Part shown: one piece after another, positions 1 through 64,000 of the stretch
Position numbering within the stretch: the stretch's first letter is position 1
Layout: each line of letters starts with the position of its first letter
Source: Cetobacterium sp. ZOR0034
GTDB taxonomy: Bacteria; Fusobacteriota; Fusobacteriia; Fusobacteriales; Fusobacteriaceae
Assembly: GCF_000799075.1 (NCBI RefSeq)
Contig: NZ_JTLI01000029.1
Coordinates: 1-64,000, forward strand
Reading direction: 5' to 3'
DNA length: 64,000 bases
The notes under the pieces: generated by a model
Told to the model about the DNA's origin: nothing
The model's database searches: none
What the model saw: only the letters and a program-made list of their open reading frames with translations
Translations under genes and position numbers: made by a program

Positions 1-81
1 ATACTTTCTTCATTAATTTGAAAAAAGTATCTTTCCTATTAAACTTTATTAGTTACTAGCTGAGTAGTTACATTATTTAAT

Positions 82-126
82 AAAAAATTGAAAGATTTTA
101 AGAATTATTCATTAAAATCTTTCAAT
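82..126 (-). terminator. Intrinsic terminator downstream of the LysE gene
   Basis: A perfect 15-bp inverted repeat (87-101 with 112-126, 10-nt loop) is followed on the minus strand by a run of T (complement of 82-87). It lies about 145 nt beyond the LysE stop codon. The rest of 1-272 is very A+T-rich and I see nothing else in it. Confidence 0.6.
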
Positions 127-272
127 CTATAGAAAAATTATTTTTAAAAAAATTATTTTTAAAGACTTGTAATTTGTATATTTAAAGAGTTATAAATGTT
201 TCATTCAATTTAGTACAAGTCTAAAAAATATTGTAAAATTTTATTTTTCTTTATTTATATATATAGGTCTAT

Positions 273-866
273 TTATAAATTGATAATAAGTAATAGCCCC
301 ATAGCTAAGTAAACACCTGCAGAAATATATTTCATATATTTTTTAAAAGAACCATTTGTTGTTTTCGCAAAAATAGATATAAATGTAGCTAAACAAACAA
401 ACCAAATTATTTCAACTAAAAGATATATGCTTCCGAGCATTATAAATTCAAAACCATAGTTATTTGTATTTTTTACAAATTGTGGAATAAATGTTACAAA
501 GAATAATAAAATTTTAGGATTAGCTAAATTTGTAATAATCCCTCTTAAGTAGCAATTATTTTTTACAGAATTTATTTTGTCGGTATTTTCTTTATCTTTT
601 GCAATTAATGCCGTTACTCCTACGTATATTAAATAAAGACCTCCAACTATTTTTATTGCACTAAGCAAATTTGGAAAAAGATATATTAATGATGATAGAC
701 CAACAGCAGCAATAACATTGTAAATCATTCCTCCAGTCATGATTCCCAAAGCAGAAATAATCCCTTCTCTTCTTCCAAAAGAAGCAGAGTTGTTTAAAAC
801 ATATATCGTTGCTATACCAGGTGTAGCTGCAACTGCTAGTGATGAAAATAAAAAACTTAGTGTCAT
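273..866 (-). CDS. LysE/RhtB family amino-acid exporter
   Basis: The 197-residue protein has the size and look of the LysE/RhtB family: a hydrophobic N-terminus, the family-type stretch ATPGIATIYVL near residue 15, and about six membrane segments. Family members export amino acids or related small molecules across the inner membrane; the substrate cannot be read from the sequence. The start has a good ribosome site (AAGGAAGG) upstream. It is divergent from the XRE-cupin regulator at 1048, which is a common arrangement for a regulator and its exporter, so control by that neighbour is a reasonable inference. Confidence 0.85.
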   Translation of the reverse strand: MTLSFLFSSLAVAATPGIATIYVLNNSASFGRREGIISALGIMTGGMIYNVIAAVGLSSLIYLFPNLLSAIKIVGGLYLIYVGVTALIAKDKENTDKINSVKNNCYLRGIITNLANPKILLFFVTFIPQFVKNTNNYGFEFIMLGSIYLLVEIIWFVCLATFISIFAKTTNGSFKKYMKYISAGVYLAMGLLLIINL

Positions 867-1047
867 AAAAATCCTTCCTTTTTTTAATTTTGTTTGTAAT
901 ATTAATATTATAGAAAGATATTATCATATTTTTTTGTTTTAATCAACAAAATAATGAATATTTTCTTCAGAATTTTGAATTTTGTACTGAAACAGATTTT
1001 ATGATATAATAAGGATAAATAAACTGAAAATGATAGGAGTAAAACTA

Positions 1048-1584
1048 ATGGAAATATCTGAAAAAATAAAGATGCTAAGAAAAGATCGTGGATTATCAAT
1101 AAAAGAACTTTCTGAAAAAACAGGACTTTCTGTTGGATTTATCAGTAATTTAGAAAGAGATATAAATAGTCCTTCAATTGCAAATCTTCAACTTATATGT
1201 CAAGTTTTAGATATAAGTCTTATAGATTTATTGAAAGAGGAAAAAGAAGTGATTTCAATTTTAAGAGCTAATAATAGAGAATTACTTTTCAAATCTAATA
1301 AAGAAGGAACAAAATATTATAACTTAATACCAGAAAATCCTGATTTTAATGGAAGTTATGTGGTTATCGATCCTGAGTGTACTTCAGAAAATATAAGATG
1401 GAGTCACTCTCATGATGAGATTGGATTAGTTATAAAAGGTGAGTTAGAAATAAATCTTTCAGATAGAAAAATTTATAAATTGAAAGAAGGGGATTCTATA
1501 TATATAAAAAAAAATACTCCTCATAAATATAGAAATCCCGGAAATATTCCATCTATAACTCATTGGTTTTCAATTAAAAAATAA
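1048..1584 (+). CDS. XRE-family regulator with C-terminal cupin domain
   Basis: Residues 1-60 form a helix-turn-helix of the Cro/C1 (XRE) type (LSIKELSEKTGLSVGFISNL). Residues ~105-178 form a small cupin barrel (WSHSHDEIG, then GDSIYIKKNTPHKYRN), the usual ligand-sensing part of this one-component family. I place the start at 1048, not 1030, because a GGAG site (1035-1038) sits correctly before it. The gene is divergent from the LysE exporter and upstream of the nik-type operon, so it could regulate either. A strong terminator follows, so it is probably not co-transcribed with nikA. Confidence 0.88.
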   Translation: MEISEKIKMLRKDRGLSIKELSEKTGLSVGFISNLERDINSPSIANLQLICQVLDISLIDLLKEEKEVISILRANNRELLFKSNKEGTKYYNLIPENPDFNGSYVVIDPECTSENIRWSHSHDEIGLVIKGELEINLSDRKIYKLKEGDSIYIKKNTPHKYRNPGNIPSITHWFSIKK

Positions 1585-1591
1585 GAATTTT

Positions 1592-1625
1592 AAGATGTAA
1601 TTTAAATTAAATTACATCTTTTTTT
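1592..1625 (+). terminator. Intrinsic terminator after the XRE-cupin gene
   Basis: A 14-bp self-complementary stem (AAGATGTAATTTAA and its complement) is followed by seven T. The stretch from there to 1753 is A+T-rich and holds the presumed nikA promoter (possible -35 near 1692 and -10 near 1715). Confidence 0.85.
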
Positions 1626-1753
1626 ATATATATATCAAATTTCAAAAATTTAATCTATATATATATATTTTGTATATCAAAATATTTTATGTTGTAAACA
1701 AAATGAAAAAGTGTTATTATATCTTAAAAATACGTAACTAAAAAGGGGGCAAT

Positions 1754-3352
1754 ATGAAAAAATATTTTAAATTTATTATTGGAGGTACTATTCTACTGTC
1801 ATTAATTAGATGTGGGAATGACTCTAAAAAATCAGAATCTATAAATACTAAACTCAATGAAATACCAAAAGATACTTTAACATATGTTAATTTTAGAGAT
1901 ATTAGAGATTTAAATCCACATCTATATGCGGGTGAGATGTATGCTCAAGAGATGCTTTTTGAAACTTTAGTAAATATCGGAAAAAATGGGTATGAACCAT
2001 CTTTAGCTGAAAGCTGGAATATTTCTCCAGATGGAAGAATATATACTTTTAATATAAGAAAGGGAGTTTCTTTTTCAGATGGAACGATTTGTGATGCTAA
2101 TGCTATAAAACAAAATTTTGATGCTATTTTAGATAATAAAAGTAGACATACATGGTTAGAAATGATGAAACTTTTAGATGGAATTGAGATTTTAGATGAT
2201 TATACTCTTCAAATAAAATTAAAAGAAGCATATTACCCTATGCTTACAGAGTTAGCTGTAACAAGACCATTTGCTATGATTTCGCCAAAAGCGATGAAAG
2301 ATGGAACTACTAAAAATGGAGTTTCTGGATATATTGGAACGGGTCCTTATATATTAAAAAATGTAGTTACAGATGAATATGCTATTTTTGAAGCTAATGA
2401 AAATTATTGGGGAGATATTCCAAAAATAAAAAAAATTATAGTCAAAGTAATTCCAGATAATCAAACACGTATTTTGGCTTTGGAAAAAGGTGAAATTGAT
2501 TTGATTTTTGGAAAAAATATGCTCGATGCAGATGCAATCAATAAATATAAAGATAGCAAAAAATTCAATGTTCTATTATCTGAACCGACGTCCACTAGAC
2601 AAATTGTGATTAATACAAATAGTGAAATATTAAAAGATATAGATGTGAGATATGCACTTCAACATGCTACTAATAGAGAAGCGATTTCAAAAGGAATTTT
2701 TTATGGATTAGAAACTCCAGCAGATACTCTTTATGCTAAAACAGTGCCATATGCAAATATAAATTTGAAACCTTTTGAATTTAATATTGAAAAGTCAGAA
2801 TCTATTTTAAACAAAGCCGGTTGGATAAAATCAACTTCTGGTATTCGTGAGAAAAATGGAAAGAAACTAGAAATTGGATTACTTTATAATAGTGATAGTG
2901 TTACAGAAAAGATTATCTCTGAATATCTGCAATCTGAATATAAGAAAATTGGAATAGCTATAAATATAAATGGAGAAGAGGAACAATCGTATAGAGATAA
3001 GATGAAATCTGGTAATTTTGATATGGTATTTAATATTTCATGGGGACTTCCTTACGATCCCCAATCGTCACTATCGGCAATGCGTCAGCCTGTTTATGGT
3101 GATTACGTTGCTCAATTAGGATTGCATAATAAAAAAGATATAGATGAAGCTATAACAAAAATTTTAATTTCTACAGATGAAATAGAAAGACAAAATTTAT
3201 ATAAGTTTGTTTTTGAGAGCCTGCATCAAGATGCTGTTTATATTCCTATCACTTATGAATGTAATAAAGCTATCTTTATAAATACTTTAAAAAATGTAAC
3301 CTTTACTCAAACTCAATACGAAGTTCCTTTCCAGCAGATGTATTTTGAGTAA
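1754..3352 (+). CDS. nikA: Nickel/peptide ABC transporter substrate-binding protein (NikA-like)
   Basis: The 532-residue protein is a cluster-C solute-binding protein and aligns by eye with E. coli NikA along its length (LNPHLY, AYYP, IGTGPYIL, ENYWGDIP, PYANINLKP). The arginine of NikA's metallophore pocket is kept (R171 in TRPF), but the position of the nickel-contacting histidine of E. coli NikA appears to be Y448 (QPVYGDY), so the metal complex may be bound differently. The N-terminus is a signal peptide ending in a cysteine at residue 20, but with arginine before it (LSLIRC), an unusual lipobox. First gene of a seven-gene operon; ribosome site AAAGGGGGC. Nickel, nickel-metallophore or a peptide are all possible ligands. 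Confidence 0.85.
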   Translation: MKKYFKFIIGGTILLSLIRCGNDSKKSESINTKLNEIPKDTLTYVNFRDIRDLNPHLYAGEMYAQEMLFETLVNIGKNGYEPSLAESWNISPDGRIYTFNIRKGVSFSDGTICDANAIKQNFDAILDNKSRHTWLEMMKLLDGIEILDDYTLQIKLKEAYYPMLTELAVTRPFAMISPKAMKDGTTKNGVSGYIGTGPYILKNVVTDEYAIFEANENYWGDIPKIKKIIVKVIPDNQTRILALEKGEIDLIFGKNMLDADAINKYKDSKKFNVLLSEPTSTRQIVINTNSEILKDIDVRYALQHATNREAISKGIFYGLETPADTLYAKTVPYANINLKPFEFNIEKSESILNKAGWIKSTSGIREKNGKKLEIGLLYNSDSVTEKIISEYLQSEYKKIGIAININGEEEQSYRDKMKSGNFDMVFNISWGLPYDPQSSLSAMRQPVYGDYVAQLGLHNKKDIDEAITKILISTDEIERQNLYKFVFESLHQDAVYIPITYECNKAIFINTLKNVTFTQTQYEVPFQQMYFE

Positions 3353-3366
3353 ATTCGGAGGATTAA

Positions 3367-4308
3367 ATGAAGAATTATATTATTAAAAGAATTTTATTAG
3401 TTATTCCTCTACTTCTATGTATCTCTTTTGTATGTTTTATTTTTATAAGCTTGATTCCTTCTGATCCTGCTGAAGTAGCGTTAAGAATTAGGCAAACACC
3501 AATTATTACTGAAGAAGCTATTCTTCAAGTTAGAAAAGAATTAGGTTTAAACGATCCATTTTTGATTAGGTATGTAAAATGGTTGATAAATTGCTTGAAA
3601 CTAAATTTTGGTGTTAGTTATACAAATCCATCTAGAACAGTTTTAGGTGAGATATCTAGATCTCTTCCTCCAACTCTTAAATTGGCAGGAATGTCGCTAT
3701 TCTTTGTTATAACTCTAAGTATTCCTATCGGATTTTTTAGTGCTGTATTCAAAGATTCTCTATTTGATAGATTTATTAGAGGGATGGTTTTCACAACAAC
3801 AGCAATGCCTCCATATTGGATTGGATTAATTTTAATGTGGACTGTTAGTATCAAATTAGACCTGCTACCTACAAGTGGTAGTGGGTCATTCAAACATATA
3901 ATTCTTCCGTCGTTTACAGTTTCTTTAACATATATATCGACATATATTAGATTGATCAGAAATAATATGCTTGACAATATGAAAGAGGATTATGTTTTAT
4001 ATGCGAAAGTTAGAGGATTGAGAGAAAAAAATATTTTAAGTAAGCACATATTTAAGAATTCAATTCATAGTTGTATTACAGCTATTGGAATGAGTATTCC
4101 TCAACTTATAGCAGGAACAATAGTTGTTGAAAATGTTTTTGCTTGGCCTGGAGTTGGAAGGTTGTGTATAACCTCAATTTTTAATAGAGATTATCCAGTT
4201 ATTCAAACTTACGTTCTTATGATTGGAGTTTTATTTGTAATTTTTAATCTAATTTTCGATATTTTACAATATGTGACGGATCCAAGATTAAGAAAGGATG
4301 TGAGTTAG
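3367..4308 (+). CDS. nikB: ABC transporter permease, NikB/DppB-type
   Basis: The 313-residue integral membrane protein has about six segments and starts with the typical MKNYIIKRILLVIPLLL helix. It carries the permease EAA-type loop (DYVLYAKVRGL near residue 215) that docks to the ATPase subunits, and the conserved VVENVFAWPGVGRL stretch. It forms the transmembrane channel with the NikC-type protein encoded next. A GGAGG site precedes the start 14 nt after nikA. Confidence 0.88.
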   Translation: MKNYIIKRILLVIPLLLCISFVCFIFISLIPSDPAEVALRIRQTPIITEEAILQVRKELGLNDPFLIRYVKWLINCLKLNFGVSYTNPSRTVLGEISRSLPPTLKLAGMSLFFVITLSIPIGFFSAVFKDSLFDRFIRGMVFTTTAMPPYWIGLILMWTVSIKLDLLPTSGSGSFKHIILPSFTVSLTYISTYIRLIRNNMLDNMKEDYVLYAKVRGLREKNILSKHIFKNSIHSCITAIGMSIPQLIAGTIVVENVFAWPGVGRLCITSIFNRDYPVIQTYVLMIGVLFVIFNLIFDILQYVTDPRLRKDVS

Positions 4309-5127
4309 ATGCTAAAAAGACTTTTAAAGAACAGATTTACTTTAATTTGTTTAATTTTTATTGGAATTATTATATTTTGTGGAATTTTTGCACCTTATAT
4401 AGCGCCACATAATCCTTATGAAAATAATATCATGAATAAATTTGCAAAGTATTCACTTGAATATCCTTTAGGAACAGATCATCTAGGAAGATGTGTTCTT
4501 TCAAGAATGATTTTTGGAATTCGGCCGACATTATTTTTATCATTTTTAACAATGCTTGGTACAATTGGGCTTGGAACTATTATGGGATTATTAGCAGGTT
4601 ACTTCAAAGGAATAATTAACGAAATTATAATGAGAGTTGTTGATGTAATGTTGTCGTTTCCAAGCCAGATTATGATTTTAGCAGTTGTTGCACTACTAGG
4701 TGTAGATATAGTTAATGTTATCATTGCTAACATTTTTATTAAATGGGCTTGGTATGCCAGAATGATACGTACAAATGTAGTTAAATATACAGATAAAAAT
4801 TTTGTTCAATTTTCTAAATGTATAGGGTCTGGTGGACAATTTATTTTAGTAAAACATATGTTGCCTTGTATTGCATCAGAGATGTCAATTTTAGCAACAT
4901 TAGATATCGGGTGGGCAATTTTGAATATTTCAACGCTTTCCTTTTTGGGCCTTGGAGTTCAACCTCCACTTCCTGAGTGGGGAGCTATGTTAAGTGAAGC
5001 TAAAAATGTTATGACAGTAAATCCTACTCAAATGTTGGCTCCTGGAATTGCCATAGTTTTGGTAGTGGCAAGTTTTAATTTTATAGGTGATTCATTAAGA
5101 GATGCCTTAGATCCAAAGGAGGTTTAA
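4309..5127 (+). CDS. nikC: ABC transporter permease, NikC/DppC-type
   Basis: The 272-residue second permease has the family features: an N-terminal helix, FAPYIAPHNPYE, PLGTDHLGRCVLSRMIFG, and an EAA-type loop (FVQFSKCIGSGGQF). Its ATG follows the nikB stop directly, so the two are translationally coupled. It should pair with NikB in the inner membrane. Confidence 0.88.
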   Translation: MLKRLLKNRFTLICLIFIGIIIFCGIFAPYIAPHNPYENNIMNKFAKYSLEYPLGTDHLGRCVLSRMIFGIRPTLFLSFLTMLGTIGLGTIMGLLAGYFKGIINEIIMRVVDVMLSFPSQIMILAVVALLGVDIVNVIIANIFIKWAWYARMIRTNVVKYTDKNFVQFSKCIGSGGQFILVKHMLPCIASEMSILATLDIGWAILNISTLSFLGLGVQPPLPEWGAMLSEAKNVMTVNPTQMLAPGIAIVLVVASFNFIGDSLRDALDPKEV

Positions 5128-5128
5128 T

Positions 5129-5962
5129 TTGAAAATTTTAGATGTCAAAAATCTTTCTATTTATACAAATAATAAAAAAATAGTAAACAACCTATCATTC
5201 TCCTTAAAAAAAGGTGAATGTTTAGGAATACTAGGTGAAAGTGGTAGTGGAAAAAGTATGACCTGTAAAGCTATCATGGGGCTACTTGACTCTCATAGAT
5301 TTAAAATTGATGGAGAAGCAATATATTTAAATGAAAATTTATTAGATAAAAATAAAGAAGACATGAGACAAATAAGAGGAAAAGATATTGCTATGATTTT
5401 ACAAAATCCAATGACTTGTTTTGATCCTCTTTATAATATTGGATATCAAATAGAAGAAACATTGAAAGAACATATCGGCATAAATTCTAAGATTAGAAAA
5501 TCTTATGCTATAGAAATTCTTAAAAAAATGAAAATTAGAAATCCAGAAGAAGTTTTATCGAAATTTCCACACCAATTAAGCGGAGGAATGCTTCAAAGAA
5601 TTATGATTGGATTATCTCTGAGTATGAATCCAAGTATTATAATAGCTGATGAACCTACTACAGCGATTGATTCAATAACTCAATTCGAAATTATGAAAGA
5701 GTTTCTTTATATCAAAGAAAAACATGATGTAGCTTTAATTTTTATTTCTCATGATATTGGTGTTATCAACAAAATCGCTGATAAAGTTATTGTTATGAAT
5801 AATGGGAATAGTGAATTGTCAGGAGATTTAAATAGTCTTTTTAATCAGAAAGATGAATCATTTACTAAAAATCTTATTGATAAAAAGATGGCTGTTATGA
5901 ATCGTTACAAAGAAATTTTAAAGATAGGTGAAAATAATGCTACTCGAAGTAAAAAATATTAG
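5129..5962 (+). CDS. nikD: ABC transporter ATP-binding protein, NikD/OppD-type
   Basis: The 277-residue ATPase has Walker A GESGSGKS near residue 36, signature LSGGMLQR near 150 and Walker B IIIADEPT near 170, with the OppD-type tail. The start codon is TTG, supported by AAGGAGG (5116-5122) at correct spacing just after nikC. The signature is LSGGM rather than LSGGQ, as is common in the D subunit of this family. Confidence 0.87.
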   Translation: MKILDVKNLSIYTNNKKIVNNLSFSLKKGECLGILGESGSGKSMTCKAIMGLLDSHRFKIDGEAIYLNENLLDKNKEDMRQIRGKDIAMILQNPMTCFDPLYNIGYQIEETLKEHIGINSKIRKSYAIEILKKMKIRNPEEVLSKFPHQLSGGMLQRIMIGLSLSMNPSIIIADEPTTAIDSITQFEIMKEFLYIKEKHDVALIFISHDIGVINKIADKVIVMNNGNSELSGDLNSLFNQKDESFTKNLIDKKMAVMNRYKEILKIGENNATRSKKY

Positions 5963-6743
5963 AATTAGTTTTAAAAAAGAAACACAAAAAAAAATATTCG
6001 GGAAAGAGCGACAAGAAATTATAAAGGGGGTTTCTTTCTTTTTAGAAGAGGGAGATTGCTTAGGAATCATAGGAGAAAGTGGCAGTGGAAAAAGTACACT
6101 CGGTAAATCTTTAGTTGGGCTTTTACCTCCCAATGAAGGTGAGATTTTTCTAGAAGGAATAAATCTTTATGGGAAAAAAACAAGGCAAGAAAAAGAACAA
6201 CTTAATCATTTAAAAAGTGTTGTATTTCAAGATTATATATCTTCAGTAAATTCAAGATTTAAAGTTAAAGATATTATAAACGAGTCTTTAAAAATTTTAG
6301 AAAAAAAAGAATCACAAAAATTTGATAAAAAAAATAAAACTCTTGAGCTTTTACAATCAGTTGGTTTAAATGAAACTTTTTTAGAAAGGTATCCACATGA
6401 ACTTTCAGGAGGACAGCTCCAAAGAGTGTGTATAGCCAGAGCAATAGCAACAAAGCCTAAATTTATACTTTTAGATGAGGCTGTTAGTTCTTTAGATGCT
6501 TCTATTCAAACTCAAGTTATGAATCTACTTAAAGAGTTACAAAAAAAATTTAACTTCACATATATTTTTATAACTCATGATTTGCCATCTGTAACTTATA
6601 TGTGTAATAAAGTTATATTTTTTAATGAAGGTAAAATTGTTGAGCAAGTTAATTCTATATATAGATTAAGTAATGTTGAAACTGAATATGCTCAAAATCT
6701 TTTAAATTCAATTTTGGAGATTGATATTTATGAGAATCAATAA
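5937..6743 (+). CDS. nikE: ABC transporter ATP-binding protein, NikE/OppF-type
   Basis: The protein of about 268 residues has Walker A GESGSGKST, signature LSGGQLQR and Walker B FILLDEAVSSLD. The likely start is the ATG at 5937, inside the end of nikD (26-nt overlap); a GTG at 5928 lies in frame but is part of the presumed ribosome site AGGTG. It should form the ATPase heterodimer with the NikD-type subunit. Confidence 0.87.
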   Translation: MLLEVKNIRISFKKETQKKIFGKERQEIIKGVSFFLEEGDCLGIIGESGSGKSTLGKSLVGLLPPNEGEIFLEGINLYGKKTRQEKEQLNHLKSVVFQDYISSVNSRFKVKDIINESLKILEKKESQKFDKKNKTLELLQSVGLNETFLERYPHELSGGQLQRVCIARAIATKPKFILLDEAVSSLDASIQTQVMNLLKELQKKFNFTYIFITHDLPSVTYMCNKVIFFNEGKIVEQVNSIYRLSNVETEYAQNLLNSILEIDIYENQ

Positions 6744-8031
6744 AAATTTTATAACTAATGGCATGTATATATCTCTTATGATTCCGTTTATACTTTCAAC
6801 TGTTACGCAACCTCTTTTAGGTGCAATAGATTTAGCTGTAATCGGACGTTTAAATAGTGAGATTTTAATTTCTGGTGTTGCAATAGGAACTTTAATTTTC
6901 AATACGATTTATTGGATGTTTGGATTTTTAAGAGTTAGTACAACTAGTTATAGTGCTCAAAATACTCATAAAACTAAAAATGAAAATGCATTAGTTTTCT
7001 TAAGACCTTTTATTATAGCTCTTTTTATAAGTTTAATCTGTGTTCTTTTTAAAAGTAATATTTTTAATCTAGCTATGAAATTTATTAATCCCACCTTAGA
7101 AGTGGAAAATATTTCTAAAATTTATTTTTCTATATTAATATTTGGTGCTCCATTTGTACTTTTTAACTATGTCATTTTAGGTTGGCTTATGGGCAAAGGA
7201 AACGTCTTTGGTTCTCTAACTATGCAAATATCAGGGAATATTTTGAATATAATCTTAGATGTTATATTCGTAATTTTTCTGAAAAAAGGAGTTGAAGGAG
7301 TTGCATATGCAACCCTTGTATCACAAATGATCTCTTTTTTAATAGGTTTATACTTTATAATCCCTTACGGATACTTTAAATCTATCAACATCTCAGCTAT
7401 CATAAATAAAAAAGAGATTGTCAATATTTTAGTTATAAATAGAAATTTAATGGTTAGGACCTTCTTTCTATTACTACATAATAACTTAATTATATCAGCT
7501 AGTTCTAATTTGGGAGTAGATATCTTGGCCACTAATAGTATTCTTTTACAAATCGTTTCTATTATCTCTTATTCTTTTGATGGAATCGCAAATACTTCAA
7601 GTGTTTTCTCTGGTAGAGCCCTTGGACTCAAAGATAACTATATGATGAAACTGGTTTGGAAAAGAAACTTGCAATGGGGAATCATCTTTGTAATTCTTAC
7701 TTCATTTTTCTATATCAGTCTATCGGAAAAGATTTTTTTAATATTTTCTAACTTAGAAACTATTTTGAGTTTATCAAGACAATTTTGGTTTTGGATTGCT
7801 TTATATCCTCTTATTTCGTTCTTAGGTTTGACTTTCTATGGAGTTTTTACTGGAGCGAACAAAACTTTTCCAGTAGCTTTATCCACTGGGGGAGCTTTTT
7901 TCATGTTTTTTCTTTCATATAGTTTTATGATTCCAAAACTAGGTAATAATGGGATTTGGATATCTTTTTTAATTTTTTATTTCTTTAGAGGAGCTTTTTT
8001 GCTTCCTCAATTAAAAAAAACACTAATTTAA
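6730..8031 (+). CDS. MATE family efflux transporter, DinF-like
   Basis: The protein of about 433 residues has around 12 membrane segments and a MATE N-terminus (PFILSTVTQPLLGAIDLAVIG). MATE proteins export cations or drugs using H+ or Na+ gradients. I chose the ATG at 6730, with GGAG upstream; it overlaps the end of nikE by 14 nt, so it belongs to the same transcript. An exporter inside a nickel/peptide import operon is unusual. It may send out a metallophore that the importer takes back, or remove a product; this is inference. Confidence 0.85.
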   Translation: MRINKNFITNGMYISLMIPFILSTVTQPLLGAIDLAVIGRLNSEILISGVAIGTLIFNTIYWMFGFLRVSTTSYSAQNTHKTKNENALVFLRPFIIALFISLICVLFKSNIFNLAMKFINPTLEVENISKIYFSILIFGAPFVLFNYVILGWLMGKGNVFGSLTMQISGNILNIILDVIFVIFLKKGVEGVAYATLVSQMISFLIGLYFIIPYGYFKSINISAIINKKEIVNILVINRNLMVRTFFLLLHNNLIISASSNLGVDILATNSILLQIVSIISYSFDGIANTSSVFSGRALGLKDNYMMKLVWKRNLQWGIIFVILTSFFYISLSEKIFLIFSNLETILSLSRQFWFWIALYPLISFLGLTFYGVFTGANKTFPVALSTGGAFFMFFLSYSFMIPKLGNNGIWISFLIFYFFRGAFLLPQLKKTLI

Positions 8032-8043
8032 CGGAGGAACTTT

Positions 8044-8997
8044 ATGTTCAATTTAGGTAATTTATATTGTAATCAAAATGAAAAAATAAAAGGATTTTGG
8101 GAAATTGAAAATTATTCAATTCCAGTTACTATTATATGTGGTGAAAAAACAGGAAAAGTAGTTACTGTTTGTAGTGGAATTCACAGCTGTGAATATGCTG
8201 GAATTCAAAGTGCGATTGAGCTATCACAGGATATTGAGGCAAAAGATATTAAAGGAACACTAATAATCTTACATCCTGTTAATTATTCTGGTTTTTTTAA
8301 AAGAGTAGCTGCTATTTTACCTGAAGATGGTAAAAATATAAATCGAGCTTTTCCTGGTACTATTCAAGGGTCTTTGTCAGAGAAGATTGCTTATCATTTT
8401 TCAAAATATTTGTATCCTCAGCTTGATTTCTTTTTAGATATACATGGTGGAGATGTATTTGAAGATGTAATGCCTTTTATTTATGCCCCGGGAATCGGGA
8501 GTGAGGAGATTATAAATATCTCACACAATATAGCTAATGAAATTAATATGGCCTATAGAGTGCGTTCTAAAGCTTCAACCGGAGCCTATAATTCGGCAGC
8601 TATTCAAGGAGTTCCTGCTCTTCTTTTAGAAAGAGGAGGAAAAGGTTGCTGGACAACAGACCAAGTTTCTGAATATAAAAAAGATATTTCTAAAGCTTTA
8701 GTTGCTATTGGAGTTCTTAATTCCTCTTCGCTATCTAAAGAAACTTTAGAAAAAACGATCAATCAAATCGAGATAAAAGAAGTGAGGTATATTGATTCTC
8801 ATTTAAAAGGGTATTGGTATCCTGCTCTAAATCCAGAAGAAAAATTTAAAGAGGGTGATTTAATAGGTGAGATTAAAGACTGTTTCGGTGAAACTCTCCA
8901 TACTTTTTATGCTGAGTTTGATGGAGTTGTTTTGTATCAAACTGTTAGTTTATCTATAAATATAAATGACTCTTTAATTGCTTATGGAAAACTTTAA
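8044..8997 (+). CDS. M14-type zinc deacylase (succinylglutamate desuccinylase/aspartoacylase family)
   Basis: The 317-residue protein has the zinc-binding H-x-x-E motif (H47, E50 in GIHSCEYAG), a third ligand H134 (DIHGGD) and a likely catalytic E196 (LLERGG), the layout of the AstE/aspartoacylase branch of the M14 carboxypeptidase fold. Such enzymes remove acyl groups from amino acids or trim peptides. It is last in the nik-type operon (GGAGG site, 12 nt after the MATE gene), so its substrate is probably imported by the ABC system. No signal peptide, so it acts in the cytoplasm. Confidence 0.85.
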   Translation: MFNLGNLYCNQNEKIKGFWEIENYSIPVTIICGEKTGKVVTVCSGIHSCEYAGIQSAIELSQDIEAKDIKGTLIILHPVNYSGFFKRVAAILPEDGKNINRAFPGTIQGSLSEKIAYHFSKYLYPQLDFFLDIHGGDVFEDVMPFIYAPGIGSEEIINISHNIANEINMAYRVRSKASTGAYNSAAIQGVPALLLERGGKGCWTTDQVSEYKKDISKALVAIGVLNSSSLSKETLEKTINQIEIKEVRYIDSHLKGYWYPALNPEEKFKEGDLIGEIKDCFGETLHTFYAEFDGVVLYQTVSLSININDSLIAYGKL

Positions 8998-9009
8998 TAA
9001 AACACTAAA

Positions 9010-9037
9010 AACAGCCTAACGTAATAGGCTGTTTTTT
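9010..9037. terminator. Bidirectional intrinsic terminator
   Basis: The stem AACAGCCTA/TAGGCTGTT with a 6-nt loop is followed by TTTTTT. It closes the nik-type operon and also sits just beyond the stop of the small minus-strand ORF at 9043. Confidence 0.9.
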
Positions 9038-9042
9038 ATATA

Positions 9043-9162
9043 TTATCCATAAAATAAACAAAATAAAGTAGTAATAAAAAATGTTAATATTAGTAAATAG
9101 TTTGTGTTAAATTCTCTTCTTTTTCTATTGAAAGAGAATCTTTTAAAGTTACTATTCTTCAT
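9043..9162 (-). CDS. Small basic single-pass membrane protein (39 aa)
   Basis: This short ORF lies in an otherwise gene-free stretch. It has a strong ribosome site (AAAAAGGTGGTG, 6 nt before ATG), a very basic N-terminal half (KRFSFNRKRREF) and a hydrophobic helix to the end (YLLILTFFITTLFCLFYG), and ends exactly at the shared terminator. I do not recognise it. Inside-positive topology predicts the N-terminus in the cytoplasm. The rest of 9163-9325 is A+T-rich with no other feature visible. Confidence 0.55.
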   Translation of the reverse strand: MKNSNFKRFSFNRKRREFNTNYLLILTFFITTLFCLFYG

Positions 9163-9325
9163 AATACCACCACCTTTTTATTTTTTTATTCTATTTTTTC
9201 TATGAATTTCCTTTCTTCAAAAAAGATATTACTTGTTTTCAAATGAAATAAAAAAGAAACTTATACTGAAAAAATAAAAGAAGAATTTATTTAAGTTACA
9301 CAAAATTTAATAAAATATTTGTATA

Positions 9326-9375
9326 AACCTTCAAGATAAAATAGTTTTAAATTATTTAACTTGAAGGTTTTTCTA
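9326..9375. terminator. Intrinsic terminator after the VOC gene
   Basis: Ten-bp arms AACCTTCAAG/CTTGAAGGTT are separated by an A+T-rich loop of 24 nt, with A and T runs outside, 5 nt beyond the stop of the minus-strand VOC gene. Confidence 0.7.
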
Positions 9376-9379
9376 ATTA

Positions 9380-9889
9380 TTAATCTTTTAATTCGTGTTG
9401 GTAAGCTCCAGCACCATAGTGCATCTCATATGAGTGAGTATAGATTTCAATTATATTTCCAAATGGATCTTCACAGTAAACCATTCTGTATGGTTTTTCT
9501 CCTGGATAGTACTCTCTAATTGGCATTCTTTGCTTTCCACCAGCAGCAACAATTTTAGCTGTTAACTCTTCAATGTTAGGATCCTTTACTGAGAAGTGGA
9601 ACACTCCTGTTGGGTATGGGTTGAACTCGTTTCTTGGTTTATCATTTTGTGGAAACTCAAATAACTCGATTCCTATTCCATCTCCTGTTGACATATGAGC
9701 TATCTTAAATTCTCCCCAGTTTTCTCCGAAAACGTCAATACACATCATTCCGATTGCTGTTTCCTTCTCCTCTTTTACTAAAGTTGGTGCCATAATTACA
9801 TACCAATTCATAACTTCGCTGTAAAATTTAACAGCCTCTTCTAAATTTGGTACTGATATTCCTATGTGTGAAAAATTTCTTGGGTACAT
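9380..9889 (-). CDS. VOC (glyoxalase/dioxygenase) family protein
   Basis: The 169-residue protein is a single vicinal-oxygen-chelate domain pair: HIGISVPNLEEAVKFY at the N-terminus, GVFHFSVKDPNIEEL in the middle and MVYCEDPFGNIIEIY at the end, with metal-ligand-type His and Glu in the expected places. The family includes glyoxalase I, dioxygenases and epimerases; the substrate is not evident. A GGAGG site precedes the start. It is divergent from an HxlR regulator, which often senses reactive aldehydes or redox stress, so a detoxification role is a fair guess. Confidence 0.82.
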   Translation of the reverse strand: MYPRNFSHIGISVPNLEEAVKFYSEVMNWYVIMAPTLVKEEKETAIGMMCIDVFGENWGEFKIAHMSTGDGIGIELFEFPQNDKPRNEFNPYPTGVFHFSVKDPNIEELTAKIVAAGGKQRMPIREYYPGEKPYRMVYCEDPFGNIIEIYTHSYEMHYGAGAYQHELKD

Positions 9890-9976
9890 ATTTTTTCCTC
9901 CTAAATTATTTAAAATTTTAACTTGCGTTATTTACTGACTTAGTATATATTAATATAATAATTATGTAAAGTATGC

Positions 9977-10005
9977 ACTTTTTAGTAATATACTATCTAA
10001 AAAGT
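9977..10005. promoter_or_regulatory. Candidate HxlR operator
   Basis: Perfect 9-bp arms ACTTTTTAG/CTAAAAAGT with an 11-nt spacer lie in the intergenic region between the divergent VOC and HxlR genes, 20 nt before the HxlR start. Position and symmetry fit a dimeric winged-helix repressor site; binding by the adjacent HxlR protein is inferred. Confidence 0.45.
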
Positions 10006-10024
10006 AAGTAAAGGAGAAAAAATT

Positions 10025-10345
10025 ATGAGAGATTTAGAAAGAAAAGAAAAATACCAATGTTCTATCGAGTATACATTAGATTTTATGGGTGGAAAGTGGA
10101 AACCAATTATCCTATGGCATTTAGGAACTGATGGAATTCACAGATATGGTGAATTGAAAAAAAGATTAAATGGAATAAATCACAAAATGTTAGCACAACA
10201 ACTTAAAGAACTTGCTGAAGATGGTTTGATAAATAGAAAAGAATATCCACAAATTCCTCCTAAAGTTGAATACTCTATTACAGAAAAAGGAATGGAATTA
10301 ATTCCAATTTTAACACTTATGCATGAGTGGGGATCTAGAAATTAA
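10025..10345 (+). CDS. HxlR-family winged-helix transcriptional regulator
   Basis: The 106-residue protein is nearly all HxlR domain: CSIEYTLDFMGGKWKPIILWHL, RYGELKKRL, GINHKMLAQQLKELAEDGLI, and the wing PPKVEYSITEKG. The cysteine at residue 12 is in the place used for redox or electrophile sensing in some members. The ribosome site AAAGGAG precedes it. It probably controls the divergent VOC gene and itself. Confidence 0.9.
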   Translation: MRDLERKEKYQCSIEYTLDFMGGKWKPIILWHLGTDGIHRYGELKKRLNGINHKMLAQQLKELAEDGLINRKEYPQIPPKVEYSITEKGMELIPILTLMHEWGSRN

Positions 10346-10373
10346 AAAGCAGCCTAAATCTAGGCTGCTTTTT
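10344..10373. terminator. Bidirectional terminator between HxlR and ferredoxin genes
   Basis: The stem AAAAAGCAGCCTA/TAGGCTGCTTTTT with a 4-nt loop begins inside the HxlR stop codon and overlaps the last codons of the convergent ferredoxin gene. Confidence 0.88.
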
Positions 10374-10542
10374 CTATAACTGCATTCATTGGGCAAACCA
10401 ATGTGCAAGCTCCACAGTTTACACAAGCTGAAGAATCAATCTCTTTTTTTCTATTTTCTTTTGAAGATATACATCCAACAATACAGCTTACCTCACATTT
10501 TCCACAACCAACACATCTCTCCTCTAATATCTCTCTTATCAT
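10360..10542 (-). CDS. 2[4Fe-4S] ferredoxin-like protein
   Basis: The 60-residue protein has two cysteine clusters, CVGCGKCEVSC and CVNCGACTLVCP, each fitting CxxCxxCxxxC, so it should carry two [4Fe-4S] clusters as an electron carrier. It lies 9 nt after the PNPOx-like gene, in the same transcript, suggesting it feeds electrons to that flavoprotein or a partner. An extra cysteine in the first cluster (CIVGC) is slightly unusual. Confidence 0.88.
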   Translation of the reverse strand: MIREILEERCVGCGKCEVSCIVGCISSKENRKKEIDSSACVNCGACTLVCPMNAVIEKAA

Positions 10543-10551
10543 TTTTTCTCC

Positions 10552-10923
10552 TTACAGTGTTTGCTTATATGAAGTTACAGTTATTTCTAAAACTCTTGTT
10601 AAAAATGAAAACTTCTCTTTCATCATATCAAAATGTTCTCCTGATTTTAAAAACTTTGCTGTTCCTTCAACTAAAAAACCAGTTCCCATATATCTGTATC
10701 CCATCACTTCATGACTTCCAAGTGTTAACTTAACTTTATTATTAAAATCTATATTCTTCTCTGTTTTTATCATTGCCGCTGCTGGAATCAATATTTTATT
10801 TTCTTCAACTATAGTTAAATAACTATTCCAAGTGTTTGATATATGAGCTTCCTCTGCTCCAGTTGTCACAATTGACACAACTCCCTCTTTTGCTAAAACA
10901 TCTAAAAATTTCTCATTAAACAT
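10552..10923 (-). CDS. Pyridoxamine 5'-phosphate oxidase-like flavoprotein
   Basis: The 123-residue protein looks like a short split-barrel FMN-binding protein (FLDVLAKEGVVSIVTTG, NTWNSYLTIVEENKILIPA, GYRYMGTGFLVEGTAKF). Proteins of this size are usually FMN-dependent reductases, not vitamin B6 enzymes. It is co-transcribed with the ferredoxin gene and divergent from an Rrf2 regulator, which fits an iron-sulfur or redox-regulated pair. Confidence 0.78.
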   Translation of the reverse strand: MFNEKFLDVLAKEGVVSIVTTGAEEAHISNTWNSYLTIVEENKILIPAAAMIKTEKNIDFNNKVKLTLGSHEVMGYRYMGTGFLVEGTAKFLKSGEHFDMMKEKFSFLTRVLEITVTSYKQTL

Positions 10924-10948
10924 AAAATCCTCCTAAAATCATATTATA

Positions 10949-11038
10949 GATAAAACTTATCTCTAATTAAATTTAAATTTTTTTAACTTATCAACCAATA
11001 TGTTTTTAAATCTTTTTTAATTGGCGACAAGTTTTATC
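10949..11038. promoter_or_regulatory. Candidate Rrf2 operator pair
   Basis: The motif GATAAAACTTATC (10949-10961) recurs in the opposite sense as GACAAGTTTTATC (11026-11038), one mismatch apart. Each copy is itself partly palindromic. They flank the intergenic region between the PNPOx-like gene and rrf2; the second copy is 7 nt before the rrf2 start, so bound protein would block translation or transcription of rrf2. Confidence 0.5.
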
Positions 11039-11045
11039 TTTAATT

Positions 11046-11552
11046 ATGAAAATGTCTGTTGGAGTGGAGTATGCTCTTCATTGCTTATTATATATTGTAA
11101 AATTAAAAGATAAAGACTATGTTGGAATAAAAGATTTAGCAGAGTTCCAAGGAGTTTCTGAATCATATTTATCAAAAGTTTTTACCAAACTTGGGAAAGC
11201 TGGAATAACTAAATCTGTTCCTGGAGTTAAAGGTGGATATGAACTTGCTCGTTCTGCTGAAGAGATATCATTTTGGGATGTTGTTGAAGCTGTTGAGGGA
11301 AAGGAACCTCTTTTCCAATGTGCTGAGATTAGACAAAAAAATATCTTACTAGATCCAAATAATCTACCCGCAACACATACAAAATGCCCTTGCTTTATAA
11401 AAGTAGTTATGCAAGAAGGTGAGGATGAGATGAAAAAATATCTTTCTAAAAAGACTTTGGCTTGGCTTTATAAAGAGGTATATGGTAGAATTTTACCTAA
11501 AGAAACTGAAGCTGAAACTATACAATGGTTTAAAGAGAGAAAAGAATTTTAA
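11046..11552 (+). CDS. Rrf2-family transcriptional regulator
   Basis: The 168-residue protein starts with the Rrf2 winged helix (MSVGVEYALHCLLYIVKL; ESYLSKVFTKLGKAGITKSVPGVKGGYELAR). Cysteines at about residues 99, 119 and 121 (QCAEIR; KCPCF) lie where IscR/NsrR-type members hold an iron-sulfur cluster, so it probably senses redox state, iron-sulfur status or NO. No clear ribosome site precedes the ATG; the start is chosen because the family begins right here. Confidence 0.88.
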   Translation: MKMSVGVEYALHCLLYIVKLKDKDYVGIKDLAEFQGVSESYLSKVFTKLGKAGITKSVPGVKGGYELARSAEEISFWDVVEAVEGKEPLFQCAEIRQKNILLDPNNLPATHTKCPCFIKVVMQEGEDEMKKYLSKKTLAWLYKEVYGRILPKETEAETIQWFKERKEF

Positions 11553-11562
11553 AATTTAAAAC

Positions 11563-11600
11563 AAAATGGAGATAGCCAAATCCGACTACCTCCATTTTTT
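11563..11600. terminator. Bidirectional terminator
   Basis: The arms AAAATGGAG/CTCCATTTT enclose a partly paired loop and are followed by T on both strands. It serves the rrf2 gene and the convergent symporter operon. Confidence 0.75.
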
Positions 11601-11691
11601 ATTTTTTAAAATTTATTACAAATGTTGTTATTAATCCACCTAAAAGTGTTGTTAATCCTAAAGTCATAAATATTATCGCTTCGTTTGTCAT
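11599..11691 (-). CDS. NSS transporter small subunit (MetS-like, 30 aa)
   Basis: A 30-residue single-helix protein (MTNEAIIFMTLGLTTLLG... ending INFKK) begins 10 nt after the NSS symporter stop, with ribosome site GGAGAG. Its size, topology and position match the MetS-type small subunits that accompany MetP-type methionine/alanine symporters of the NSS family. Likely a one-pass inner-membrane partner needed for transport. Confidence 0.8.
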   Translation of the reverse strand: MTNEAIIFMTLGLTTLLGGLITTFVINFKK

Positions 11692-11701
11692 TTGCTCTCC
11701 T

Positions 11702-13177
11702 TTAATTACTCTTCCATGATTTTTTACTTAAGACAATAGCTCCTAAAATCCCAATTAAAATAATAACCCATCCATAAACTGTCAAAGCCAATCCTGAATA
11801 ACCTCCATATGGTGCTTTAAACTCATTAAATATACTTTGAACCAATATTAAAAATAAGAATAAAGGAGTTATATATTTTATTATAATATTCCACCAAGAA
11901 CCTATTCTAATGTAAGATATTCCATTCGTGTGATTTCTAATAACATCTGCATTTAAATACCATCCTATTACAAAACTTTCTAACAGTCCTACACTAACAA
12001 TTCCATAGTTATTTATAAAATTATCCATAATATCTAAAATATATAGACCACTATTTGTTGCAAATACAATACTCAAGAAAAATCCGCAGATAGATATTCT
12101 TGTAACAACAATCTTACGTTCAATATTGAATTTATCTATTATCGCTGCTGATATAGCTTCAACTAATGAAACAGCAGAGGTTATTCCTGCAAATGTCAAA
12201 CACATAAAGAATAGAACTCCAAGTATATTTCCCCAGATTCCCATAAGAGAAAAAACTTTAGGGAATGCTATAAAAGCTAATCCAATCCCACTGCTAACAA
12301 CCTCATTTACTGGAACTCCTGAAGTAAAAGCCATAACTCCTAATATTGCAAATACTCCAATAGCACATATAAACTCAAAACTACAATTAGCAAAAGCTGT
12401 CATAAATGCACTGTTGTTTATATCAGTTTTTTTAGGTAGATAACTTGAATATGTCATCATTATTCCTGTTCCAACACTTAGAGAGAAAAATACTTGTCCG
12501 TAAGCTGCAATCCAAACCTTTGGATTCTTAAGTTTACTCCAATCAGGAGTAAATAACGTATTTAATCCTAGAGTTGCTCCTTCTAGGGTAACACCCCTCA
12601 AAACGATTATTAATACAATTATTAATAAGCAAGGTAATAAAATCTTATTATATCTTTCTATTCCAGATTTGATTCCCTTGTAGCATATAAACCAATTTAT
12701 TAACCATATAATTGTAATTCCAATTAATATATGTAAAACAATTCCATTAAAATCAAAAGGTGAACTTGAAATATTTAAAAAATCATTATAAAAATAACTA
12801 TTTGAATCGTTACCCCAGCCTTTTGTAAAACTAAGAGTTAAATATTTCATAGCCATACTAAGCACTAATGAATAATAGCAAAGTATAAATCCAGAACTTA
12901 TAATCGGCCACCAACCCATCCACTCAAATTTTTTATTTATTCTAAATAGTGAAAGAGGTGTTGAACCTCTATATTTATGACCAACTCCATATTCTAATAT
13001 TAATAATGGAATTCCTGCTGTAAATATTGCTACAAAATATGGAATTAAAAATGCACCTCCACCATTTGAATAAACTACATAAGGAAACCTCCATATATTT
13101 CCAAGACCAACTGCTGATCCTATCGCTGCTATGATAAAGCCCATCTTTGAGCTCCACTGCTCTCTATTCTCTTCCAC
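11702..13177 (-). CDS. NSS (SNF) family sodium:amino-acid symporter
   Basis: The 491-residue membrane protein has the NSS signature in helix 1 (AAIGSAVGLGNIWRFPYVVYSNGGGAF) and 11-12 segments, like LeuT and MetP. It takes up an amino acid with Na+. The start is GTG (13177) with AGGAGG upstream. The preceding leader peptide carries four consecutive leucine codons and an attenuator, which points to leucine or other branched-chain amino acids as substrate. The MetS-like small subunit follows. Confidence 0.9.
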   Translation of the reverse strand: MEENREQWSSKMGFIIAAIGSAVGLGNIWRFPYVVYSNGGGAFLIPYFVAIFTAGIPLLILEYGVGHKYRGSTPLSLFRINKKFEWMGWWPIISSGFILCYYSLVLSMAMKYLTLSFTKGWGNDSNSYFYNDFLNISSSPFDFNGIVLHILIGITIIWLINWFICYKGIKSGIERYNKILLPCLLIIVLIIVLRGVTLEGATLGLNTLFTPDWSKLKNPKVWIAAYGQVFFSLSVGTGIMMTYSSYLPKKTDINNSAFMTAFANCSFEFICAIGVFAILGVMAFTSGVPVNEVVSSGIGLAFIAFPKVFSLMGIWGNILGVLFFMCLTFAGITSAVSLVEAISAAIIDKFNIERKIVVTRISICGFFLSIVFATNSGLYILDIMDNFINNYGIVSVGLLESFVIGWYLNADVIRNHTNGISYIRIGSWWNIIIKYITPLFLFLILVQSIFNEFKAPYGGYSGLALTVYGWVIILIGILGAIVLSKKSWKSN

Positions 13178-13234
13178 AAAATCCTCCTAAATCAATTTTA
13201 TTTTAAATTAATAATTTTAATTTTATAAAAATAA

Positions 13235-13260
13235 AAACCCCATAAATTAATATGAGGTTT
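13235..13260 (-). terminator. Second hairpin of the leader region
   Basis: The arms AAACCTCATA/TATGGGGTTT (with G-U pairs) and a T-rich 3' side lie between the attenuator terminator and the symporter start. Its 5' arm repeats that of the first terminator, so the two hairpins can also exchange arms. Confidence 0.55.
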
Positions 13261-13272
13261 AGGCCTAGGATT

Positions 13273-13301
13273 AAAAAAACCTCATATTTTTATTATGAGG
13301 T
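13273..13301 (-). terminator. Attenuator terminator of the symporter operon
   Basis: The arms ACCTCATA (13294-13301) and TATGAGGT (13279-13286) are followed by seven T on the minus strand, about 100 nt before the symporter start. The 5' arm can instead pair with TGTGAGG (13331-13337), giving an antiterminator. Confidence 0.8.
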
Positions 13302-13321
13302 CTCCATTTATTTATCAATAA

Positions 13322-13433
13322 ACTACTGGCCCTCACAGATGAACAACGTAAAACGCAATTGCATCTATGATTCCATGTAGTTTTTCTACATTATTTTCAT
13401 AAACACAATTGCTACAATAAATCTGCCAGTAGT
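13322..13433 (-). promoter_or_regulatory. Attenuation control region (leucine leader)
   Basis: Segment 1 (ACTACTGGC, 13425-13433, overlapping the CTA CTA CTG codons) is complementary over 9 bp to segment 2 (GCCAGTAGT, 13322-13330). Nested GCAATTG/CAATTGC and ATGTAG/CTACAT stems lie between. TGTGAGG (13331-13337), next to segment 2, pairs with the 5' arm of the terminator. A ribosome stalled on the Leu codons would cover segment 1 and favour the antiterminator; one that finishes the peptide would allow 1:2 and the terminator. Confidence 0.75.
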
Positions 13434-13480
13434 AGGAGTACATTATTAAATTTTAATTTTTTAACTATTATATTTTTCAT
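13412..13480 (-). CDS. Leucine-rich leader peptide (22 aa)
   Basis: The peptide MKNIIVKKLKFNNVLLLLADLL starts at ATG 13480 with a near-perfect ribosome site (GAAGGAGG). Six of its last eight sense codons are leucine, including CTC CTA CTA CTG in a row, then TTA TTG before TAG. It is followed by competing hairpins and a terminator, then the symporter gene. This is the layout of classical amino-acid operon leader peptides, so translation speed should sense charged tRNA-Leu. Confidence 0.82.
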   Translation of the reverse strand: MKNIIVKKLKFNNVLLLLADLL

Positions 13481-13553
13481 TTTGTCCTCCTTCTTAATTT
13501 TTAAATAATTATGTCATATTTTTTCACAATTGTCAAATTTAAATTTAAAAATA

Positions 13554-13587
13554 AAAAAAGTAACCATAATTTACAGGTTACTTTTTT
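13554..13587. terminator. Terminator of the 84-aa hypothetical gene
   Basis: The stem AAAAAGTAACC/GGTTACTTTTT with a 10-nt loop lies 5 nt beyond the stop codon on the minus strand. Confidence 0.85.
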
Positions 13588-13591
13588 ATTT

Positions 13592-13834
13592 TTAATCTTT
13601 TGTAATTATCTCTGCAAGTTCCCAGTTTTCTTCATTTTTTTTAAAAAATCTGATAACCGAATCACCCTCTAATCTATCCTTTATGCTCAATGCATATTTT
13701 AATGCATCTTCAGAAGTTGGAAAAAATTTTCTTGAATCAATAATATCATACGATTCATTGTCAATTATTTGAACACCCTTAAATATTTCTACTTTAAACT
13801 GTTTTTTTAGTTCCTGTTTTTTTACATAACTCAT
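13592..13834 (-). CDS. Hypothetical cytoplasmic protein (80 aa)
   Basis: I do not recognise this small protein. It is hydrophilic, with alternating strands and a helix (FFPTSEDALKYALSIKDRL), and a basic N-terminus. I choose the start at 13834 (MSYVKK) because GGGAG sits at the right distance; an in-frame ATG at 13846 lacks such a site. It has its own terminator and is divergent from the two-component system of the MacAB operon. Confidence 0.7.
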   Translation of the reverse strand: MSYVKKQELKKQFKVEIFKGVQIIDNESYDIIDSRKFFPTSEDALKYALSIKDRLEGDSVIRFFKKNEENWELAEIITKD

Positions 13835-13951
13835 AAATGCTCCCATAAAAATTTATTGCAAACCCTGTAAAACCTATAAAACCATAAAACATTCAATACT
13901 TTATTGTATCTTAAATAAACGAAAAAGTACAGCTTTATATTTTTTTACTTA

Positions 13952-13970
13952 TACACAAAAAATACACAAA
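13952..13970 (+). promoter_or_regulatory. Direct-repeat operator candidate upstream of the TCS-efflux operon
   Basis: TACACAAA occurs at 13952-13959 and 13963-13970, an 11-bp spacing typical of OmpR-family response regulator sites, about 80 nt before the response regulator gene. Autoregulation is inferred. Confidence 0.4.
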
Positions 13971-14047
13971 TTTGAAATAGTATAGATTATATTTATAAAT
14001 TAAGTTAAAATGTATTGATATGATAACTTTAATATAGGAGATTATTT

Positions 14048-14707
14048 ATGGAAAAAATTTTAATTATAGAAGATGAAGATTTTTTAAGAGATATATTAAA
14101 AAGATATCTTGAAAAGGATGGTTATGAAGTTATTGAAGCTTCAACTGGGGAGATTGGGCTAGAAAAATTTTATAGCAGTAACTATGCTTTAGTTTTATTA
14201 GATGTAATGTTACCTGGTATTCAAGGGTGGGAAGTGTGTAGAGAGATAAAAAAAATATCTAATACTCCTATTATAATGCTCACTGCTCGAACTGAAGAAG
14301 AGGATGAAATTAAAGGTCTTGAACTTGGTGTTGAAGATTACATTGGAAAACCTTTTAAACCAAAAATTTTAATGGCTCGTATCAATTCACTTATCAAAAG
14401 AAATCGATTGACAACTCTTGAAAAAATTGGAGAGTTAGAAATTGATAAAGAAAATTACAAAGTTATTAAAAATGGAGAGGAACTTAATCTTGGGAATAAA
14501 GGATTTGCTCTTTTGATGTATTTTATTTTGAATAAAGATCTAGTTCTAACAAGAGAAAAAATATTAAACAATATTTGGCCTATGGATTTTGAAGTAGATG
14601 AAAGAGTTGTTGATACACAGATAAAAATTTTAAGAAAAAAAATTGGTGAAGGATATATCAAAACCATTCGTGGGATTGGATATAAGTTTCAGGAGGTTGA
14701 GGAATGA
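14048..14707 (+). CDS. OmpR-family response regulator
   Basis: The 219-residue protein has a receiver domain (acidic EDED at 8-11, phosphorylated aspartate D52 in LLDVML, T in MLTAR, K in GKPFKP) and a C-terminal winged helix (VDTQIKILRKKIGEGYIKTIRGIGYKF). It is coupled to the sensor kinase by a 4-nt overlap and leads a six-gene efflux operon, so it most likely turns that operon on in response to an envelope signal or a toxic compound. Confidence 0.93.
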   Translation: MEKILIIEDEDFLRDILKRYLEKDGYEVIEASTGEIGLEKFYSSNYALVLLDVMLPGIQGWEVCREIKKISNTPIIMLTARTEEEDEIKGLELGVEDYIGKPFKPKILMARINSLIKRNRLTTLEKIGELEIDKENYKVIKNGEELNLGNKGFALLMYFILNKDLVLTREKILNNIWPMDFEVDERVVDTQIKILRKKIGEGYIKTIRGIGYKFQEVEE

Positions 14708-15951
14708 GAAGAATATCTTTAAAAATATTTCTATTTCTTAATGCACTTACGTATGGATTCATAGCTATTTATGTTCTTATAAACTATCTTTTTCTTGAAA
14801 ACTATCAAATCAGATTAAAAAAACGAGAACTTACAACCCTTAGTGAACAATATACTCGTAAAAATTTTGAGGAACTTTCAGAGCTTTCAGAACAAAATGG
14901 TATATTCATAAGAGAGATTTCGTTCACAAAAGATAAAAAAAATTCAAAAATTCATTCTATGAAATTTATAGAAAACTATCTATGGGAAGATTTAAAATCA
15001 GGAAAAACTGTTATTGATGTTCAAACTGGTCGAGATAATATTCGAAGAATTGTTTTAGCTAAAAAACTTGATGAGGAGTATATGCTAGTTGTAGCAACCT
15101 CTGTTGCTCCAATAAGTGACGTTATAAAATCAACTTTGAAGTTTTTTATCTATATAATACTTTTAAGTATTCCAATCAACTTGTATATAGCCTATATTTT
15201 CTCTATAAAAATGGGACAACCTATAGAATCTGAACTTTTAGAATTAAATGCACAATTGAAAGAGGAGTTAGAAAAACAAAAAAAATCTGAACTTTTTAGA
15301 AAAAACTTTATATCTAATGTCACTCATGAATTAAAAACACCTGTTGCTATAATAGATGGTTATAGCGGAGCTATTTTAGATGGGATTATCGAAGATGAAG
15401 AGATTCCAGATATATGTAAAAATATAAATCAAGAAGCTTCTAATATGAATGCTCTTATTCAAGAGTTACTTTTCTATTGTAAAATGGAATCAGGATATAT
15501 TCCAATAAAAAAAGAAAATATTAACTTAAAAGAAACTTTAGAAAATATTTTAAAACGTTACTCTATGGATTTTAAACTTAATAATATCAATCTAGAATTA
15601 AATTTAGAAGAGATAACTATAGAAAGTGACAAAAAACTTTTAGATAGATGTTTAAATAATCTAATTATAAACTCTTTAGCATATGTAAATGAGAAAAAAA
15701 ATATCAATATAATTTTAGATAATGAAGCCATAACTATAAAAAATAGTAGTCATCCATTGAATAATGAGAATATAGAAGAGTATTTCAAACCATTTTCTAA
15801 AAAAAATGATAAAAAAGTTAGAAAATATGGAGGAACTGGACTAGGTTTGTCCGTTGTTTCAGAGATATTAAAAAATCTTTCTTTAAACTATAAACTTTAT
15901 TACGATGAAACCGATGAAGCAGTTATTTTCAAAGTATTTCTAAACGAATAA
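14704..15951 (+). CDS. Sensor histidine kinase
   Basis: The 415-residue protein has two membrane helices (about residues 5-28 and 145-170) enclosing a periplasmic sensor, then the H-box FISNVTHELKTP with H208, and an ATP-binding domain with a G-box (YGGTGLGLSVVSEIL). The N-box is less typical (LNNLIINSLAYVNEKK). It should phosphorylate the upstream regulator. Confidence 0.9.
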   Translation: MRRISLKIFLFLNALTYGFIAIYVLINYLFLENYQIRLKKRELTTLSEQYTRKNFEELSELSEQNGIFIREISFTKDKKNSKIHSMKFIENYLWEDLKSGKTVIDVQTGRDNIRRIVLAKKLDEEYMLVVATSVAPISDVIKSTLKFFIYIILLSIPINLYIAYIFSIKMGQPIESELLELNAQLKEELEKQKKSELFRKNFISNVTHELKTPVAIIDGYSGAILDGIIEDEEIPDICKNINQEASNMNALIQELLFYCKMESGYIPIKKENINLKETLENILKRYSMDFKLNNINLELNLEEITIESDKKLLDRCLNNLIINSLAYVNEKKNINIILDNEAITIKNSSHPLNNENIEEYFKPFSKKNDKKVRKYGGTGLGLSVVSEILKNLSLNYKLYYDETDEAVIFKVFLNE

Positions 15952-15965
15952 CGAAAGGAGAATAA

Positions 15966-17210
15966 ATGAAAAAATATATACTAATAACCCTACTTTTAAG
16001 TAAACTTCTTTACTCAAAAGAGGTAACTTTAGATAATCTATTGAGTGAAATCAATATAACATCTTATCAAAATCAATTATACAATCTAAAAAATAGTCAA
16101 AATGACTTCAAAGAGGATTTTTATAAAACTGGAAGATATAATGGAGTTGCTGTTGATGGTAGTACAGAGTATAAGGATGAAGAAAAAAGGTACACTTTCC
16201 AAAGTACAGTTACATATGGAGATTTTTATGTTCAAGGTGAAAAGCAAAAAGATGAGGACAACAAGGTTACATATGGAGTTCAAAGAAGCCTTAAAGATTT
16301 GATTCTTTCTAAAAATGATAGTGAGCTAAATAAACTTAAAATAACAAGAGATCTTACAACTCTGGAGCTAAAACAAGGGCTAGAAACTCAAAAATTAAAC
16401 CTTATATCTCTTTATAAAGAGTATAAAGATAATCAATTTGAATTAAAGCTTAAACAAAACGCTCTTTTAACTTTAGAAAAAGAGAAAACTATTCTCGAGA
16501 AATCTTATCAGTTAGGAGCTATTCCAAAAATTGATTTAGATAGTCTTTTAGTTAGTTATAATAATATCAAGTTAGAAATTCAAAAGATTGAAAGTATTCT
16601 TGATAAAATCCTAGAAAGATTTTACTATGATTATAACCTTAAACTTGCGGGTGTATCTCTTCTTGATATATCTCCATCTGTAAGTGATTTGGATAGATAT
16701 ATTACAAATGTTGGAGAAAAAGATATTCAAAAATTACAACTAGAAAAAAATATTACAAAAGAGAATATAAAATATATGAAATATGATAATAAGATGCCTG
16801 AAGTTTCTGTTGGTATTGAAAGAAATAATGAAAATGATGAGAATCGAGTTTTCTTAAAGTTTTCAAAAGATATCTTCTACAAAGATATTAATTTATACAA
16901 TGAAGAAAGCTCTCTGATGCAACAAGAAGTTACTTACAATCAAAAAGTTAATGAAGCTATGGCTGAAAGATATAAAGTTCAAGATAGCTATTTTACTTTA
17001 CAAAAGGATTATCTTGTTTTAGAAAATCGTGCTAATTTAGAAAAAAGTAAATATGATATAAAAAAATTGGAAAATTCGCTTGGAAAAGTTAGTTACACAG
17101 AAGTTATGGAAGCTTTTGATACCTATCTTGAGCTCCAAGTTTCAAAAGAGAAAGCTAAAAACTCTTTAAATGCATATATATATCAAATTATAGTAAGGAG
17201 TGAGATTTAA
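15966..17210 (+). CDS. TolC-type outer-membrane efflux protein
   Basis: The 414-residue protein has a signal peptide (first ~18 residues) and long coiled-coil helices rich in Glu, Lys and Leu, as in TolC-family channel proteins. A typical repeat element is EKSYQLGAIPKIDLDSLLVSYNNIKLE near residue 180. It is the outer-membrane exit duct for the MacAB-like pump encoded downstream; its last base is shared with the macA start (TAATG). Confidence 0.85.
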   Translation: MKKYILITLLLSKLLYSKEVTLDNLLSEINITSYQNQLYNLKNSQNDFKEDFYKTGRYNGVAVDGSTEYKDEEKRYTFQSTVTYGDFYVQGEKQKDEDNKVTYGVQRSLKDLILSKNDSELNKLKITRDLTTLELKQGLETQKLNLISLYKEYKDNQFELKLKQNALLTLEKEKTILEKSYQLGAIPKIDLDSLLVSYNNIKLEIQKIESILDKILERFYYDYNLKLAGVSLLDISPSVSDLDRYITNVGEKDIQKLQLEKNITKENIKYMKYDNKMPEVSVGIERNNENDENRVFLKFSKDIFYKDINLYNEESSLMQQEVTYNQKVNEAMAERYKVQDSYFTLQKDYLVLENRANLEKSKYDIKKLENSLGKVSYTEVMEAFDTYLELQVSKEKAKNSLNAYIYQIIVRSEI

Positions 17211-18313
17211 TGAAAAAACAATATTTAATACCGATAATTTTAACGATGACTTTAGGTCTTACTGCATGTGGAACTAAAACTCAAAACACTTCATCTGAAA
17301 TCACATACAATGCTCAAAGAGCTGTTCTTAGTAAAGGAAGTGGCTTTATTGATGTCGATGGAAGTGTTGAGGCAAACGATACTAAAAAAGTTTTCGTAGA
17401 TAAAAAATTAAAAGTTAAAAATGTTCTTATACAAGAGGGAGACTTTGTTGAAAAAGGGCAACTTTTAATGACGTTTGATGAAACAGAAAGAAACAATATA
17501 AAAAGAAACTTGGAAAAAGAGGAGATAAATCTTTCTAAATTAAAAAGAAATTATTCTGTTGAAAAAGAGTTAAATAAAATAGGCGGGAGCTCTAACAACT
17601 CTGTTAAAGAACTTGCTGAGCAGATAAGAACATCTGAAATCAGTATAGATTACTACAAAGAGGATTTAGAAAAAACTGCTGAAAAAATAGAAAGTCCTGT
17701 TAGTGGAACTGTTACAACACTTTATGCTCAAGAGAACTACTCTGTTAATACAGATGAGCCTCTTTTAGAACTTGCAGACCTTTCGGATATTAAAATAATT
17801 TTAGAGGTTCCTGAATACGAAGTTAAAGAGATTAAGTTAGATCAAAAATTAGTTATAAAACCAGAAGTTTTCGAAAAAAAAATATCATATCCAGGAGTTA
17901 TCACAAAAATTTCAAGAGTTTCTCAAGTTTCTAAAACAACTTCTGAAAATGTTTTACAAGTAGAGGTTAGACCAACAGAGGAGATTCCACATATTGTGCC
18001 TGGTTTCAAAGTTTCAGCTAGAATTTTCTTAGGTGAGGATGAACCTGGAATAATAATTCCTTCAACTTCTTTACTTTTTGATAACAACCAATATTATATC
18101 TATACTTCTGATGAAGCTGGAAAAATTCAAAAAAGAGTTGTTGAGTTTAAAGATTTGAAAGGAGATAATGTTATCATCACTAAGGGATTAAGTACAGGTG
18201 AGATATTCTTAACAAATCCAAGAGAATCTTTAACTTCTGATGAAAAAGTAACTATAAAAATCTCTGAGATTTCAAGTGAATCTCCAAGAGGGAAAGGTAA
18301 GAAACCTCAATGA
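17210..18313 (+). CDS. macA: Periplasmic adaptor protein (MacA/HlyD family), lipoprotein
   Basis: The 367-residue protein begins with a lipoprotein signal (LGLTAC, cysteine at residue 20). Then follow a lipoyl/barrel-sandwich half motif (VLIQEGDFVEKGQLLMTFDE), a short helical hairpin (residues ~95-145), the second half motif (IESPVSGTVTTLYAQENYSV) and a beta-barrel region. It bridges the MacB-type ABC permease and the TolC-type channel. It starts on the stop codon of the tolC-like gene and overlaps the next gene by 4 nt. Confidence 0.87.
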   Translation: MKKQYLIPIILTMTLGLTACGTKTQNTSSEITYNAQRAVLSKGSGFIDVDGSVEANDTKKVFVDKKLKVKNVLIQEGDFVEKGQLLMTFDETERNNIKRNLEKEEINLSKLKRNYSVEKELNKIGGSSNNSVKELAEQIRTSEISIDYYKEDLEKTAEKIESPVSGTVTTLYAQENYSVNTDEPLLELADLSDIKIILEVPEYEVKEIKLDQKLVIKPEVFEKKISYPGVITKISRVSQVSKTTSENVLQVEVRPTEEIPHIVPGFKVSARIFLGEDEPGIIIPSTSLLFDNNQYYIYTSDEAGKIQKRVVEFKDLKGDNVIITKGLSTGEIFLTNPRESLTSDEKVTIKISEISSESPRGKGKKPQ

Positions 18314-18987
18314 TAAAAATTAAAAACTTAGATAAATACTATATAAACGGTGAGATGAAACTTCATGCTCTAAAAGATATAACATTCTCTATCGAAAAAG
18401 GTGAGTTTGTTGCTATTATGGGAAGTAGTGGAAGTGGAAAATCAACTATGATGAATATTTTAGGATGTCTTGATCACACTTTCGAGGGCGAATATATTCT
18501 AGATGCAATTGAAGTTTCAAAACTAAAAGATGAAGAGCTTTCTAAAATTAGAAATAAAAAAATTGGCTTTGTATTCCAATCATTCAATCTACTTTCAAAG
18601 TTATCAGCTTTAGAAAATGTTGAGCTTCCATTGGTATATTCTGGTGTTCATCACAAAGAAAGAGCTCAAAAAGCCAAGGCTGTACTCGAAAAAGTAGGAT
18701 TAGGGGATAGATTAGATCACAAACCTAATGAACTTTCGGGAGGACAAAGGCAAAGAGTAGCCATAGCTCGTGCTCTTGTAAATGAGCCTTCTATAATCTT
18801 AGCTGACGAGCCCACTGGAAACCTAGATAGTACATCTGAGAAAGAGATTATGCAACTTTTTAAAGAGTTGAACGAACAAGGGAAAACTATAATTATAGTT
18901 ACACATGAACCTGAGGTAGGTAAAGCTTGTAAAAGAGTTATCAGATTCAAAGATGGTCAGGTTATCGAGGATGTGAGAAATGTATGA
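18310..18987 (+). CDS. macB: MacB/LolD-type ABC transporter ATP-binding protein
   Basis: The 225-residue ATPase has Walker [11 protein letters not shown]-loop VFQSFNLL, signature LSGGQRQR, Walker [10 protein letters not shown] and the switch histidine (VTHEPE). It belongs to the MacB/LolD/FtsE class. In E. coli MacB the ATPase and permease are one polypeptide; here they are separate genes overlapping by 4 nt. Confidence 0.9.
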
Positions 18988-20207
18988 ATTTTTTAGAAAG
19001 TTTAAAAGGTGCTATACAGAATTTAAGAGGCAATAAAGTCAGATCATTTTTAACTATGCTCGGAATTATAATCGGAATCTCTTCTGTTATAACAATGTCT
19101 GCTATTGGAAAAGGTGGACAACAAAATATAACTGGAGATTTAAAAGAGGGCGGATATGGAAAATTTACAATCTCAGTTGATAAAGATGATGAAGAGTTTA
19201 GATGGAAATATCTTTTAGAACCAGAGATAATAGAAAGTTTAAAATCAACTAATCTTTTTAAAAATGTAAGTGCAAATATAAGTACTAGAGTTTTTATTGA
19301 AGTGGGGCGTAGACGTGAGATGATACAGCTCACTGCAACTACTCCAGACTATGAGAAAATTGACAAAGCTGAATATCTTTACGGTAGAGCTTTTCTTCCA
19401 TTTGAATATGAAAAAGGTGAGAAAATCTTAGTGATAGATAATCTTACCGCTAAAAGTCTTTTTGGTAGTTCAGAAAATGCTGTTGGAAATGAGATGTCTT
19501 TTGCTATTGGAAGAAAAAATAGCCCTATCACTTATAAAATTGTTGGAGTTTTTAAAAATCCATTAGAAGAACTTGTGAAAGTTATGGGTGGACAAAGAAT
19601 CCCTAGATTTATGAGAACCCCACTTAACACGTATGATAAAGTTTATAATCTATCTACAGGAGGATATAACTCTATAATTGTAGAATCTAAAAACCCTGAA
19701 GAGTTAGCTACTGATATGAGTGCTGCTAATAAAGTTTTAGAGGATATTAGCGGAGTTAAAGGACTATATCAAGTTGAAACTATGAGTAATGCTGCTGCTT
19801 CATTTGATAAAATTCTAAGTACTTTAAATCTATTTATAACTTTTGTTGCTGGTATCTCACTTTTTGTTGGTGGAATCGGAGTTATGAATATAATGTTAGT
19901 TAGTGTTATTGAAAGAACAAAGGAGATCGGAATAAGAAAAGCAATTGGTGCTACAAACAAAGATATACTAATTCAATTTTTAATGGAGTCTGTTATTTTA
20001 ACAGGAATCGGTGGAGTTGTAGGTGTAGTTATTGGAGTTTCGTTAGCTCTTATAATTGGATACTTTGTAAATATCCCTCCAGTATTTTCGATATTTTCAA
20101 TATCATTAGCACTCGGAGTTTCAACATTCATAGGAGTTATCTTCGGAGTCACACCAGCTAAAAAGGCTTCACAACTTAATCCTATAGATGCTTTAAGAGC
20201 TGAATAA
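18984..20207 (+). CDS. macB: MacB-type ABC transporter permease (FtsX fold)
   Basis: The 407-residue protein has one N-terminal helix (RGNKVRSFLTMLGIIIGISSVI), a large periplasmic MacB-PCD domain, and three C-terminal helices with the typical VGGIGVMNIMLVSVIERTKE and PAKKASQLNPIDALR. Together with the ATPase, MacA and TolC-like proteins it forms a mechanotransmission-type tripartite pump for antibiotics, peptides or lipids. Confidence 0.9.
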   Translation: MNFLESLKGAIQNLRGNKVRSFLTMLGIIIGISSVITMSAIGKGGQQNITGDLKEGGYGKFTISVDKDDEEFRWKYLLEPEIIESLKSTNLFKNVSANISTRVFIEVGRRREMIQLTATTPDYEKIDKAEYLYGRAFLPFEYEKGEKILVIDNLTAKSLFGSSENAVGNEMSFAIGRKNSPITYKIVGVFKNPLEELVKVMGGQRIPRFMRTPLNTYDKVYNLSTGGYNSIIVESKNPEELATDMSAANKVLEDISGVKGLYQVETMSNAAASFDKILSTLNLFITFVAGISLFVGGIGVMNIMLVSVIERTKEIGIRKAIGATNKDILIQFLMESVILTGIGGVVGVVIGVSLALIIGYFVNIPPVFSIFSISLALGVSTFIGVIFGVTPAKKASQLNPIDALRAE

Positions 20208-20218
20208 CTTAAAAAAAT

Positions 20219-20254
20219 AAACCCCGTATAGTTAAAAACTAAAACGGGGTTTTA
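20219..20254. terminator. Bidirectional terminator between the efflux operon and msrA
   Basis: The arms AAACCCCGT and ACGGGGTTT, with an inner TAGTT/AACTA pair, are followed by T. Confidence 0.88.
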
Positions 20255-20259
20255 TCTTT

Positions 20260-20796
20260 TTATTTTTTATCAACTAAAATAGATTCAAAATTTTCTAAAT
20301 CAATATGACAATAACCATTTGGATTTTTCTTTAAATAATTTTGATGATATTCTTCTGCCAAATAAAAATTTTCCAAAACTTTTATCTCAATTTGAATTTT
20401 TTCAGAATAACTTTGCTGTAGAATTAATATCTCCTTATCAATTATTGATTTATCATTTAAATCAGTATAATAAATCCCTGTTCGATACTGTGTTCCTCTA
20501 TCATTACCCTGTTTGTTTAAACTAGTTGGATCAATAATTCTAAAATAATATTTCAAAAGTAGAGGTAAATCTATAATATTTCTATCATAAATCACTTTTA
20601 CTGTTTCGGCATGACCTGTATGTCTGTATATAACATCTTCATAGCTTGGATTTTCTGTAGAACCATTAGCATAACCTGAAACAACATCTATCACTCCAGA
20701 TATTTTTTTCATATAGGCCTCTACTCCCCAAAAACATCCTCCGGCTAAATAAATCTCATGAATATTTAAGTTTGAATCGATATTTTTAATTTTCAT
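20260..20796 (-). CDS. msrA: Peptide-methionine (S)-S-oxide reductase MsrA
   Basis: The 178-residue protein has the MsrA active-site motif AGGCFWGVEAYM (catalytic Cys at about residue 21), the VVSGYANGSTENPSYEDV block, GHAETVKVIYD and the C-terminal YHQNYLKKNP. It reduces methionine-S-sulfoxide in proteins. No fused MsrB domain. It is probably cytoplasmic, as there is no signal peptide. It lies just downstream of cbiK on the same strand. Confidence 0.95.
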   Translation of the reverse strand: MKIKNIDSNLNIHEIYLAGGCFWGVEAYMKKISGVIDVVSGYANGSTENPSYEDVIYRHTGHAETVKVIYDRNIIDLPLLLKYYFRIIDPTSLNKQGNDRGTQYRTGIYYTDLNDKSIIDKEILILQQSYSEKIQIEIKVLENFYLAEEYHQNYLKKNPNGYCHIDLENFESILVDKK

Positions 20797-20842
20797 AAAA
20801 TCACCTCATCTACATTATATACAAAATTTGTTAATTTTAATA

Positions 20843-21760
20843 CTAAATATCTTTACTTTTTGCATATCCAGCTTTTTTTTCTATAATATCAATACTTCTA
20901 TGCTTTTCTAAAAATTTTGCATTCCCTACAAACATATCTTGAATTTCAGGAATCTCTCCTAAAGGAGTTAATTTTACTTTTACTTTGAATCCCTCTTTCT
21001 CTAAGTTTTCTTTCCAATCTCCAGCTATATCATTTTTTGCATGATCTCCAGCTACAAACATCATAGGCATTAAGACAACTTCTTTCTTTCCAGCTTTTTT
21101 CAATTGTCTCACAACAGTTTCAAAAGTTGGATATCCTTCAACTGTTCCCACATAAATTGGTTCATTCATATCTTTTGCCATATAGTCAAACATTGCATAA
21201 GCTGAAGTAGCAGAATTATATGTTCCATGTCCTACTAAAACTACTCCTTCTCTTTTCCCTAGAGGTGCTGCTATTTTCATTATCGCCTTTATTGCGTCTT
21301 CATAATGATGTGGATCTGTTAGAAGTGCATCCCCTATTCTCAAATTATTAAAATCTTTTGAATGAAGTAAAACCTCTCTTTTTATTGACTCCATTTCCAC
21401 ACCATCTATTATATTTGTTGGTTGTATAATAACATTTTTATACCCTTGTTTTTTTAATGAAGTCAAAACTTCACTCGGATTATACTTCTTTATTCCCTCG
21501 TTAGCCTCTACTCTTTTAGCAACAATTCTCGAAGTATAAGCCTCAAAAACATCAGCTTTTCCTTCAAAAGCCTTAATTGCTTTTTGATTGATTCTATCGA
21601 TTGTTTTAGCTCTCGTGTCTTTATGTGTAGTTCCAAAATGTGTCATAATTATAGCACTTTTTCCCCCTGTATAAAAATTTGAGTCCTCAAAAGCATCTTC
21701 ACCATGAGCTAGAATTAATGCTGATGACAAACAAAATAGTGATAATAATAATTTTTTCAT
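20843..21760 (-). CDS. cbiK: Exported sirohydrochlorin cobaltochelatase (CbiK family)
   Basis: The 305-residue protein is a CbiK-type class II chelatase: GKSAIIMTHFGTTHKDTR, the metal-binding histidines in VVLVGHGTYN and FVAGDHAKND, and PTFETVVRQLKKAG. It has an N-terminal signal peptide (MKKLLLSLFCLSSALILAHG), so it is exported. This recalls the periplasmic CbiK of Desulfovibrio and is not expected for the cytoplasmic B12 pathway. A cobalamin riboswitch lies directly upstream. Its role may be metal or tetrapyrrole handling in the periplasm. Confidence 0.88.
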   Translation of the reverse strand: MKKLLLSLFCLSSALILAHGEDAFEDSNFYTGGKSAIIMTHFGTTHKDTRAKTIDRINQKAIKAFEGKADVFEAYTSRIVAKRVEANEGIKKYNPSEVLTSLKKQGYKNVIIQPTNIIDGVEMESIKREVLLHSKDFNNLRIGDALLTDPHHYEDAIKAIMKIAAPLGKREGVVLVGHGTYNSATSAYAMFDYMAKDMNEPIYVGTVEGYPTFETVVRQLKKAGKKEVVLMPMMFVAGDHAKNDIAGDWKENLEKEGFKVKVKLTPLGEIPEIQDMFVGNAKFLEKHRSIDIIEKKAGYAKSKDI

Positions 21761-21792
21761 AAAAATAACCTCCCAAATATAATTTTAAATTT

Positions 21793-21822
21793 GAGAGAAG
21801 AGCTTAAACTCTTCTCCGTCCT
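21793..21822 (-). terminator. Hairpin after the cobalamin riboswitch
   Basis: The stem GAGAAGAG/CTCTTCTC with loop TTTAAG lies between the aptamer and the cbiK ribosome site. There is no strong T run, so it may act in translation control or as a weak terminator. Confidence 0.45.
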
Positions 21823-21995
21823 CGCAGATTATAATGGCAGGTCTCCTGACTCAGATTCACTTTACTCATATTCCTTCCCAAATTTTAAAATAAAAATTCA
21901 GTGGATTAATCTATTTTCATCCTCTTTACAGTGGCGGGACCGTTTAAGCTTTTCACTCAATTCCCTTTTAATCTTTCGAACCATTACAGAGGTAT
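21822..21995 (-). ncRNA. Cobalamin riboswitch
   Basis: On the minus strand the conserved parts occur in order: AAAGGGAA near 21963, the B12-box core CGCCACTG (21930-21937 region), GGGAAGG, and the closing GTCAGGAGACCTGCC (21838-21852). The kissing-loop partners GGTCCCG and GAGGAC are visible. It precedes cbiK, so adenosylcobalamin or a related corrinoid should repress it. Confidence 0.93.
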
Positions 21996-22083
21996 ATTAT
22001 CATTACATTGTATTTTTTTCAATCATTCTATAAAAAAAGAATACTCCGTGAGCTATATATATATTATGTTGATATTTAAATAT

Positions 22084-22341
22084 CTATTTTCTTTTATTCT
22101 TATAAAAATATACAATATATATTCTAGACACTAAAGCTCCGATTAATGCTGCAAAAAAGTTATAACCATTGTTTTGTGCCAAGAAATAAAAACCCCCTAA
22201 AAGAATAATAATTCTCACTAGAGATGTGATAAATATAAATAATGACGGATTTTTAAATCTTTTACTTTCATTTACTCCAAAATCTAGACTATAAAAAAAT
22301 AAAAACCCTAAAACAATCCCACCTACAAATGCAATAACCAT
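22084..22341 (-). CDS. AtpR-like small membrane protein (ATP synthase I/N-ATPase type)
   Basis: The 85-residue protein has three hydrophobic segments. An N-terminal glycine-rich helix (VIAFVGGIVLGFLFFYSL), a loop, then SLVRIIILLGGFYFLAQ and FFAALIGALVSRIYI resemble the AtpR subunit of N-ATPases, including the arginine in each of the last two helices. No ATPase genes are nearby. I place the start at 22341, where AAGGAG has a 9-nt spacing; the ATG at 22350 touches that site. It lies upstream of the cobalamin riboswitch. Confidence 0.55.
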   Translation of the reverse strand: MVIAFVGGIVLGFLFFYSLDFGVNESKRFKNPSLFIFITSLVRIIILLGGFYFLAQNNGYNFFAALIGALVSRIYIVYFYKNKRK

Positions 22342-22508
22342 CCTACTCATCTCCTTATATTTAAAGAATTTACACCATTAATTCCATATTTTTATTTACT
22401 GTAAAATAAACAACTTTCCTTGCAATTAATCTACATTTTAAAATATACAATAAAAGTATTTGACTTTTTTTATTTTTTGTTATATTATTTTAATACAGTC
22501 TTTATATT

Positions 22509-22575
22509 TTGGCAAAATAAGGGAAACCTTATGACGCAAAGCTACAGGGTCTTTTAAATGACAGCCAGCTACACT
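22509..22575 (+). ncRNA. Cyclic di-GMP-I riboswitch (GEMM)
   Basis: The aptamer has the conserved elements GGCAAA, a GAAA tetraloop stem (AAGGGAAACCTT), the ACGCAAAGC core, AGGGTC with GAC, and the tetraloop receptor side ACAGCCAGCTAC. It lies in the leader of the DUF4402 gene. The last bases of the aptamer are the 5' arm of the terminator that follows. Confidence 0.9.
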
Positions 22576-22597
22576 TTATAGTGTAGTTGGTTTTTTT
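22565..22597 (+). terminator. Expression-platform terminator of the c-di-GMP riboswitch
   Basis: CCAGCTACAC/GTGTAGTTGG with loop TTTATA is followed by TTTTTTT. The 5' arm overlaps the 3' end of the aptamer, so ligand binding and termination are likely exclusive, suggesting an ON switch. Confidence 0.85.
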
Positions 22598-22618
22598 GTT
22601 TTTATTAGGAGGGAATTA

Positions 22619-23104
22619 ATGAGAAAAATTTTAATGTTAAGCACTTTATTTGGGGTGGTGTCTCTAAATCTTTTATCAAATGAAGGACAGTCTAATCAAG
22701 CAATAATGCAGATTAATGCTAAGGTTTTAAAACCGCTAACAGTAAAAGCTGATAAAGATCTAGAGTTCGGCGATATTTTACCTGGAACTTTCAATCAAGC
22801 TTTTTCTAGTTTCTCGCTTCAAGGAGAATCTAATTCGAAAGTTAGAATAACTTTTGAAGGTGTAAAATCTGAAGGAGATAGTTTTAGAGTTCCTTTAAAA
22901 AATGGGAATAATACTTTCACAATTTTATTTAATTGTACTCAAATAAATAAACCTGGTGAATGGATTACTCCTGGAAATGATGTTATTGAATTATCTGACT
23001 CAGGAAAACAGATTCTGAATATTGCTGCTTCGACTGATGTAAGTCGTGACCAAGCTCCGGGAATATATTCAGGGAATTTCACTTTAAAAGCTCATTATAA
23101 TTAA
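22619..23104 (+). CDS. Secreted DUF4402-domain protein
   Basis: The 161-residue protein has a signal peptide (about 20 residues) and a single all-beta DUF4402-type domain (INAKVLKPLTVKADKDLEFGDILPGTF at residues ~32-60, ending IYSGNFTLKAHYN). Domains of this type are seen in secreted or pilin-like surface proteins. It is controlled by a c-di-GMP riboswitch, so it likely acts in adhesion or biofilm formation. AGGAGGGA is the ribosome site. Confidence 0.85.
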   Translation: MRKILMLSTLFGVVSLNLLSNEGQSNQAIMQINAKVLKPLTVKADKDLEFGDILPGTFNQAFSSFSLQGESNSKVRITFEGVKSEGDSFRVPLKNGNNTFTILFNCTQINKPGEWITPGNDVIELSDSGKQILNIAASTDVSRDQAPGIYSGNFTLKAHYN

Positions 23105-23126
23105 TTGTCATAATCAAATTCACAAT

Positions 23127-23176
23127 AAAAGACATCCTTCATAACAGTATAATTACTATTACAAAGGATGTCTTAT
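23127..23176. terminator. Bidirectional terminator after the DUF4402 gene
   Basis: The arms AAGACATCCTT/AAGGATGTCTT, with a 24-nt loop, have A and T runs on the outside and serve both convergent genes. Confidence 0.85.
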
Positions 23177-23178
23177 TT

Positions 23179-23643
23179 TTATCTTTCAGCTCTTATTTCG
23201 CTTACAACTTCTAATAAAAACTTCTTACATTGATCATTTTTTATTGTATAATAAACCTCGTGTAATTCGTGTGATGGAAACTCTGCTAATAAAATATTCA
23301 TAGCCATTCTATCTCTATAAATATCACTTCTATTTAAGCTTCTCTCTATTCTTCTTAGACTCTCTTCATCTTCTTCTAAAAGATTATCTACAATTGTATT
23401 TGCATTTTTTATCATAATATCTAGATTTGTTAATCTATCTCTACGATTTCTGACTTTGTTCTTCTCATAAAACTTCTTTCCTTTGTTTAACTCTTCTAAA
23501 AGACCAAAAAGATTTAATTCAGGATTTTTCTCTAATATATTTAATATCTTTCCGTATATTATATTACTCTCTTTATCCTCAGGACTTTGTTTTTCTAAAG
23601 CCATCATATATTTTTTTGAAATTTTTACTAATATCTCATTCAT
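23179..23643 (-). CDS. Hypothetical alpha-helical protein (154 aa)
   Basis: I do not recognise this charged, all-helical, cytoplasmic protein. Visible stretches include NLFGLLEELNKGKKFYEKNKVRN, RRIERSLNRSDIYRDRM and FPSHELHEVYYTIKNDQCKKFL. The start at 23643 has GGAGG at proper spacing; an upstream ATG at 23658 does not. It is 69 nt downstream of the large barrel gene on the same strand and could be part of that transcript. Confidence 0.7.
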   Translation of the reverse strand: MNEILVKISKKYMMALEKQSPEDKESNIIYGKILNILEKNPELNLFGLLEELNKGKKFYEKNKVRNRRDRLTNLDIMIKNANTIVDNLLEEDEESLRRIERSLNRSDIYRDRMAMNILLAEFPSHELHEVYYTIKNDQCKKFLLEVVSEIRAER

Positions 23644-23712
23644 TGGAAATTCCTCCATAACATTTTCTCAGATTAATAGTATATCACATTTTCATAAAAT
23701 AAATAACCTTTA

Positions 23713-26700
23713 TTATTTTTCTTTAGGTAAATTATACACATCTACTATCTCTACTTTCTCTGGAGGTTCTTTCTTTCCATTTTCTTTAAATCTATCAAAC
23801 ATATCTCCTATATTCATTCTAAATCTTAGAAACAATCCTTGAGCTAATTCTCCATTTGGATCAAAATCTTTATCCCTAAAACCAACAAAATTATATCCTA
23901 AAGATAACCATAAATTACTTTTAAATATATAACCTAGTTCGAATCCTAAACCATAATCTATATTTTTTTCACTATCAAATAAAGTTGCCAAATTAATTCC
24001 AGCTGTCCAATTTTCAAAAATACTATAATTTAAAGTTCCTGCAACTAAGTATGCACTATAGTTTGTAGCTATGTTTTCATAATTACTTCTAATATTTTTA
24101 GCTCCTAAAGTCATAGTTGTATCAAAATTTTCATTAATTTTATAGCTGTGAGAACTTCTAAGAATATGTGTTAACTGTTTGTAATTATCATCAATTATAT
24201 TACTTGAATAATTCATTTCATATTTATTCAATGAACTGTATTCTCCAGTTGAATCGTCTCTATAGGCTAAACCTAATAATAACCTATTTTCTTCTTTATT
24301 TTCTCCCTCTGTATAATATCTATTCTTACCAATAAAATATAGACTTTTATTAATTTTTCTACCGTAACCAAATTTGTTTAAAAAAGAATTTTTTGAACCA
24401 AATTCAAATTCTAAATCCCCTTTAATTCTAGTTAATGAATCCATTTCATAATCATAACCAACTGTTAAAGATGTAGATGATTTTCTTTCGTTTTCATCTT
24501 CAATTTTTTTAGAAACAGGATCTATTCTTTCAAAAGTTCCATAAATTGTAAGATTTTCATTTAATTCATAATTTCTTTTGAAGCCATATCCTACTTCTGG
24601 AAGTATTTTATTATCACTATTTTTTTCTCTATACTCAGAAAAAATTTCACTATTAAAATATTTACTGCTTCGAATCCCAAGAAGTGTTCTATTACTTTCA
24701 TCTTCTGGATCAAGATAGTAATGTTCTCCCAAATTAGACATAATCTCTTGACGTAAATAAAATCCGGTTGTTTCATCAAATGTATAATCAAATCCTGAAG
24801 CAATTCTTCGATTCTCAGTTAATGATATATCTTGCTCGTATTCTAAAAAACCTCTAAATCTTTCGTAATCTTCTGGCTCCCATATGACTTTTCCACCCAC
24901 TGTATTGGTTTCTAAGACTTCCATACTGTCTTTTTTGTAGTAATATTTTCCTCCAATTTCATAAGTAAATTCTCCTTTTTTAGGTAACTGAATCCCGTAG
25001 TAAATCTCATTTTTTTCATAAGCTCCACTACTATTTTCATCTTTTACAGAATTTATTTCAAGCTTTAGTATACTTTCATTTTTAAGCTTATATTCAAGAT
25101 TAGTTTCTAATTTCTCTACACCTGAAGATGCTTTACTATCTGAATTAGAATAATCTTTATCTGCTTTTTCATAAATAGTTTTTACTTCCAAATTTTCATT
25201 TTTATATTTGTGATGAATTGAAGCTGCTGTTCCTATTTTATTTTCAAAATCTTTAGTTTGAGCAGCTTCAACAGTAAATCTATTTTTTTCATTTTCAAAC
25301 ACCATATAAATACCGTTCATTTCATATTTAGAACTTGTATTTTCATCATTTATGTACGAAGTCCCTATTTTTATTTTACTTGTTATATCATACTCTGCAT
25401 TTACTCCATAAACAAAGTATTTATCTCCGTCATCCTCTGAAACTTCATAATTTATTTTAATAAACAATGGATTAAAATCAGAATCATATCCCATTATAGG
25501 TTCTGAAAAATATATTCTTCCCAAATCATAATCTATTGTATAACTTTGACCTCGGCTTAGAGATGTTTCTGATAAAACAGTCCCGTTTTTCTTACTGTAT
25601 ATGATTAAATTAACTTCTTCACTACCTTCTAATATATTTCTATTTGAAAGATTATATGGTCCTGATAGCCCCTTTCCTTGAATCTCTTCAATAACTTTTT
25701 GACTACTTGTTTTTGCTATAAACGTATTTATTTGAAAATTTCCTTCTTTTATACTCGACGAAGCTCCTGTTAATGTTCTTGAATATTCATTTAATCTTAA
25801 TCTATCATCAAACATATTTGAAGTTTTATAATCTCCATACATTACATATGAATCTTGCTTTTCTATTTTTATATAAAGATCCTCTTTTGATTCACCTATA
25901 TATCCTTTTATTGAATTATCACCATATATTGGATAATACTCGTCTGGATTTTCATATGCAAAGAATTTTTCATCTTCTTTAGCACTATCATATGTCATTG
26001 TTAAATAGTACTCATCTTTTACATGCCCTTGAGCAAAAACAGCTCCTCTGTAATTTATTTTATCCTTATATAAGTTATTTATTTTTTTCTCAAAGAAATA
26101 ATTTTCAGCTGCTCCACCTTTTAAATTTATTCTTCCTTCAATAAGTCCATTCACAAATAATTCTTCTGTTTTTCCGAAAACTTCAAATTCAAACTCTTTT
26201 TCTACAGTTTCTAGTGTTACATTAAATTTAATTTTTTTCTTTCCTGGATCTGGTCTAAAATATATTTCACTTTCAGAGTTAGGCGGAATAACGATTTGCA
26301 ATCCTCTTATTGCTGAGTTACGATCTGCTGTAACCCATTCCCCACCTCCAGATTCTAATATTGTTGTATTTAAAGAATATGGAATATCTAAACCATTTTC
26401 ATCAGTTCCTTTAACTATAAATTTTTCAATATCGTCTTCATTTTCATTTTTTGGTAATTTTTCAAATTTTATTTTCGATAATTCTCCTCTTACTAAAACT
26501 TCTTTTTGAACACTCGCTCTTTCTATTCCAAATGGATCTAAAAAGCTAGCTTTTATCGTATTTTTTCCTTTTTCTAATTTTACTGATGAATACTCTAAGA
26601 AAAAAAGTGAATTTAAAGCTGAACTAGCCCGTAATCCTATATGATTTATATCAACTTCTTTGTTATTTACATAAAGATTAACTATTCCTCCAGATGGTGC

Positions 26701-28746
26701 TTTTATTTGAAATGTCATACTTTCTAAAACGACATCTCCATTTGAGATATTCATTATATCTAATGCATTATCTAGTTTTTCTATATCATTTGTTAATTGT
26801 TCAGCTGTTAATATATTAAACTTTCCTCTTAGATCTTCAACAACAACTTTTTTATCTTCATCTGAAGTCTCATCATCAGGTAAAATAGGCTTATTTTTAA
26901 ATTCAATTGCTGCAAAACTATTTATTGTTCCTTTTTCTCCAATCTCTTTTTTTTCTGTGACTGTTGATGTACCTTTAAAACTTAATTCTTTACTCTCTAC
27001 ATTGTATATGTGCTCTTTTTTTGTATTTTCATCAATAAATTTTTTTCTTGTTTCTATTTTTTTTAAAATATTTTCACTATCAATATCTTTTTCTAATTGA
27101 AAAGCAAAGTTAGCAGTATACAATTGTGATTTTTTTAAATCCACAAATTGAGACTCACCATTTTCACTATGCTTCGAAGTCAATTTAACTCCTTTAATTC
27201 CTTTTATTAAACTCTTTCTATCTATTTTGGCTATATGTGTTGTCGCATCTTCTCCAAATATGCTATATTTCCCATTTTCATCAGTTATAGCAAAATCACC
27301 ATTTTCTAAAAAAATTTTAACTCCTGGAATAACTTTATCCTTTTTACTGTCATATTTATTATCTAAATCTAAATCTAAATAAATCAAGCCTAAAATAATA
27401 CCTTTTTCAGAAAAATTTTCTGTATCTATATTTACACCAACAGAAGCTAAATTAGATTCGCTTGTTGGATTTACATTATTATTCCCATAAATAACTGCTC
27501 TATTAATATTTTTTCCATGTTTTGAAGTTACTCCAACTTTAACCATATATTCTATTGTCAATAATGTTTCTTCAAAATATTTTTCTAAAAATTTAATTTC
27601 AAAAGAAAAAGTATTACCTTTTTCTTTTTTTAAATTATTAATCGTTCCTTTACTAACTTTTATACTTTCTTCTATTAAGTCAAATCCTCTTGGTAAAAAA
27701 TCTCTAAAAATAAAACTTTTAAAACTTTCATCATCACTTATTTTAACATCTAATGTATATTTTATTAAATCTCCAACTCTAGCCGACTTTTGTTTTACTT
27801 TTTTCTCTAATAAAATTTTATTTTTTGACTCTAAAATAACCGTATTAGTTATACCCCCACAATCAATATCTCCAATTAAAACCGATACTCTAAACTCTCC
27901 AATCTTTGAATTATTAACAGCTTTTGCTCCATTTAGAAAAATATCTGTTAATATTTCTCCATCAACCTCTATTTCATCAGAATAAAAAGTTCCATCTTTT
28001 TCATTCAAATAAAATTTAACTTCTAAATCACCTATTTTGCCAATAACCTCATTGACTAATATATCATTACTTAGTTTTATTTTTAGACGAATTTTTTCTT
28101 TTAGAAGATTCTTAAAATTAATTTTTAAATTAGCTGTCAATATACCATCTACTGATAACTGTTGAACTGATTCATTCTCACCAGAAGGAGCTACTTGTAT
28201 AGAGTAATCAATAAATAATTTATTTTTAACTTCACCCAAACTACTCCCATTATGAAAGGCCTCCAAAGAAAAATATCCCTCATCTAAATTCACGGCATTT
28301 TTTATATCAGTTCCATAAACAACTATTTTATATTTTTTTCCCCCCATTATTTCTATCAGTTTTGTTTTTAATAAAATATCACTTTCTTTAGGTATTTCTA
28401 TAAATTCTTCTGTTCCATCTTCTTGTAAATAAAATTTAGATTTATATGGATAAAATCGACTATAAATATTTAGCTTAAAATAAAAAAATGAAGTGTTAAA
28501 GTTTGTTAAATCCAACTCTCCCACTACTGATATTTTGTTTTCAGCACTTAAATTCTGTTCGGATATATTACTACTATGAGTTTTAAATTTTATAATTCGA
28601 TTTAATACATCTACTCTAACTTTATTACTAGATTTTTGAATATTTTCTCCTAATAAATATCCTGTATTTACTATTACATTTGAATATAAGCTAATATTAA
28701 AAAAAAGGAGAGTCACTAAAAATGAGAAATACTTCATTTTTTTCAT
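23713..28746 (-). CDS. Large outer-membrane protein with DUF11-like and SdrD-B-like domains and a C-terminal barrel
   Basis: The 1677-residue protein has a signal peptide (MKKMKYFSFLVTLLFFNISLYS), N-terminal beta-rich domains (to ~310), a DUF11-like domain (~315-445; VGDLIKYTLDVKISDD), an SdrD-B/Cna-B-like domain (~450-525; GLIYLDLDLDNKYDSKKD, then ITDENGKYSI) and, from ~865, alternating aromatic strands (YDLGRIYFSEPI, YVMYGDYKTS) that look like an outer-membrane beta-barrel. The end has a last strand (FLRFRMNIGDMF) and a short hydrophilic tail. Such proteins may anchor or secrete surface fibres. It is last in a four-gene operon of secreted proteins. Not a type V autotransporter by the domains I can see. 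Confidence 0.7.
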   Translation of the reverse strand: MKKMKYFSFLVTLLFFNISLYSNVIVNTGYLLGENIQKSSNKVRVDVLNRIIKFKTHSSNISEQNLSAENKISVVGELDLTNFNTSFFYFKLNIYSRFYPYKSKFYLQEDGTEEFIEIPKESDILLKTKLIEIMGGKKYKIVVYGTDIKNAVNLDEGYFSLEAFHNGSSLGEVKNKLFIDYSIQVAPSGENESVQQLSVDGILTANLKINFKNLLKEKIRLKIKLSNDILVNEVIGKIGDLEVKFYLNEKDGTFYSDEIEVDGEILTDIFLNGAKAVNNSKIGEFRVSVLIGDIDCGGITNTVILESKNKILLEKKVKQKSARVGDLIKYTLDVKISDDESFKSFIFRDFLPRGFDLIEESIKVSKGTINNLKKEKGNTFSFEIKFLEKYFEETLLTIEYMVKVGVTSKHGKNINRAVIYGNNNVNPTSESNLASVGVNIDTENFSEKGIILGLIYLDLDLDNKYDSKKDKVIPGVKIFLENGDFAITDENGKYSIFGEDATTHIAKIDRKSLIKGIKGVKLTSKHSENGESQFVDLKKSQLYTANFAFQLEKDIDSENILKKIETRKKFIDENTKKEHIYNVESKELSFKGTSTVTEKKEIGEKGTINSFAAIEFKNKPILPDDETSDEDKKVVVEDLRGKFNILTAEQLTNDIEKLDNALDIMNISNGDVVLESMTFQIKAPSGGIVNLYVNNKEVDINHIGLRASSALNSLFFLEYSSVKLEKGKNTIKASFLDPFGIERASVQKEVLVRGELSKIKFEKLPKNENEDDIEKFIVKGTDENGLDIPYSLNTTILESGGGEWVTADRNSAIRGLQIVIPPNSESEIYFRPDPGKKKIKFNVTLETVEKEFEFEVFGKTEELFVNGLIEGRINLKGGAAENYFFEKKINNLYKDKINYRGAVFAQGHVKDEYYLTMTYDSAKEDEKFFAYENPDEYYPIYGDNSIKGYIGESKEDLYIKIEKQDSYVMYGDYKTSNMFDDRLRLNEYSRTLTGASSSIKEGNFQINTFIAKTSSQKVIEEIQGKGLSGPYNLSNRNILEGSEEVNLIIYSKKNGTVLSETSLSRGQSYTIDYDLGRIYFSEPIMGYDSDFNPLFIKINYEVSEDDGDKYFVYGVNAEYDITSKIKIGTSYINDENTSSKYEMNGIYMVFENEKNRFTVEAAQTKDFENKIGTAASIHHKYKNENLEVKTIYEKADKDYSNSDSKASSGVEKLETNLEYKLKNESILKLEINSVKDENSSGAYEKNEIYYGIQLPKKGEFTYEIGGKYYYKKDSMEVLETNTVGGKVIWEPEDYERFRGFLEYEQDISLTENRRIASGFDYTFDETTGFYLRQEIMSNLGEHYYLDPEDESNRTLLGIRSSKYFNSEIFSEYREKNSDNKILPEVGYGFKRNYELNENLTIYGTFERIDPVSKKIEDENERKSSTSLTVGYDYEMDSLTRIKGDLEFEFGSKNSFLNKFGYGRKINKSLYFIGKNRYYTEGENKEENRLLLGLAYRDDSTGEYSSLNKYEMNYSSNIIDDNYKQLTHILRSSHSYKINENFDTTMTLGAKNIRSNYENIATNYSAYLVAGTLNYSIFENWTAGINLATLFDSEKNIDYGLGFELGYIFKSNLWLSLGYNFVGFRDKDFDPNGELAQGLFLRFRMNIGDMFDRFKENGKKEPPEKVEIVDVYNLPKEK

Positions 28747-28807
28747 ATTGACCCTCCTTTTAATTTTATATTTTTAAAATAAGTTAATTTTAACTATATA
28801 ACTTATT

Positions 28808-31516
28808 TTATGCGTCTCCCGATGGTAACGATGTTGGAACCTCATCTATCTTAACTTGGAAATAAAGTATAGCTCTTTCTTTAGGTTTTAATGTTCCTAC
28901 ATTCGCTACTATATCTCCTCTCTTTCCTAAACCTGGTTGTGTTTCAGCTACTTTAAAAGCTCCTGCCGTACCATTTGAATCAATAACTATGTAAGATGCA
29001 ACATAATCTGTTCCTTCTCCTGGACTTGATACACCTGTTTTATGGTATTGAGTTGTATAGAATGGCACCGTATCTTTTATTTTTACATTTGTAGCATCTA
29101 TTGCTCCATTATTTTTTATTTCAATCTTATAGTATATTGTTCCTCCTGGATTTGATCTTTGTGGACTTGTTGTATAATTTTCTGTTGGTGATAATTTTTG
29201 TCCTTTTATTATTGTTAAATCTTCAGCTAAGATTGTTGTTGTGTCTGTTGCCACTGTCACTGTTGCTGGAACTGAATATGTTCCTTGGCTTACATTTGGT
29301 GTTATTGTTGTTATATTGTTATCTCCTGCTGGAGCACCAATCGATGCAACAACTCTTGTAAAGATTTTAACTTCTTGACCTGGATTTAATCCATTAATTG
29401 TTGCAAAATCTCCAAATGGTGTATCTACTCCTAAATCGAAAACTCCATTTCCATTAGTATCTAAGAATATATCTGAAGCTGCCCAAGATTTTGTTTCTGA
29501 TAATACTAAGAAGATATTACTTGAACTTCCATCCCCTTCTTTTACATTACCATTATTTTTTACAGTATGTGTATAAATAACTGTTCCACCAGCATAAGTT
29601 GATGATGTATTATTTGGAGTTATTGAAACATTTCTAATTGCATTTATGGTCATAGCATCATATTTAGTATCTCTTGCACCTGTCGTTAACGATGTTACTC
29701 TAAAGTATAGAGGAACTGTTTGAGCAACTGTATTCAGTGCTACAGATACTTCCGCGTCAACTCTTTGGCTAGTATTAGGCAGTATTGCTGACGTTACCGT
29801 TGATTCAACTCCACCACTTATCTTAAATTTAACTGATACACCTGTAGGCATAACTAAATTTGAGAAATCAGGCTTAGTACTTACCTCTAATTTAAATGTA
29901 TCTGTTATGTATGAACTTGTATTATTTACATGTAAAACAAAGTTTGTAGTTTCTCCTGGGTTTAATGACTTTTGTGTAACAGGAGATGCTTCAGGTCCCA
30001 ATCCTTTTCCTGGAGCGTTTGCATTTGTAGATAAACTATCAATATTTGTTAAATCCACTGTAGCTGCTGTAATTGTATTTAATGTATCTATTGCATTTAC
30101 ATTATACGCAGGTGTGAATGTACTTGTCGCAATTTTTTTAACAGTATAATTAGGTTGTGGATTTGCTATATTTTGAGGTAATTGTGCATATAAAACTACA
30201 TTAATTACTTCGTTTATTCCTACTATTCCTGTATCTATTATTCCATCACCATTGTTGTCTAAAACAGGTTTTTCATTTTGCCCAGGTGATTGTAACATCA
30301 TTCTAAATGTTGTTCCAACAGGGAAGAATTTATCAGCTACTGCTAAGTTATATATTTCTGGTGCATTTGCTGTATTTTTAAATACGTTTACGAATCTAAT
30401 CTCTTGACCCGCTTGAGCATTTGTTACTGTCTCTCCTGTAAACTCTGCTTTTACATATTTTAGTACTGTATAATTTACAGTATTAGAATCTTTTGTAATT
30501 GTTTCTACTGTATCATTAAATTCAAAGCTTGCTTTATTTGGAATTGTTCCTATATTTTCATTTTGCTTTACTCTAACTTTGAATGATAATAATCCACCTG
30601 TCGATTCGATTGAAAAAGGAACTACAGTATCTAACCCAAAATTAATCTCTTTTTTATTATTAGCATTTGTAACAACACTATATGTTATTCCTTCTGCACT
30701 AAATGTATCTGTCAAAGGAACTACAGTATTGGAATTAAAGTCTTGCCATGTTGCACTATTTTCTAAGTACTCAAACTTTGTATTTAATTCATCTTTTAGA
30801 GCAAATGCTGATCCAGCTGTTAAAGAATCATTATATACCTTTAAGTAAACTGTTACTTCTCTCGCTACATCAGACGCTCCTGAAGCAGAACTCAAAGCTT
30901 TATAAACTCCTACGTTTGCATTTGCTGTAAAGTTAATTGTTTCAGTTACAAGTTTAGTTTTACTTGAGTCTCCTATACTCGCTGCAGTAATGTTTCCTGT
31001 TACTGATGGACCAGTATCAGTAACACTCGTTGGAACTACAACTAAGATACTTCTAGTTTCAAATGCTCCTACACCACTAATAGTACGCTTTCCATCAACT
31101 AATGGAATTTCAGTTTCATTTCCATCAATTATTCCATTATTATTAACATCTAAATAGATTTTTACTCCTCTTCCAGCTAAATAACTGTTAGTAATTAGGA
31201 AACTATCAGGTCCGTTACCTAAGTTTGTTAATGTATGATTAAATATTGCATTCTGACCTTTTGTTATAGTAGTTGTTCTATTGGGTTCTAAATTTAATGC
31301 ATATGTTTGATTAATTGTTGTGATAACAATATTCGATTGAACTAGCTTATCTACTCCACCAAGTGTTTGGTATGTTAATGTAGCTTGGTTTCCTATATCA
31401 GCATTAGCAAACGGTATTGAACTTACTGCACCCATTGCAGAAGCATATGATATCATTCCTAAAACTGAGGTTGTCGCTAAAAGTGATTTAAATTTATTAT
31501 TGCTTTTTTCTTTCAT
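28808..31516 (-). CDS. Large secreted DUF11-repeat surface protein
   Basis: The 902-residue protein has a signal peptide ending near ASA and a series of beta-sandwich repeats of DUF11 type (NHTLTNLGNGPDSF; THTVKNNGNVKEGDG; YYKIEIKNNGAIDATNVKI). Three calcium-loop-like inserts recur: DVNNNGIIDGNE (~121), DNNGDGIIDTG (~417) and DTNGNGVFDLG (~685). It has few cysteines, no membrane anchor and no barrel, so it is probably an extracellular fibre or layer protein. Base composition is richer in G+C than its neighbours, as is common for Thr/Asn/Gly-rich surface proteins. The downstream barrel protein may hold it. Confidence 0.75.
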   Translation of the reverse strand: MKEKSNNKFKSLLATTSVLGMISYASAMGAVSSIPFANADIGNQATLTYQTLGGVDKLVQSNIVITTINQTYALNLEPNRTTTITKGQNAIFNHTLTNLGNGPDSFLITNSYLAGRGVKIYLDVNNNGIIDGNETEIPLVDGKRTISGVGAFETRSILVVVPTSVTDTGPSVTGNITAASIGDSSKTKLVTETINFTANANVGVYKALSSASGASDVAREVTVYLKVYNDSLTAGSAFALKDELNTKFEYLENSATWQDFNSNTVVPLTDTFSAEGITYSVVTNANNKKEINFGLDTVVPFSIESTGGLLSFKVRVKQNENIGTIPNKASFEFNDTVETITKDSNTVNYTVLKYVKAEFTGETVTNAQAGQEIRFVNVFKNTANAPEIYNLAVADKFFPVGTTFRMMLQSPGQNEKPVLDNNGDGIIDTGIVGINEVINVVLYAQLPQNIANPQPNYTVKKIATSTFTPAYNVNAIDTLNTITAATVDLTNIDSLSTNANAPGKGLGPEASPVTQKSLNPGETTNFVLHVNNTSSYITDTFKLEVSTKPDFSNLVMPTGVSVKFKISGGVESTVTSAILPNTSQRVDAEVSVALNTVAQTVPLYFRVTSLTTGARDTKYDAMTINAIRNVSITPNNTSSTYAGGTVIYTHTVKNNGNVKEGDGSSSNIFLVLSETKSWAASDIFLDTNGNGVFDLGVDTPFGDFATINGLNPGQEVKIFTRVVASIGAPAGDNNITTITPNVSQGTYSVPATVTVATDTTTILAEDLTIIKGQKLSPTENYTTSPQRSNPGGTIYYKIEIKNNGAIDATNVKIKDTVPFYTTQYHKTGVSSPGEGTDYVASYIVIDSNGTAGAFKVAETQPGLGKRGDIVANVGTLKPKERAILYFQVKIDEVPTSLPSGDA

Positions 31517-31578
31517 ACGTCATCTCCTCTTTTAAAAGCTCTTAAAATTTATTAATAAAAACAAATCCATAAATTTAT

Positions 31579-32010
31579 CTACTCACCTCCATTTAACTTA
31601 ACCTGCATTTGTAATTCTAACTTCTCTCCTGGCTTAAGTTCATCAATATTCCATCCAACACCTAAATAACTAGATAGTTCAACTGGCTCTCCATCAACTT
31701 TGATTGGATATGGATAATAATCCCTTCCATTTATACTAACTAAATAGTTATCTGGTGTTGCTGTTTCTGGAACCAAAGATGTTCCTGTAGGTACAGGAAT
31801 CGTAGGACTAAGATTTTTTATAATCTCCTCTTCCTGATTATCTATACTGAAGGTGTACTCTAAAATATCACCTGGAGATGCATTTTCAGCTGCAACTTTT
31901 TGTACATTTCCACTTTCATCTTTAATTAGTTTCGTACTCCCTAAATGTGTTTTCACTTCTCCAAAAACTGTAGATACAATTAAAACAAATAATAAAACTA
32001 TTCTTTTCAT
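31579..32010 (-). CDS. Small secreted DUF11-like protein
   Basis: The 143-residue protein has a signal peptide (MKRIVLLFVLIVSTVFG) and one domain that resembles DUF11 (SPGDILEYTFSIDNQEEEIIKNLSPTIPVP; ELKPGEKLELQMQVKL). Its start overlaps the end of the lipoprotein gene by 4 nt. It may be a periplasmic or surface partner of the 902-residue protein. Confidence 0.72.
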   Translation of the reverse strand: MKRIVLLFVLIVSTVFGEVKTHLGSTKLIKDESGNVQKVAAENASPGDILEYTFSIDNQEEEIIKNLSPTIPVPTGTSLVPETATPDNYLVSINGRDYYPYPIKVDGEPVELSSYLGVGWNIDELKPGEKLELQMQVKLNGGE

Positions 32011-32774
32011 AACTTTCCTCCCTCATTTTGTTTATTTTTTAATAATAAATCTAGTTTTAAATAAGCTTCGTTTAACTCATCTATATTAGATATCATTATG
32101 TTATAATTTTCAGCTATTGACCCTGATATATATTCATCTTTAATTTTATCAACTAAATATATAACCTTATTTCTTTTAAAAGAAATAACAGTTTGATATT
32201 CTGTCGCTTCTTTTTCTCTTAAAATCAAATTTCTAAGATTTCTTTCACCATCAAAAACCATAAATGAATCAAAAACTCTCACCTCATTTTTTTGTGGAAA
32301 TTTTACTTCAATTTTTTTTTCGAAGGATTTTTCTAACAAATATTTACTCGAAAACTGATCAGTTTTATAAATCCAATCTGTTGCGTTCATTATTAATTCT
32401 TTAAATTGTTTGTAATCTATTCTAAGATTATCTATAAATACTTCTTTAGATTTTGTTTCTAAATTAATTAAAATTGCAATACTTAATATCAACTCATTAT
32501 TAATACTTTCGTATAAAATTGGAATTACTAATTCTTTTCCAGTTATAAATGTTTTTACTGTTCCATTTTCATTTCCCATAAATTGATAACTTAATTTATC
32601 GTTATTTAGATATACTTTTTTTAAATTAATAGATAAACTTTCTAACTGTGAGTCTATTTTTTCTTGAATTCTATTCTCTACAGAAGTTTCTAATTTTACT
32701 TGCATATCTTTCTTGCCATCTTTATTACATCCTAAAAAAATTAGACAAAATAGAAGTATTATTAATCTTTTCAT
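32007..32774 (-). CDS. Putative lipoprotein of the DUF11 cluster
   Basis: The 255-residue protein begins with a clear lipobox (CLIFLGC, cysteine at residue 16) followed by a charged linker. I do not recognise the rest, a mixed alpha/beta domain of about 230 residues. It is the first gene of the operon 32774-23713. It could be an inner- or outer-leaflet anchored assembly factor; this is only positional inference. Confidence 0.7.
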   Translation of the reverse strand: MKRLIILLFCLIFLGCNKDGKKDMQVKLETSVENRIQEKIDSQLESLSINLKKVYLNNDKLSYQFMGNENGTVKTFITGKELVIPILYESINNELILSIAILINLETKSKEVFIDNLRIDYKQFKELIMNATDWIYKTDQFSSKYLLEKSFEKKIEVKFPQKNEVRVFDSFMVFDGERNLRNLILREKEATEYQTVISFKRNKVIYLVDKIKDEYISGSIAENYNIMISNIDELNEAYLKLDLLLKNKQNEGGKL

Positions 32775-33140
32775 TCATTCCCCTCCATGTTCTTTTTTAT
32801 TCCTATTTTCTTGCTCAATTTTACGGAATAAAAATGTCCGTTCCTTGTCTTTCTATCTTCATTTTTTATTTTTATATATTTAAAATTACATTTATTAAAT
32901 TTATTTTTATCTATCAAAATAATATATATAAGGAATTTTCATAAAAAATAAAATTACTAAAACTTTTTTTCAAAAAAATTGAATTTTTTTATCAAATATT
33001 TTTTAATGTTTTTTTATGTACTTTTATTTATTTTTATTTTTCATATTTTTTGTTATATTAATAACAATTTTAAAAAGAATTTTCATTTTTTTTGGTATAT
33101 AATTTCTAAATGATTAATTAATATTAAAGGGGGAATTCTT
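32775..33140. other. A+T-rich intergenic region between divergent operons
   Basis: This 366-bp stretch contains the promoters of both the DUF11 operon (minus) and the MprF-domain/mgtA pair (plus). Visible items: a possible -10 TATAAT near 33100 for the plus strand, and an imperfect hairpin ACGGA/TCCGT near 32822. I see no riboswitch and no credible small ORF. Confidence 0.5.
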
Positions 33141-34214
33141 ATGAAATGGTTAAACAAACTACTATATTTTTCAAATAAAAATCTGAATTCAACAAATCAA
33201 AAAATAACCGAAAATGACATTCAAAAAATTCAATATTGTCTATCTGTATCTAAAAATGAAAATGGCTTTCTAGCTCTTTTGAATGATAAAAAGTTCTTCT
33301 TTTATCCTGAAAACTCTGAAAATTGTTGTTTTATTATGTATGGTGAAAAAGGTAGCTCCTACATTGCTATGGGAGATCCTATAGGTTATGAGGAATTCTT
33401 TGAAAAAGCTATTAAAGAATTTAAAGAATTTTGTAAAAAAAGAGAGAAAAAATGTATTTTTTACGAAGTTGATCATTCTTATATTGGAAATTATTTAAAG
33501 AATAATATGATTATCTCAAAAATAGGTGAACGCGGGAAAATAATTCTTAAAAATTTTAGTCTTGAAGGCTCTGATATGAGAAAACTTAGATATTCATATA
33601 ATCACTTAGCTAAAGATAACTATATCTTCAAAGTTATAACAAAACATAATAATTCTCATGTTTTAGAAACTCTTTCAAACATCTCAAAAGAATGGTTAAA
33701 AAGGAAAAATGCATCTGAAAAAAAATTTTCTATTGGACATTTTAATGAAGAGTATATCAAAAATTTTGATATAGCTATCGTTGAAAAAAATGGTGAAATT
33801 ATTGCTTTTACCACTCTTTTTGGAACACCTAATAAGGAGTGTTTAACTCTTGATCTTATGAGACATAGAGGAAATCTTGAAAACGGAGTTATGGAATTCT
33901 TTTTTGTTTCTCTCATTCTTTATGCTAAAGAAAATAACTATGCGGCTTTTAGTTTAGGAATTGTTCCTCTTTCAGGAATAGATAAACATATTTTAACTCC
34001 ATATAAAAGTGTAGAGCATTTTATTTTTAATCATGAAAAACACTTTTATAATTTTAAAGGTTTAAAACTATTTAAAGATAAATTTAAACCAGAATGGGAA
34101 CCTGTCTACATAGCTTATGCTGGACATCTAATATTTCCTCTTGTATTAAAAGATATTGTTTCTTTAACTAGCGGTGGAATAGTTCAAGCAATTCATAAAA
34201 CTGATGAATCATAA
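33141..34214 (+). CDS. DUF2156 aminoacyl-phosphatidylglycerol synthase-type protein without membrane domain
   Basis: The 357-residue protein looks like the soluble catalytic half of MprF/LysX-type lysyl-phosphatidylglycerol synthases, a double-GNAT fold: CFIMYGEKGSSYIAMGDPIG near residue 60, MRKLRYSYNHLAK near 142, LTLDLMRHRGNLENGVMEFFF near 235. No membrane flippase domain is present. The family transfers an amino acid from tRNA to phosphatidylglycerol and lowers the surface charge. It is 17 nt upstream of mgtA, suggesting one operon for cationic stress or low Mg2+. Confidence 0.8.
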   Translation: MKWLNKLLYFSNKNLNSTNQKITENDIQKIQYCLSVSKNENGFLALLNDKKFFFYPENSENCCFIMYGEKGSSYIAMGDPIGYEEFFEKAIKEFKEFCKKREKKCIFYEVDHSYIGNYLKNNMIISKIGERGKIILKNFSLEGSDMRKLRYSYNHLAKDNYIFKVITKHNNSHVLETLSNISKEWLKRKNASEKKFSIGHFNEEYIKNFDIAIVEKNGEIIAFTTLFGTPNKECLTLDLMRHRGNLENGVMEFFFVSLILYAKENNYAAFSLGIVPLSGIDKHILTPYKSVEHFIFNHEKHFYNFKGLKLFKDKFKPEWEPVYIAYAGHLIFPLVLKDIVSLTSGGIVQAIHKTDES

Positions 34215-34231
34215 TTTAAGGATGTGATTTT

Positions 34232-36856
34232 ATGAAATATATCAGCTCTGAAAATAATAAACATGATAATAGTCCTATTTTGAAATTGTTCTCTCAAGCC
34301 AATATTGAAACTATTTTCTCAACTTTGAATACCTCATTAAGTGGCTTATCTAAAACCCAAAGTGAAACTTTATTAAAAGATATCGGAATAAATGAGATTG
34401 TAAAAGAAAAAGTAAAGCCTTGGTATATTCAACTTTTCTTAGCTTTTATAAATCCATTTAATTTAATTTTATCAATATTAGCTGGAGTTTCATTTTTTAC
34501 AGATATAATCTTTGCTCAAAAACATGACCGCTCTTGGTTTTCTATAGTTCTTATTTTTTCAATGATTCTAGTCAGTAGTCTTATAAAATTTGTTCAAGAG
34601 TATAAATCTTCAAAAACTGCTGAAGCTCTAAAAAACCTTATTACAACAACTGTAAGTGTTATAAGAGATAATACTTCAGAAGAGATAAATATGAAACTTC
34701 TCGTTCCTGGTGACATTGTTAAACTTGCTGCTGGAGATATTATTCCCGCAGACATAAGAGTTATATCAAGCAAAGATCTTTTTCTTAGTCAATCTGCTCT
34801 TACAGGAGAATCCGCACCGATAGAAAAAAATTCAATTTTGCATTCTAGTGACTCTTCAATTGCCGATTTAACAAATATTTTACTTATGGGAACAAATGTC
34901 TTAAGTGGCAGTGCTACTGGTGTAGTGTTAGCAACTGGTAAAAATAGTTATCTAAATGCCATTGGTGAATCTTTGAAGAATAGTTCAACTACAAATAGCT
35001 TTGAAAAAGGAATTGATGATATCTCTAAGCTTCTTATTAGATTTATGATTATTATGGTACCTATTGTTTTCTTTATCAATGGTTATTTAAAAGGTTCTTG
35101 GTTTGAGGCTTTTCTTTTCAGTATCTCTGTTGCTATAGGATTGACACCTGAGATGTTACCTATGATTGTAACTGGTAATCTTACAAAAGGTGCCATTGAA
35201 CTTTCAAAAAAGAAAACAATTGTAAAAAAACTTGATGCTATACATAATTTTGGTGCTATGAATATTCTTTGTACAGACAAAACTGGAACTTTAACTCAAG
35301 ATAAAGTTGCTGTTGTAAAGTATATAAATTTCAATGGTGATGAGGATGATTATGTTTTATATCTAGCTTATCTTAATAGTTATTTCCAAACTGGACTTAA
35401 AAATCTTATGGATAGAGCCATTTTAGAGTTTGAAGAGGAACACTACGGAGTAAAACATGAGTTTAAAAAAGTTGATGAGTTACCTTTTGATTTCGAACGT
35501 AGACGAATGTCTGTTATTCTAGAGGATAATAACAGTAATCGATTTATGATTACCAAAGGGGCTATTGAAGAGATGCTACATGTTTCAAATTTTATTGAGA
35601 TAAATAATATAACTCAGCCGATGAATCAAAAAATCAAAGAAAAAATTATAAATATTGTTTCTAAACTAAACGAAGATGGCATGAGAGTAATTGGAATTAC
35701 TAAAAAATCTCTTTCTCAAAATAGAGAACTTAATTTTACAATTAAAGATGAATCTGAAATGAGTTTTATAGGAATGTTAGGTTTTTTAGATCCAGCAAAA
35801 GATGGTGTCAGTGATGTTTTAAAAAATTTAAATGAATATGGTGTGGATATAAAAATATTGACTGGTGATAATGAGCTTGTCACTCGAAAAATTTGTAAAG
35901 ATATCGATTTGATAATAACTGGTTGCTTAAATGGAAATACACTCGAAGTTTTAAATGATACCCAATTGAAAGATTTATTAAAAACTACTAATATCTTCTG
36001 CAAACTTTCTCCGATAGATAAAAGTAGAATTATAAAACTTTTAAAAGATATGGGAAATACAGTCGGATATATGGGTGATGGAATCAATGATGCTCCGGCT
36101 TTAAAACAATGTGATGTAGGGATATCTGTAGACACAGCTATGGATATTGCCAAGGAATCAGCTCAAATAATTCTTTTAGAAAAAGATCTATCCGTTCTTT
36201 TAGAAGGAGTTATCGTTGGACGAAAAATATATACTAATATGATAAAATATTTAAAAATGACAGCTTCATCTAATTTTGGAAATGTTTTCAGTGTTGTTTT
36301 AGCAAGTGCATTTTTACCATTTTTACCAATGCTTCCAATACAGATACTTTTCCAAAACTTATTATATGATATATCTCAAATTTCTATTCCTTGGGACAAT
36401 GTTGATAAAGAGGAAATTATTACTCCTAAAAATTGGAATGCTAAAAATGTTGCAAAGTTTATGATTTATATTGGCCCTCTTAGCTCTGTGTTTGATATAT
36501 TAACATTCTTATTGATGTTTTGCATTTTTAAAGCCAATACTGCTGCTACTCAAGATCTTTTTCACACCGGTTGGTTTATTGAAAGTATTATCTCTCAAAC
36601 TCTTATAATTCATCTTATAAGAACTAGAAAAATTCCGTTTATACAGTCTAATGCAAACGTAAAAGTTATTCTTTTAACAACTACAATTATGATGTTTGCT
36701 ATATTTGTTCCTTATAGTAAACTAAGTACCACATTAGGGTTTGTACCTCTTGCAAGCAGCTACTATTTCTGGTTATTCTTAATAATCCTAGGGTATTTCT
36801 TAATAGTTCTAGTAATGAAAAAATATTTTATAAAAAAATTTAATGACTGGTTATAA
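34232..36856 (+). CDS. mgtA: Magnesium-translocating P-type ATPase MgtA
   Basis: The 874-residue P3B-type ATPase has an N-terminal cation-ATPase domain, about ten membrane helices, the phosphorylation motif CTDKTGTLTQ with D349, the TGES loop (LTGESAPIE) and the hinge MGDGINDAPAL. Helix M4 has VAIGLTPEMLPMIV, typical of MgtA/MgtB. It imports Mg2+. No long leader is present, as it follows the DUF2156 gene closely. Confidence 0.95.
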   Translation: MKYISSENNKHDNSPILKLFSQANIETIFSTLNTSLSGLSKTQSETLLKDIGINEIVKEKVKPWYIQLFLAFINPFNLILSILAGVSFFTDIIFAQKHDRSWFSIVLIFSMILVSSLIKFVQEYKSSKTAEALKNLITTTVSVIRDNTSEEINMKLLVPGDIVKLAAGDIIPADIRVISSKDLFLSQSALTGESAPIEKNSILHSSDSSIADLTNILLMGTNVLSGSATGVVLATGKNSYLNAIGESLKNSSTTNSFEKGIDDISKLLIRFMIIMVPIVFFINGYLKGSWFEAFLFSISVAIGLTPEMLPMIVTGNLTKGAIELSKKKTIVKKLDAIHNFGAMNILCTDKTGTLTQDKVAVVKYINFNGDEDDYVLYLAYLNSYFQTGLKNLMDRAILEFEEEHYGVKHEFKKVDELPFDFERRRMSVILEDNNSNRFMITKGAIEEMLHVSNFIEINNITQPMNQKIKEKIINIVSKLNEDGMRVIGITKKSLSQNRELNFTIKDESEMSFIGMLGFLDPAKDGVSDVLKNLNEYGVDIKILTGDNELVTRKICKDIDLIITGCLNGNTLEVLNDTQLKDLLKTTNIFCKLSPIDKSRIIKLLKDMGNTVGYMGDGINDAPALKQCDVGISVDTAMDIAKESAQIILLEKDLSVLLEGVIVGRKIYTNMIKYLKMTASSNFGNVFSVVLASAFLPFLPMLPIQILFQNLLYDISQISIPWDNVDKEEIITPKNWNAKNVAKFMIYIGPLSSVFDILTFLLMFCIFKANTAATQDLFHTGWFIESIISQTLIIHLIRTRKIPFIQSNANVKVILLTTTIMMFAIFVPYSKLSTTLGFVPLASSYYFWLFLIILGYFLIVLVMKKYFIKKFNDWL

Positions 36857-36868
36857 ATACTTAAAAAT

Positions 36869-36912
36869 AAAAAGGAGATATCTTTTAAATCTTTAGATAT
36901 CTCCTTTTTATT
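36869..36912. terminator. Terminator between mgtA and the deacetylase gene
   Basis: A long stem AAAAAGGAGATATCT/AGATATCTCCTTTTT, continued by TTTAAA in the loop, serves both convergent genes. Confidence 0.9.
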
Positions 36913-37592
36913 TATTTTTTATATGCATTGACTCTTAAAAGTTCATCTAACCGAACAAACTCATAATTCTGTTCTCTATAATATGGAATAAGAACTTTTA
37001 ATGCTTCATATGATGTATATTTATCTGGCTGAGTATGCATAAGTATTATACTTCCATTCTTCGTTTGTTTTTTTTGTATCTCTACAATTTCTTTTACAGT
37101 TTTTTTAGAGTTCCAATCCTCCCCATCTACATTCCAAAGAATAATATCCATCCCTATTTGTTTTACGGCTAATTTTACATTTGCTGTATTTATTCCATAG
37201 GGTGGACGATATAATGTCGGGGTTAAACCTATTATATCACTTATATATAAATTAGTTTTCTCTATTTCTTTAACTATCTCTTCTTTTGATGCCTTCTGAA
37301 AATTTAAATGACTATAACTATGATTTAATACTAAATGTCCATCATCAAATGTTTTTTTTACTTGTTCTTTTTTAGCTTTTATATTTCTTCCTATAAAAAA
37401 GAAAGAAGCTTTTATCTCTTCCTCTTTCAATAAGTTTAAAATTTTAGATAAAGATGTATCATTCGGACCATCATCAAATGTTAAAGCTATCTTTTTTTCT
37501 GCACTGCCACCACAAAAATATATATTTCCAGCACCCCATGCTTTAGTAACACTTAAAATTAGTATCAATAAAATCGATAGTTTTTTTCTCAT
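36912..37592 (-). CDS. Exported polysaccharide deacetylase (NodB domain)
   Basis: The 226-residue protein has a signal peptide and a NodB homology domain (carbohydrate esterase 4): motif 1 TFDDGPND, motif 2 NHSYSH with the metal-binding histidines, motif 3 RPPYG, and IILMHT. It should deacetylate peptidoglycan, a polysaccharide or a lipid-linked sugar in the periplasm. It is last in the operon with the two-component system and an ArnT-like transferase. In the Arn pathway the ArnD deformylase has the same fold, so a related lipid-sugar substrate is possible. Confidence 0.87.
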   Translation of the reverse strand: MRKKLSILLILILSVTKAWGAGNIYFCGGSAEKKIALTFDDGPNDTSLSKILNLLKEEEIKASFFFIGRNIKAKKEQVKKTFDDGHLVLNHSYSHLNFQKASKEEIVKEIEKTNLYISDIIGLTPTLYRPPYGINTANVKLAVKQIGMDIILWNVDGEDWNSKKTVKEIVEIQKKQTKNGSIILMHTQPDKYTSYEALKVLIPYYREQNYEFVRLDELLRVNAYKK

Positions 37593-37698
37593 AACTTTCC
37601 CCCTATGTATCTATTCTTTGCTTTACTCCTCCCTTAAATACTTGTCATGTTATTTTTACCATCTTTATTATATATATCCTTGTTTGACTTTTATAATT

Positions 37699-39258
37699 CT
37701 ATTTATTTATTATTTTATAAAGATAGATTAAATCATTACTATCACTAAATCTAGCATATGATTCTGTATACTCAATACTGTATTTATCTTTATTTTCAAA
37801 AGATGAATCTTTAGATAATATATAAAACTCTTCAGGTAACTCTGTCTTTTCCGTTAGTGGATAGATATTTTGCCCAACACTCCAAACATCATCAATAGAG
37901 AAATCAGAGGAATATATTTCAAAACTTTTTTTATTTTTTTGTAAAGTTTCTAAAGATTGTATAGATACACTTTTTTTGCTTCTAATATCTTTTTCTATTA
38001 TCCATGTTAAACTAGAATTTACCAATATCAATGACAATCCAGTCAAATAGATAACTCGCTGTTTTAATATATTTTTATTTTTCGAATACGACTTAATCAG
38101 CACAAATAGTAAGACCAAAAATGGAATTGCTAAATAAAACATATTAAATCGTTTCCAAAATACAAGTCCAATTCCACCGATAGCTACAACAAATAACAAC
38201 CAGCTTTGAACTCTAAATAATAATTTATCAAATTTCTCCAAGATATTCCAGTCTGTATTCAAATAATAGTTTAAAACCACCCCTATAGGAATTGAAGACA
38301 CAATATAAATTGGGAACCCATATCTTTCCTTCTTCATTTTTACAACTGAAAGAAACAGAAACGTTAGAACTGTCCAAATAAATCCAAATTTAAAGATTTT
38401 ATTTTTATTTTCGTTTTTAAAAGACCACTTTCTTAAAAATGTAGCTACTGAAAAGAATATCCAGCCACCCATAAATAGGAAATAGTTTAAGTAGAAAAAG
38501 AATCCTCTCACATGCTTGCTTGACCATGTATCCTTTTCTTTCATCATAACAGATAGAAACAAATCTTTATTCTCTATCAGCATAGCTATTGGCCAAATAG
38601 AAGCTAATGCAATTCCTATAGCTAAATACCCAGCTATTCTCCACTTATTAATTTTCAATGTTTTAAAACCAAAAATTACTCCATATGAAATTAAAAATGG
38701 AATAAACATTCCATACAAAGCAACGGGTCCTTTACTCAACAGTGATGAGCCTAAAAAAACTCCTGCTAAAAATAGATAAGTTTTTTTTTCGCTTCTCAGA
38801 TTTTTAATTAAATAAGTTATCGAACCAAACATAAATATATATGGATATGCATCCCAAGCGTTTTCAGATCCAACTTTCGTCAACATAAATGTTGTACTTG
38901 CTATGAAAGCAGATATAAAGGCTAGATTATCATCTTTTGATAACTCTTGAACCATACGGTAAATAAAAAATATCAATAAAATAGAACAAAGTGCAACTGG
39001 AATTCTTAAAATCCATTCATCTGAAAAATTCCCACTCATTTTCATTACAATTGCAGTTAACCATGTTGGTAGAGGTGGCTTTTCGAAACGGTATTGGCCA
39101 TTTAGAGTTGTCACAAGCCATTCATTATTAAGAACAATCTCTCTTGCTGTTATAAAGTTTCTAGATTCCATAAGGTCAGCTTTTCTAACCCAAATTGTTG
39201 AAAAAAATGAGATAAAACTCAACCCCAAAAGTGATAAAAGTTTTTTATCCTTAAACAT
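37699..39258 (-). CDS. ArnT/PMT-type glycosyltransferase (GT39/GT83)
   Basis: The 519-residue protein has around 12 membrane segments and the first-loop acidic motif typical of polyprenyl-phosphate-sugar-dependent transferases (ADLMESRNFITAREIVLN, then FEKPPLPTWL near residue 60). These enzymes move a sugar from a polyprenyl carrier to lipid A, protein or glycan in the periplasm. It is 35 nt downstream of the sensor kinase. A second ArnT-like gene stands at 44868 in the divergent operon. Confidence 0.85.
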   Translation of the reverse strand: MFKDKKLLSLLGLSFISFFSTIWVRKADLMESRNFITAREIVLNNEWLVTTLNGQYRFEKPPLPTWLTAIVMKMSGNFSDEWILRIPVALCSILLIFFIYRMVQELSKDDNLAFISAFIASTTFMLTKVGSENAWDAYPYIFMFGSITYLIKNLRSEKKTYLFLAGVFLGSSLLSKGPVALYGMFIPFLISYGVIFGFKTLKINKWRIAGYLAIGIALASIWPIAMLIENKDLFLSVMMKEKDTWSSKHVRGFFFYLNYFLFMGGWIFFSVATFLRKWSFKNENKNKIFKFGFIWTVLTFLFLSVVKMKKERYGFPIYIVSSIPIGVVLNYYLNTDWNILEKFDKLLFRVQSWLLFVVAIGGIGLVFWKRFNMFYLAIPFLVLLFVLIKSYSKNKNILKQRVIYLTGLSLILVNSSLTWIIEKDIRSKKSVSIQSLETLQKNKKSFEIYSSDFSIDDVWSVGQNIYPLTEKTELPEEFYILSKDSSFENKDKYSIEYTESYARFSDSNDLIYLYKIINK

Positions 39259-39293
39259 AAACTCCTCCTAATTTTAAATAATTATGTAATCTT

Positions 39294-40640
39294 TTATAAG
39301 TCAAATAATAATTTTATTGTTGTCCCAATATTTGGAGTACTCGATATTCTTATATCTAATTTTAAAATATTAACTATCCTCTTAACTATAGACATTCCAA
39401 GTCCATGTCCTGCAATCTCCTTACTTCTAGATTTGTTAGCTCTAAAAAATCTATCATATATATGGTGTAACTCTTCTGGTGTCATTCCTATTCCTTGATC
39501 TTCTATTGTTAATTCTGCTCTGTTTTCCTCTTCATTATTTGAAAGAGATATTACAATAGGATTATCTTTTCCGTATTTAATCGCATTTTCTAAAAGATTT
39601 TTTACCAATAACTTTATTAATGCTTCATCAGATTTTATGATTGTGTATTCTGGGTTAAATATTATATCTGCTTTAGGATATTGATGCTTCAACCCAGATA
39701 TACACCCTAAAATAATCTCTGAAAATTCAATCTCTTTTCTTTCGCTACGAATATCGGATTCTTTAGCTATAAAAAGAAGTTTTTCAATTAAAAGATTCAT
39801 ATTTTTAGTTTCGTCCTCTATTGAAATTAATGCTTCATTGAAAACTTCAGGATCTTTTTTTCCCCAACGTTTTATCATATCAATATAACCACTTATTATG
39901 AATAACGGCGTTTTTAATTCATGAGATGAGTTGTGAACAAATTCTATCTGTTTTTTATTTTGCTCATCAAGTCTAAGTAACATCTCCTCATAAGAATCTA
40001 TAATTGTGTCAAACTCTTTAAAATAATTTGTTGGCTTTATAACTTCTAAATTTTCTAAAGTTATATTTGAATTTAATTTTTCTAATAATGAAAGCTGTTT
40101 ATCAACTTTTTTCAAGAGGCGATTAAAAGCAAAACTCGAAATTGCAACAGTTACTATAAGCCCGGCCAGAAAAATATATATCATATCAAAGAAAAACTTT
40201 TTTTCGTCTCCTAAATTTTTTACAAGTATAACTGTAAACGTTTCTCCATCTCTATTTTTCAGTTCATTTTTTAAAACTAGATAATCATACATGTGAATAT
40301 TTGTAACCTTATCTTCAATCGCAAAATTTAGAATCTTTTTATCTTGAGTTTCTGAATAGATATGATCTTTATATTTTATAGTTATCTTTAAATCTTCAAG
40401 GGATGGATTCTCAACTCTAAAAAGACTATTTACAAGGTCTCCTTCAAATATCTCCATAGATTTTGAACTTACCTCTTCTAAGATTTCATATTTCAAAAAA
40501 GCCATAGCATTTCTCATTGTATGCTTTGATGAGTTTATAAGATACTTCCCTGTTATTGAAAGGGATATTGTTAATACTGCTGCAAATAAACAGATTGTTT
40601 GAATCGAACTTCTTCTAAGAGTTCCAGAAAGTGTTTTCAA
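39294..40640 (-). CDS. Sensor histidine kinase (PmrB-like context)
   Basis: The 448-residue protein has two membrane helices (residues ~13-32 and ~157-178) bounding a periplasmic domain, the H-box FVHNSSHELKTP with H240, N-box LVKNLLENAIKYG, and G-box HGLGMSIVKRI. The gene lies 1 nt after the response regulator stop. With glycosyltransferase genes on both sides, it likely senses cationic peptides, metals or envelope damage. Confidence 0.92.
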   Translation of the reverse strand: MKTLSGTLRRSSIQTICLFAAVLTISLSITGKYLINSSKHTMRNAMAFLKYEILEEVSSKSMEIFEGDLVNSLFRVENPSLEDLKITIKYKDHIYSETQDKKILNFAIEDKVTNIHMYDYLVLKNELKNRDGETFTVILVKNLGDEKKFFFDMIYIFLAGLIVTVAISSFAFNRLLKKVDKQLSLLEKLNSNITLENLEVIKPTNYFKEFDTIIDSYEEMLLRLDEQNKKQIEFVHNSSHELKTPLFIISGYIDMIKRWGKKDPEVFNEALISIEDETKNMNLLIEKLLFIAKESDIRSERKEIEFSEIILGCISGLKHQYPKADIIFNPEYTIIKSDEALIKLLVKNLLENAIKYGKDNPIVISLSNNEEENRAELTIEDQGIGMTPEELHHIYDRFFRANKSRSKEIAGHGLGMSIVKRIVNILKLDIRISSTPNIGTTIKLLFDL

Positions 40641-40641
40641 A

Positions 40642-41316
40642 TTAATCCTCCTTTTTTAATGAATATCCAAAACCACGAATTGTTTTTATATATCTATTTT
40701 CAGGATCTAATTTCTTTCGAAGTGATTTTATATACATATCAATAATTTTTCCATCTCCAAAATAATCATACCCCCATACATTTTCTAAAATATTTTCTCT
40801 AGTTAAAACGAGATTTTTATTTACCATTAAATAGTGAAGTAAATTGTATTCAGTCTTAGTTAAAACAATTGCAACTCCATTTACCTCTACCTCTTTTGTT
40901 GTAAGATCTAATGATATCTCTCCAAACTTTAAAATTTTCTTATCCACTACTGATTGTTTATTTCTAAATATCACTCTCATTCTAGCTAAAAGCTCACCTA
41001 TAATAAACGGCTTAGTTATATAATCATCCGCTCCTAAATCTAAAAGAGCAATCTTACTAAAAATTTCATCTTTTGCTGTCAAAACTATGATTGGAATGTT
41101 TGACTCTTTTCGAATCGTTTTACAAACCTCTTCTCCATCCATAAGAGGTAACATTAAATCTAAAAGAATCAACGAATAACTTTTCTCTCTAAATAATTCC
41201 AATCCCACTTTACCATTTTCTGCTAAATGTACATTATATCCTTCATGTATCAATTCTAACTCTAAATATCTTCTAATTTTTGGGTCATCTTCTATTATCA
41301 ATATCTCTTTTTTCAT
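40642..41316 (-). CDS. OmpR-family response regulator (PmrA-like context)
   Basis: The 224-residue protein has a receiver domain (EDD at 9-11, D53 in LLDLML, K in TKPF) and a C-terminal winged helix (DMYIKSLRKKLDPENRYIKTIRGFGY). It is divergent from the UDP-sugar operon; a direct-repeat box overlapping the -35 region of that operon fits activation by this regulator. Confidence 0.93.
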   Translation of the reverse strand: MKKEILIIEDDPKIRRYLELELIHEGYNVHLAENGKVGLELFREKSYSLILLDLMLPLMDGEEVCKTIRKESNIPIIVLTAKDEIFSKIALLDLGADDYITKPFIIGELLARMRVIFRNKQSVVDKKILKFGEISLDLTTKEVEVNGVAIVLTKTEYNLLHYLMVNKNLVLTRENILENVWGYDYFGDGKIIDMYIKSLRKKLDPENRYIKTIRGFGYSLKKED

Positions 41317-41449
41317 TTAACATCATCCTCCATGTTGAATCATTTTTTATATTATAAAATAAAAAAGTAAAAAATTGGTAAAATTTATTTTTTTAGTCTC
41401 AAAAAGGATATTTTAATTTTTTTTGAAGAAATATAGGATATTTTTAAAA

Positions 41450-41482
41450 ATTTACTAAAAATTTACTTTTTGAACTTATAAT
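41450..41482 (+). promoter_or_regulatory. Promoter with OmpR-type direct repeat
   Basis: ATTTACT occurs at 41450-41456 and 41461-41467 (11-bp spacing), placed at the -35 position of a perfect -10 TATAAT (41477-41482). A further repeat AGGATATTTT occurs at 41405 and 41435. The layout matches class-II activation by an OmpR-family regulator. Confidence 0.6.
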
Positions 41483-41504
41483 GGAAAAAAAACAGGAGGC
41501 AAGG

Positions 41505-42206
41505 ATGGAAATATCAGCAGTAATACCCGTATACAACGAGAAGGATAATATTTTACCTATGGTTGAGAGAATCGAGACAGCATTTCAAAAAGGTTTTAAA
41601 AAATATGAGATTATATTTGTAAATGACGGTAGTAATGATGGAAGTTATGAAATTTTAAATAAGTTAAAAATAGAAAACTCTAACGTAAAGGTTTTTCATT
41701 TTGTTAAAAATAGTGGACAAAGTGCTGCTATTGATGCAGGTTTTCAAAGAGCTGAAGGAGATTTAGTTCTGATGATGGATGGAGATTTACAAACAGATCC
41801 TGAGGATGTATATAAGCTTTTAGAATATATTCCTGAATATGATGTTGTCAATGGAAGAAGAGCCACAAGAGAGGATGGTTTCAAAAGAAAATTAGCTTCT
41901 AAAATTGGAAATGGTTTTAGAAACTTTGTAACTGGCGATAATATTCAAGATACTGGTTGCCCTTTAAAACTATTCAAAAAAGAGGTTGTTAAATCATATA
42001 AGATGTTTAATGGAATGCATAGATTCCTACCTACTTTAGCAAAATACATGGGATATAAAGTAACAGAAGTTCCTGTAAGACACTACGATAGATTACACGG
42101 CGAATCTAAATATAAAGTTTTTGGAAGAGGATTCAAAGCTTTCAAAGATGTATTTGCAGTAAGATGGATGAAAAATAGAATACTTACATGGAAAATAGAG
42201 GAGTAA
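41505..42206 (+). CDS. Polyprenyl-phosphate glycosyltransferase (ArnC/DPM-like, GT2)
   Basis: The protein of about 233 residues has the GT2 fold: AVIPVYNEKDNI, FVNDGSNDGS, and MMDGDLQTDPED (DxD motif), then TGCPLKLFKK. It has no C-terminal membrane helices, like dolichyl-phosphate mannose synthase of the soluble type. It should load a sugar from a UDP-donor onto undecaprenyl phosphate. I place the start at 41505, after AGGAGG; the in-frame ATG at 41481 lies in the -10 box. Confidence 0.88.
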   Translation: MEISAVIPVYNEKDNILPMVERIETAFQKGFKKYEIIFVNDGSNDGSYEILNKLKIENSNVKVFHFVKNSGQSAAIDAGFQRAEGDLVLMMDGDLQTDPEDVYKLLEYIPEYDVVNGRRATREDGFKRKLASKIGNGFRNFVTGDNIQDTGCPLKLFKKEVVKSYKMFNGMHRFLPTLAKYMGYKVTEVPVRHYDRLHGESKYKVFGRGFKAFKDVFAVRWMKNRILTWKIEE

Positions 42207-42207
42207 T

Positions 42208-42480
42208 ATGAATATAAACAATTGGAATATATTTTTAATAATTGGATTCATTGGACAAGGCCTTTTCTCAATGAGGTTTATTATTCAATGGATAGCGAGT
42301 GAGAAAGCAAAGAAAAGTGTAATTCCTTTTTCTTTCTGGATTTTTAGTTTACTTGGAAGTATTTTACTATTAATTTATGCTTTATATAAAAAAGACCCTG
42401 TTTTCATACTTGGTCAAGCACCAAATGTTTTGATTTATTCTAGAAATATATACTTAATAAAAAAAAGAGGAGTTGAATAA
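42208..42480 (+). CDS. LpxAB-N (lipid A biosynthesis N-terminal) small membrane protein
   Basis: The 90-residue protein has three membrane segments and matches the LpxB N-terminal-type domain (GFIGQGLFSMRFIIQWIASEKAKKSVIPFSFWIFSLLGS). Stand-alone copies are regularly found with ArnC-like transferases, where they may help move the lipid-linked sugar across the membrane. It starts 1 nt after the GT2 stop. Confidence 0.87.
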   Translation: MNINNWNIFLIIGFIGQGLFSMRFIIQWIASEKAKKSVIPFSFWIFSLLGSILLLIYALYKKDPVFILGQAPNVLIYSRNIYLIKKRGVE

Positions 42481-42483
42481 TAA

Positions 42484-43521
42484 ATGAAAATTCTTATAAC
42501 AGGTACTGCTGGGTTTATAGGTTCACATCTTGTAGAAAAACTATTGAGTTTAGGACACGCAGTTATTGGAGTAGATAACTTCCATGAGTTCTATTCTTTA
42601 GATATAAAGATTAAAAATGTTTTAGAAAGTACAAATAAAATTGAATATCTTGATGAGATTTTATCAGAGGACAGTAAAGAGAAGAAAATAAACTCACTAC
42701 TTCAAAAAGTAAACTCAAATGAATATTTTTTAGAGTACTGTGACCTTAAAGACGCTGAAAATTTAAATAAGATATTTAAAAATAATCAAATTGATATGGT
42801 TATAAATCTAGCTGGATTAGCTGGAGTTCGTCCATCTTTAGAAAATCCTATTGAATATGAAAAAGTTAATGTTGGTGGCTATCTAAACCTTTTAGAGTGT
42901 TGTAAAAAATACAATGTAAAAAGATTTATTCAAGCTTCTTCAAGCTCTATATATGGAGATAATAAAGTAGTTCCATTCAAAGAAACTGATATTGTAGACT
43001 TCGCTATCTCTCCTTATGCTGCAACTAAAAAATCGTGTGAAGTTTTAGGTCATGTTTATTTCAAACTTTATAATATTGATAGCTTACAATTTAGATTCTT
43101 TACAGTTTATGGACCAAGACAAAGACCTGATTTAGCTATTCACAAATTTATTGATAAAATTTATAAAGATGAGAGTATTCCTGTTTTTGGAGATGGAGAA
43201 ACATATAGAGACTACACATATATTGATGATATCATTGACGGTGTTGTAAAAGGTGTTCAATATTTAGAAAAAAATAAAAATGTTTATGAAATCATAAATT
43301 TAGGTGAATCTGATGCTATCTCTTTAAACTTTATGATTGAAACAATTGAAAAACATATGAATAAAAAATCCAAAATAGATAGACTGCCAATGCAACCAGG
43401 GGATGTTAAAAGAACATTTGCAGAGATAGATAAAGCTAAAAACCTTCTAGGATATAATCCTACTACAAAGTTTGATGATGGAATCCAAAAGTTTATAAGA
43501 TGGTATTTAGGAGGAAAATAG
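42484..43521 (+). CDS. NAD-dependent sugar epimerase (UDP-glucuronate 4-epimerase type)
   Basis: The 345-residue extended SDR has TGTAGFIGSHL (NAD binding), ASSSSIYGDN, the catalytic YAATK and FTVYGPRQRPDLA, the pattern of UDP-glucuronate and UDP-glucose 4-epimerases. With UDP-glucose dehydrogenase next, conversion of UDP-glucuronate to UDP-galacturonate is the best prediction. Confidence 0.85.
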   Translation: MKILITGTAGFIGSHLVEKLLSLGHAVIGVDNFHEFYSLDIKIKNVLESTNKIEYLDEILSEDSKEKKINSLLQKVNSNEYFLEYCDLKDAENLNKIFKNNQIDMVINLAGLAGVRPSLENPIEYEKVNVGGYLNLLECCKKYNVKRFIQASSSSIYGDNKVVPFKETDIVDFAISPYAATKKSCEVLGHVYFKLYNIDSLQFRFFTVYGPRQRPDLAIHKFIDKIYKDESIPVFGDGETYRDYTYIDDIIDGVVKGVQYLEKNKNVYEIINLGESDAISLNFMIETIEKHMNKKSKIDRLPMQPGDVKRTFAEIDKAKNLLGYNPTTKFDDGIQKFIRWYLGGK

Positions 43522-43522
43522 T

Positions 43523-44845
43523 ATGAAAATCACAGTTATTGGAACTGGTTATGTTGGTTTAGTTCAAGGAGTTATTTTAAGTGAGTTCGGACATAAAATT
43601 ATATGCTTAGATATAGACGAAAAGAAAATTGAAAATTTAAAAAATGGAATTATTCCAATATATGAACCTGGTTTGAAAGATATTTTAGATAGAAATGTAG
43701 AAGAAGGTAGACTAAAGTTCACAACAAATAAAGAGTATGCTTTAGAAAACTCTGAAGTTATTTTTATTGCTGTTGGAACTCCGCCTGCGGATGATGGGTC
43801 TGCTGATTTAACTTATGTTTTAGATTGTGCTAAAGATATTGGAAAAAATATAAAAGATTACGTTGTTGTTGTGAATAAATCAACTGTTCCTGTTGGAACT
43901 GGAGATCTTGTTGAAGAAACTATAGAGAATGAATTGCTTAAAAGAAAGTTAAATTTAGAATTTGATGTGGTTTCAAATCCTGAATTTTTAAGAGAAGGGA
44001 AAGCTGTTAATGATTGTCTAAGACCTGATAGAGTTGTTGTTGGAACAGAAAGTAAAAAAGCTCAAGTTATAATGAAAAAAATATATGATGTTTTATATAT
44101 AAATAAAACTCCATTTGTCTTTACAAATAGAAGAACTTCTGAGATGATAAAATATGCCTCTAATGCATTCTTAGCTGTAAAAATATCTTTCATCAATGAA
44201 ATTGCTTTATTAGCTGAAAAAGTTGGAGCTAACACACAAGAAATCGCTCAAGCTATGGGTATGGATGGTAGAATATCTCCTAAGTTTCTACATTGTGGAC
44301 CTGGATATGGTGGGTCATGTTTCCCTAAAGATACAAAAGCTATTGTTGAGATTGGAAAAGAATATGGAGAGGATATGAGTGTTATCGCTGCTGCTATCTC
44401 AGCAAATGAAAAACAAAAACAAAAAATGGTTGACAAAATAATCAGAGAAATGAATGGAATCTCTGGAAAAACAATTTGTGTATTAGGATTATCATTTAAA
44501 CCTGATACAGATGATGTTAGAGATGCACCAAGTATCGATATAATTAAAGGTTTGATTGAACATGGTGCAAATATAAAAGCTTACTGTCCTAAAGGAATTG
44601 AGGAAGCTAAGTGGAGATTGAAATCTTACAATGATAAAATAAAATATTATAAAGATGAAGAGAGTTGTACTCAAGATGCAGATGCGATAGTTTTAATGAC
44701 AGAATGGAATCAATTTAGAGGAATTAATCTAGAAGAGTTGAAGAATAGAATGAATGATAATTTTTATTTTGATCTAAGAAATGTACATACTAAAAATTGC
44801 AGAGTAAGATCATTATTCAAATATTATCCAGTTGGGCAAAAATAA
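43523..44845 (+). CDS. ugd: UDP-glucose 6-dehydrogenase
   Basis: The 440-residue protein has an N-terminal Rossmann motif (VIGTGYVGLVQG), IAVGTPPADDGSADL, NKSTVPVGTGD, and catalytic C266 in GPGYGGSCFPKD. It oxidises UDP-glucose to UDP-glucuronate with two NAD+. It supplies the epimerase encoded just upstream (1-nt gap). Confidence 0.95.
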   Translation: MKITVIGTGYVGLVQGVILSEFGHKIICLDIDEKKIENLKNGIIPIYEPGLKDILDRNVEEGRLKFTTNKEYALENSEVIFIAVGTPPADDGSADLTYVLDCAKDIGKNIKDYVVVVNKSTVPVGTGDLVEETIENELLKRKLNLEFDVVSNPEFLREGKAVNDCLRPDRVVVGTESKKAQVIMKKIYDVLYINKTPFVFTNRRTSEMIKYASNAFLAVKISFINEIALLAEKVGANTQEIAQAMGMDGRISPKFLHCGPGYGGSCFPKDTKAIVEIGKEYGEDMSVIAAAISANEKQKQKMVDKIIREMNGISGKTICVLGLSFKPDTDDVRDAPSIDIIKGLIEHGANIKAYCPKGIEEAKWRLKSYNDKIKYYKDEESCTQDADAIVLMTEWNQFRGINLEELKNRMNDNFYFDLRNVHTKNCRVRSLFKYYPVGQK

Positions 44846-44867
44846 AACTTAAACTAGAGGAGAATTT

Positions 44868-46274
44868 ATGTATCTAAAAATTGATGAAAACAAACAAAAT
44901 AGAGAACGTTATAAACTATTTTTTATAATTTATTTTTTATTTATGATATGCCTCACTTTCTTTAGAGCCCCTGATTTAAGAAATGAACTAAAATATTTTT
45001 TAATTACAGATCAAATGTTAGCAACTAAGAACTTTGTAGTTTTAGGATATTTTAATGAACTTTATCCTGATAAGCCCCCAATTTATTTCTGGCTACTAGG
45101 AGTTATTAGAAGTATTAGCAAAGATTCTTTCTATCCATTGGCTTTAATATTTGGAAGTGTCATTCCTGCTTGGATTACAGGAATTTTAGGTTTTAAATTA
45201 TTCAAACTTTATTGGAGTGAAAAAATGGCATATTTATCTCTTGCTATTTTTATAACACTTCCATATTTATTAGGTATCTCTTTAGTTCTTCGAATGGACT
45301 ATCTAATGACTGCTTTCATTTTTGGAGCTTTATACATTTTCTTTAAATCATACTCTGAAAAAGATAAAAAGAAAATTAGTTTTCAAAATATATTTCTAAT
45401 CTATCTATTTATAGCTCTTGGAGTTCTTGTAAAAGGTGGAGCAGCTATAGTTATTACTATACTTACAATTTTAACGTTTCTATATTTAGATAGAAATTTA
45501 AAATATTTAAAAAATATAAAACCAATATTTGGATTTGGAGTTATTTTAAGTATTCTAGGCTTTTGGCTTTTACTGATCTCAACTTCATCTAATGGGAATG
45601 AGTATATATCTCTTCTATTAGGTCAAGAAACTATTGGTAGAATGGTAAAAGCTAAAACTCACACAAGACCAATCTATTATTATATTAAAAATCTTATTTT
45701 CACGGTTTTGCCTCTAACACCATTTCTTGTGAGAGGTTCTATAAACAGTTTAAAAAATATAAAACTTAGACATAAATGGAAACTTGTGGATAAGATATCA
45801 TTAAGCTTATTTCTACCTAATTTACTATTTTTCAGTTTAATAAGTGGGAAACTAGATATCTATTTACTTCCTCTATATTATGGAGTTGTTGTTATTGCCT
45901 TAAGATTTATAGAACACGAATGGAGTGGAACAAAAGAATCAATTTGTAAAAAAATATTATATATCAATGTTGGGATAGGAGTTTTATGTGCTGTTGCTCT
46001 TCCTTATTATAATAAAAATTACACTATGATGGATGCTATAAAGATATTGAAAGAAAACACTCAAAATGTTTATAGCTACAGATTTAATGATGCTAAAAAT
46101 ATTTTAACTGAAATTAATAAAAAATCTTTAGATGATCTACCATTAGACGAGCTATACAAAATAAATGAAGGAGAACTTCTGCTAGCAAGAAAAAAATATT
46201 ATAAAGATATCCCACTTCAAAACTTTAAAGAAGTATACTCTAATAACGAATATATAATTTTAATCAGAGAATAA
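44868..46274 (+). CDS. ArnT/PMT-type glycosyltransferase (GT39/GT83)
   Basis: The 468-residue protein has about ten membrane segments, the first periplasmic loop with acidic residues (RAPDLRNELKYFLITDQML) and YPDKPPIYFWLLG near 66, as in ArnT/RgtA-type transferases. It is the last gene of the sugar operon, and should transfer the polyprenyl-linked uronic acid to lipid A or another periplasmic acceptor. Confidence 0.86.
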   Translation: MYLKIDENKQNRERYKLFFIIYFLFMICLTFFRAPDLRNELKYFLITDQMLATKNFVVLGYFNELYPDKPPIYFWLLGVIRSISKDSFYPLALIFGSVIPAWITGILGFKLFKLYWSEKMAYLSLAIFITLPYLLGISLVLRMDYLMTAFIFGALYIFFKSYSEKDKKKISFQNIFLIYLFIALGVLVKGGAAIVITILTILTFLYLDRNLKYLKNIKPIFGFGVILSILGFWLLLISTSSNGNEYISLLLGQETIGRMVKAKTHTRPIYYYIKNLIFTVLPLTPFLVRGSINSLKNIKLRHKWKLVDKISLSLFLPNLLFFSLISGKLDIYLLPLYYGVVVIALRFIEHEWSGTKESICKKILYINVGIGVLCAVALPYYNKNYTMMDAIKILKENTQNVYSYRFNDAKNILTEINKKSLDDLPLDELYKINEGELLLARKKYYKDIPLQNFKEVYSNNEYIILIRE

Positions 46275-46283
46275 CTTCAAACA

Positions 46284-46323
46284 AAAAAATCCTTCCCTTT
46301 TTTAGAAGAGAAGGATTTTTTTA
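46284..46323. terminator. Bidirectional terminator after the sugar operon
   Basis: The arms AAAAAAATCCTTC/GAAGGATTTTTTT, with a 13-nt loop, overlap the stop of the convergent methyltransferase gene. Confidence 0.88.
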
Positions 46324-46917
46324 TTTTTCAGCTACTATAAATCTAACCACATCGCCTAACATTATATTTCGACTAGTTACCTTTGAAAAACCGGTATTTC
46401 TAATGGTTTTTTCAGTTTCTCTTATAAGAGATGTCCCTAATATAAGTTTTGTAAAAATATTTAAAAATCTAAGAGCTAAGTTTATTATTTCATTTTCACT
46501 TCTCATATGTTCTATAAAAACAGCTTTTCCACCAGGTTTAAGAACTCTATACACTTCAGCAATTCCTTTTTCAGGATTAGGAACTGTACAAAATACACAC
46601 GAGGAAAATACTGAATCAAAAGTTTCATCTTCAAAGCTCATATTTTCAATATCCATATCCAAAAGAGTTATATTTTTCATATCCAATAACTTTGACTTTT
46701 TTTTAGCTAACTCTAACATTCCAATTGAAAAATCTATCCCTGTTACATCAGCATCTTTTGGATAATATTCTAAAGAAGCTCCACTTCCTATTCCAACTTC
46801 TAAAATTTTTCCATTTAACATTTGAACAGCATTTTCTTTTATACTTTTCATAGGCATATTTCGCTCTATCTTATCAAATAATTTTGCAATTCTGCTATAC
46901 TTATCTTTTGTTTGCAT
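46321..46917 (-). CDS. Class I SAM methyltransferase (phospholipid N-methyltransferase-like)
   Basis: The 198-residue protein has SAM motifs ILEVGIGSGASLEYYP and VTGIDFSIGMLELAKKK, and the stretch SSCVFCTVPNPEKGIAEVYRVLKPGGKAVFIEHMRSEN seen in ubiquinone/PmtA-type methyltransferases. A lipid substrate is likely because its start overlaps the PAP2 phosphatase gene by 17 nt. Confidence 0.82.
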   Translation of the reverse strand: MQTKDKYSRIAKLFDKIERNMPMKSIKENAVQMLNGKILEVGIGSGASLEYYPKDADVTGIDFSIGMLELAKKKSKLLDMKNITLLDMDIENMSFEDETFDSVFSSCVFCTVPNPEKGIAEVYRVLKPGGKAVFIEHMRSENEIINLALRFLNIFTKLILGTSLIRETEKTIRNTGFSKVTSRNIMLGDVVRFIVAEK

Positions 46918-47626
46918 AAACTCCTCCTAAAATTGTACCTATTACTGCACTTGTAAATACATCGCTCATCCAATGTGCTGATAAACAAATTCTTGAAACT
47001 CCTACTAAAATAGCTAGTAAAAAACACAATATTTTTATAGAGGTTTTTTGAGATTTAAAAGCTAAAAAAGAATAGCTACAAAATGCTACCATCGTATGTC
47101 CTGATGGAAATGACATATAAGTTCCTTTAAAAGGAATCTCTCTTTCTAAAATATCTTCAATAAAATAGAATCCAGAGCTGTTCCACTCTAAAAATGGACG
47201 ACTTCTCATAAATATAATTTTTAAAATAGTTGATATACTCACACCTAAAATCATAACAATTATCATACCTAAACTAGTATTTTCTAATTTTACAATAGAT
47301 TTTATTTTTGAATATAAAAACATTGGAAAAACTAGTAATGCAACATACTCTGGTTCACCTAGATGTGTAATTATTTTAAAAATCTTTGTATACTCTATAT
47401 TTAAATCTGGATGAAGAGAAAAATATCCTGTAGGATACTTATTAGAAATAAAAAAAGCCATCTTTTTATCTATAAATAATATCAGAACAAGAATTAAAAT
47501 CAAGTATAAAATTAAATACTTCAAATAATCTATTTTAAATTCAAATTTTACTGTTAATAAATCTCTTCGTTTTATAAAGATATAGCTAATCAAAAATATC
47601 AATAATACTATTCCTAAAAGTTTCAT
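46901..47626 (-). CDS. PAP2-family membrane phosphatase
   Basis: The 241-residue protein has six membrane segments and the three PAP2 motifs: KIIFMRSRP, PSGHT, and SRICLSAHWMSD with catalytic histidine. Family members include phosphatidylglycerophosphate, undecaprenyl-diphosphate and lipid A phosphatases (PgpB, LpxE, LpxT). Its place beside a putative lipid A sugar pathway makes a lipid A or carrier-lipid phosphatase attractive. Confidence 0.87.
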   Translation of the reverse strand: MKLLGIVLLIFLISYIFIKRRDLLTVKFEFKIDYLKYLILYLILILVLILFIDKKMAFFISNKYPTGYFSLHPDLNIEYTKIFKIITHLGEPEYVALLVFPMFLYSKIKSIVKLENTSLGMIIVMILGVSISTILKIIFMRSRPFLEWNSSGFYFIEDILEREIPFKGTYMSFPSGHTMVAFCSYSFLAFKSQKTSIKILCFLLAILVGVSRICLSAHWMSDVFTSAVIGTILGGVYANKR

Positions 47627-47637
47627 ATTCCACTCTC

Positions 47638-48063
47638 TTATAAATCAGATTTTTTTATTACATAATCTCCAGGTCCTTCATTGTTAGCTTTTTCCAACAA
47701 TAAAGCCATCTGTTTTTTAAAATGATCTGTTGAATCTGTGGCACCAGCTACACTGTCCATCTTTTCTAAATTTTTTCCAGATTTAAAATAGTTTTCTGGA
47801 ATCATTTTAGAATACATACTTGGATTCACTCCTACTTTTTTTAACATATCTGTATTATAATTTTTATCTTGAGAAGCTTTTTTTCCACTTTTCTTAATTC
47901 TATCATGTGTTGCTTCAACAACCTCACCATTTTTTACAACCATCTCTGTATATGGATACCAAAACCAAATTGAGCCATCACTCACAACAGTATATTTACC
48001 ATCTTTCAATTGTCCGTTAGCTATACTAGAAATTGCTATCATTAATAATAAAATTTTTTTCAT
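47638..48063 (-). CDS. Exported FMN-binding domain protein
   Basis: The 141-residue protein has a signal peptide and a C-terminal motif MDSVAGATDST, close to the D-x-x-[ST]-G-A-T consensus where ApbE attaches FMN to the threonine (here alanine replaces the usual Ser/Thr). It is probably a periplasmic flavoprotein for electron transfer. It is 28 nt after the NAD(P)H-azoreductase-like gene. Confidence 0.78.
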   Translation of the reverse strand: MKKILLLMIAISSIANGQLKDGKYTVVSDGSIWFWYPYTEMVVKNGEVVEATHDRIKKSGKKASQDKNYNTDMLKKVGVNPSMYSKMIPENYFKSGKNLEKMDSVAGATDSTDHFKKQMALLLEKANNEGPGDYVIKKSDL

Positions 48064-48091
48064 AACTCTATCCTCCTAAAAACTTGATTTT

Positions 48092-48679
48092 TTAGAAACC
48101 TTTACTCATACTTTTAACTTTATTTAAAAACTCTGGAAACTTTTCCTTTGCTTTTACTGGATCTTTATCTGTATTTTCAAATATTATCTTCTTAAAATTC
48201 TTTATTCCCATAAATCTAAAGATAAAACGAACATATCTTTCATCCCAAGCTATAAGTGAAAGAGGAAATGGATATGCTCCTCCTCTGCTTCCTATATAAA
48301 TAGCTGTTTTATCTTTTAATAGTCCTTTTGGAATTCCATTAGAACTATATCTAAATGTCACTCCTTTTGCAACAATATGATCTATATATGATTTCAAAAT
48401 TGAAGGAGTTGTTAAATTCCACATAGGAGCACACACAATATATTTATCAAACTCAGAAAAATATATTGCTTCTTCACACATTTTTCCAGAACGTTTATTT
48501 ATTGCATTAGATAAAGTTTCATAGCTCAAATGTTCCTGTCCTTTTTCATATAGATCCATTATTTCTATTTCGTGAGTTGGATTTTGAATTTTATATTCTT
48601 TTATAAATTCCATTCCTGCTCTTTTACTATAAGATTCCTCTATTGGTTTTGGATTGGCTAATATACATAGTACCTTCAT
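48092..48679 (-). CDS. FMN-dependent NAD(P)H oxidoreductase (AzoR/flavodoxin-like fold)
   Basis: The 195-residue protein has the AzoR/NQO fold: ILANPKPIEESYSKRAG phosphate loop, VCAPMWNLTTPSILKSYIDHI and YIGSRGGAYP. It reduces quinones, azo compounds or similar using NAD(P)H and FMN. First gene of the minus-strand operon 48679-46321; AAGGAG precedes the start. Confidence 0.88.
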   Translation of the reverse strand: MKVLCILANPKPIEESYSKRAGMEFIKEYKIQNPTHEIEIMDLYEKGQEHLSYETLSNAINKRSGKMCEEAIYFSEFDKYIVCAPMWNLTTPSILKSYIDHIVAKGVTFRYSSNGIPKGLLKDKTAIYIGSRGGAYPFPLSLIAWDERYVRFIFRFMGIKNFKKIIFENTDKDPVKAKEKFPEFLNKVKSMSKGF

Positions 48680-48770
48680 AATTATCTCCTTTTGTAACTA
48701 AATTTAAAAATATCTTTATTCATATATTTTTACGGTTTTTTTGAAAAAATCCTCTATTATAAATGAAAGT

Positions 48771-48798
48771 TTGAAATCTATTTTTTTTATGTTACAAT
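48771..48798 (+). promoter_or_regulatory. Sigma-70-type promoter of the helicase locus
   Basis: TTGAAA (48771-48776) and TACAAT (48793-48798) are spaced by 16 bp, 35 nt before the helicase start. It lies outside the proposed invertible segment, so transcription enters that segment in either orientation. Confidence 0.5.
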
Positions 48799-48833
48799 AA
48801 TTTCATAATAAATCTTAAAAGATTGGAGACTCT

Positions 48834-51005
48834 ATGTTAATTAGTAATAACAAAGTTACAATGTATGAAAGTTTAAAAAACTCTATTAATTTATCCGAAG
48901 AGATAATTATTAATGTCTCTTTTATTCGTGATAGCGGATTAAAGTTACTAATTCCAGAACTTACAAAAGCTCGTTCTGAAGGTAAGTCTATCAAGATACT
49001 CACGAGTGACTATATGAACGTTACAGAGCCTAATGCTTTATATAGATTACTCGATATTCCTGGTGTGAAAATTTTTAAAAATCCTGAAAAACCTTCATTT
49101 CATCCCAAAACTTATATTTTTAAAAATAAAAACAATGTTGAAATATACGTCGGTTCTTCAAATATCTCATACTCAGCTTTAATCTCTGGAGTTGAATGGT
49201 CATATCAATTTTTTGGAGATACACAAAATAGTGATATCAACAATATATTAACAGAATTTGAAGAGCTATACGAAAAAAATAGTTTCGAATTAACCTTAGA
49301 TTGGCTCAGAAAATATGAAAAAAACTATAAAAAAAAGGAGTTTCAAAATTATATAGACCCTGACTCTTCAAAGAGTTCAATTGAAGAGATCGAACCAATA
49401 AAATTTCAAGTTCCAGCTCTTTATGAGTTATCAAAAACAAGAGAGGAGGGCTTCAATAAAGCTTTAGTGATTGTTGCAACAGGACTTGGAAAAACATACC
49501 TATCGGCTTTCGATTCTAAGAATTTCAATAAAATTCTTTTTGTCGCTCATAGAGATGAGATTTTAAAAGATGCTCAAAAAACTTTTGAAACTATCTATTC
49601 AGATTCTAAAAACTACGGATTTTTCAATGGATCTACAAAAGAAACAAAAAAAGATATTATATTTGCAAGTGTTCAAACTCTTTCTAAAAATGATTATCTT
49701 TCTGAAGATTATTTCTCAAAAGACTATTTTGATTATATAGTTGTAGATGAGTTTCATCACAGTTCAGCTAAAAGTTACTCTGAAATTTTAAACTACTTTA
49801 AACCGAAATTTCTTCTTGGATTAACTGCAACTCCTGATCGTGCTGACTCTGGTGATATTTATAAGTTATGTGACTACAATATCGCTTACGAATGCGATCT
49901 CAGAGTTGCTATTAATAATGGTTGGCTAACTCCGTTTCAATACTTTGGAATTTATGATGACACTGATTATTCACTTATTCCTTGGCGTGGAGGAAAATAT
50001 GATTTAGAATCTTTAGAAAACTCATTGATTGTAGAAAAAAGAGTCCAACTAATTTTAGAAAAATATTTGAAATATCGTAAAAAAAGTACTATCGCTTTTT
50101 GTGCTAGTGTAAAACATACTAAAGTTATGCATAACTATTTTTTAAAAAATAAAATAAAAAGCGCTATAGTTTTAGGAGAAACTTCTATTTCTGATCGACA
50201 AAATATAATTAAGAAATTTAAAGAAGGAAAATTAGATATCATATTCACTGTTGATATTTTTAATGAGGGAATAGATATTCCATGTATAGATACAGTTTTA
50301 TTTTTAAGACCTACAACTTCTTATACAATTTTCATGCAACAATTAGGTAGAGGGCTTAGAACTTATCCCAATAAACATCACTTAAGATTTCTTGATTTTG
50401 TTGGAAATTATAAAGGTTCTGAATTAAAGCCTTCATTTTTAACTGGATTCAGAAAAAATGGTAATTTACCAAAATCCCCTTTAGATGAAAACTTTATTCT
50501 TCCAGAGGGCTGTACTGCTAACTTTGATTTTAAAATTATAGAGCACTTTGAAAATGAGGAAAAGAAAAGAGAGCCCCTTCATCAAAAAATGATTCAAGAT
50601 TATCTCAATGTTAAAGATTATTTAAAGAAAACACCTACTATTATGGATATCTATACATTTGGAGAGTATCCAGTTTCTCTGTATATAAAAGAATACGAGG
50701 GTTGGTATAATTTCTTGAAAACAGTTAATGATTTAAATGAAAAAGAACTACAGTTTACTCAAAAAGCAATCGACTTTTTAAAGCTTTTAGATACAACCGA
50801 AATGACGAAATCTTACAAAATTCCATTATTTTTAAGTTTGTTTGAGGTAGAGCCTAAACGAACTTCATCTTTTTTTAAATTTTCTTTAAAATTACATTTA
50901 ACCACTTTTCATCTCCTCTACCAACTCTCACATCTGATGTTTCAAAAATATCTTCTAAATAAAAGTCACTTTTCTCAAGTAGCTTTGAAAATCTTTCTTT
51001 TGTAA
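48834..51005 (+). CDS. PLD-nuclease/DEAD-DEAH helicase, C-terminus disrupted by inversion
   Basis: The ORF codes for 723 residues. Residues 1-155 are a phospholipase D-like nuclease domain (H90 in FHPKTYIF, then IYVGSSNIS). From ~185 a superfamily 2 helicase follows: Walker A GLGKT (217-221), DEFHH (305-309), GLTATP, and motif VI QQLGRGLRTYP. Up to residue 675 (FEVEPK) it reads as genuine; the last 48 residues are antisense of the methyltransferase gene and are not helicase-like. The proper end (110 residues) lies on the other strand at 51456-51787. Related proteins are DNA-processing, repair or defence enzymes. Expected restored length is 785 residues. Confidence 0.85.
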   Translation: MLISNNKVTMYESLKNSINLSEEIIINVSFIRDSGLKLLIPELTKARSEGKSIKILTSDYMNVTEPNALYRLLDIPGVKIFKNPEKPSFHPKTYIFKNKNNVEIYVGSSNISYSALISGVEWSYQFFGDTQNSDINNILTEFEELYEKNSFELTLDWLRKYEKNYKKKEFQNYIDPDSSKSSIEEIEPIKFQVPALYELSKTREEGFNKALVIVATGLGKTYLSAFDSKNFNKILFVAHRDEILKDAQKTFETIYSDSKNYGFFNGSTKETKKDIIFASVQTLSKNDYLSEDYFSKDYFDYIVVDEFHHSSAKSYSEILNYFKPKFLLGLTATPDRADSGDIYKLCDYNIAYECDLRVAINNGWLTPFQYFGIYDDTDYSLIPWRGGKYDLESLENSLIVEKRVQLILEKYLKYRKKSTIAFCASVKHTKVMHNYFLKNKIKSAIVLGETSISDRQNIIKKFKEGKLDIIFTVDIFNEGIDIPCIDTVLFLRPTTSYTIFMQQLGRGLRTYPNKHHLRFLDFVGNYKGSELKPSFLTGFRKNGNLPKSPLDENFILPEGCTANFDFKIIEHFENEEKKREPLHQKMIQDYLNVKDYLKKTPTIMDIYTFGEYPVSLYIKEYEGWYNFLKTVNDLNEKELQFTQKAIDFLKLLDTTEMTKSYKIPLFLSLFEVEPKRTSSFFKFSLKLHLTTFHLLYQLSHLMFQKYLLNKSHFSQVALKIFLL
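50841..50859 (+). repeat. Left inverted repeat of the invertible segment (IRL)
   Basis: The 19-bp sequence TTTGAGGTAGAGCCTAAAC lies in the helicase coding frame (FEVEPK). An exact inverted copy is at 51788-51806. The repeat is itself partly dyad-symmetric around its centre, as are serine recombinase sites. Confidence 0.88.
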
Positions 51006-51456
51006 AGCATGTAAATTTTCTATCATTTTTTTCATAATCTTGACTTCCAACCTTAAAAGAAGCGTAAACAACTCCATTATTTTTAAGAGAAGTGTATATT
51101 TTATTTAAAGTTTCTAAAATCTCTTCGTAAGAAAGATGTAAAAGAGAAGCACAAGCCCACACTCCAATAAATTTATCTTTGAAATCTATATTTTTCATAT
51201 CAATTACGATAACACCTTGCCCAATATATTTCGAAGCTTTCTCTGCTAAAACTGGTGATAAATCAATTGCTGTAACTTTATACCCTAATTCTATAAAGTA
51301 TTTTGAATCTCTTCCACTTCCGCAACCTAAATCTAATATTTCACCAGTTTGTTCAGATAAATTTTTAATAAAATAGTTATAGTTGTAACTCATATCCGCT
51401 TTAACTGTATCCTTGAAAAAATTTTCTGCATTTTCATTATAAAATTTAACCGACAT
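50875..51456 (-). CDS. Class I SAM methyltransferase (TehB-like), inside the invertible segment
   Basis: The 193-residue protein has SAM motifs EILDLGCGSGRDSKYFIELG and VTAIDLSP, and ASLLHLSYEEILETL, like TehB-type small-molecule or protein methyltransferases. It has no DPPY or similar motif, so a DNA methyltransferase role is not supported. Its ATG overlaps the stop of the helicase C-terminal fragment (TAATG), with GGAGG inside that fragment, which shows the two belong together. In this orientation it is opposite to the helicase promoter and probably silent. Confidence 0.85.
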   Translation of the reverse strand: MSVKFYNENAENFFKDTVKADMSYNYNYFIKNLSEQTGEILDLGCGSGRDSKYFIELGYKVTAIDLSPVLAEKASKYIGQGVIVIDMKNIDFKDKFIGVWACASLLHLSYEEILETLNKIYTSLKNNGVVYASFKVGSQDYEKNDRKFTCFTKERFSKLLEKSDFYLEDIFETSDVRVGRGDEKWLNVILKKI

Positions 51457-51787
51457 TATTTTTCCTCCATATACTTTCTATTAAAGTAGTTTATATTACG
51501 ATAGTTTAATCTATCTAAGATGTTGTTTAATAGCATATAATTATTTTTAATTTCATTATACAACTTTTCATTTAAATAAAAAATATTATTTTTATATTCA
51601 AAAAAGTCTTTATTTTTCTCATTTTTAGTCAAATATTTTATAGGATTATCTTTTGCTAAATTCATAAAGCTTTTCAATTCCCAATTTTTCCAATCAGTAT
51701 GTTTTTTATTATTTAAATCTTTTCCATGCAGTTTATTATCATAAAATTGTTTAAAATACTTTCCTATCTCCTCTAATTCTATACTCT
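51456..51787 (-). pseudogene. Displaced C-terminal part of the helicase
   Basis: From the right repeat down to 51456 the minus strand codes for 110 residues (QSIELEEIGKYFKQFY ... NRKYMEEK) without a start of its own; the open frame upstream of the repeat is antisense to the DNA-binding-repeat gene. It ends in the NPIKYL ... LDRLNYRNINYFNRKY pattern seen at the end of related helicases. In the inverted state it would be joined in frame to helicase residue 675. Confidence 0.82.
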
Positions 51788-51806
51788 GTTTAGGCTCTAC
51801 CTCAAA
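51788..51806 (-). repeat. Right inverted repeat of the invertible segment (IRR)
   Basis: An exact reverse complement of 50841-50859 (19 of 19). Flanking bases differ between the two copies, so the identity ends sharply at both sides. Confidence 0.88.
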
Positions 51807-51906
51807 TGGAAACAATAAAAGACAAGTTGTAGTAGAGTCAAATGAAGAACTAATATCTTTATACAAAAGCTTCTCTGAGAAAATTAAAGCTACAAATGGA
51901 GCTTCT

Positions 51907-52422
51907 ATGTCTGAATTAAAAAAATATGGATTCAAATACTCTTCAACAGTTTTATTGAGACGTTTTGGAAATTGGAAAACTGTAAAAGAGCTATCTGGAT
52001 TTACATTTAAACTTGGTTCTATTTACTCTAAAGAGGATATCGTCAAAGCGTTACTAATAGCTCGAGCAGAGAAAGGACGAAGGCTTTCACAAAGTGAAAT
52101 CAACAAAAATAAAGAGCTTCCATCTCTAGAAACAATTTTGAAATTTTTCAAGACTACTAAAATTTCCAAAGTATGGGATGAGATTGAAAAAAACTTAGAA
52201 AAAACAACTACCGAAGGAAAAATATACTCTCTTGAGGAGATTAAAGATTTACTATATAAACAATATTGTTTGAAAGGTTCAACTCTAACTATTTCTGAGA
52301 TTGAAGTTCTCACAAAACAAGGAATTCTTCCTGGCAAAACAACAATATACAGACATTTTAAAACATATAAAATCAAAGAGATTTGGAAAATAATCTTAGA
52401 GGAGAAATCAACACATGAATAA
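51907..52422 (+). CDS. Protein with three homing-endonuclease-associated (HNH) DNA-binding repeats, 5' end cut by the inversion
   Basis: From the ATG at 51907 the protein is 171 residues with three helical repeats of the type found in homing endonucleases (TVLLRRFGNWKTVKELSGF; IVKALLIARAEKGRRLSQSEI...VWDEI; IKDLLYKQYCLKGSTLTISEI...IWKII). The first repeat lacks its first helix unless translation begins upstream; the frame stays open through the right repeat and encodes that helix (NEELISLYKSFSEKIK). After inversion it would start at a GTG behind GGAG, overlapping the methyltransferase end. GGAG also lies before 51907, so a short form may be made now. A DNA-recognition role is likely. Confidence 0.75.
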   Translation: MSELKKYGFKYSSTVLLRRFGNWKTVKELSGFTFKLGSIYSKEDIVKALLIARAEKGRRLSQSEINKNKELPSLETILKFFKTTKISKVWDEIEKNLEKTTTEGKIYSLEEIKDLLYKQYCLKGSTLTISEIEVLTKQGILPGKTTIYRHFKTYKIKEIWKIILEEKSTHE

Positions 52423-52792
52423 AATTAAACAAGTTTTAAAGAAATACTGGCCTTCAGAAAAAGTTAATACTTTCTATGAAAAATTAGAAATCTCTTTTCC
52501 AGTATATAAAATAGAGTGTCTCGAATTTTTTATAGAGGATATTTTCATTCAAAATCCAAAAGTTTCCTCTTCTGATATTTTTTCATATACAAAAAATATG
52601 GATGCCTTTCTAAATTCTGAAGAGTTTCTCATTGATTTTTTTAAGTGTACAAAAACTTTAGAGGGAGATTTAATCGCATCTAAATTAGAAAATAACCCTT
52701 TAGAAGTTGAAAGAATAGTAGAGGAACTCTTGAAAAAAGAGAAAATTAAATTCAAAGAGAATGAAAATCAATTTATTGTTTGGTACCTTTAA
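52415..52792 (+). CDS. Hypothetical protein (125 aa) of the invertible locus
   Basis: I do not recognise this helical, charged protein. It overlaps the upstream gene by 8 nt and so belongs to the same transcript. A tryptophan near each end (KKYWPSEKV; IVWYL) and a Glu/Lys-rich C-terminus (VERIVEELLKKEKIKF) are visible. Confidence 0.72.
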   Translation: MNKIKQVLKKYWPSEKVNTFYEKLEISFPVYKIECLEFFIEDIFIQNPKVSSSDIFSYTKNMDAFLNSEEFLIDFFKCTKTLEGDLIASKLENNPLEVERIVEELLKKEKIKFKENENQFIVWYL

Positions 52793-52816
52793 TCCTTCAA
52801 TTATAATACTATTATT

Positions 52817-52847
52817 TAAAGCTATTATGGATTATAATATAGCTTTA
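52817..52847. promoter_or_regulatory. Dyad overlapping the recombinase promoter
   Basis: TAAAGCTAT/ATAGCTTTA arms (9 bp, 13-nt spacer) enclose a perfect -10 box TATAAT (52833-52838), 29 nt before the recombinase start. No T run follows, so it is more like an operator, perhaps for autoregulation, than a terminator. Confidence 0.5.
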
Positions 52848-52876
52848 TTACAATAATTTATTTTAAGAGGGATTTT

Positions 52877-53440
52877 ATGAAGATTGGATATGTTCGAGTC
52901 TCAACAGTCGAACAAAATGAAAAACGACAATTAAAAAAAATGAATGAAATGAAGATTGACAAAATATACATCGAAAAAATATCCGCTAAAGATATTAAAG
53001 GAAGAACTCAATTAATAACTATGTTAAATGAAGTTGTTGAAGGCGACACCATTTATGTCCACGATTTTTCAAGATTGGCTAGGTCAACAAAAGATCTCCT
53101 ATACATCACTGAAATTTTAGCTCAGAAAAAGGTGGCTCTTATATCTTTTAAAGAAAATATAGATACTTCGACTGCAACTGGAAAACTAATGCTAACTATG
53201 ATTGGAGCTATAAATGAGTTCGAAAGAACAAACCTTTTAGAAAGACAAAAAGAAGGGATTTTTCTAGCCAAAGAGTTAGGAAAATATAAAGGACGCAAAC
53301 CGATTCCTTTTCCTGATAACTGGGAGAATATCTATGTAAAATGGAAAAATAAAGAGATATCGCCCTCATTTGCTATGGAAAATTTAAATCTAAAAAAATC
53401 TACATTTTATAAGTTAGCTAAAGAGTGGGAGAGGAAATAA
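52877..53440 (+). CDS. Serine site-specific recombinase (resolvase/invertase family)
   Basis: The 187-residue protein has the catalytic serine S9 (GYVRVSTVEQN), the active-site arginines in DFSRLARSTKDL, the long E helix (TGKLMLTMIGAINEFERTNLLERQKEGI) and a C-terminal helix-turn-helix (SFAMENLNLKKSTFYKLAKEW). Size and layout match Hin/Gin invertases and Tn3-type resolvases. It is complete, has its own promoter and terminator, and is the natural candidate to flip the 50841-51806 segment. Confidence 0.92.
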   Translation: MKIGYVRVSTVEQNEKRQLKKMNEMKIDKIYIEKISAKDIKGRTQLITMLNEVVEGDTIYVHDFSRLARSTKDLLYITEILAQKKVALISFKENIDTSTATGKLMLTMIGAINEFERTNLLERQKEGIFLAKELGKYKGRKPIPFPDNWENIYVKWKNKEISPSFAMENLNLKKSTFYKLAKEWERK

Positions 53441-53455
53441 TCCTCTCTCATTTTT
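53426..53455 (+). terminator. Terminator of the recombinase gene
   Basis: A ten-bp stem TGGGAGAGGA/TCCTCTCTCA with loop AATAA, followed by TTTTT, overlaps the stop codon. Confidence 0.85.
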
Positions 53456-53468
53456 ATCTCTTTTTGAA

Positions 53469-54644
53469 TTACTTTTTTGTAGCTTCAAAAGCCTCTTTAA
53501 CTTTTAATAATTCACTCTCATTTAAAATCAATTTAAGTCCTAAAAGTGCCAAAGCTTTTCCTCCTAAAATAACAGCTTCATCTCCAGCTAAAGAACCTGC
53601 TGCATCATTAAACTCATGAGTGTGTCCAACAACACATGAATCACAAATTTTAATATTTGGATGAATTGTTGGAACAATGTGACTTACATTTCCAACATCT
53701 GTTGAACCCATACTTTTCTTAGAATCCACTAAAACTTCTACTCCTAACTTTTTCATAACATCAACATAAAGATCATCAAAATATCTTATTTGAACTAAGT
53801 TATCAACTCTATTTTGGAAACTAGAAACTTTCGACTTACATCCAGTCATAAGAGCAGCACCATCTGCTATATCCACAATTTTTTGTGTAACCTCGTCACA
53901 CCCCTCTTTTGTTGCAGCACGAATATAAAATCTAGCTTTTGTATAATCTGGAATTATATTTGGAGCATCCCCACCATGAGTAATAATCCCGTGAATTTTT
54001 ATATCTGATGTAACATGCTGTCTCAATGTAGCTATTCCATTGAAAAAATGTAATAAGGCATCTAAAGCATTTTTTCCACTTTCTGGAGACCCAGCAGCAT
54101 GAGCAGACTTTCCAAAGAATTCAAAATCCAAGGGATTTACAGCCAAACTATTTTTTGTTATTGAGTGCTCGCTACTTGGATGAATAATCATAGCTGCATC
54201 TATTCCTTCAAAAAGATTCTCTCTCACAAATGAGCCTTTTGCACTTCCATTTTGTCCTCCCTCTTCTGCAGGGCACCCATATATAACTACTTCACCTGGG
54301 ATATTTTCCAAAGAGTCAGCAAGAGCAACTCCACCAGCTACACTTATTCCGGCTATAACATTGTGCCCACAAGCATGCCCTAAATTTGGCAAAGCATCAT
54401 ACTCAGCTAAAAAAGCAAGTTTTGGATACTCACCATGAATTGATTTTTTTCTAGCTATAAATCCTGTTTTATGTCCAGCTATATCTCTTTCTACATCGAA
54501 CCCCTTCGATTCCAAATAGTTTGTTAGCAACTCAGATGCAAAATACTCTTCGTTTCCAATCTCGGGATTTTTATGTATATTTTGACTTAAACTTATAAAC
54601 TCATCTCTATTCTCATCTAAAAAACCTATTATTCTATTTTCCAT
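53469..54644 (-). CDS. M20-family amidohydrolase (N-acyl-amino-acid hydrolase type)
   Basis: The protein of about 391 residues has metal-binding motifs GHACGHNVIAG and CPAEEGGQNGSAKG, and the dimerisation domain LHFFNGIATLRQHV, as in the M20 aminoacylase/hippurate hydrolase group. It releases amino acids from N-acyl derivatives or from dipeptides. Start at 54644 has GGGAGG. It follows metQ by 36 nt, behind the methionine attenuator, so its product is probably methionine. Confidence 0.87.
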   Translation of the reverse strand: MENRIIGFLDENRDEFISLSQNIHKNPEIGNEEYFASELLTNYLESKGFDVERDIAGHKTGFIARKKSIHGEYPKLAFLAEYDALPNLGHACGHNVIAGISVAGGVALADSLENIPGEVVIYGCPAEEGGQNGSAKGSFVRENLFEGIDAAMIIHPSSEHSITKNSLAVNPLDFEFFGKSAHAAGSPESGKNALDALLHFFNGIATLRQHVTSDIKIHGIITHGGDAPNIIPDYTKARFYIRAATKEGCDEVTQKIVDIADGAALMTGCKSKVSSFQNRVDNLVQIRYFDDLYVDVMKKLGVEVLVDSKKSMGSTDVGNVSHIVPTIHPNIKICDSCVVGHTHEFNDAAGSLAGDEAVILGGKALALLGLKLILNESELLKVKEAFEATKK

Positions 54645-54680
54645 TTTAAATCCTCCCAATCTTATCTTTTTTATTTTTAT

Positions 54681-55499
54681 TTAAAATACAGCTATTGATG
54701 ATCCTCTATAATAATCATCTATTATTTTTTTATTCTCAGCAGTTTGATATATCTCTAAAACTCTTTTTATTTCAGGGTTATTTTGATTATCCTCTCTTGC
54801 TGCTATAATATTAAAGTATGGTTTCAATCTCTCATTTTTGAAGTCTTCAATAAATATTGAATCTTGCAGAGGCGAATACCCAGCTTGAACAGCAACCCCA
54901 TTATTTATAGCTGCCACATCTACATCCTCTATTGATCTTGGAATTTGTGTTGCTACAAGCTCAACAATTTTTATTCCTTTCGGATTAGCTACTATATCTT
55001 TAACTCTTGGAAATGCTCCTGCTTCTTTATTTAAAGTTACTAATCCTGCATCTTGAAGTAATAATAGTGCTCTTCCACCATTTGAACTATCATTTGGTAT
55101 TGCTACTGTTGCCCCATCTTTTAAAGCTGATAAATCAGTTATCTTTTTAGAATATATCCCCATCGGTGCTAAAACCGTATATCCTAAATTTACAATACTT
55201 AACTTATGCTCTTTCTTAAAATTATCAAAGTATATCTCAGTTTGAAAAGCATTTATATCTATCTCTTTTTCCTGCAAAGCTAAGTTTGGTCTTATATAAT
55301 CCGCAAAATTTATAAACTTCAACTCTATATTCTCTTTTTTTAATTCATCTCTAACATTTTCCCAAATAACATTCTCATCTCCATTTATTCCTAACTTTAC
55401 AATCTTAGTTCCTGAAGTTACATCTTCTGATTTTTTTCCACAACCTACAACTCCTAAAATAGATAGCACTACTAATAAAATAACTCTTAATTTTTTCAT
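54681..55499 (-). CDS. metQ: Methionine ABC transporter substrate-binding lipoprotein MetQ
   Basis: The 272-residue protein has a lipobox (GVVGC, cysteine at residue 20) and the NlpA/MetQ fold: VKLGINGDENVIWENV, NAFQTEIYFDNFKKEH, APMGIYSKKI, VAIPNDSSNGGRALLLLQ and AAINNGVAVQAG. It binds methionine for the MetNI importer. Confidence 0.92.
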   Translation of the reverse strand: MKKLRVILLVVLSILGVVGCGKKSEDVTSGTKIVKLGINGDENVIWENVRDELKKENIELKFINFADYIRPNLALQEKEIDINAFQTEIYFDNFKKEHKLSIVNLGYTVLAPMGIYSKKITDLSALKDGATVAIPNDSSNGGRALLLLQDAGLVTLNKEAGAFPRVKDIVANPKGIKIVELVATQIPRSIEDVDVAAINNGVAVQAGYSPLQDSIFIEDFKNERLKPYFNIIAAREDNQNNPEIKRVLEIYQTAENKKIIDDYYRGSSIAVF

Positions 55500-55524
55500 A
55501 ATCTCTCCTCCGATGTTTCAATTT

Positions 55525-56205
55525 TTATTTTTTTATTCTTTTTAATATTTTTTCTCCAGACCATTGAATTGCTGTAATCAAAGTCACAAGTATGACAATT
55601 GTTACAACCATAATATCCGTTTTAAAATGTTGATATCCATATCTTATTGCAAAGTCTCCAAGACCTCCTCCACCAACAGTTCCTGCCACTGCTGAAAATC
55701 CAATCAAACTAACTGTTGTTATAATAAGAGCATATATAATTTCAGGTAGAGCTTCTCTTAGTAAAACTCTATAGATTATTTCAAAAGGTGTTGAACCCAT
55801 TGAATACGCTGCTTCTATAACTCCTGAATCCACTCCCAAAAGTGCTGATTCAATCTGTCTAGCCACAAAAGGTGCTGACCCAAATATAAGAGGAACAATC
55901 GCTCCTTTCAATCCAATAGTTGTTCCCATAAAAAATCTTGTTACAGGAATCAAAGCTGCAAGTAAAATCACAAATGGAATTGATCTAAACACATTTATAA
56001 TCTTCCCCAAAATACTATTGATTAAGTTATTTTCTAAAATTCCATCTTTTCTAGTCACAACCAAAACTATCCCCATTAAAAGTCCAATCAGCGTTGAGAT
56101 TGTTCCTGCTATAGATACCATTAACAAAGTTTCTCCCATGGCACGAACCATCTCATCTTGATACTTAATTACATTTTCTAAAGAACTATATAGCTTTTCT
56201 ACCAT
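55525..56205 (-). CDS. metI: Methionine ABC transporter permease MetI
   Basis: The 226-residue protein has five or six membrane segments and the MetI pattern: ETLLMVSIAGTISTLIGLLMGIVL, RSIPFVILLAALIPVTRF, the EAA-type loop EAAYSMGSTPFEIIYRVLLREALPEI, and AVAGTVGGGGLGDFAIRYGYQ. It overlaps metN by 20 nt. Confidence 0.93.
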   Translation of the reverse strand: MVEKLYSSLENVIKYQDEMVRAMGETLLMVSIAGTISTLIGLLMGIVLVVTRKDGILENNLINSILGKIINVFRSIPFVILLAALIPVTRFFMGTTIGLKGAIVPLIFGSAPFVARQIESALLGVDSGVIEAAYSMGSTPFEIIYRVLLREALPEIIYALIITTVSLIGFSAVAGTVGGGGLGDFAIRYGYQHFKTDIMVVTIVILVTLITAIQWSGEKILKRIKK

Positions 56206-57220
56206 CTTTTAAAACCTCCGTGTATATATTATTTTTATTTAAGTAATCTAAGGAATTTTGGATATTTTCCTCTTCCCCTTTCAATTTCACAACCAAGTTT
56301 CCTATTGGTGTTTCCTTTATAATCTCTATATTTCCAAAAAGGATACTACCATCAACATCATAATCTCTTGATATTTTTGAAATGTAAGCCTCCTCTGTAT
56401 TACTACCAACATAAGCTAACTTAATTATTTTTTCATCGCCTTTTACAAGAACTGTGTTTAAATAATCATTTATCTTATCACTATTGAAAACTGAGGATAA
56501 AAACCTTTTTGTTATTGGCTCTTTCGGTCTCGAGAAAATATCTATAACATCCCCCTCTTCTTTTACAAACCCATCTTCCATAACAATAACTCTATCACAA
56601 ATCTCTTTTATAACCTCCATCTGATGAGTTATCAAAACAATGGTTACTCCTAAATCTTTATTTATTTTTTTTAGTAGTTTTAAAATAGATACTGTTGTTT
56701 CTGGATCTAGGGCTGAGGTTGCTTCATCACAAAGGATTATATCTGGATTATTCGCTAACGCTCTAGCTATTCCAACTCTTTGCTTTTGTCCTCCAGAAAG
56801 TTGTGATGGATAACTACTTTTTTTATCTTTTAATCCAACTAAATCCAACAAACTATTTACTCTTTCATCTATCTCAGCTTTTGAAAGTCCACTGCCTTTC
56901 AATGGGTAAGCTATATTTTTAGCAACTGTCCTACTTCTCATCAGATTGAAATGTTGAAATATCATCCCAATTTTTTTTCTTTTCTCTCTAAGCTCTCTCG
57001 CATTTAAAGACCCTAACTCAACTCCATCAATTAAAACTTCTCCAGAACATGGTGTCTCTAAAAGATTTATACATCTCAGCAGCGTACTTTTTCCAGCTCC
57101 AGAATAACCTATAATTCCTGTAATCTCTCCTTTTTTAAAATCGAAAGATAGTTCTTTTAATGCCTCAACACTTTGACCTTTACTCTCATAAGTTTTTATA
57201 ATATTCCTAAGTTGTATCAT
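56186..57220 (-). CDS. metN: Methionine ABC transporter ATP-binding protein MetN
   Basis: The 344-residue protein has Walker A GYSGAGKST, signature LSGGQKQR, Walker B IILCDEATSALDPET, H-loop ITHQME, and a C-terminal NIL domain (about 265-344) that binds methionine for feedback inhibition. The start is 57220, behind GGAGGAG; the longer frame to 57298 would translate the attenuator terminator. Confidence 0.93.
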   Translation of the reverse strand: MIQLRNIIKTYESKGQSVEALKELSFDFKKGEITGIIGYSGAGKSTLLRCINLLETPCSGEVLIDGVELGSLNARELREKRKKIGMIFQHFNLMRSRTVAKNIAYPLKGSGLSKAEIDERVNSLLDLVGLKDKKSSYPSQLSGGQKQRVGIARALANNPDIILCDEATSALDPETTVSILKLLKKINKDLGVTIVLITHQMEVIKEICDRVIVMEDGFVKEEGDVIDIFSRPKEPITKRFLSSVFNSDKINDYLNTVLVKGDEKIIKLAYVGSNTEEAYISKISRDYDVDGSILFGNIEIIKETPIGNLVVKLKGEEENIQNSLDYLNKNNIYTEVLKDGRKAI

Positions 57221-57271
57221 ATCTATCTCCTCCAAATATTTTATATTTTTAATTTTTTGAAAAAATTGTAT

Positions 57272-57302
57272 AAAAAAAAGCTTGAGATTTAATCCCAAGC
57301 TT
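57272..57302 (-). terminator. Attenuator terminator of the met operon
   Basis: An 11-bp stem (AAGCTTGGGAT with ATCTCAAGCTT, loop TAA) is followed by seven or eight T on the minus strand, 52 nt before metN. Confidence 0.88.
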
Positions 57303-57396
57303 TATGTTAACAACTTTATTCCTTGGGAGCTCTCTTTTTGTAAGCAAAAATGAGTTCGTCCCAAAATTAAAAATTAATTTTTGGTTCCAACTCCCA
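57293..57396 (-). promoter_or_regulatory. Attenuation control region (methionine leader)
   Basis: Segment 1 TGGGAGTT (57389-57396, just after the Met codons) pairs with segment 2 AGCTCCCA (57324-57331). Segment 2 TCCCAAG (57322-57328) can instead pair with CTTGGGA (57293-57299), the 5' arm of the terminator. The three structures are exclusive, as in classical leader-peptide attenuation. Confidence 0.8.
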
Positions 57397-57448
57397 TAGG
57401 CATCATATTCATCATTGTAGTTTTTGATATTAAATTATAGTTCGTCAT
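57374..57448 (-). CDS. Methionine-rich leader peptide (24 aa)
   Basis: The peptide starts MTNYNLISKTT and continues MMNMMPMGVGTKN. Five of seven consecutive codons (residues 12-18) are ATG. AAGGAG lies at correct distance from the ATG at 57448. It precedes competing hairpins, a terminator and metNIQ. A ribosome slowed by scarce charged tRNA-Met would release attenuation. Confidence 0.85.
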   Translation of the reverse strand: MTNYNLISKTTMMNMMPMGVGTKN

Positions 57449-57521
57449 TTAACTACTCCTTCGATAAATTATTTTTAAGTATACTAACATATGAAAATTT
57501 AGAAGTCAAATTATTTTTTAA

Positions 57522-59147
57522 TTATTTTTTATTTAAAGTTGAATAGTTTGAATATCCACCAGAAATATTATATGCATCGAACCCTGAATTTAAAAGGATA
57601 TTTTGCCCCATATTTCCTGTAACACCTTTATTGCAATGAACTGCAATTTTTTTACTTTTATCCAACTCTTTTACTTTTTCTCTTAAAGTTTCTAGAGGTA
57701 TATTTATAGCGTCCTCTATATGTGCCGCTTCGTATTGAGATTTACTTCTAACATCTATAACCAAGAATTCATCTCTTTTCTCTTTCAACTCTTTTGGAGT
57801 TACAATTTTATTTTTTCCATTTATAGCATTATCTAAAATCATACCTGTATAATTTACAGGATCTTTTGTTGTTGAGAAAGGTGGTGCATAAGCTAAATCT
57901 AGATGGAATAGTTGGTCTACTGTCGCTCCGAATGTTAAAAGTGTTGCAAAAACATCTATTCTCTTATCAACACCATTTTCCCCTAACATCTGAACACCTA
58001 AAAGCTTCCCAGTCTTTCTATCGGCAATCGCTTTTATTACCATCTCTCTAGATGCTTCTAAATACTCTGTTTGATTTGGTTTTATATTGTGAATTATCTC
58101 GATTGAATATCCTTTTTCTAAAGCTTCTTTCTCATCTAATCCAGTGCTAGCAAAGGCCATATCAAATATTTTGAAAATTGACGTTCCTAAAATGCCTTTA
58201 AACTCTAAATTTCCACCAGTAAGTCTATCTCCTAAAATACGTCCCATCTTATTTGCTGTTGACCCAAGTGGAACATATGTTTCCTCTCCAGTTAAAAGTG
58301 AATATGTTGTAGCACAATCTCCAGCTGCGTAAATATCTTTCAAATTAGTTTCTAAATGACTATTTACTCTTATCGCTTCGCTTTTTCCTAACTGTATTCC
58401 TGATGATTTTAAAAACTCTACATTTGGAAGTACTCCAACCGCTGCTACTATAAAATCAACTTCTAAAGTTTCTCCATTTTCAGTACTAACTATTTTTCCA
58501 TCCTCAGAAATATTTTTTATCTTATCGTTTAAAATTAGTTTAACACCTTTTTTAGCTAGATATTTCTCTAGATAGATACTTATTTCTGAATCCACTCTTC
58601 CTATACTAGAATTCATCTCAAGAACAGTTACCTCTATTCCTCTTTGAGCTAAGTTTTCTACCATCTCAAGTCCAATATATCCAGAACCAACTATCAAAGC
58701 TTTTTTAGGAGACGTTTCATGAATAAACTTTTTTAATTTATCTCCTGTTTCAACATCTCTTATATAGAATATATTTTCATTATCAAAATCGATTTTCCTA
58801 GGTCTCGCTCCTGTTGTAATTACTAGCTTATCATATGAATCTTCAAAAACCTCTTTGGTTATTTCATTTAAAACCTCTATCTTTTTTAAATCTGGATTTA
58901 CAGATAAAACTTTATGGTTTATATTAAGCTTCATATTAAAACGAGATTCGAACCATTTAGCATCTCTTGGAGTTAGATTTCCTCTTTTTATATAATCCTC
59001 TCCAATGTAATATGGAACTCCACATCCAGAGTAACTTATATCTGATCCTGAAGTATAAGCCACAATCTCTACCTCTTCGCTATTTCTACGAGCTTTTGCT
59101 ATAACAGATGTCCCCGCTGCTACTGCTCCAACTACAACTATCTTCAT
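57522..59147 (-). CDS. CoA-disulfide reductase-type flavoprotein with C-terminal rhodanese domain
   Basis: The protein of about 541 residues has an FAD motif (VVVGAVAAGTSVIAKARR), redox cysteine C42 (SYSGCGVPYYIGE), an NAD motif (ALIVGSGYIGLEMVENLA), the AAGDCATTYS FAD segment, and a rhodanese domain at the end with catalytic cysteine (AVHCNKGVTG). Family members reduce CoA-disulfide, polysulfide or NADH-dependent persulfides. Start at 59147 has GGGAGG. It is co-transcribed with the Acr3 exporter (28-nt gap). Confidence 0.9.
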   Translation of the reverse strand: MKIVVVGAVAAGTSVIAKARRNSEEVEIVAYTSGSDISYSGCGVPYYIGEDYIKRGNLTPRDAKWFESRFNMKLNINHKVLSVNPDLKKIEVLNEITKEVFEDSYDKLVITTGARPRKIDFDNENIFYIRDVETGDKLKKFIHETSPKKALIVGSGYIGLEMVENLAQRGIEVTVLEMNSSIGRVDSEISIYLEKYLAKKGVKLILNDKIKNISEDGKIVSTENGETLEVDFIVAAVGVLPNVEFLKSSGIQLGKSEAIRVNSHLETNLKDIYAAGDCATTYSLLTGEETYVPLGSTANKMGRILGDRLTGGNLEFKGILGTSIFKIFDMAFASTGLDEKEALEKGYSIEIIHNIKPNQTEYLEASREMVIKAIADRKTGKLLGVQMLGENGVDKRIDVFATLLTFGATVDQLFHLDLAYAPPFSTTKDPVNYTGMILDNAINGKNKIVTPKELKEKRDEFLVIDVRSKSQYEAAHIEDAINIPLETLREKVKELDKSKKIAVHCNKGVTGNMGQNILLNSGFDAYNISGGYSNYSTLNKK

Positions 59148-59175
59148 TTTTCCTCCCAAATTTACTTAATTTTAA

Positions 59176-60201
59176 TTACGCTTTTACAAAATATTCTCTT
59201 GTTTTATTAGATATTCCGACTAGTATTAACATCACAGGAACCTCTACTAAAACACCAACTACAGTTGCTAATGTAGCACCTGAATTCAAGCCAAATAAAG
59301 ATATTGACACTGCCACTGCTAACTCAAAGAAGTTACTGGCCCCAATCATTCCTGCTGGTGAAGCTATCTCATGAGGAAGTTTCCAAACTTTAGCCCATCC
59401 ATATGCTAAGAAGAAAATAAAGAACGTTTGAATTGTTAATGGTATAGATATTAATAAAATATCCAAAGGATTGTCTATTATTTTTCTTCCTTGGAAAGAG
59501 AAAATTATTGTTAATGTCAATAGTAATCCTGTTATCGTTATTTTATCAAACTTTTTTATAAATATATTTTTAAAATAATCTAGTCCTTTTGATTTTATAA
59601 TATAATGTCTTGAAGTTACACCTAAAATTAGTGGAATAACTACAAATAAAACAACTGAAAGAATCAGTGTATCATATGGAACAACAACATTACTTATTCC
59701 TAATAATAGTGCTACAATCGGTACAAAACCTATTAATAATATTAAATCATTCACAGCAACTTGAACCAAAGTATAAGCTGGATTTCCTTTTGTAAGTTGA
59801 CTCCAAACAAAAACCATAGCTGTACAAGGTGCTGCACCTAAAAGTACGGCTCCAGCAATATATTCATCTGCTAAATTTAAAGGTATTAAATTTTTAAAAA
59901 TAACTTTAAAGAATAACACTGATATAGCATACATTGTAAATGGTTTAATTAACCAGTTAGTTACACAAGTAACTGTTAATCCTTTTGTATTTTTTGTTGC
60001 ATTCATTATAGATGTAAAATCGATTTTCAACATCATTGGATAAATCATAAGCCAGATTAAAATAGCTACTGGTATTGATACATTTGAATATTCAAAAAGA
60101 GCTAAAGTCTCTGGTACTACTGGTGCAAATATTCCAATTGAAACCCCTAAAACTATACAAATTCCTACCCAAATTGATAGGTATTTCTCAAAAAATCCCA
60201 T
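59176..60201 (-). CDS. Arsenite exporter of the ACR3 family
   Basis: The 341-residue protein has ten membrane segments and the ACR3 signature: the cysteine in LLGAAPCTAMVFVWSQLTKGNPAYTLVQVAVNDLI, and ASNFFELAVAVSISLFG with the conserved glutamate. It extrudes As(III). No ArsR regulator or ArsC is visible nearby. A GGAGG site precedes the start. Confidence 0.92.
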   Translation of the reverse strand: MGFFEKYLSIWVGICIVLGVSIGIFAPVVPETLALFEYSNVSIPVAILIWLMIYPMMLKIDFTSIMNATKNTKGLTVTCVTNWLIKPFTMYAISVLFFKVIFKNLIPLNLADEYIAGAVLLGAAPCTAMVFVWSQLTKGNPAYTLVQVAVNDLILLIGFVPIVALLLGISNVVVPYDTLILSVVLFVVIPLILGVTSRHYIIKSKGLDYFKNIFIKKFDKITITGLLLTLTIIFSFQGRKIIDNPLDILLISIPLTIQTFFIFFLAYGWAKVWKLPHEIASPAGMIGASNFFELAVAVSISLFGLNSGATLATVVGVLVEVPVMLILVGISNKTREYFVKA

Positions 60202-60414
60202 TTTTCCTCCTAAATATTAATTTTTTCACATGAATAATCAATTATAATTTATCACAAAGCTTTTCTTTTGTAAATAAGAATATTATTATTTTCTAATATT
60301 ATGAATAAAATCATATTTTGTATATTTTTTAAATAAAAATATCATTTTTTTATTTTTTGAACTGATTCATATACTATGGTATAATCTAAATAAAACTAAA
60401 AGGAAGTGATTGAA

Positions 60415-61293
60415 ATGTGTACGAAATTATTTGAACCAAAAGTTGATTATGTATTTAAAAATCTATTTGGATCAGAAAAACATCCAAGAATATTGATATC
60501 CTTTTTAAATGCATGTATAAAACCAGAAAGTCCAATAGTTAGTGTTCAACTAAAAAATACAGAATTATCAAAAGAATATATTGAAGATAGTTTCTCTAGA
60601 TTAGATGTTTTAGCTAAAACAGATAAAGGAGAGATAATAAATATTGAAATGCAAAGAGCTGATGAAAAAAATATGATAAAGCGTAGTCTTTACTATTGGT
60701 CAAAAGCTTTTTCTGGAGAATATGGAGGAAAAAGTAGATATAGGGAACTTCCTAGAACTATCTGTATAAATGTTATAGATTTTAATCTTTTGTTAGAAGA
60801 AAATTATCATAATAAATATATTTTAAAAAATGCTAAAACTAGTAATATTTTAACTGATACTATGGAAATACATTTTATTGAACTGCCAAAAATGAAAGAG
60901 ATTGATACCAAAGACGCTCTTAGTATGTGGACAGCATTTATAAATGATCCAAATGATGATAAAGTTATCGAACTAGAAAGCATGCTTGAAGAACTTCATG
61001 AAGCTCGAATTGAATTAGCAAGAATAAGTAGAGACCCAAAAGAAGCTGAAAATTATAGACTTCGTCAAAATGCGATGAACGAAAGAATGAATGCACTTTT
61101 AGAAGCTGAAGATAAAGGAATTGCTAAAGGCATAGCTCAGGGTATGGCTCAAGGTATAGCTCGAGGTATCGCAGAAGGAGAAAAATTAGCTAAATTAGAA
61201 ATTGCTAAGACTTCATTACAAAATGGATTAAGTCCTGACATTATAACTCAAATAACTGGATTAACTATTGAAGAGATTGAAAATTTGAAATAA
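60415..61293 (+). CDS. Rpn family PD-(D/E)XK nuclease (recombination-promoting nuclease/putative transposase)
   Basis: The protein of about 292 residues starts with the family pattern (FEPKVDYVFKNLFGSEKHPRILISFLNA) and has the nuclease core RLDVLAKTDKGEIINIEMQ (D, then E-x-Q) and YYWSKAFSGEY. A Gly-Ala repeat follows near residue 240 (KGIAKGIAQGMAQGIARG). Family members are RecA-independent recombination-promoting endonucleases. ATG 60415 has AGGA upstream; a GTG at 60406 is too close to that site. Confidence 0.87.
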   Translation: MCTKLFEPKVDYVFKNLFGSEKHPRILISFLNACIKPESPIVSVQLKNTELSKEYIEDSFSRLDVLAKTDKGEIINIEMQRADEKNMIKRSLYYWSKAFSGEYGGKSRYRELPRTICINVIDFNLLLEENYHNKYILKNAKTSNILTDTMEIHFIELPKMKEIDTKDALSMWTAFINDPNDDKVIELESMLEELHEARIELARISRDPKEAENYRLRQNAMNERMNALLEAEDKGIAKGIAQGMAQGIARGIAEGEKLAKLEIAKTSLQNGLSPDIITQITGLTIEEIENLK

Positions 61294-61397
61294 AGATATT
61301 TTAAATAAACCCTATATCATTTATTCAAAATTTATGATAAAATTTAAATATTGTTTGTAAAAAATAAATTTAATAAATAGATTAGGAGTAAAAATTT

Positions 61398-62951
61398 ATG
61401 AGTATTTTAGATGTAAAAGACGTAAGTCATGGATTTGGTTCTAGAGTTATTCTTGAAAACGCCTCATTCAGACTTTTAAAAGGTGAGCATGTTGGTCTTG
61501 TTGGAGCCAACGGAGAAGGAAAATCTACTTTCCTTAACATTATAACTGGTAAACTTATGCCTGATGAAGGTAAAGTTTCATGGTGTAATCACATAACTAC
61601 TGGTTACCTTGACCAATATAGTACTTTAGAAAAAGGAAAAACAATCAGAGATATCTTAAAATCAGCTTTTGCTGGAATGTTCCAACTTGAACAAGACATC
61701 ATGGATCTTTATACAAAAATGGGAGATTGTACTCCTGAAGAGATGGACGAAATCTTAGAGGAGATTGGAGAGATTCAAAGTATCCTTGAAGGAGGAGATT
61801 TCTATAATCTTGACTCTAAAATAGAGGAATATGCAGCTGGATTAGGTCTATTAGATATCGGACTTGAAAAAGATGTATCAGAGCTTTCTGGAGGACAAAG
61901 AGCAAAGATTCTTCTAGCTAAAGTACTTCTAGAAAATCCAATGATTCTTATACTAGATGAGCCTACAAACTTCCTAGATGAAGATCATATAATCTGGTTA
62001 AAGAACTTCTTACAAAACTATGAGAATGCTTTTATTCTAGTTTCACACGATATTCCATTCTTAAATGATGTTACAAACGTAATTTATCATATAGAAGCTG
62101 CTGAGTTAACTAGATATACTGGAGACTACTACCAATTTAGAGAGATGTATGAACTGAAAAAGAGACAAATCGAATCAGCTTATAAAAAGCAACAAAAAGA
62201 GATTGCTCATCTTCAAGATTTCATAGCTCGTAACAAAGCTAGAGTTGCTACGACAAACTTAGCAAAAGATAGACAAAAGAAACTTGATCGTATGGATATA
62301 ATTGAGATTGCTAGAGAGAAACCAAAACCAATATTCGGATTTAAAACTGCTCGTACTCCATCTAGAGAGATTATAACAGTTAAAGATCTTGTTATCGGAT
62401 ATGATGAGCCATTAACAAAACCACTTAACTTCACAATTGAACGTAATCAAAAAATTGCCATCAAAGGAGTTAACGGTTTAGGAAAATCAACTCTTTTAAA
62501 TACAATTTTAAAAAATATAAAAGCTTTATCTGGGGAGATTGAGCATGGACAATTCTTAGAAGTTGGATACTTCAAACAAGAAGAGGAAAGTTCAACAACA
62601 ACTGCTCTAGATGAGTTCTGGAATGAGTTCCCTGGACTTACAAATGCAGAAGTTAGAGCTGCTCTTGCTAGATGTGGATTAACTACCGACCATATCACAA
62701 GTCAAATGCGTGTTCTTTCTGGAGGAGAAAATGCAAAAGTTAGACTTGCTAAAATCATGAACCGTGAAATAAACTTCTTAGTTCTAGATGAGCCTACAAA
62801 TCACTTAGATATTGATGCTAAAGAGGAACTTAAAAGAGCAATAAAAGAGTTTAATGGAACTGTTTTAATGGTAAGTCACGAACCAGAATTCTATATGGAC
62901 GTTGCTACTGAAATTTGGAACGTTGAAGATTGGACGACTAAAATTATATAA
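61398..62951 (+). CDS. ABC-F family ATPase (YbiT/YkpA-like)
   Basis: The 517-residue protein has two ABC ATPase domains without membrane segments: Walker A GANGEGKST and GVNGLGKST, signatures LSGGQRAK and LSGGENAK, and two DEPTNFLD/DEPTNHLD motifs, joined by a basic linker (~240-310; KKRQIESAYKKQQKEIAHLQ). ABC-F proteins act on the ribosome as translation factors or antibiotic protection. This sequence looks like the housekeeping YbiT/YkpA group. Confidence 0.92.
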   Translation: MSILDVKDVSHGFGSRVILENASFRLLKGEHVGLVGANGEGKSTFLNIITGKLMPDEGKVSWCNHITTGYLDQYSTLEKGKTIRDILKSAFAGMFQLEQDIMDLYTKMGDCTPEEMDEILEEIGEIQSILEGGDFYNLDSKIEEYAAGLGLLDIGLEKDVSELSGGQRAKILLAKVLLENPMILILDEPTNFLDEDHIIWLKNFLQNYENAFILVSHDIPFLNDVTNVIYHIEAAELTRYTGDYYQFREMYELKKRQIESAYKKQQKEIAHLQDFIARNKARVATTNLAKDRQKKLDRMDIIEIAREKPKPIFGFKTARTPSREIITVKDLVIGYDEPLTKPLNFTIERNQKIAIKGVNGLGKSTLLNTILKNIKALSGEIEHGQFLEVGYFKQEEESSTTTALDEFWNEFPGLTNAEVRAALARCGLTTDHITSQMRVLSGGENAKVRLAKIMNREINFLVLDEPTNHLDIDAKEELKRAIKEFNGTVLMVSHEPEFYMDVATEIWNVEDWTTKII

Positions 62952-62959
62952 ATTTATAT

Positions 62960-62995
62960 AAAATCTGTTGATAATTTATCAGCAGATTTTTTTAT
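62960..62995 (+). terminator. Terminator after the ABC-F gene
   Basis: AAATCTGTTGATAA/TTATCAGCAGATTT (14 bp with one G-U) is followed by seven T. Confidence 0.9.
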
Positions 62996-63110
62996 TAAAA
63001 AATTTTTAAACTTTTCAAAAAAAACTTGCTTTTTTTCATTTAACAGTTTATAATTTATCCATAAATGAAATCATTACAAATTTAAAAAAGTAATAAAAAG
63101 GAGGCATATA

Positions 63111-63296
63111 ATGAAAATATTACTAGCAACTTCTATTCTTACTTTATCTTTAATGGCATACAGCACAGAAAAAACATATTCAGTTCCAGCTACTGGTACT
63201 TTAATGAAATATACAACTCAAGATAATAACAACAAGAACTTAGATACAAAATATTTTTCTGCAACAGGTTCGTTAGCTTTTTATAACAATAATTAA
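63111..63296 (+). CDS. Small secreted protein (61 aa), unknown
   Basis: The protein has a signal peptide (MKILLATSILTLSLMAYS) and a mature part of about 43 residues rich in Asn, Thr and aromatic residues (SVPATGTLMKYTTQ; ATGSLAFYNNN). It has an excellent ribosome site (AAGGAGG) and its own terminator, so it is a real gene. I do not recognise the family. An ATGTL/ATGSL pair hints at a short internal repeat. Confidence 0.7.
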   Translation: MKILLATSILTLSLMAYSTEKTYSVPATGTLMKYTTQDNNNKNLDTKYFSATGSLAFYNNN

Positions 63297-63304
63297 TTAA
63301 TAAA

Positions 63305-63341
63305 AAATCCACTAATTTTATGATAAATCAGTGGATTTTTT
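63305..63341. terminator. Bidirectional terminator
   Basis: AATCCACT/AGTGGATT arms, with A and T runs outside, serve the small secreted protein and the convergent oxidoreductase gene. Confidence 0.85.
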
Positions 63342-63343
63342 TA

Positions 63344-64000
63344 TTATTTTTTTAATTTTATTTTAGTTTTATATCTATTTAGCCATGCATTTAAAGAATT
63401 AGAATTTTTCTTTTTCAAATCTCTCTTATTGTGCTGCTCTCCAAATATTAAATCAACTATATGAAGCGTTTTTGTTTCTCCAACTTCTAAAGCCTCTCTA
63501 CATCCAGCACAATATGTCAAAATATTTCCTGTGCTACTGCTTTCTGCTCTTTTTTTCCTAACCTCTTCACTTATCTCTGAAGCAACCGTAGCTACCATTC
63601 CTCCGAGTCCACAGCATCTTGTTTTCTCCTTCGAGTATTCAAACTCCTCATATTCATATCCCAACTCATTCACAATCCACCTAACTCCATCTTGAATGGA
63701 CTTCTCAAATCTAGTTGGACATGAATCATGAATATTAAATTTAAGATCAGATCCGATTCCTATATTGATTTTTTCTTCAGGCAATCCTATTTCTGGTAGT
63801 AGCTCCCACAAAGATATTATTTCTATATCTAAATCTTTCTTAAACATCTTATAACATGATTGACATGCAACAACTATTTTTTCTACATTTTTTTCTTTAA
63901 ATTGTTTTTCTAATTTTTCAAATTTTTTAGAAAATAACTCTGCCTCTCCAATATCTCTAGTTGGTTTACCACAACATGCTAACATCGATTGAACACTGTT
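63344..64000 (-). CDS. Cysteine-rich (CCG-domain) iron-sulfur oxidoreductase subunit, 5'-partial
   Basis: At least 218 residues with two CCG (heterodisulfide-reductase-type) domains: ACCGKP, VVACQSCYKMF, then DSCPTRF, TRCCGLGG and YCAGC. This domain occurs in HdrB/D, GlpC, LldE and GlcF-type subunits that pass electrons to quinone or disulfides. The frame is open to the window edge and the first ATG (63985) has no ribosome site, so the gene almost surely begins outside the window, where an iron-sulfur N-terminal part is expected. Confidence 0.82.
   Translation of the reverse strand, partial: NSVQSMLACCGKPTRDIGEAELFSKKFEKLEKQFKEKNVEKIVVACQSCYKMFKKDLDIEIISLWELLPEIGLPEEKINIGIGSDLKFNIHDSCPTRFEKSIQDGVRWIVNELGYEYEEFEYSKEKTRCCGLGGMVATVASEISEEVRKKRAESSSTGNILTYCAGCREALEVGETKTLHIVDLIFGEQHNKRDLKKKNSNSLNAWLNRYKTKIKLKK

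Follow-up and report, generated by a model that had tools for sequence, protein, structure and literature searches.

The metNIQ operon of Cetobacterium sp. ZOR0034 is very probably controlled by ribosome-mediated transcription attenuation, with a methionine-rich leader sensing charged elongator Met-tRNA. The window, that is, the whole stretch of 64,000 nucleotides analysed here, carries this operon on its minus strand, in the order leader-metN-metI-metQ-M20 amidohydrolase. From the promoter to the last gene, the following features were identified.

57481..57509, minus strand: promoter-like sequence TTGACT-17-TAGTAT with an extended TG, from a consensus scan
57456..57461, minus strand: Shine-Dalgarno (SD) sequence AAGGAG of the leader ORF, 7 nt 5' of the start codon
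57374..57448, minus strand: leader ORF MTNYNLISKTTMMNMMPMGVGTKN, 24 codons, ATG start, TAA stop
57416..57456, minus strand: helix P0, formed by the SD spacer GUAGUU (57456-57451) and the Lys-Thr-Thr codons AACUAC (57421-57416)
57395..57415, minus strand: regulatory codons M12-M18 (MMNMMPM), from the sequence and shuffles
57389..57400, minus strand: segment 1 CCUAUGGGAGUU, partner of segment 2, overlapping the last Met codon
57361..57384, minus strand: hairpin P2 CCAAAAAUUAAUUUUUAAUUUUGG, with the leader stop codon inside its 5' arm
57359..57366, minus strand: segment 1' UUUUGGGA, the P2 3' arm and the next bases, from constrained folds
57332..57354, minus strand: hairpin P3, CUC-A-UUUUUG..CAAAAA-GAG
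57321..57331, minus strand: segment 2 AGCUCCCAAGG
57293..57299, minus strand: segment 3 CUUGGGA, putative antiterminator partner of segment 2 and also terminator 5' arm
57272..57302, minus strand: intrinsic terminator AAGCUUGGGAUUAAAUCUCAAGCUU followed by U8, stem 57302..57278, from a terminator scan
56186..57220, minus strand: metN, methionine ABC transporter ATPase with a NIL domain
55525..56205, minus strand: metI, permease
54681..55499, minus strand: metQ, NlpA-type lipoprotein
53469..54659, minus strand: M20 amidohydrolase, last gene of the operon

An ORF with its own start codon, SD sequence and stop codon therefore lies between the promoter and the structural gene, and its codon run (5 ATG in the 7 codons 12-18) matches the amino acid of the operon. 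The RNA offers mutually exclusive 1:2, 2:3 and 3:4 pairings and ends in an intrinsic terminator. In the 1:2 pairing, 57389-57396 (UGGGAGUU) faces 57324-57331 (AGCUCCCA) and the duplex is lengthened by CCU/AGG; in the 2:3 pairing, 57322-57328 (UCCCAAG) faces 57293-57299 (CUUGGGA). An earlier note on this DNA had placed a Met leader peptide and an attenuator before metNIQ. Its 24-residue leader with five ATG codons among seven is indeed present in the sequence, and the segments that it named, 57389-57396, 57322-57331 and 57293-57299, do give the 1:2, 2:3 and terminator structures. P2, P3 and P0 are additional elements beyond those that it described.

The leader folds with a z score of -3.5, and none of 200 dinucleotide shuffles was equally stable. 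Among ORFs of 8-60 codons in 5000 dinucleotide shuffles of 57230-57521 (minus strand), none exceeded 3 Met in any 7 codons. A terminator scan over 2.5 kb gave 3 sites against 0.7 expected, the terminator of the metN leader being the best of them. At the other end of the operon, the M20 amidohydrolase encoded after metQ could free Met from an imported N-acyl form or peptide.

Conservation was examined within g1, the genus of the window's genome; g4 and g14 denote other genera, and f1 and f4 families, f1 being labelled Fusobacteriaceae. The leader precedes the window-type metN in the nine g1 genomes where both were read, and a tenth leader lies at a contig end. ORF, SD sequence, Met run, pairings and terminator are retained at metN in 10 genomes. 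Between roughly codon 6 and the U run, the leader is 93-100% identical across g1 lineages, as compared to 40-61% for the fourfold-degenerate sites of metN between the same lineages (G011, with a frame break in the alignment, was left out of the metN codon comparisons). The promoter is retained in all relatives although farther-upstream DNA varies, and the AGGAG of the SD sequence shows no variation in 15 g1 copies of the leader. Within the leader ORF, copies differ in length only by multiples of 3, through residues close to the N terminus and a single ATG; in P3 and the linkers, indels of 1, 2 or 4 bases also occur. The run itself contains 4-6 Met in the g1 copies. Helix P0 is present in 9/9 metN leaders (RNAalifold consensus) and hairpin P2 is invariant across 14 distinct copies, while the pairing of P3 in the window's genome differs from that in the other copies. 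We rejected the idea that the leader is a recently spread mobile piece: it keeps to metN despite varying upstream flanks, and metN itself has diverged, so that constraint is likelier than recent spread.

Overall, the conservation of the leader exceeds the apparent need of codons and pairings. Pairing with the SD spacer in P0 would account for the conservation of the Lys-Thr-Thr codons, and overlap with segment 1 and P2 for that of the last leader codons; the conserved linker GGAAUAAAGUUGUUAACAUAAAGC falls outside the codons and pairings to which a role was assigned.

With the leader DNA as a query, diverged copies, 77-85% identical, were found in the same g1 genomes. The window genome's own paralogue encodes the peptide MFKKTIKTTMMNMMPLGVGTKN and precedes metY-metF-metA-hom; paralogues in g1 relatives precede the metY operon, lysC or the gene of a family-5 solute-binding protein (SBP). 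Seven intact diverged paralogues, at metY-metF-metA-hom, lysC and SBP loci, keep the leader architecture. All 15 g1 copies preserve the Met run along with the three pairings, which bears out the leader and attenuator proposed before metNIQ. A covariance model built from these 15 g1 copies only matches copies in g14, with E values of about 1e-4 to 1e-6, and in the reverse search a g14-only model matches the g1 copies with E values of about 3e-4 to 8e-3. The g14 copies precede metN, metG (methionyl-tRNA synthetase, TIGR00398), metY-metF and hom-metY. Their peptides (MRNFEFRQLNMMMMLWKGL, MVNSRIGQLNMLMMMLW and MYNSKIEQLNILMLMMLW) have little in common with the g1 peptides beyond the Met run directly before segment 1. 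Hence, the Met codons and pairings, whose loss from related leaders the earlier note had named as evidence against its reading, are conserved in g1 and, in diverged form, in g14. Further matches of model R1 (in G042, G062, G013 at second place, and G097) and of model R2 (in G097, G035, G027 and G028) were discarded as terminator-like or unrelated sequences without a Met ORF. One locus, L254 (G059:C2:1158962-1159046), carries a decayed g14 leader, MINSRIGQLNMLMMQN, without hairpins or terminator, which could be a relic or a lost attenuator.

Judged from the downstream genes, the regulon comprises biosynthesis as well as uptake, plus, in g14, tRNA charging. These genes thus identify the signal independently of the leader, as methionine or Met-tRNA. 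In addition, the presence of a tRNA synthetase gene behind the same switch suggests that the signal is tRNA charging rather than SAM. The gene set also bears on whether the leader could be a general sensor of translation or antibiotics, of the ermC or bmrB type and Met-rich by chance. Such leaders are known (PMC4191407), but all controlled genes with a clear function are methionine genes or encode aspartokinase, the sole exception being a peptide-binding protein whose substrate is unclear. We regard a general sensor as exceedingly improbable. Next to no probability is given to a scheme that works chiefly in trans, through the prematurely ended leader transcript or the peptide, attenuation being secondary. 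A trans-acting product could explain a conservation greater than attenuation requires, and the Sinorhizobium peptide peTrpL works in trans (PMC7298713); however, there are several diverged copies per genome, each of which precedes met-related genes at the loci read.

Across all 15 g1 copies, the energy of the 1:2 duplex ranges from -14.9 to -15.7 kcal/mol and that of the 2:3 duplex from -11.7 to -13.9 kcal/mol; the 3:4 pairing is present in 15/15, and the duplexes also occur in 10 g14 copies. In the terminator, double compensatory changes are observed in paralogues at two pairs (UA to GC and AU to UA). The segment 2 of a paralogue scores -8.4 with the segment 3 of a metN copy versus -13.6 within its own set. 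This swap is asymmetric, the segment 2 of the metN copy pairing well with either segment 3. In one g14 genome, both sides of an antiterminator pair are changed, from GUCUGCCA/UGGUAGAC to GUUUGCCA/UGGCAAAC. Within g1, covariation of the antiterminator is weak, as a version slid by one column scores equally well, and covariation is uninformative on 1:2 and P2 because both barely vary.

The RNA was then folded as a nascent transcript ending with segment 3, the ribosome being represented by a mask of 30 nt. In the window leader, the antiterminator has a modelled probability of 0.22 when no ribosome is present. This value rises to 0.71-0.95 for A-site positions M13-M18, does not exceed 0.04 for codons 19-24 and is 0.40 when the ribosome has reached the leader stop codon. 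The drop past the Met run is explained in the model by the opening of P2 by the ribosome, so that the 3' arm UUUUGGGA takes segment 2. UGGGA is present three times (segments 1, 1' and 3) for one UCCCA in segment 2; the position of the ribosome would therefore set which of the three pairs with segment 2. The drop after the Met run is modelled in 14/15 g1 copies, the exception being the SBP copy. In 10/15 g1 copies, the free nascent RNA prefers the antiterminator at equilibrium, so that kinetics would be needed to predict a default-off state. With the full transcript, the terminator is favoured at equilibrium for every ribosome position, which implies that the antiterminator must act kinetically. 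In g14, the antiterminator must displace P3, and the fold model formed no antiterminator there.

From the comparison of copies and these modelled folds, we infer an antiterminator step that would operate as follows. When Met is plentiful, the ribosome translating the leader would pass the Met codons and reach the stop codon. There it would either cover the 5' arm of P2, so that the freed segment 1' pairs with segment 2, or leave, in which case segment 1 would pair with segment 2. With segment 2 taken by 1 or 1', segment 3 would be free, the terminator would form and metNIQ would be off. When Met is scarce, the ribosome would wait at M13-M18 and mask segment 1, while P2 would stay closed and keep 1' locked. 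Segment 2 (UCCCAAG) would then pair with segment 3 (CUUGGGA) ahead of the synthesis of the terminator 3' arm, and this 2:3 antiterminator would let RNA polymerase continue into metNIQ. One point counts against the scheme. Methionine also initiates, and Met shortage should lower initiation with fMet-tRNA as well; without initiation on the leader, 1:2 would form and the operon would stay off. How leader initiation continues under Met shortage is therefore a puzzle.

The peptide itself could be the sensor, the ribosome being arrested by its nascent chain with Met or SAM, like TnaC or SpeFL, instead of by codon hunger. In both classes of g1 leaders, KTTMMN-MM-P-x-GVxTKN is nearly invariant and the Lys-Thr-Thr codons are identical. 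However, GVG varies to GVC or GVD and PM to PL, the invariant 3' codons are accounted for by segment 1 and P2, and Lys-Thr-Thr by P0. Homologous or analogous leaders elsewhere have just the Met run in common; residues conserved beyond the regulatory codons are found in g1 and not in the g14 homologues. Altogether, nascent-peptide arrest appears quite improbable. The same near-invariant peptide, taken together with the junction RNA, also suggests that the g1 leader is a combined sensor, that is, a Met-responsive arrest peptide or an RNA-peptide switch, working despite starved initiation; we consider this unlikely. An RNA-only version would be a new riboswitch, in which a three-way junction P1-P2-P3 binds Met or SAM and the ORF is incidental. 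The junction is compact and the conservation of the DNA very high, loops included, but the SD sequence and an in-frame ORF are always retained, indels in the ORF are exclusively multiples of 3, and the Met run persists where the remaining sequence does not. The sequences of P2 and P3 are different in g14, and no Rfam family, SAM riboswitches and T-box included, was matched by the metN leader at gathering or loose thresholds. Such a riboswitch is thus very unlikely.

The Met leader was compared with the RNA sensors found at other metN genes. No T-box (RF00230) was detected in the leader or in 12 genomes of g1, and in the window's genome, the search for SAM riboswitches that gave no match in the leader placed SAM-I (RF00162) at metK and a second metN only. 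A phylum-wide MetN search in 98 genomes showed that the window's genome encodes two MetN types. The window type is found in g1 (78-97% identical) and in part of g4 (72-73%); the second type, about 50% identical to the window's, is widespread. The window-type orthologue of g4 is preceded by SAM-I, as are most other metN genes of Fusobacteriaceae. A tree built from 57 MetN proteins groups the copies of g1 with those of g4 in a well-supported clade adjoining Clostridium sp. BSD9I1, whose metN has a SAM-I riboswitch. Farther off, the metN of Dielma fastidiosa has a T-box, and in several Bacillota, T-boxes lie upstream of metN relatives. A single gene thus occurs, in closely related versions, behind three RNA sensors, SAM-I, T-box and Met leader. 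Elsewhere, at L255 (G053:C1), a tandem pair of SAM-I riboswitches precedes metN.

The earlier note had also suggested that the lineage favours attenuation for amino-acid uptake. This reading is supported with two qualifications: SAM riboswitches have not been abandoned in the lineage, since metK and the second metN keep SAM-I, and the regulon extends to biosynthesis and, in g14, to tRNA charging. Elsewhere in the window, a Leu-rich leader ORF (MKNIIVKKLKFNNVLLLLADLL; 13412-13480, minus strand) has an SD sequence and is followed by terminator-like stems; it precedes a sodium-dependent (NSS-like) transporter (11702-13177) and is probably the Leu leader mentioned in that note. The window also contains a cobalamin riboswitch (21819-22000, minus strand) and a c-di-GMP-I riboswitch (22501-22576, plus strand), on opposite strands and 500 bases apart.

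A different short metN leader, ending in Met codons, is found in six genomes of family f4, with the peptides MINKVVTFKMNMMHM, MINNVVTFEMNMMHM, MINIVVILKKKMMHMY, MKKFAKNMMMDM and MKFAITLMMHM. In these leaders (L289, L292, L293 and L295-L297), a hairpin AAGCTTGTA..TACAAGC comes directly after the stop codon and is followed by a terminator-like stem. They constitute a third leader set, apparently unrelated to those of g1 and g14, with the Met run alone retained. Met- or Met/Cys-rich leader ORFs are also located before metN in Lachnoclostridium (L023, ~2760-2870) and Agathobaculum (L024, 2802-2888), with an SD sequence and a terminator-like stem, and with no SAM riboswitch or T-box according to Rfam. 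The f4 and Bacillota leaders may be taken as leads. At L298 (G084:C1), the peptide MKRFREAMCMS, with Met and Cys codons, is encoded before metN together with a terminator, and perhaps corresponds to a Met/Cys sensor. A weak Met-rich ORF was seen at L040 (Parasutterella).

The type of control proposed for metNIQ is classical. As in the trp, his, leu, thr, phe and ilv attenuators of Proteobacteria, an ORF with cognate codons, three competing segments and an intrinsic terminator precede an operon that handles the leader's own amino acid. In contrast to them, the amino acid is methionine, the phylum is Fusobacteriota, the genes behind the leader encode a transporter here and a tRNA synthetase in g14, a second competitor arm comes from the stop-codon hairpin, and the leader is without an Rfam family. 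The attenuators represented in Rfam have been described as specific for His, Leu, Thr and Trp, Ile/Val and Phe being known besides (PMC3766115). Clear methionine cases of leader-peptide attenuation are hardly described. In the literature searched, outside subscription papers, the sole Met leader was the weakly supported metL of Streptomyces lividans, in agreement with the earlier remark that a Met leader peptide is uncommon. Like the leader described here, metL lies ahead of metNIQ, and attenuation was proposed for it (PMC8079986). Unlike here, metL (MSTTSDRTPATEATTTPGARCMCRRMCAF) has scattered Met, a leaderless transcript and no typical terminator (PMC8079986), and it concerns one genome without a regulon. 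SAM-I resembles the present leader in regulating metN, met genes and metK via an intrinsic terminator, but has no ORF; the methionine T-box resembles it in sensing tRNA charging. In a published T-box survey, neither of the two Fusobacteria/Thermotogae genomes included had one (PMC2494555).

What appears new, judged by the literature searched, is a family of methionine-specific leaders that has no Rfam entry and covers a Met regulon. If the proposed control is true, methionine would join the few amino acids known to have a clear attenuator of the leader-peptide type, here with a regulon of several operons and in a phylum from which this kind of control has hardly been reported. It would also explain how a lineage devoid of T-boxes couples its Met genes to tRNA charging. 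Finally, metN relatives lie behind SAM-I in a sister genus, behind T-boxes in some Bacillota and behind the Met leader in g1, so that the swap of one sensor for another at a single gene can be studied.
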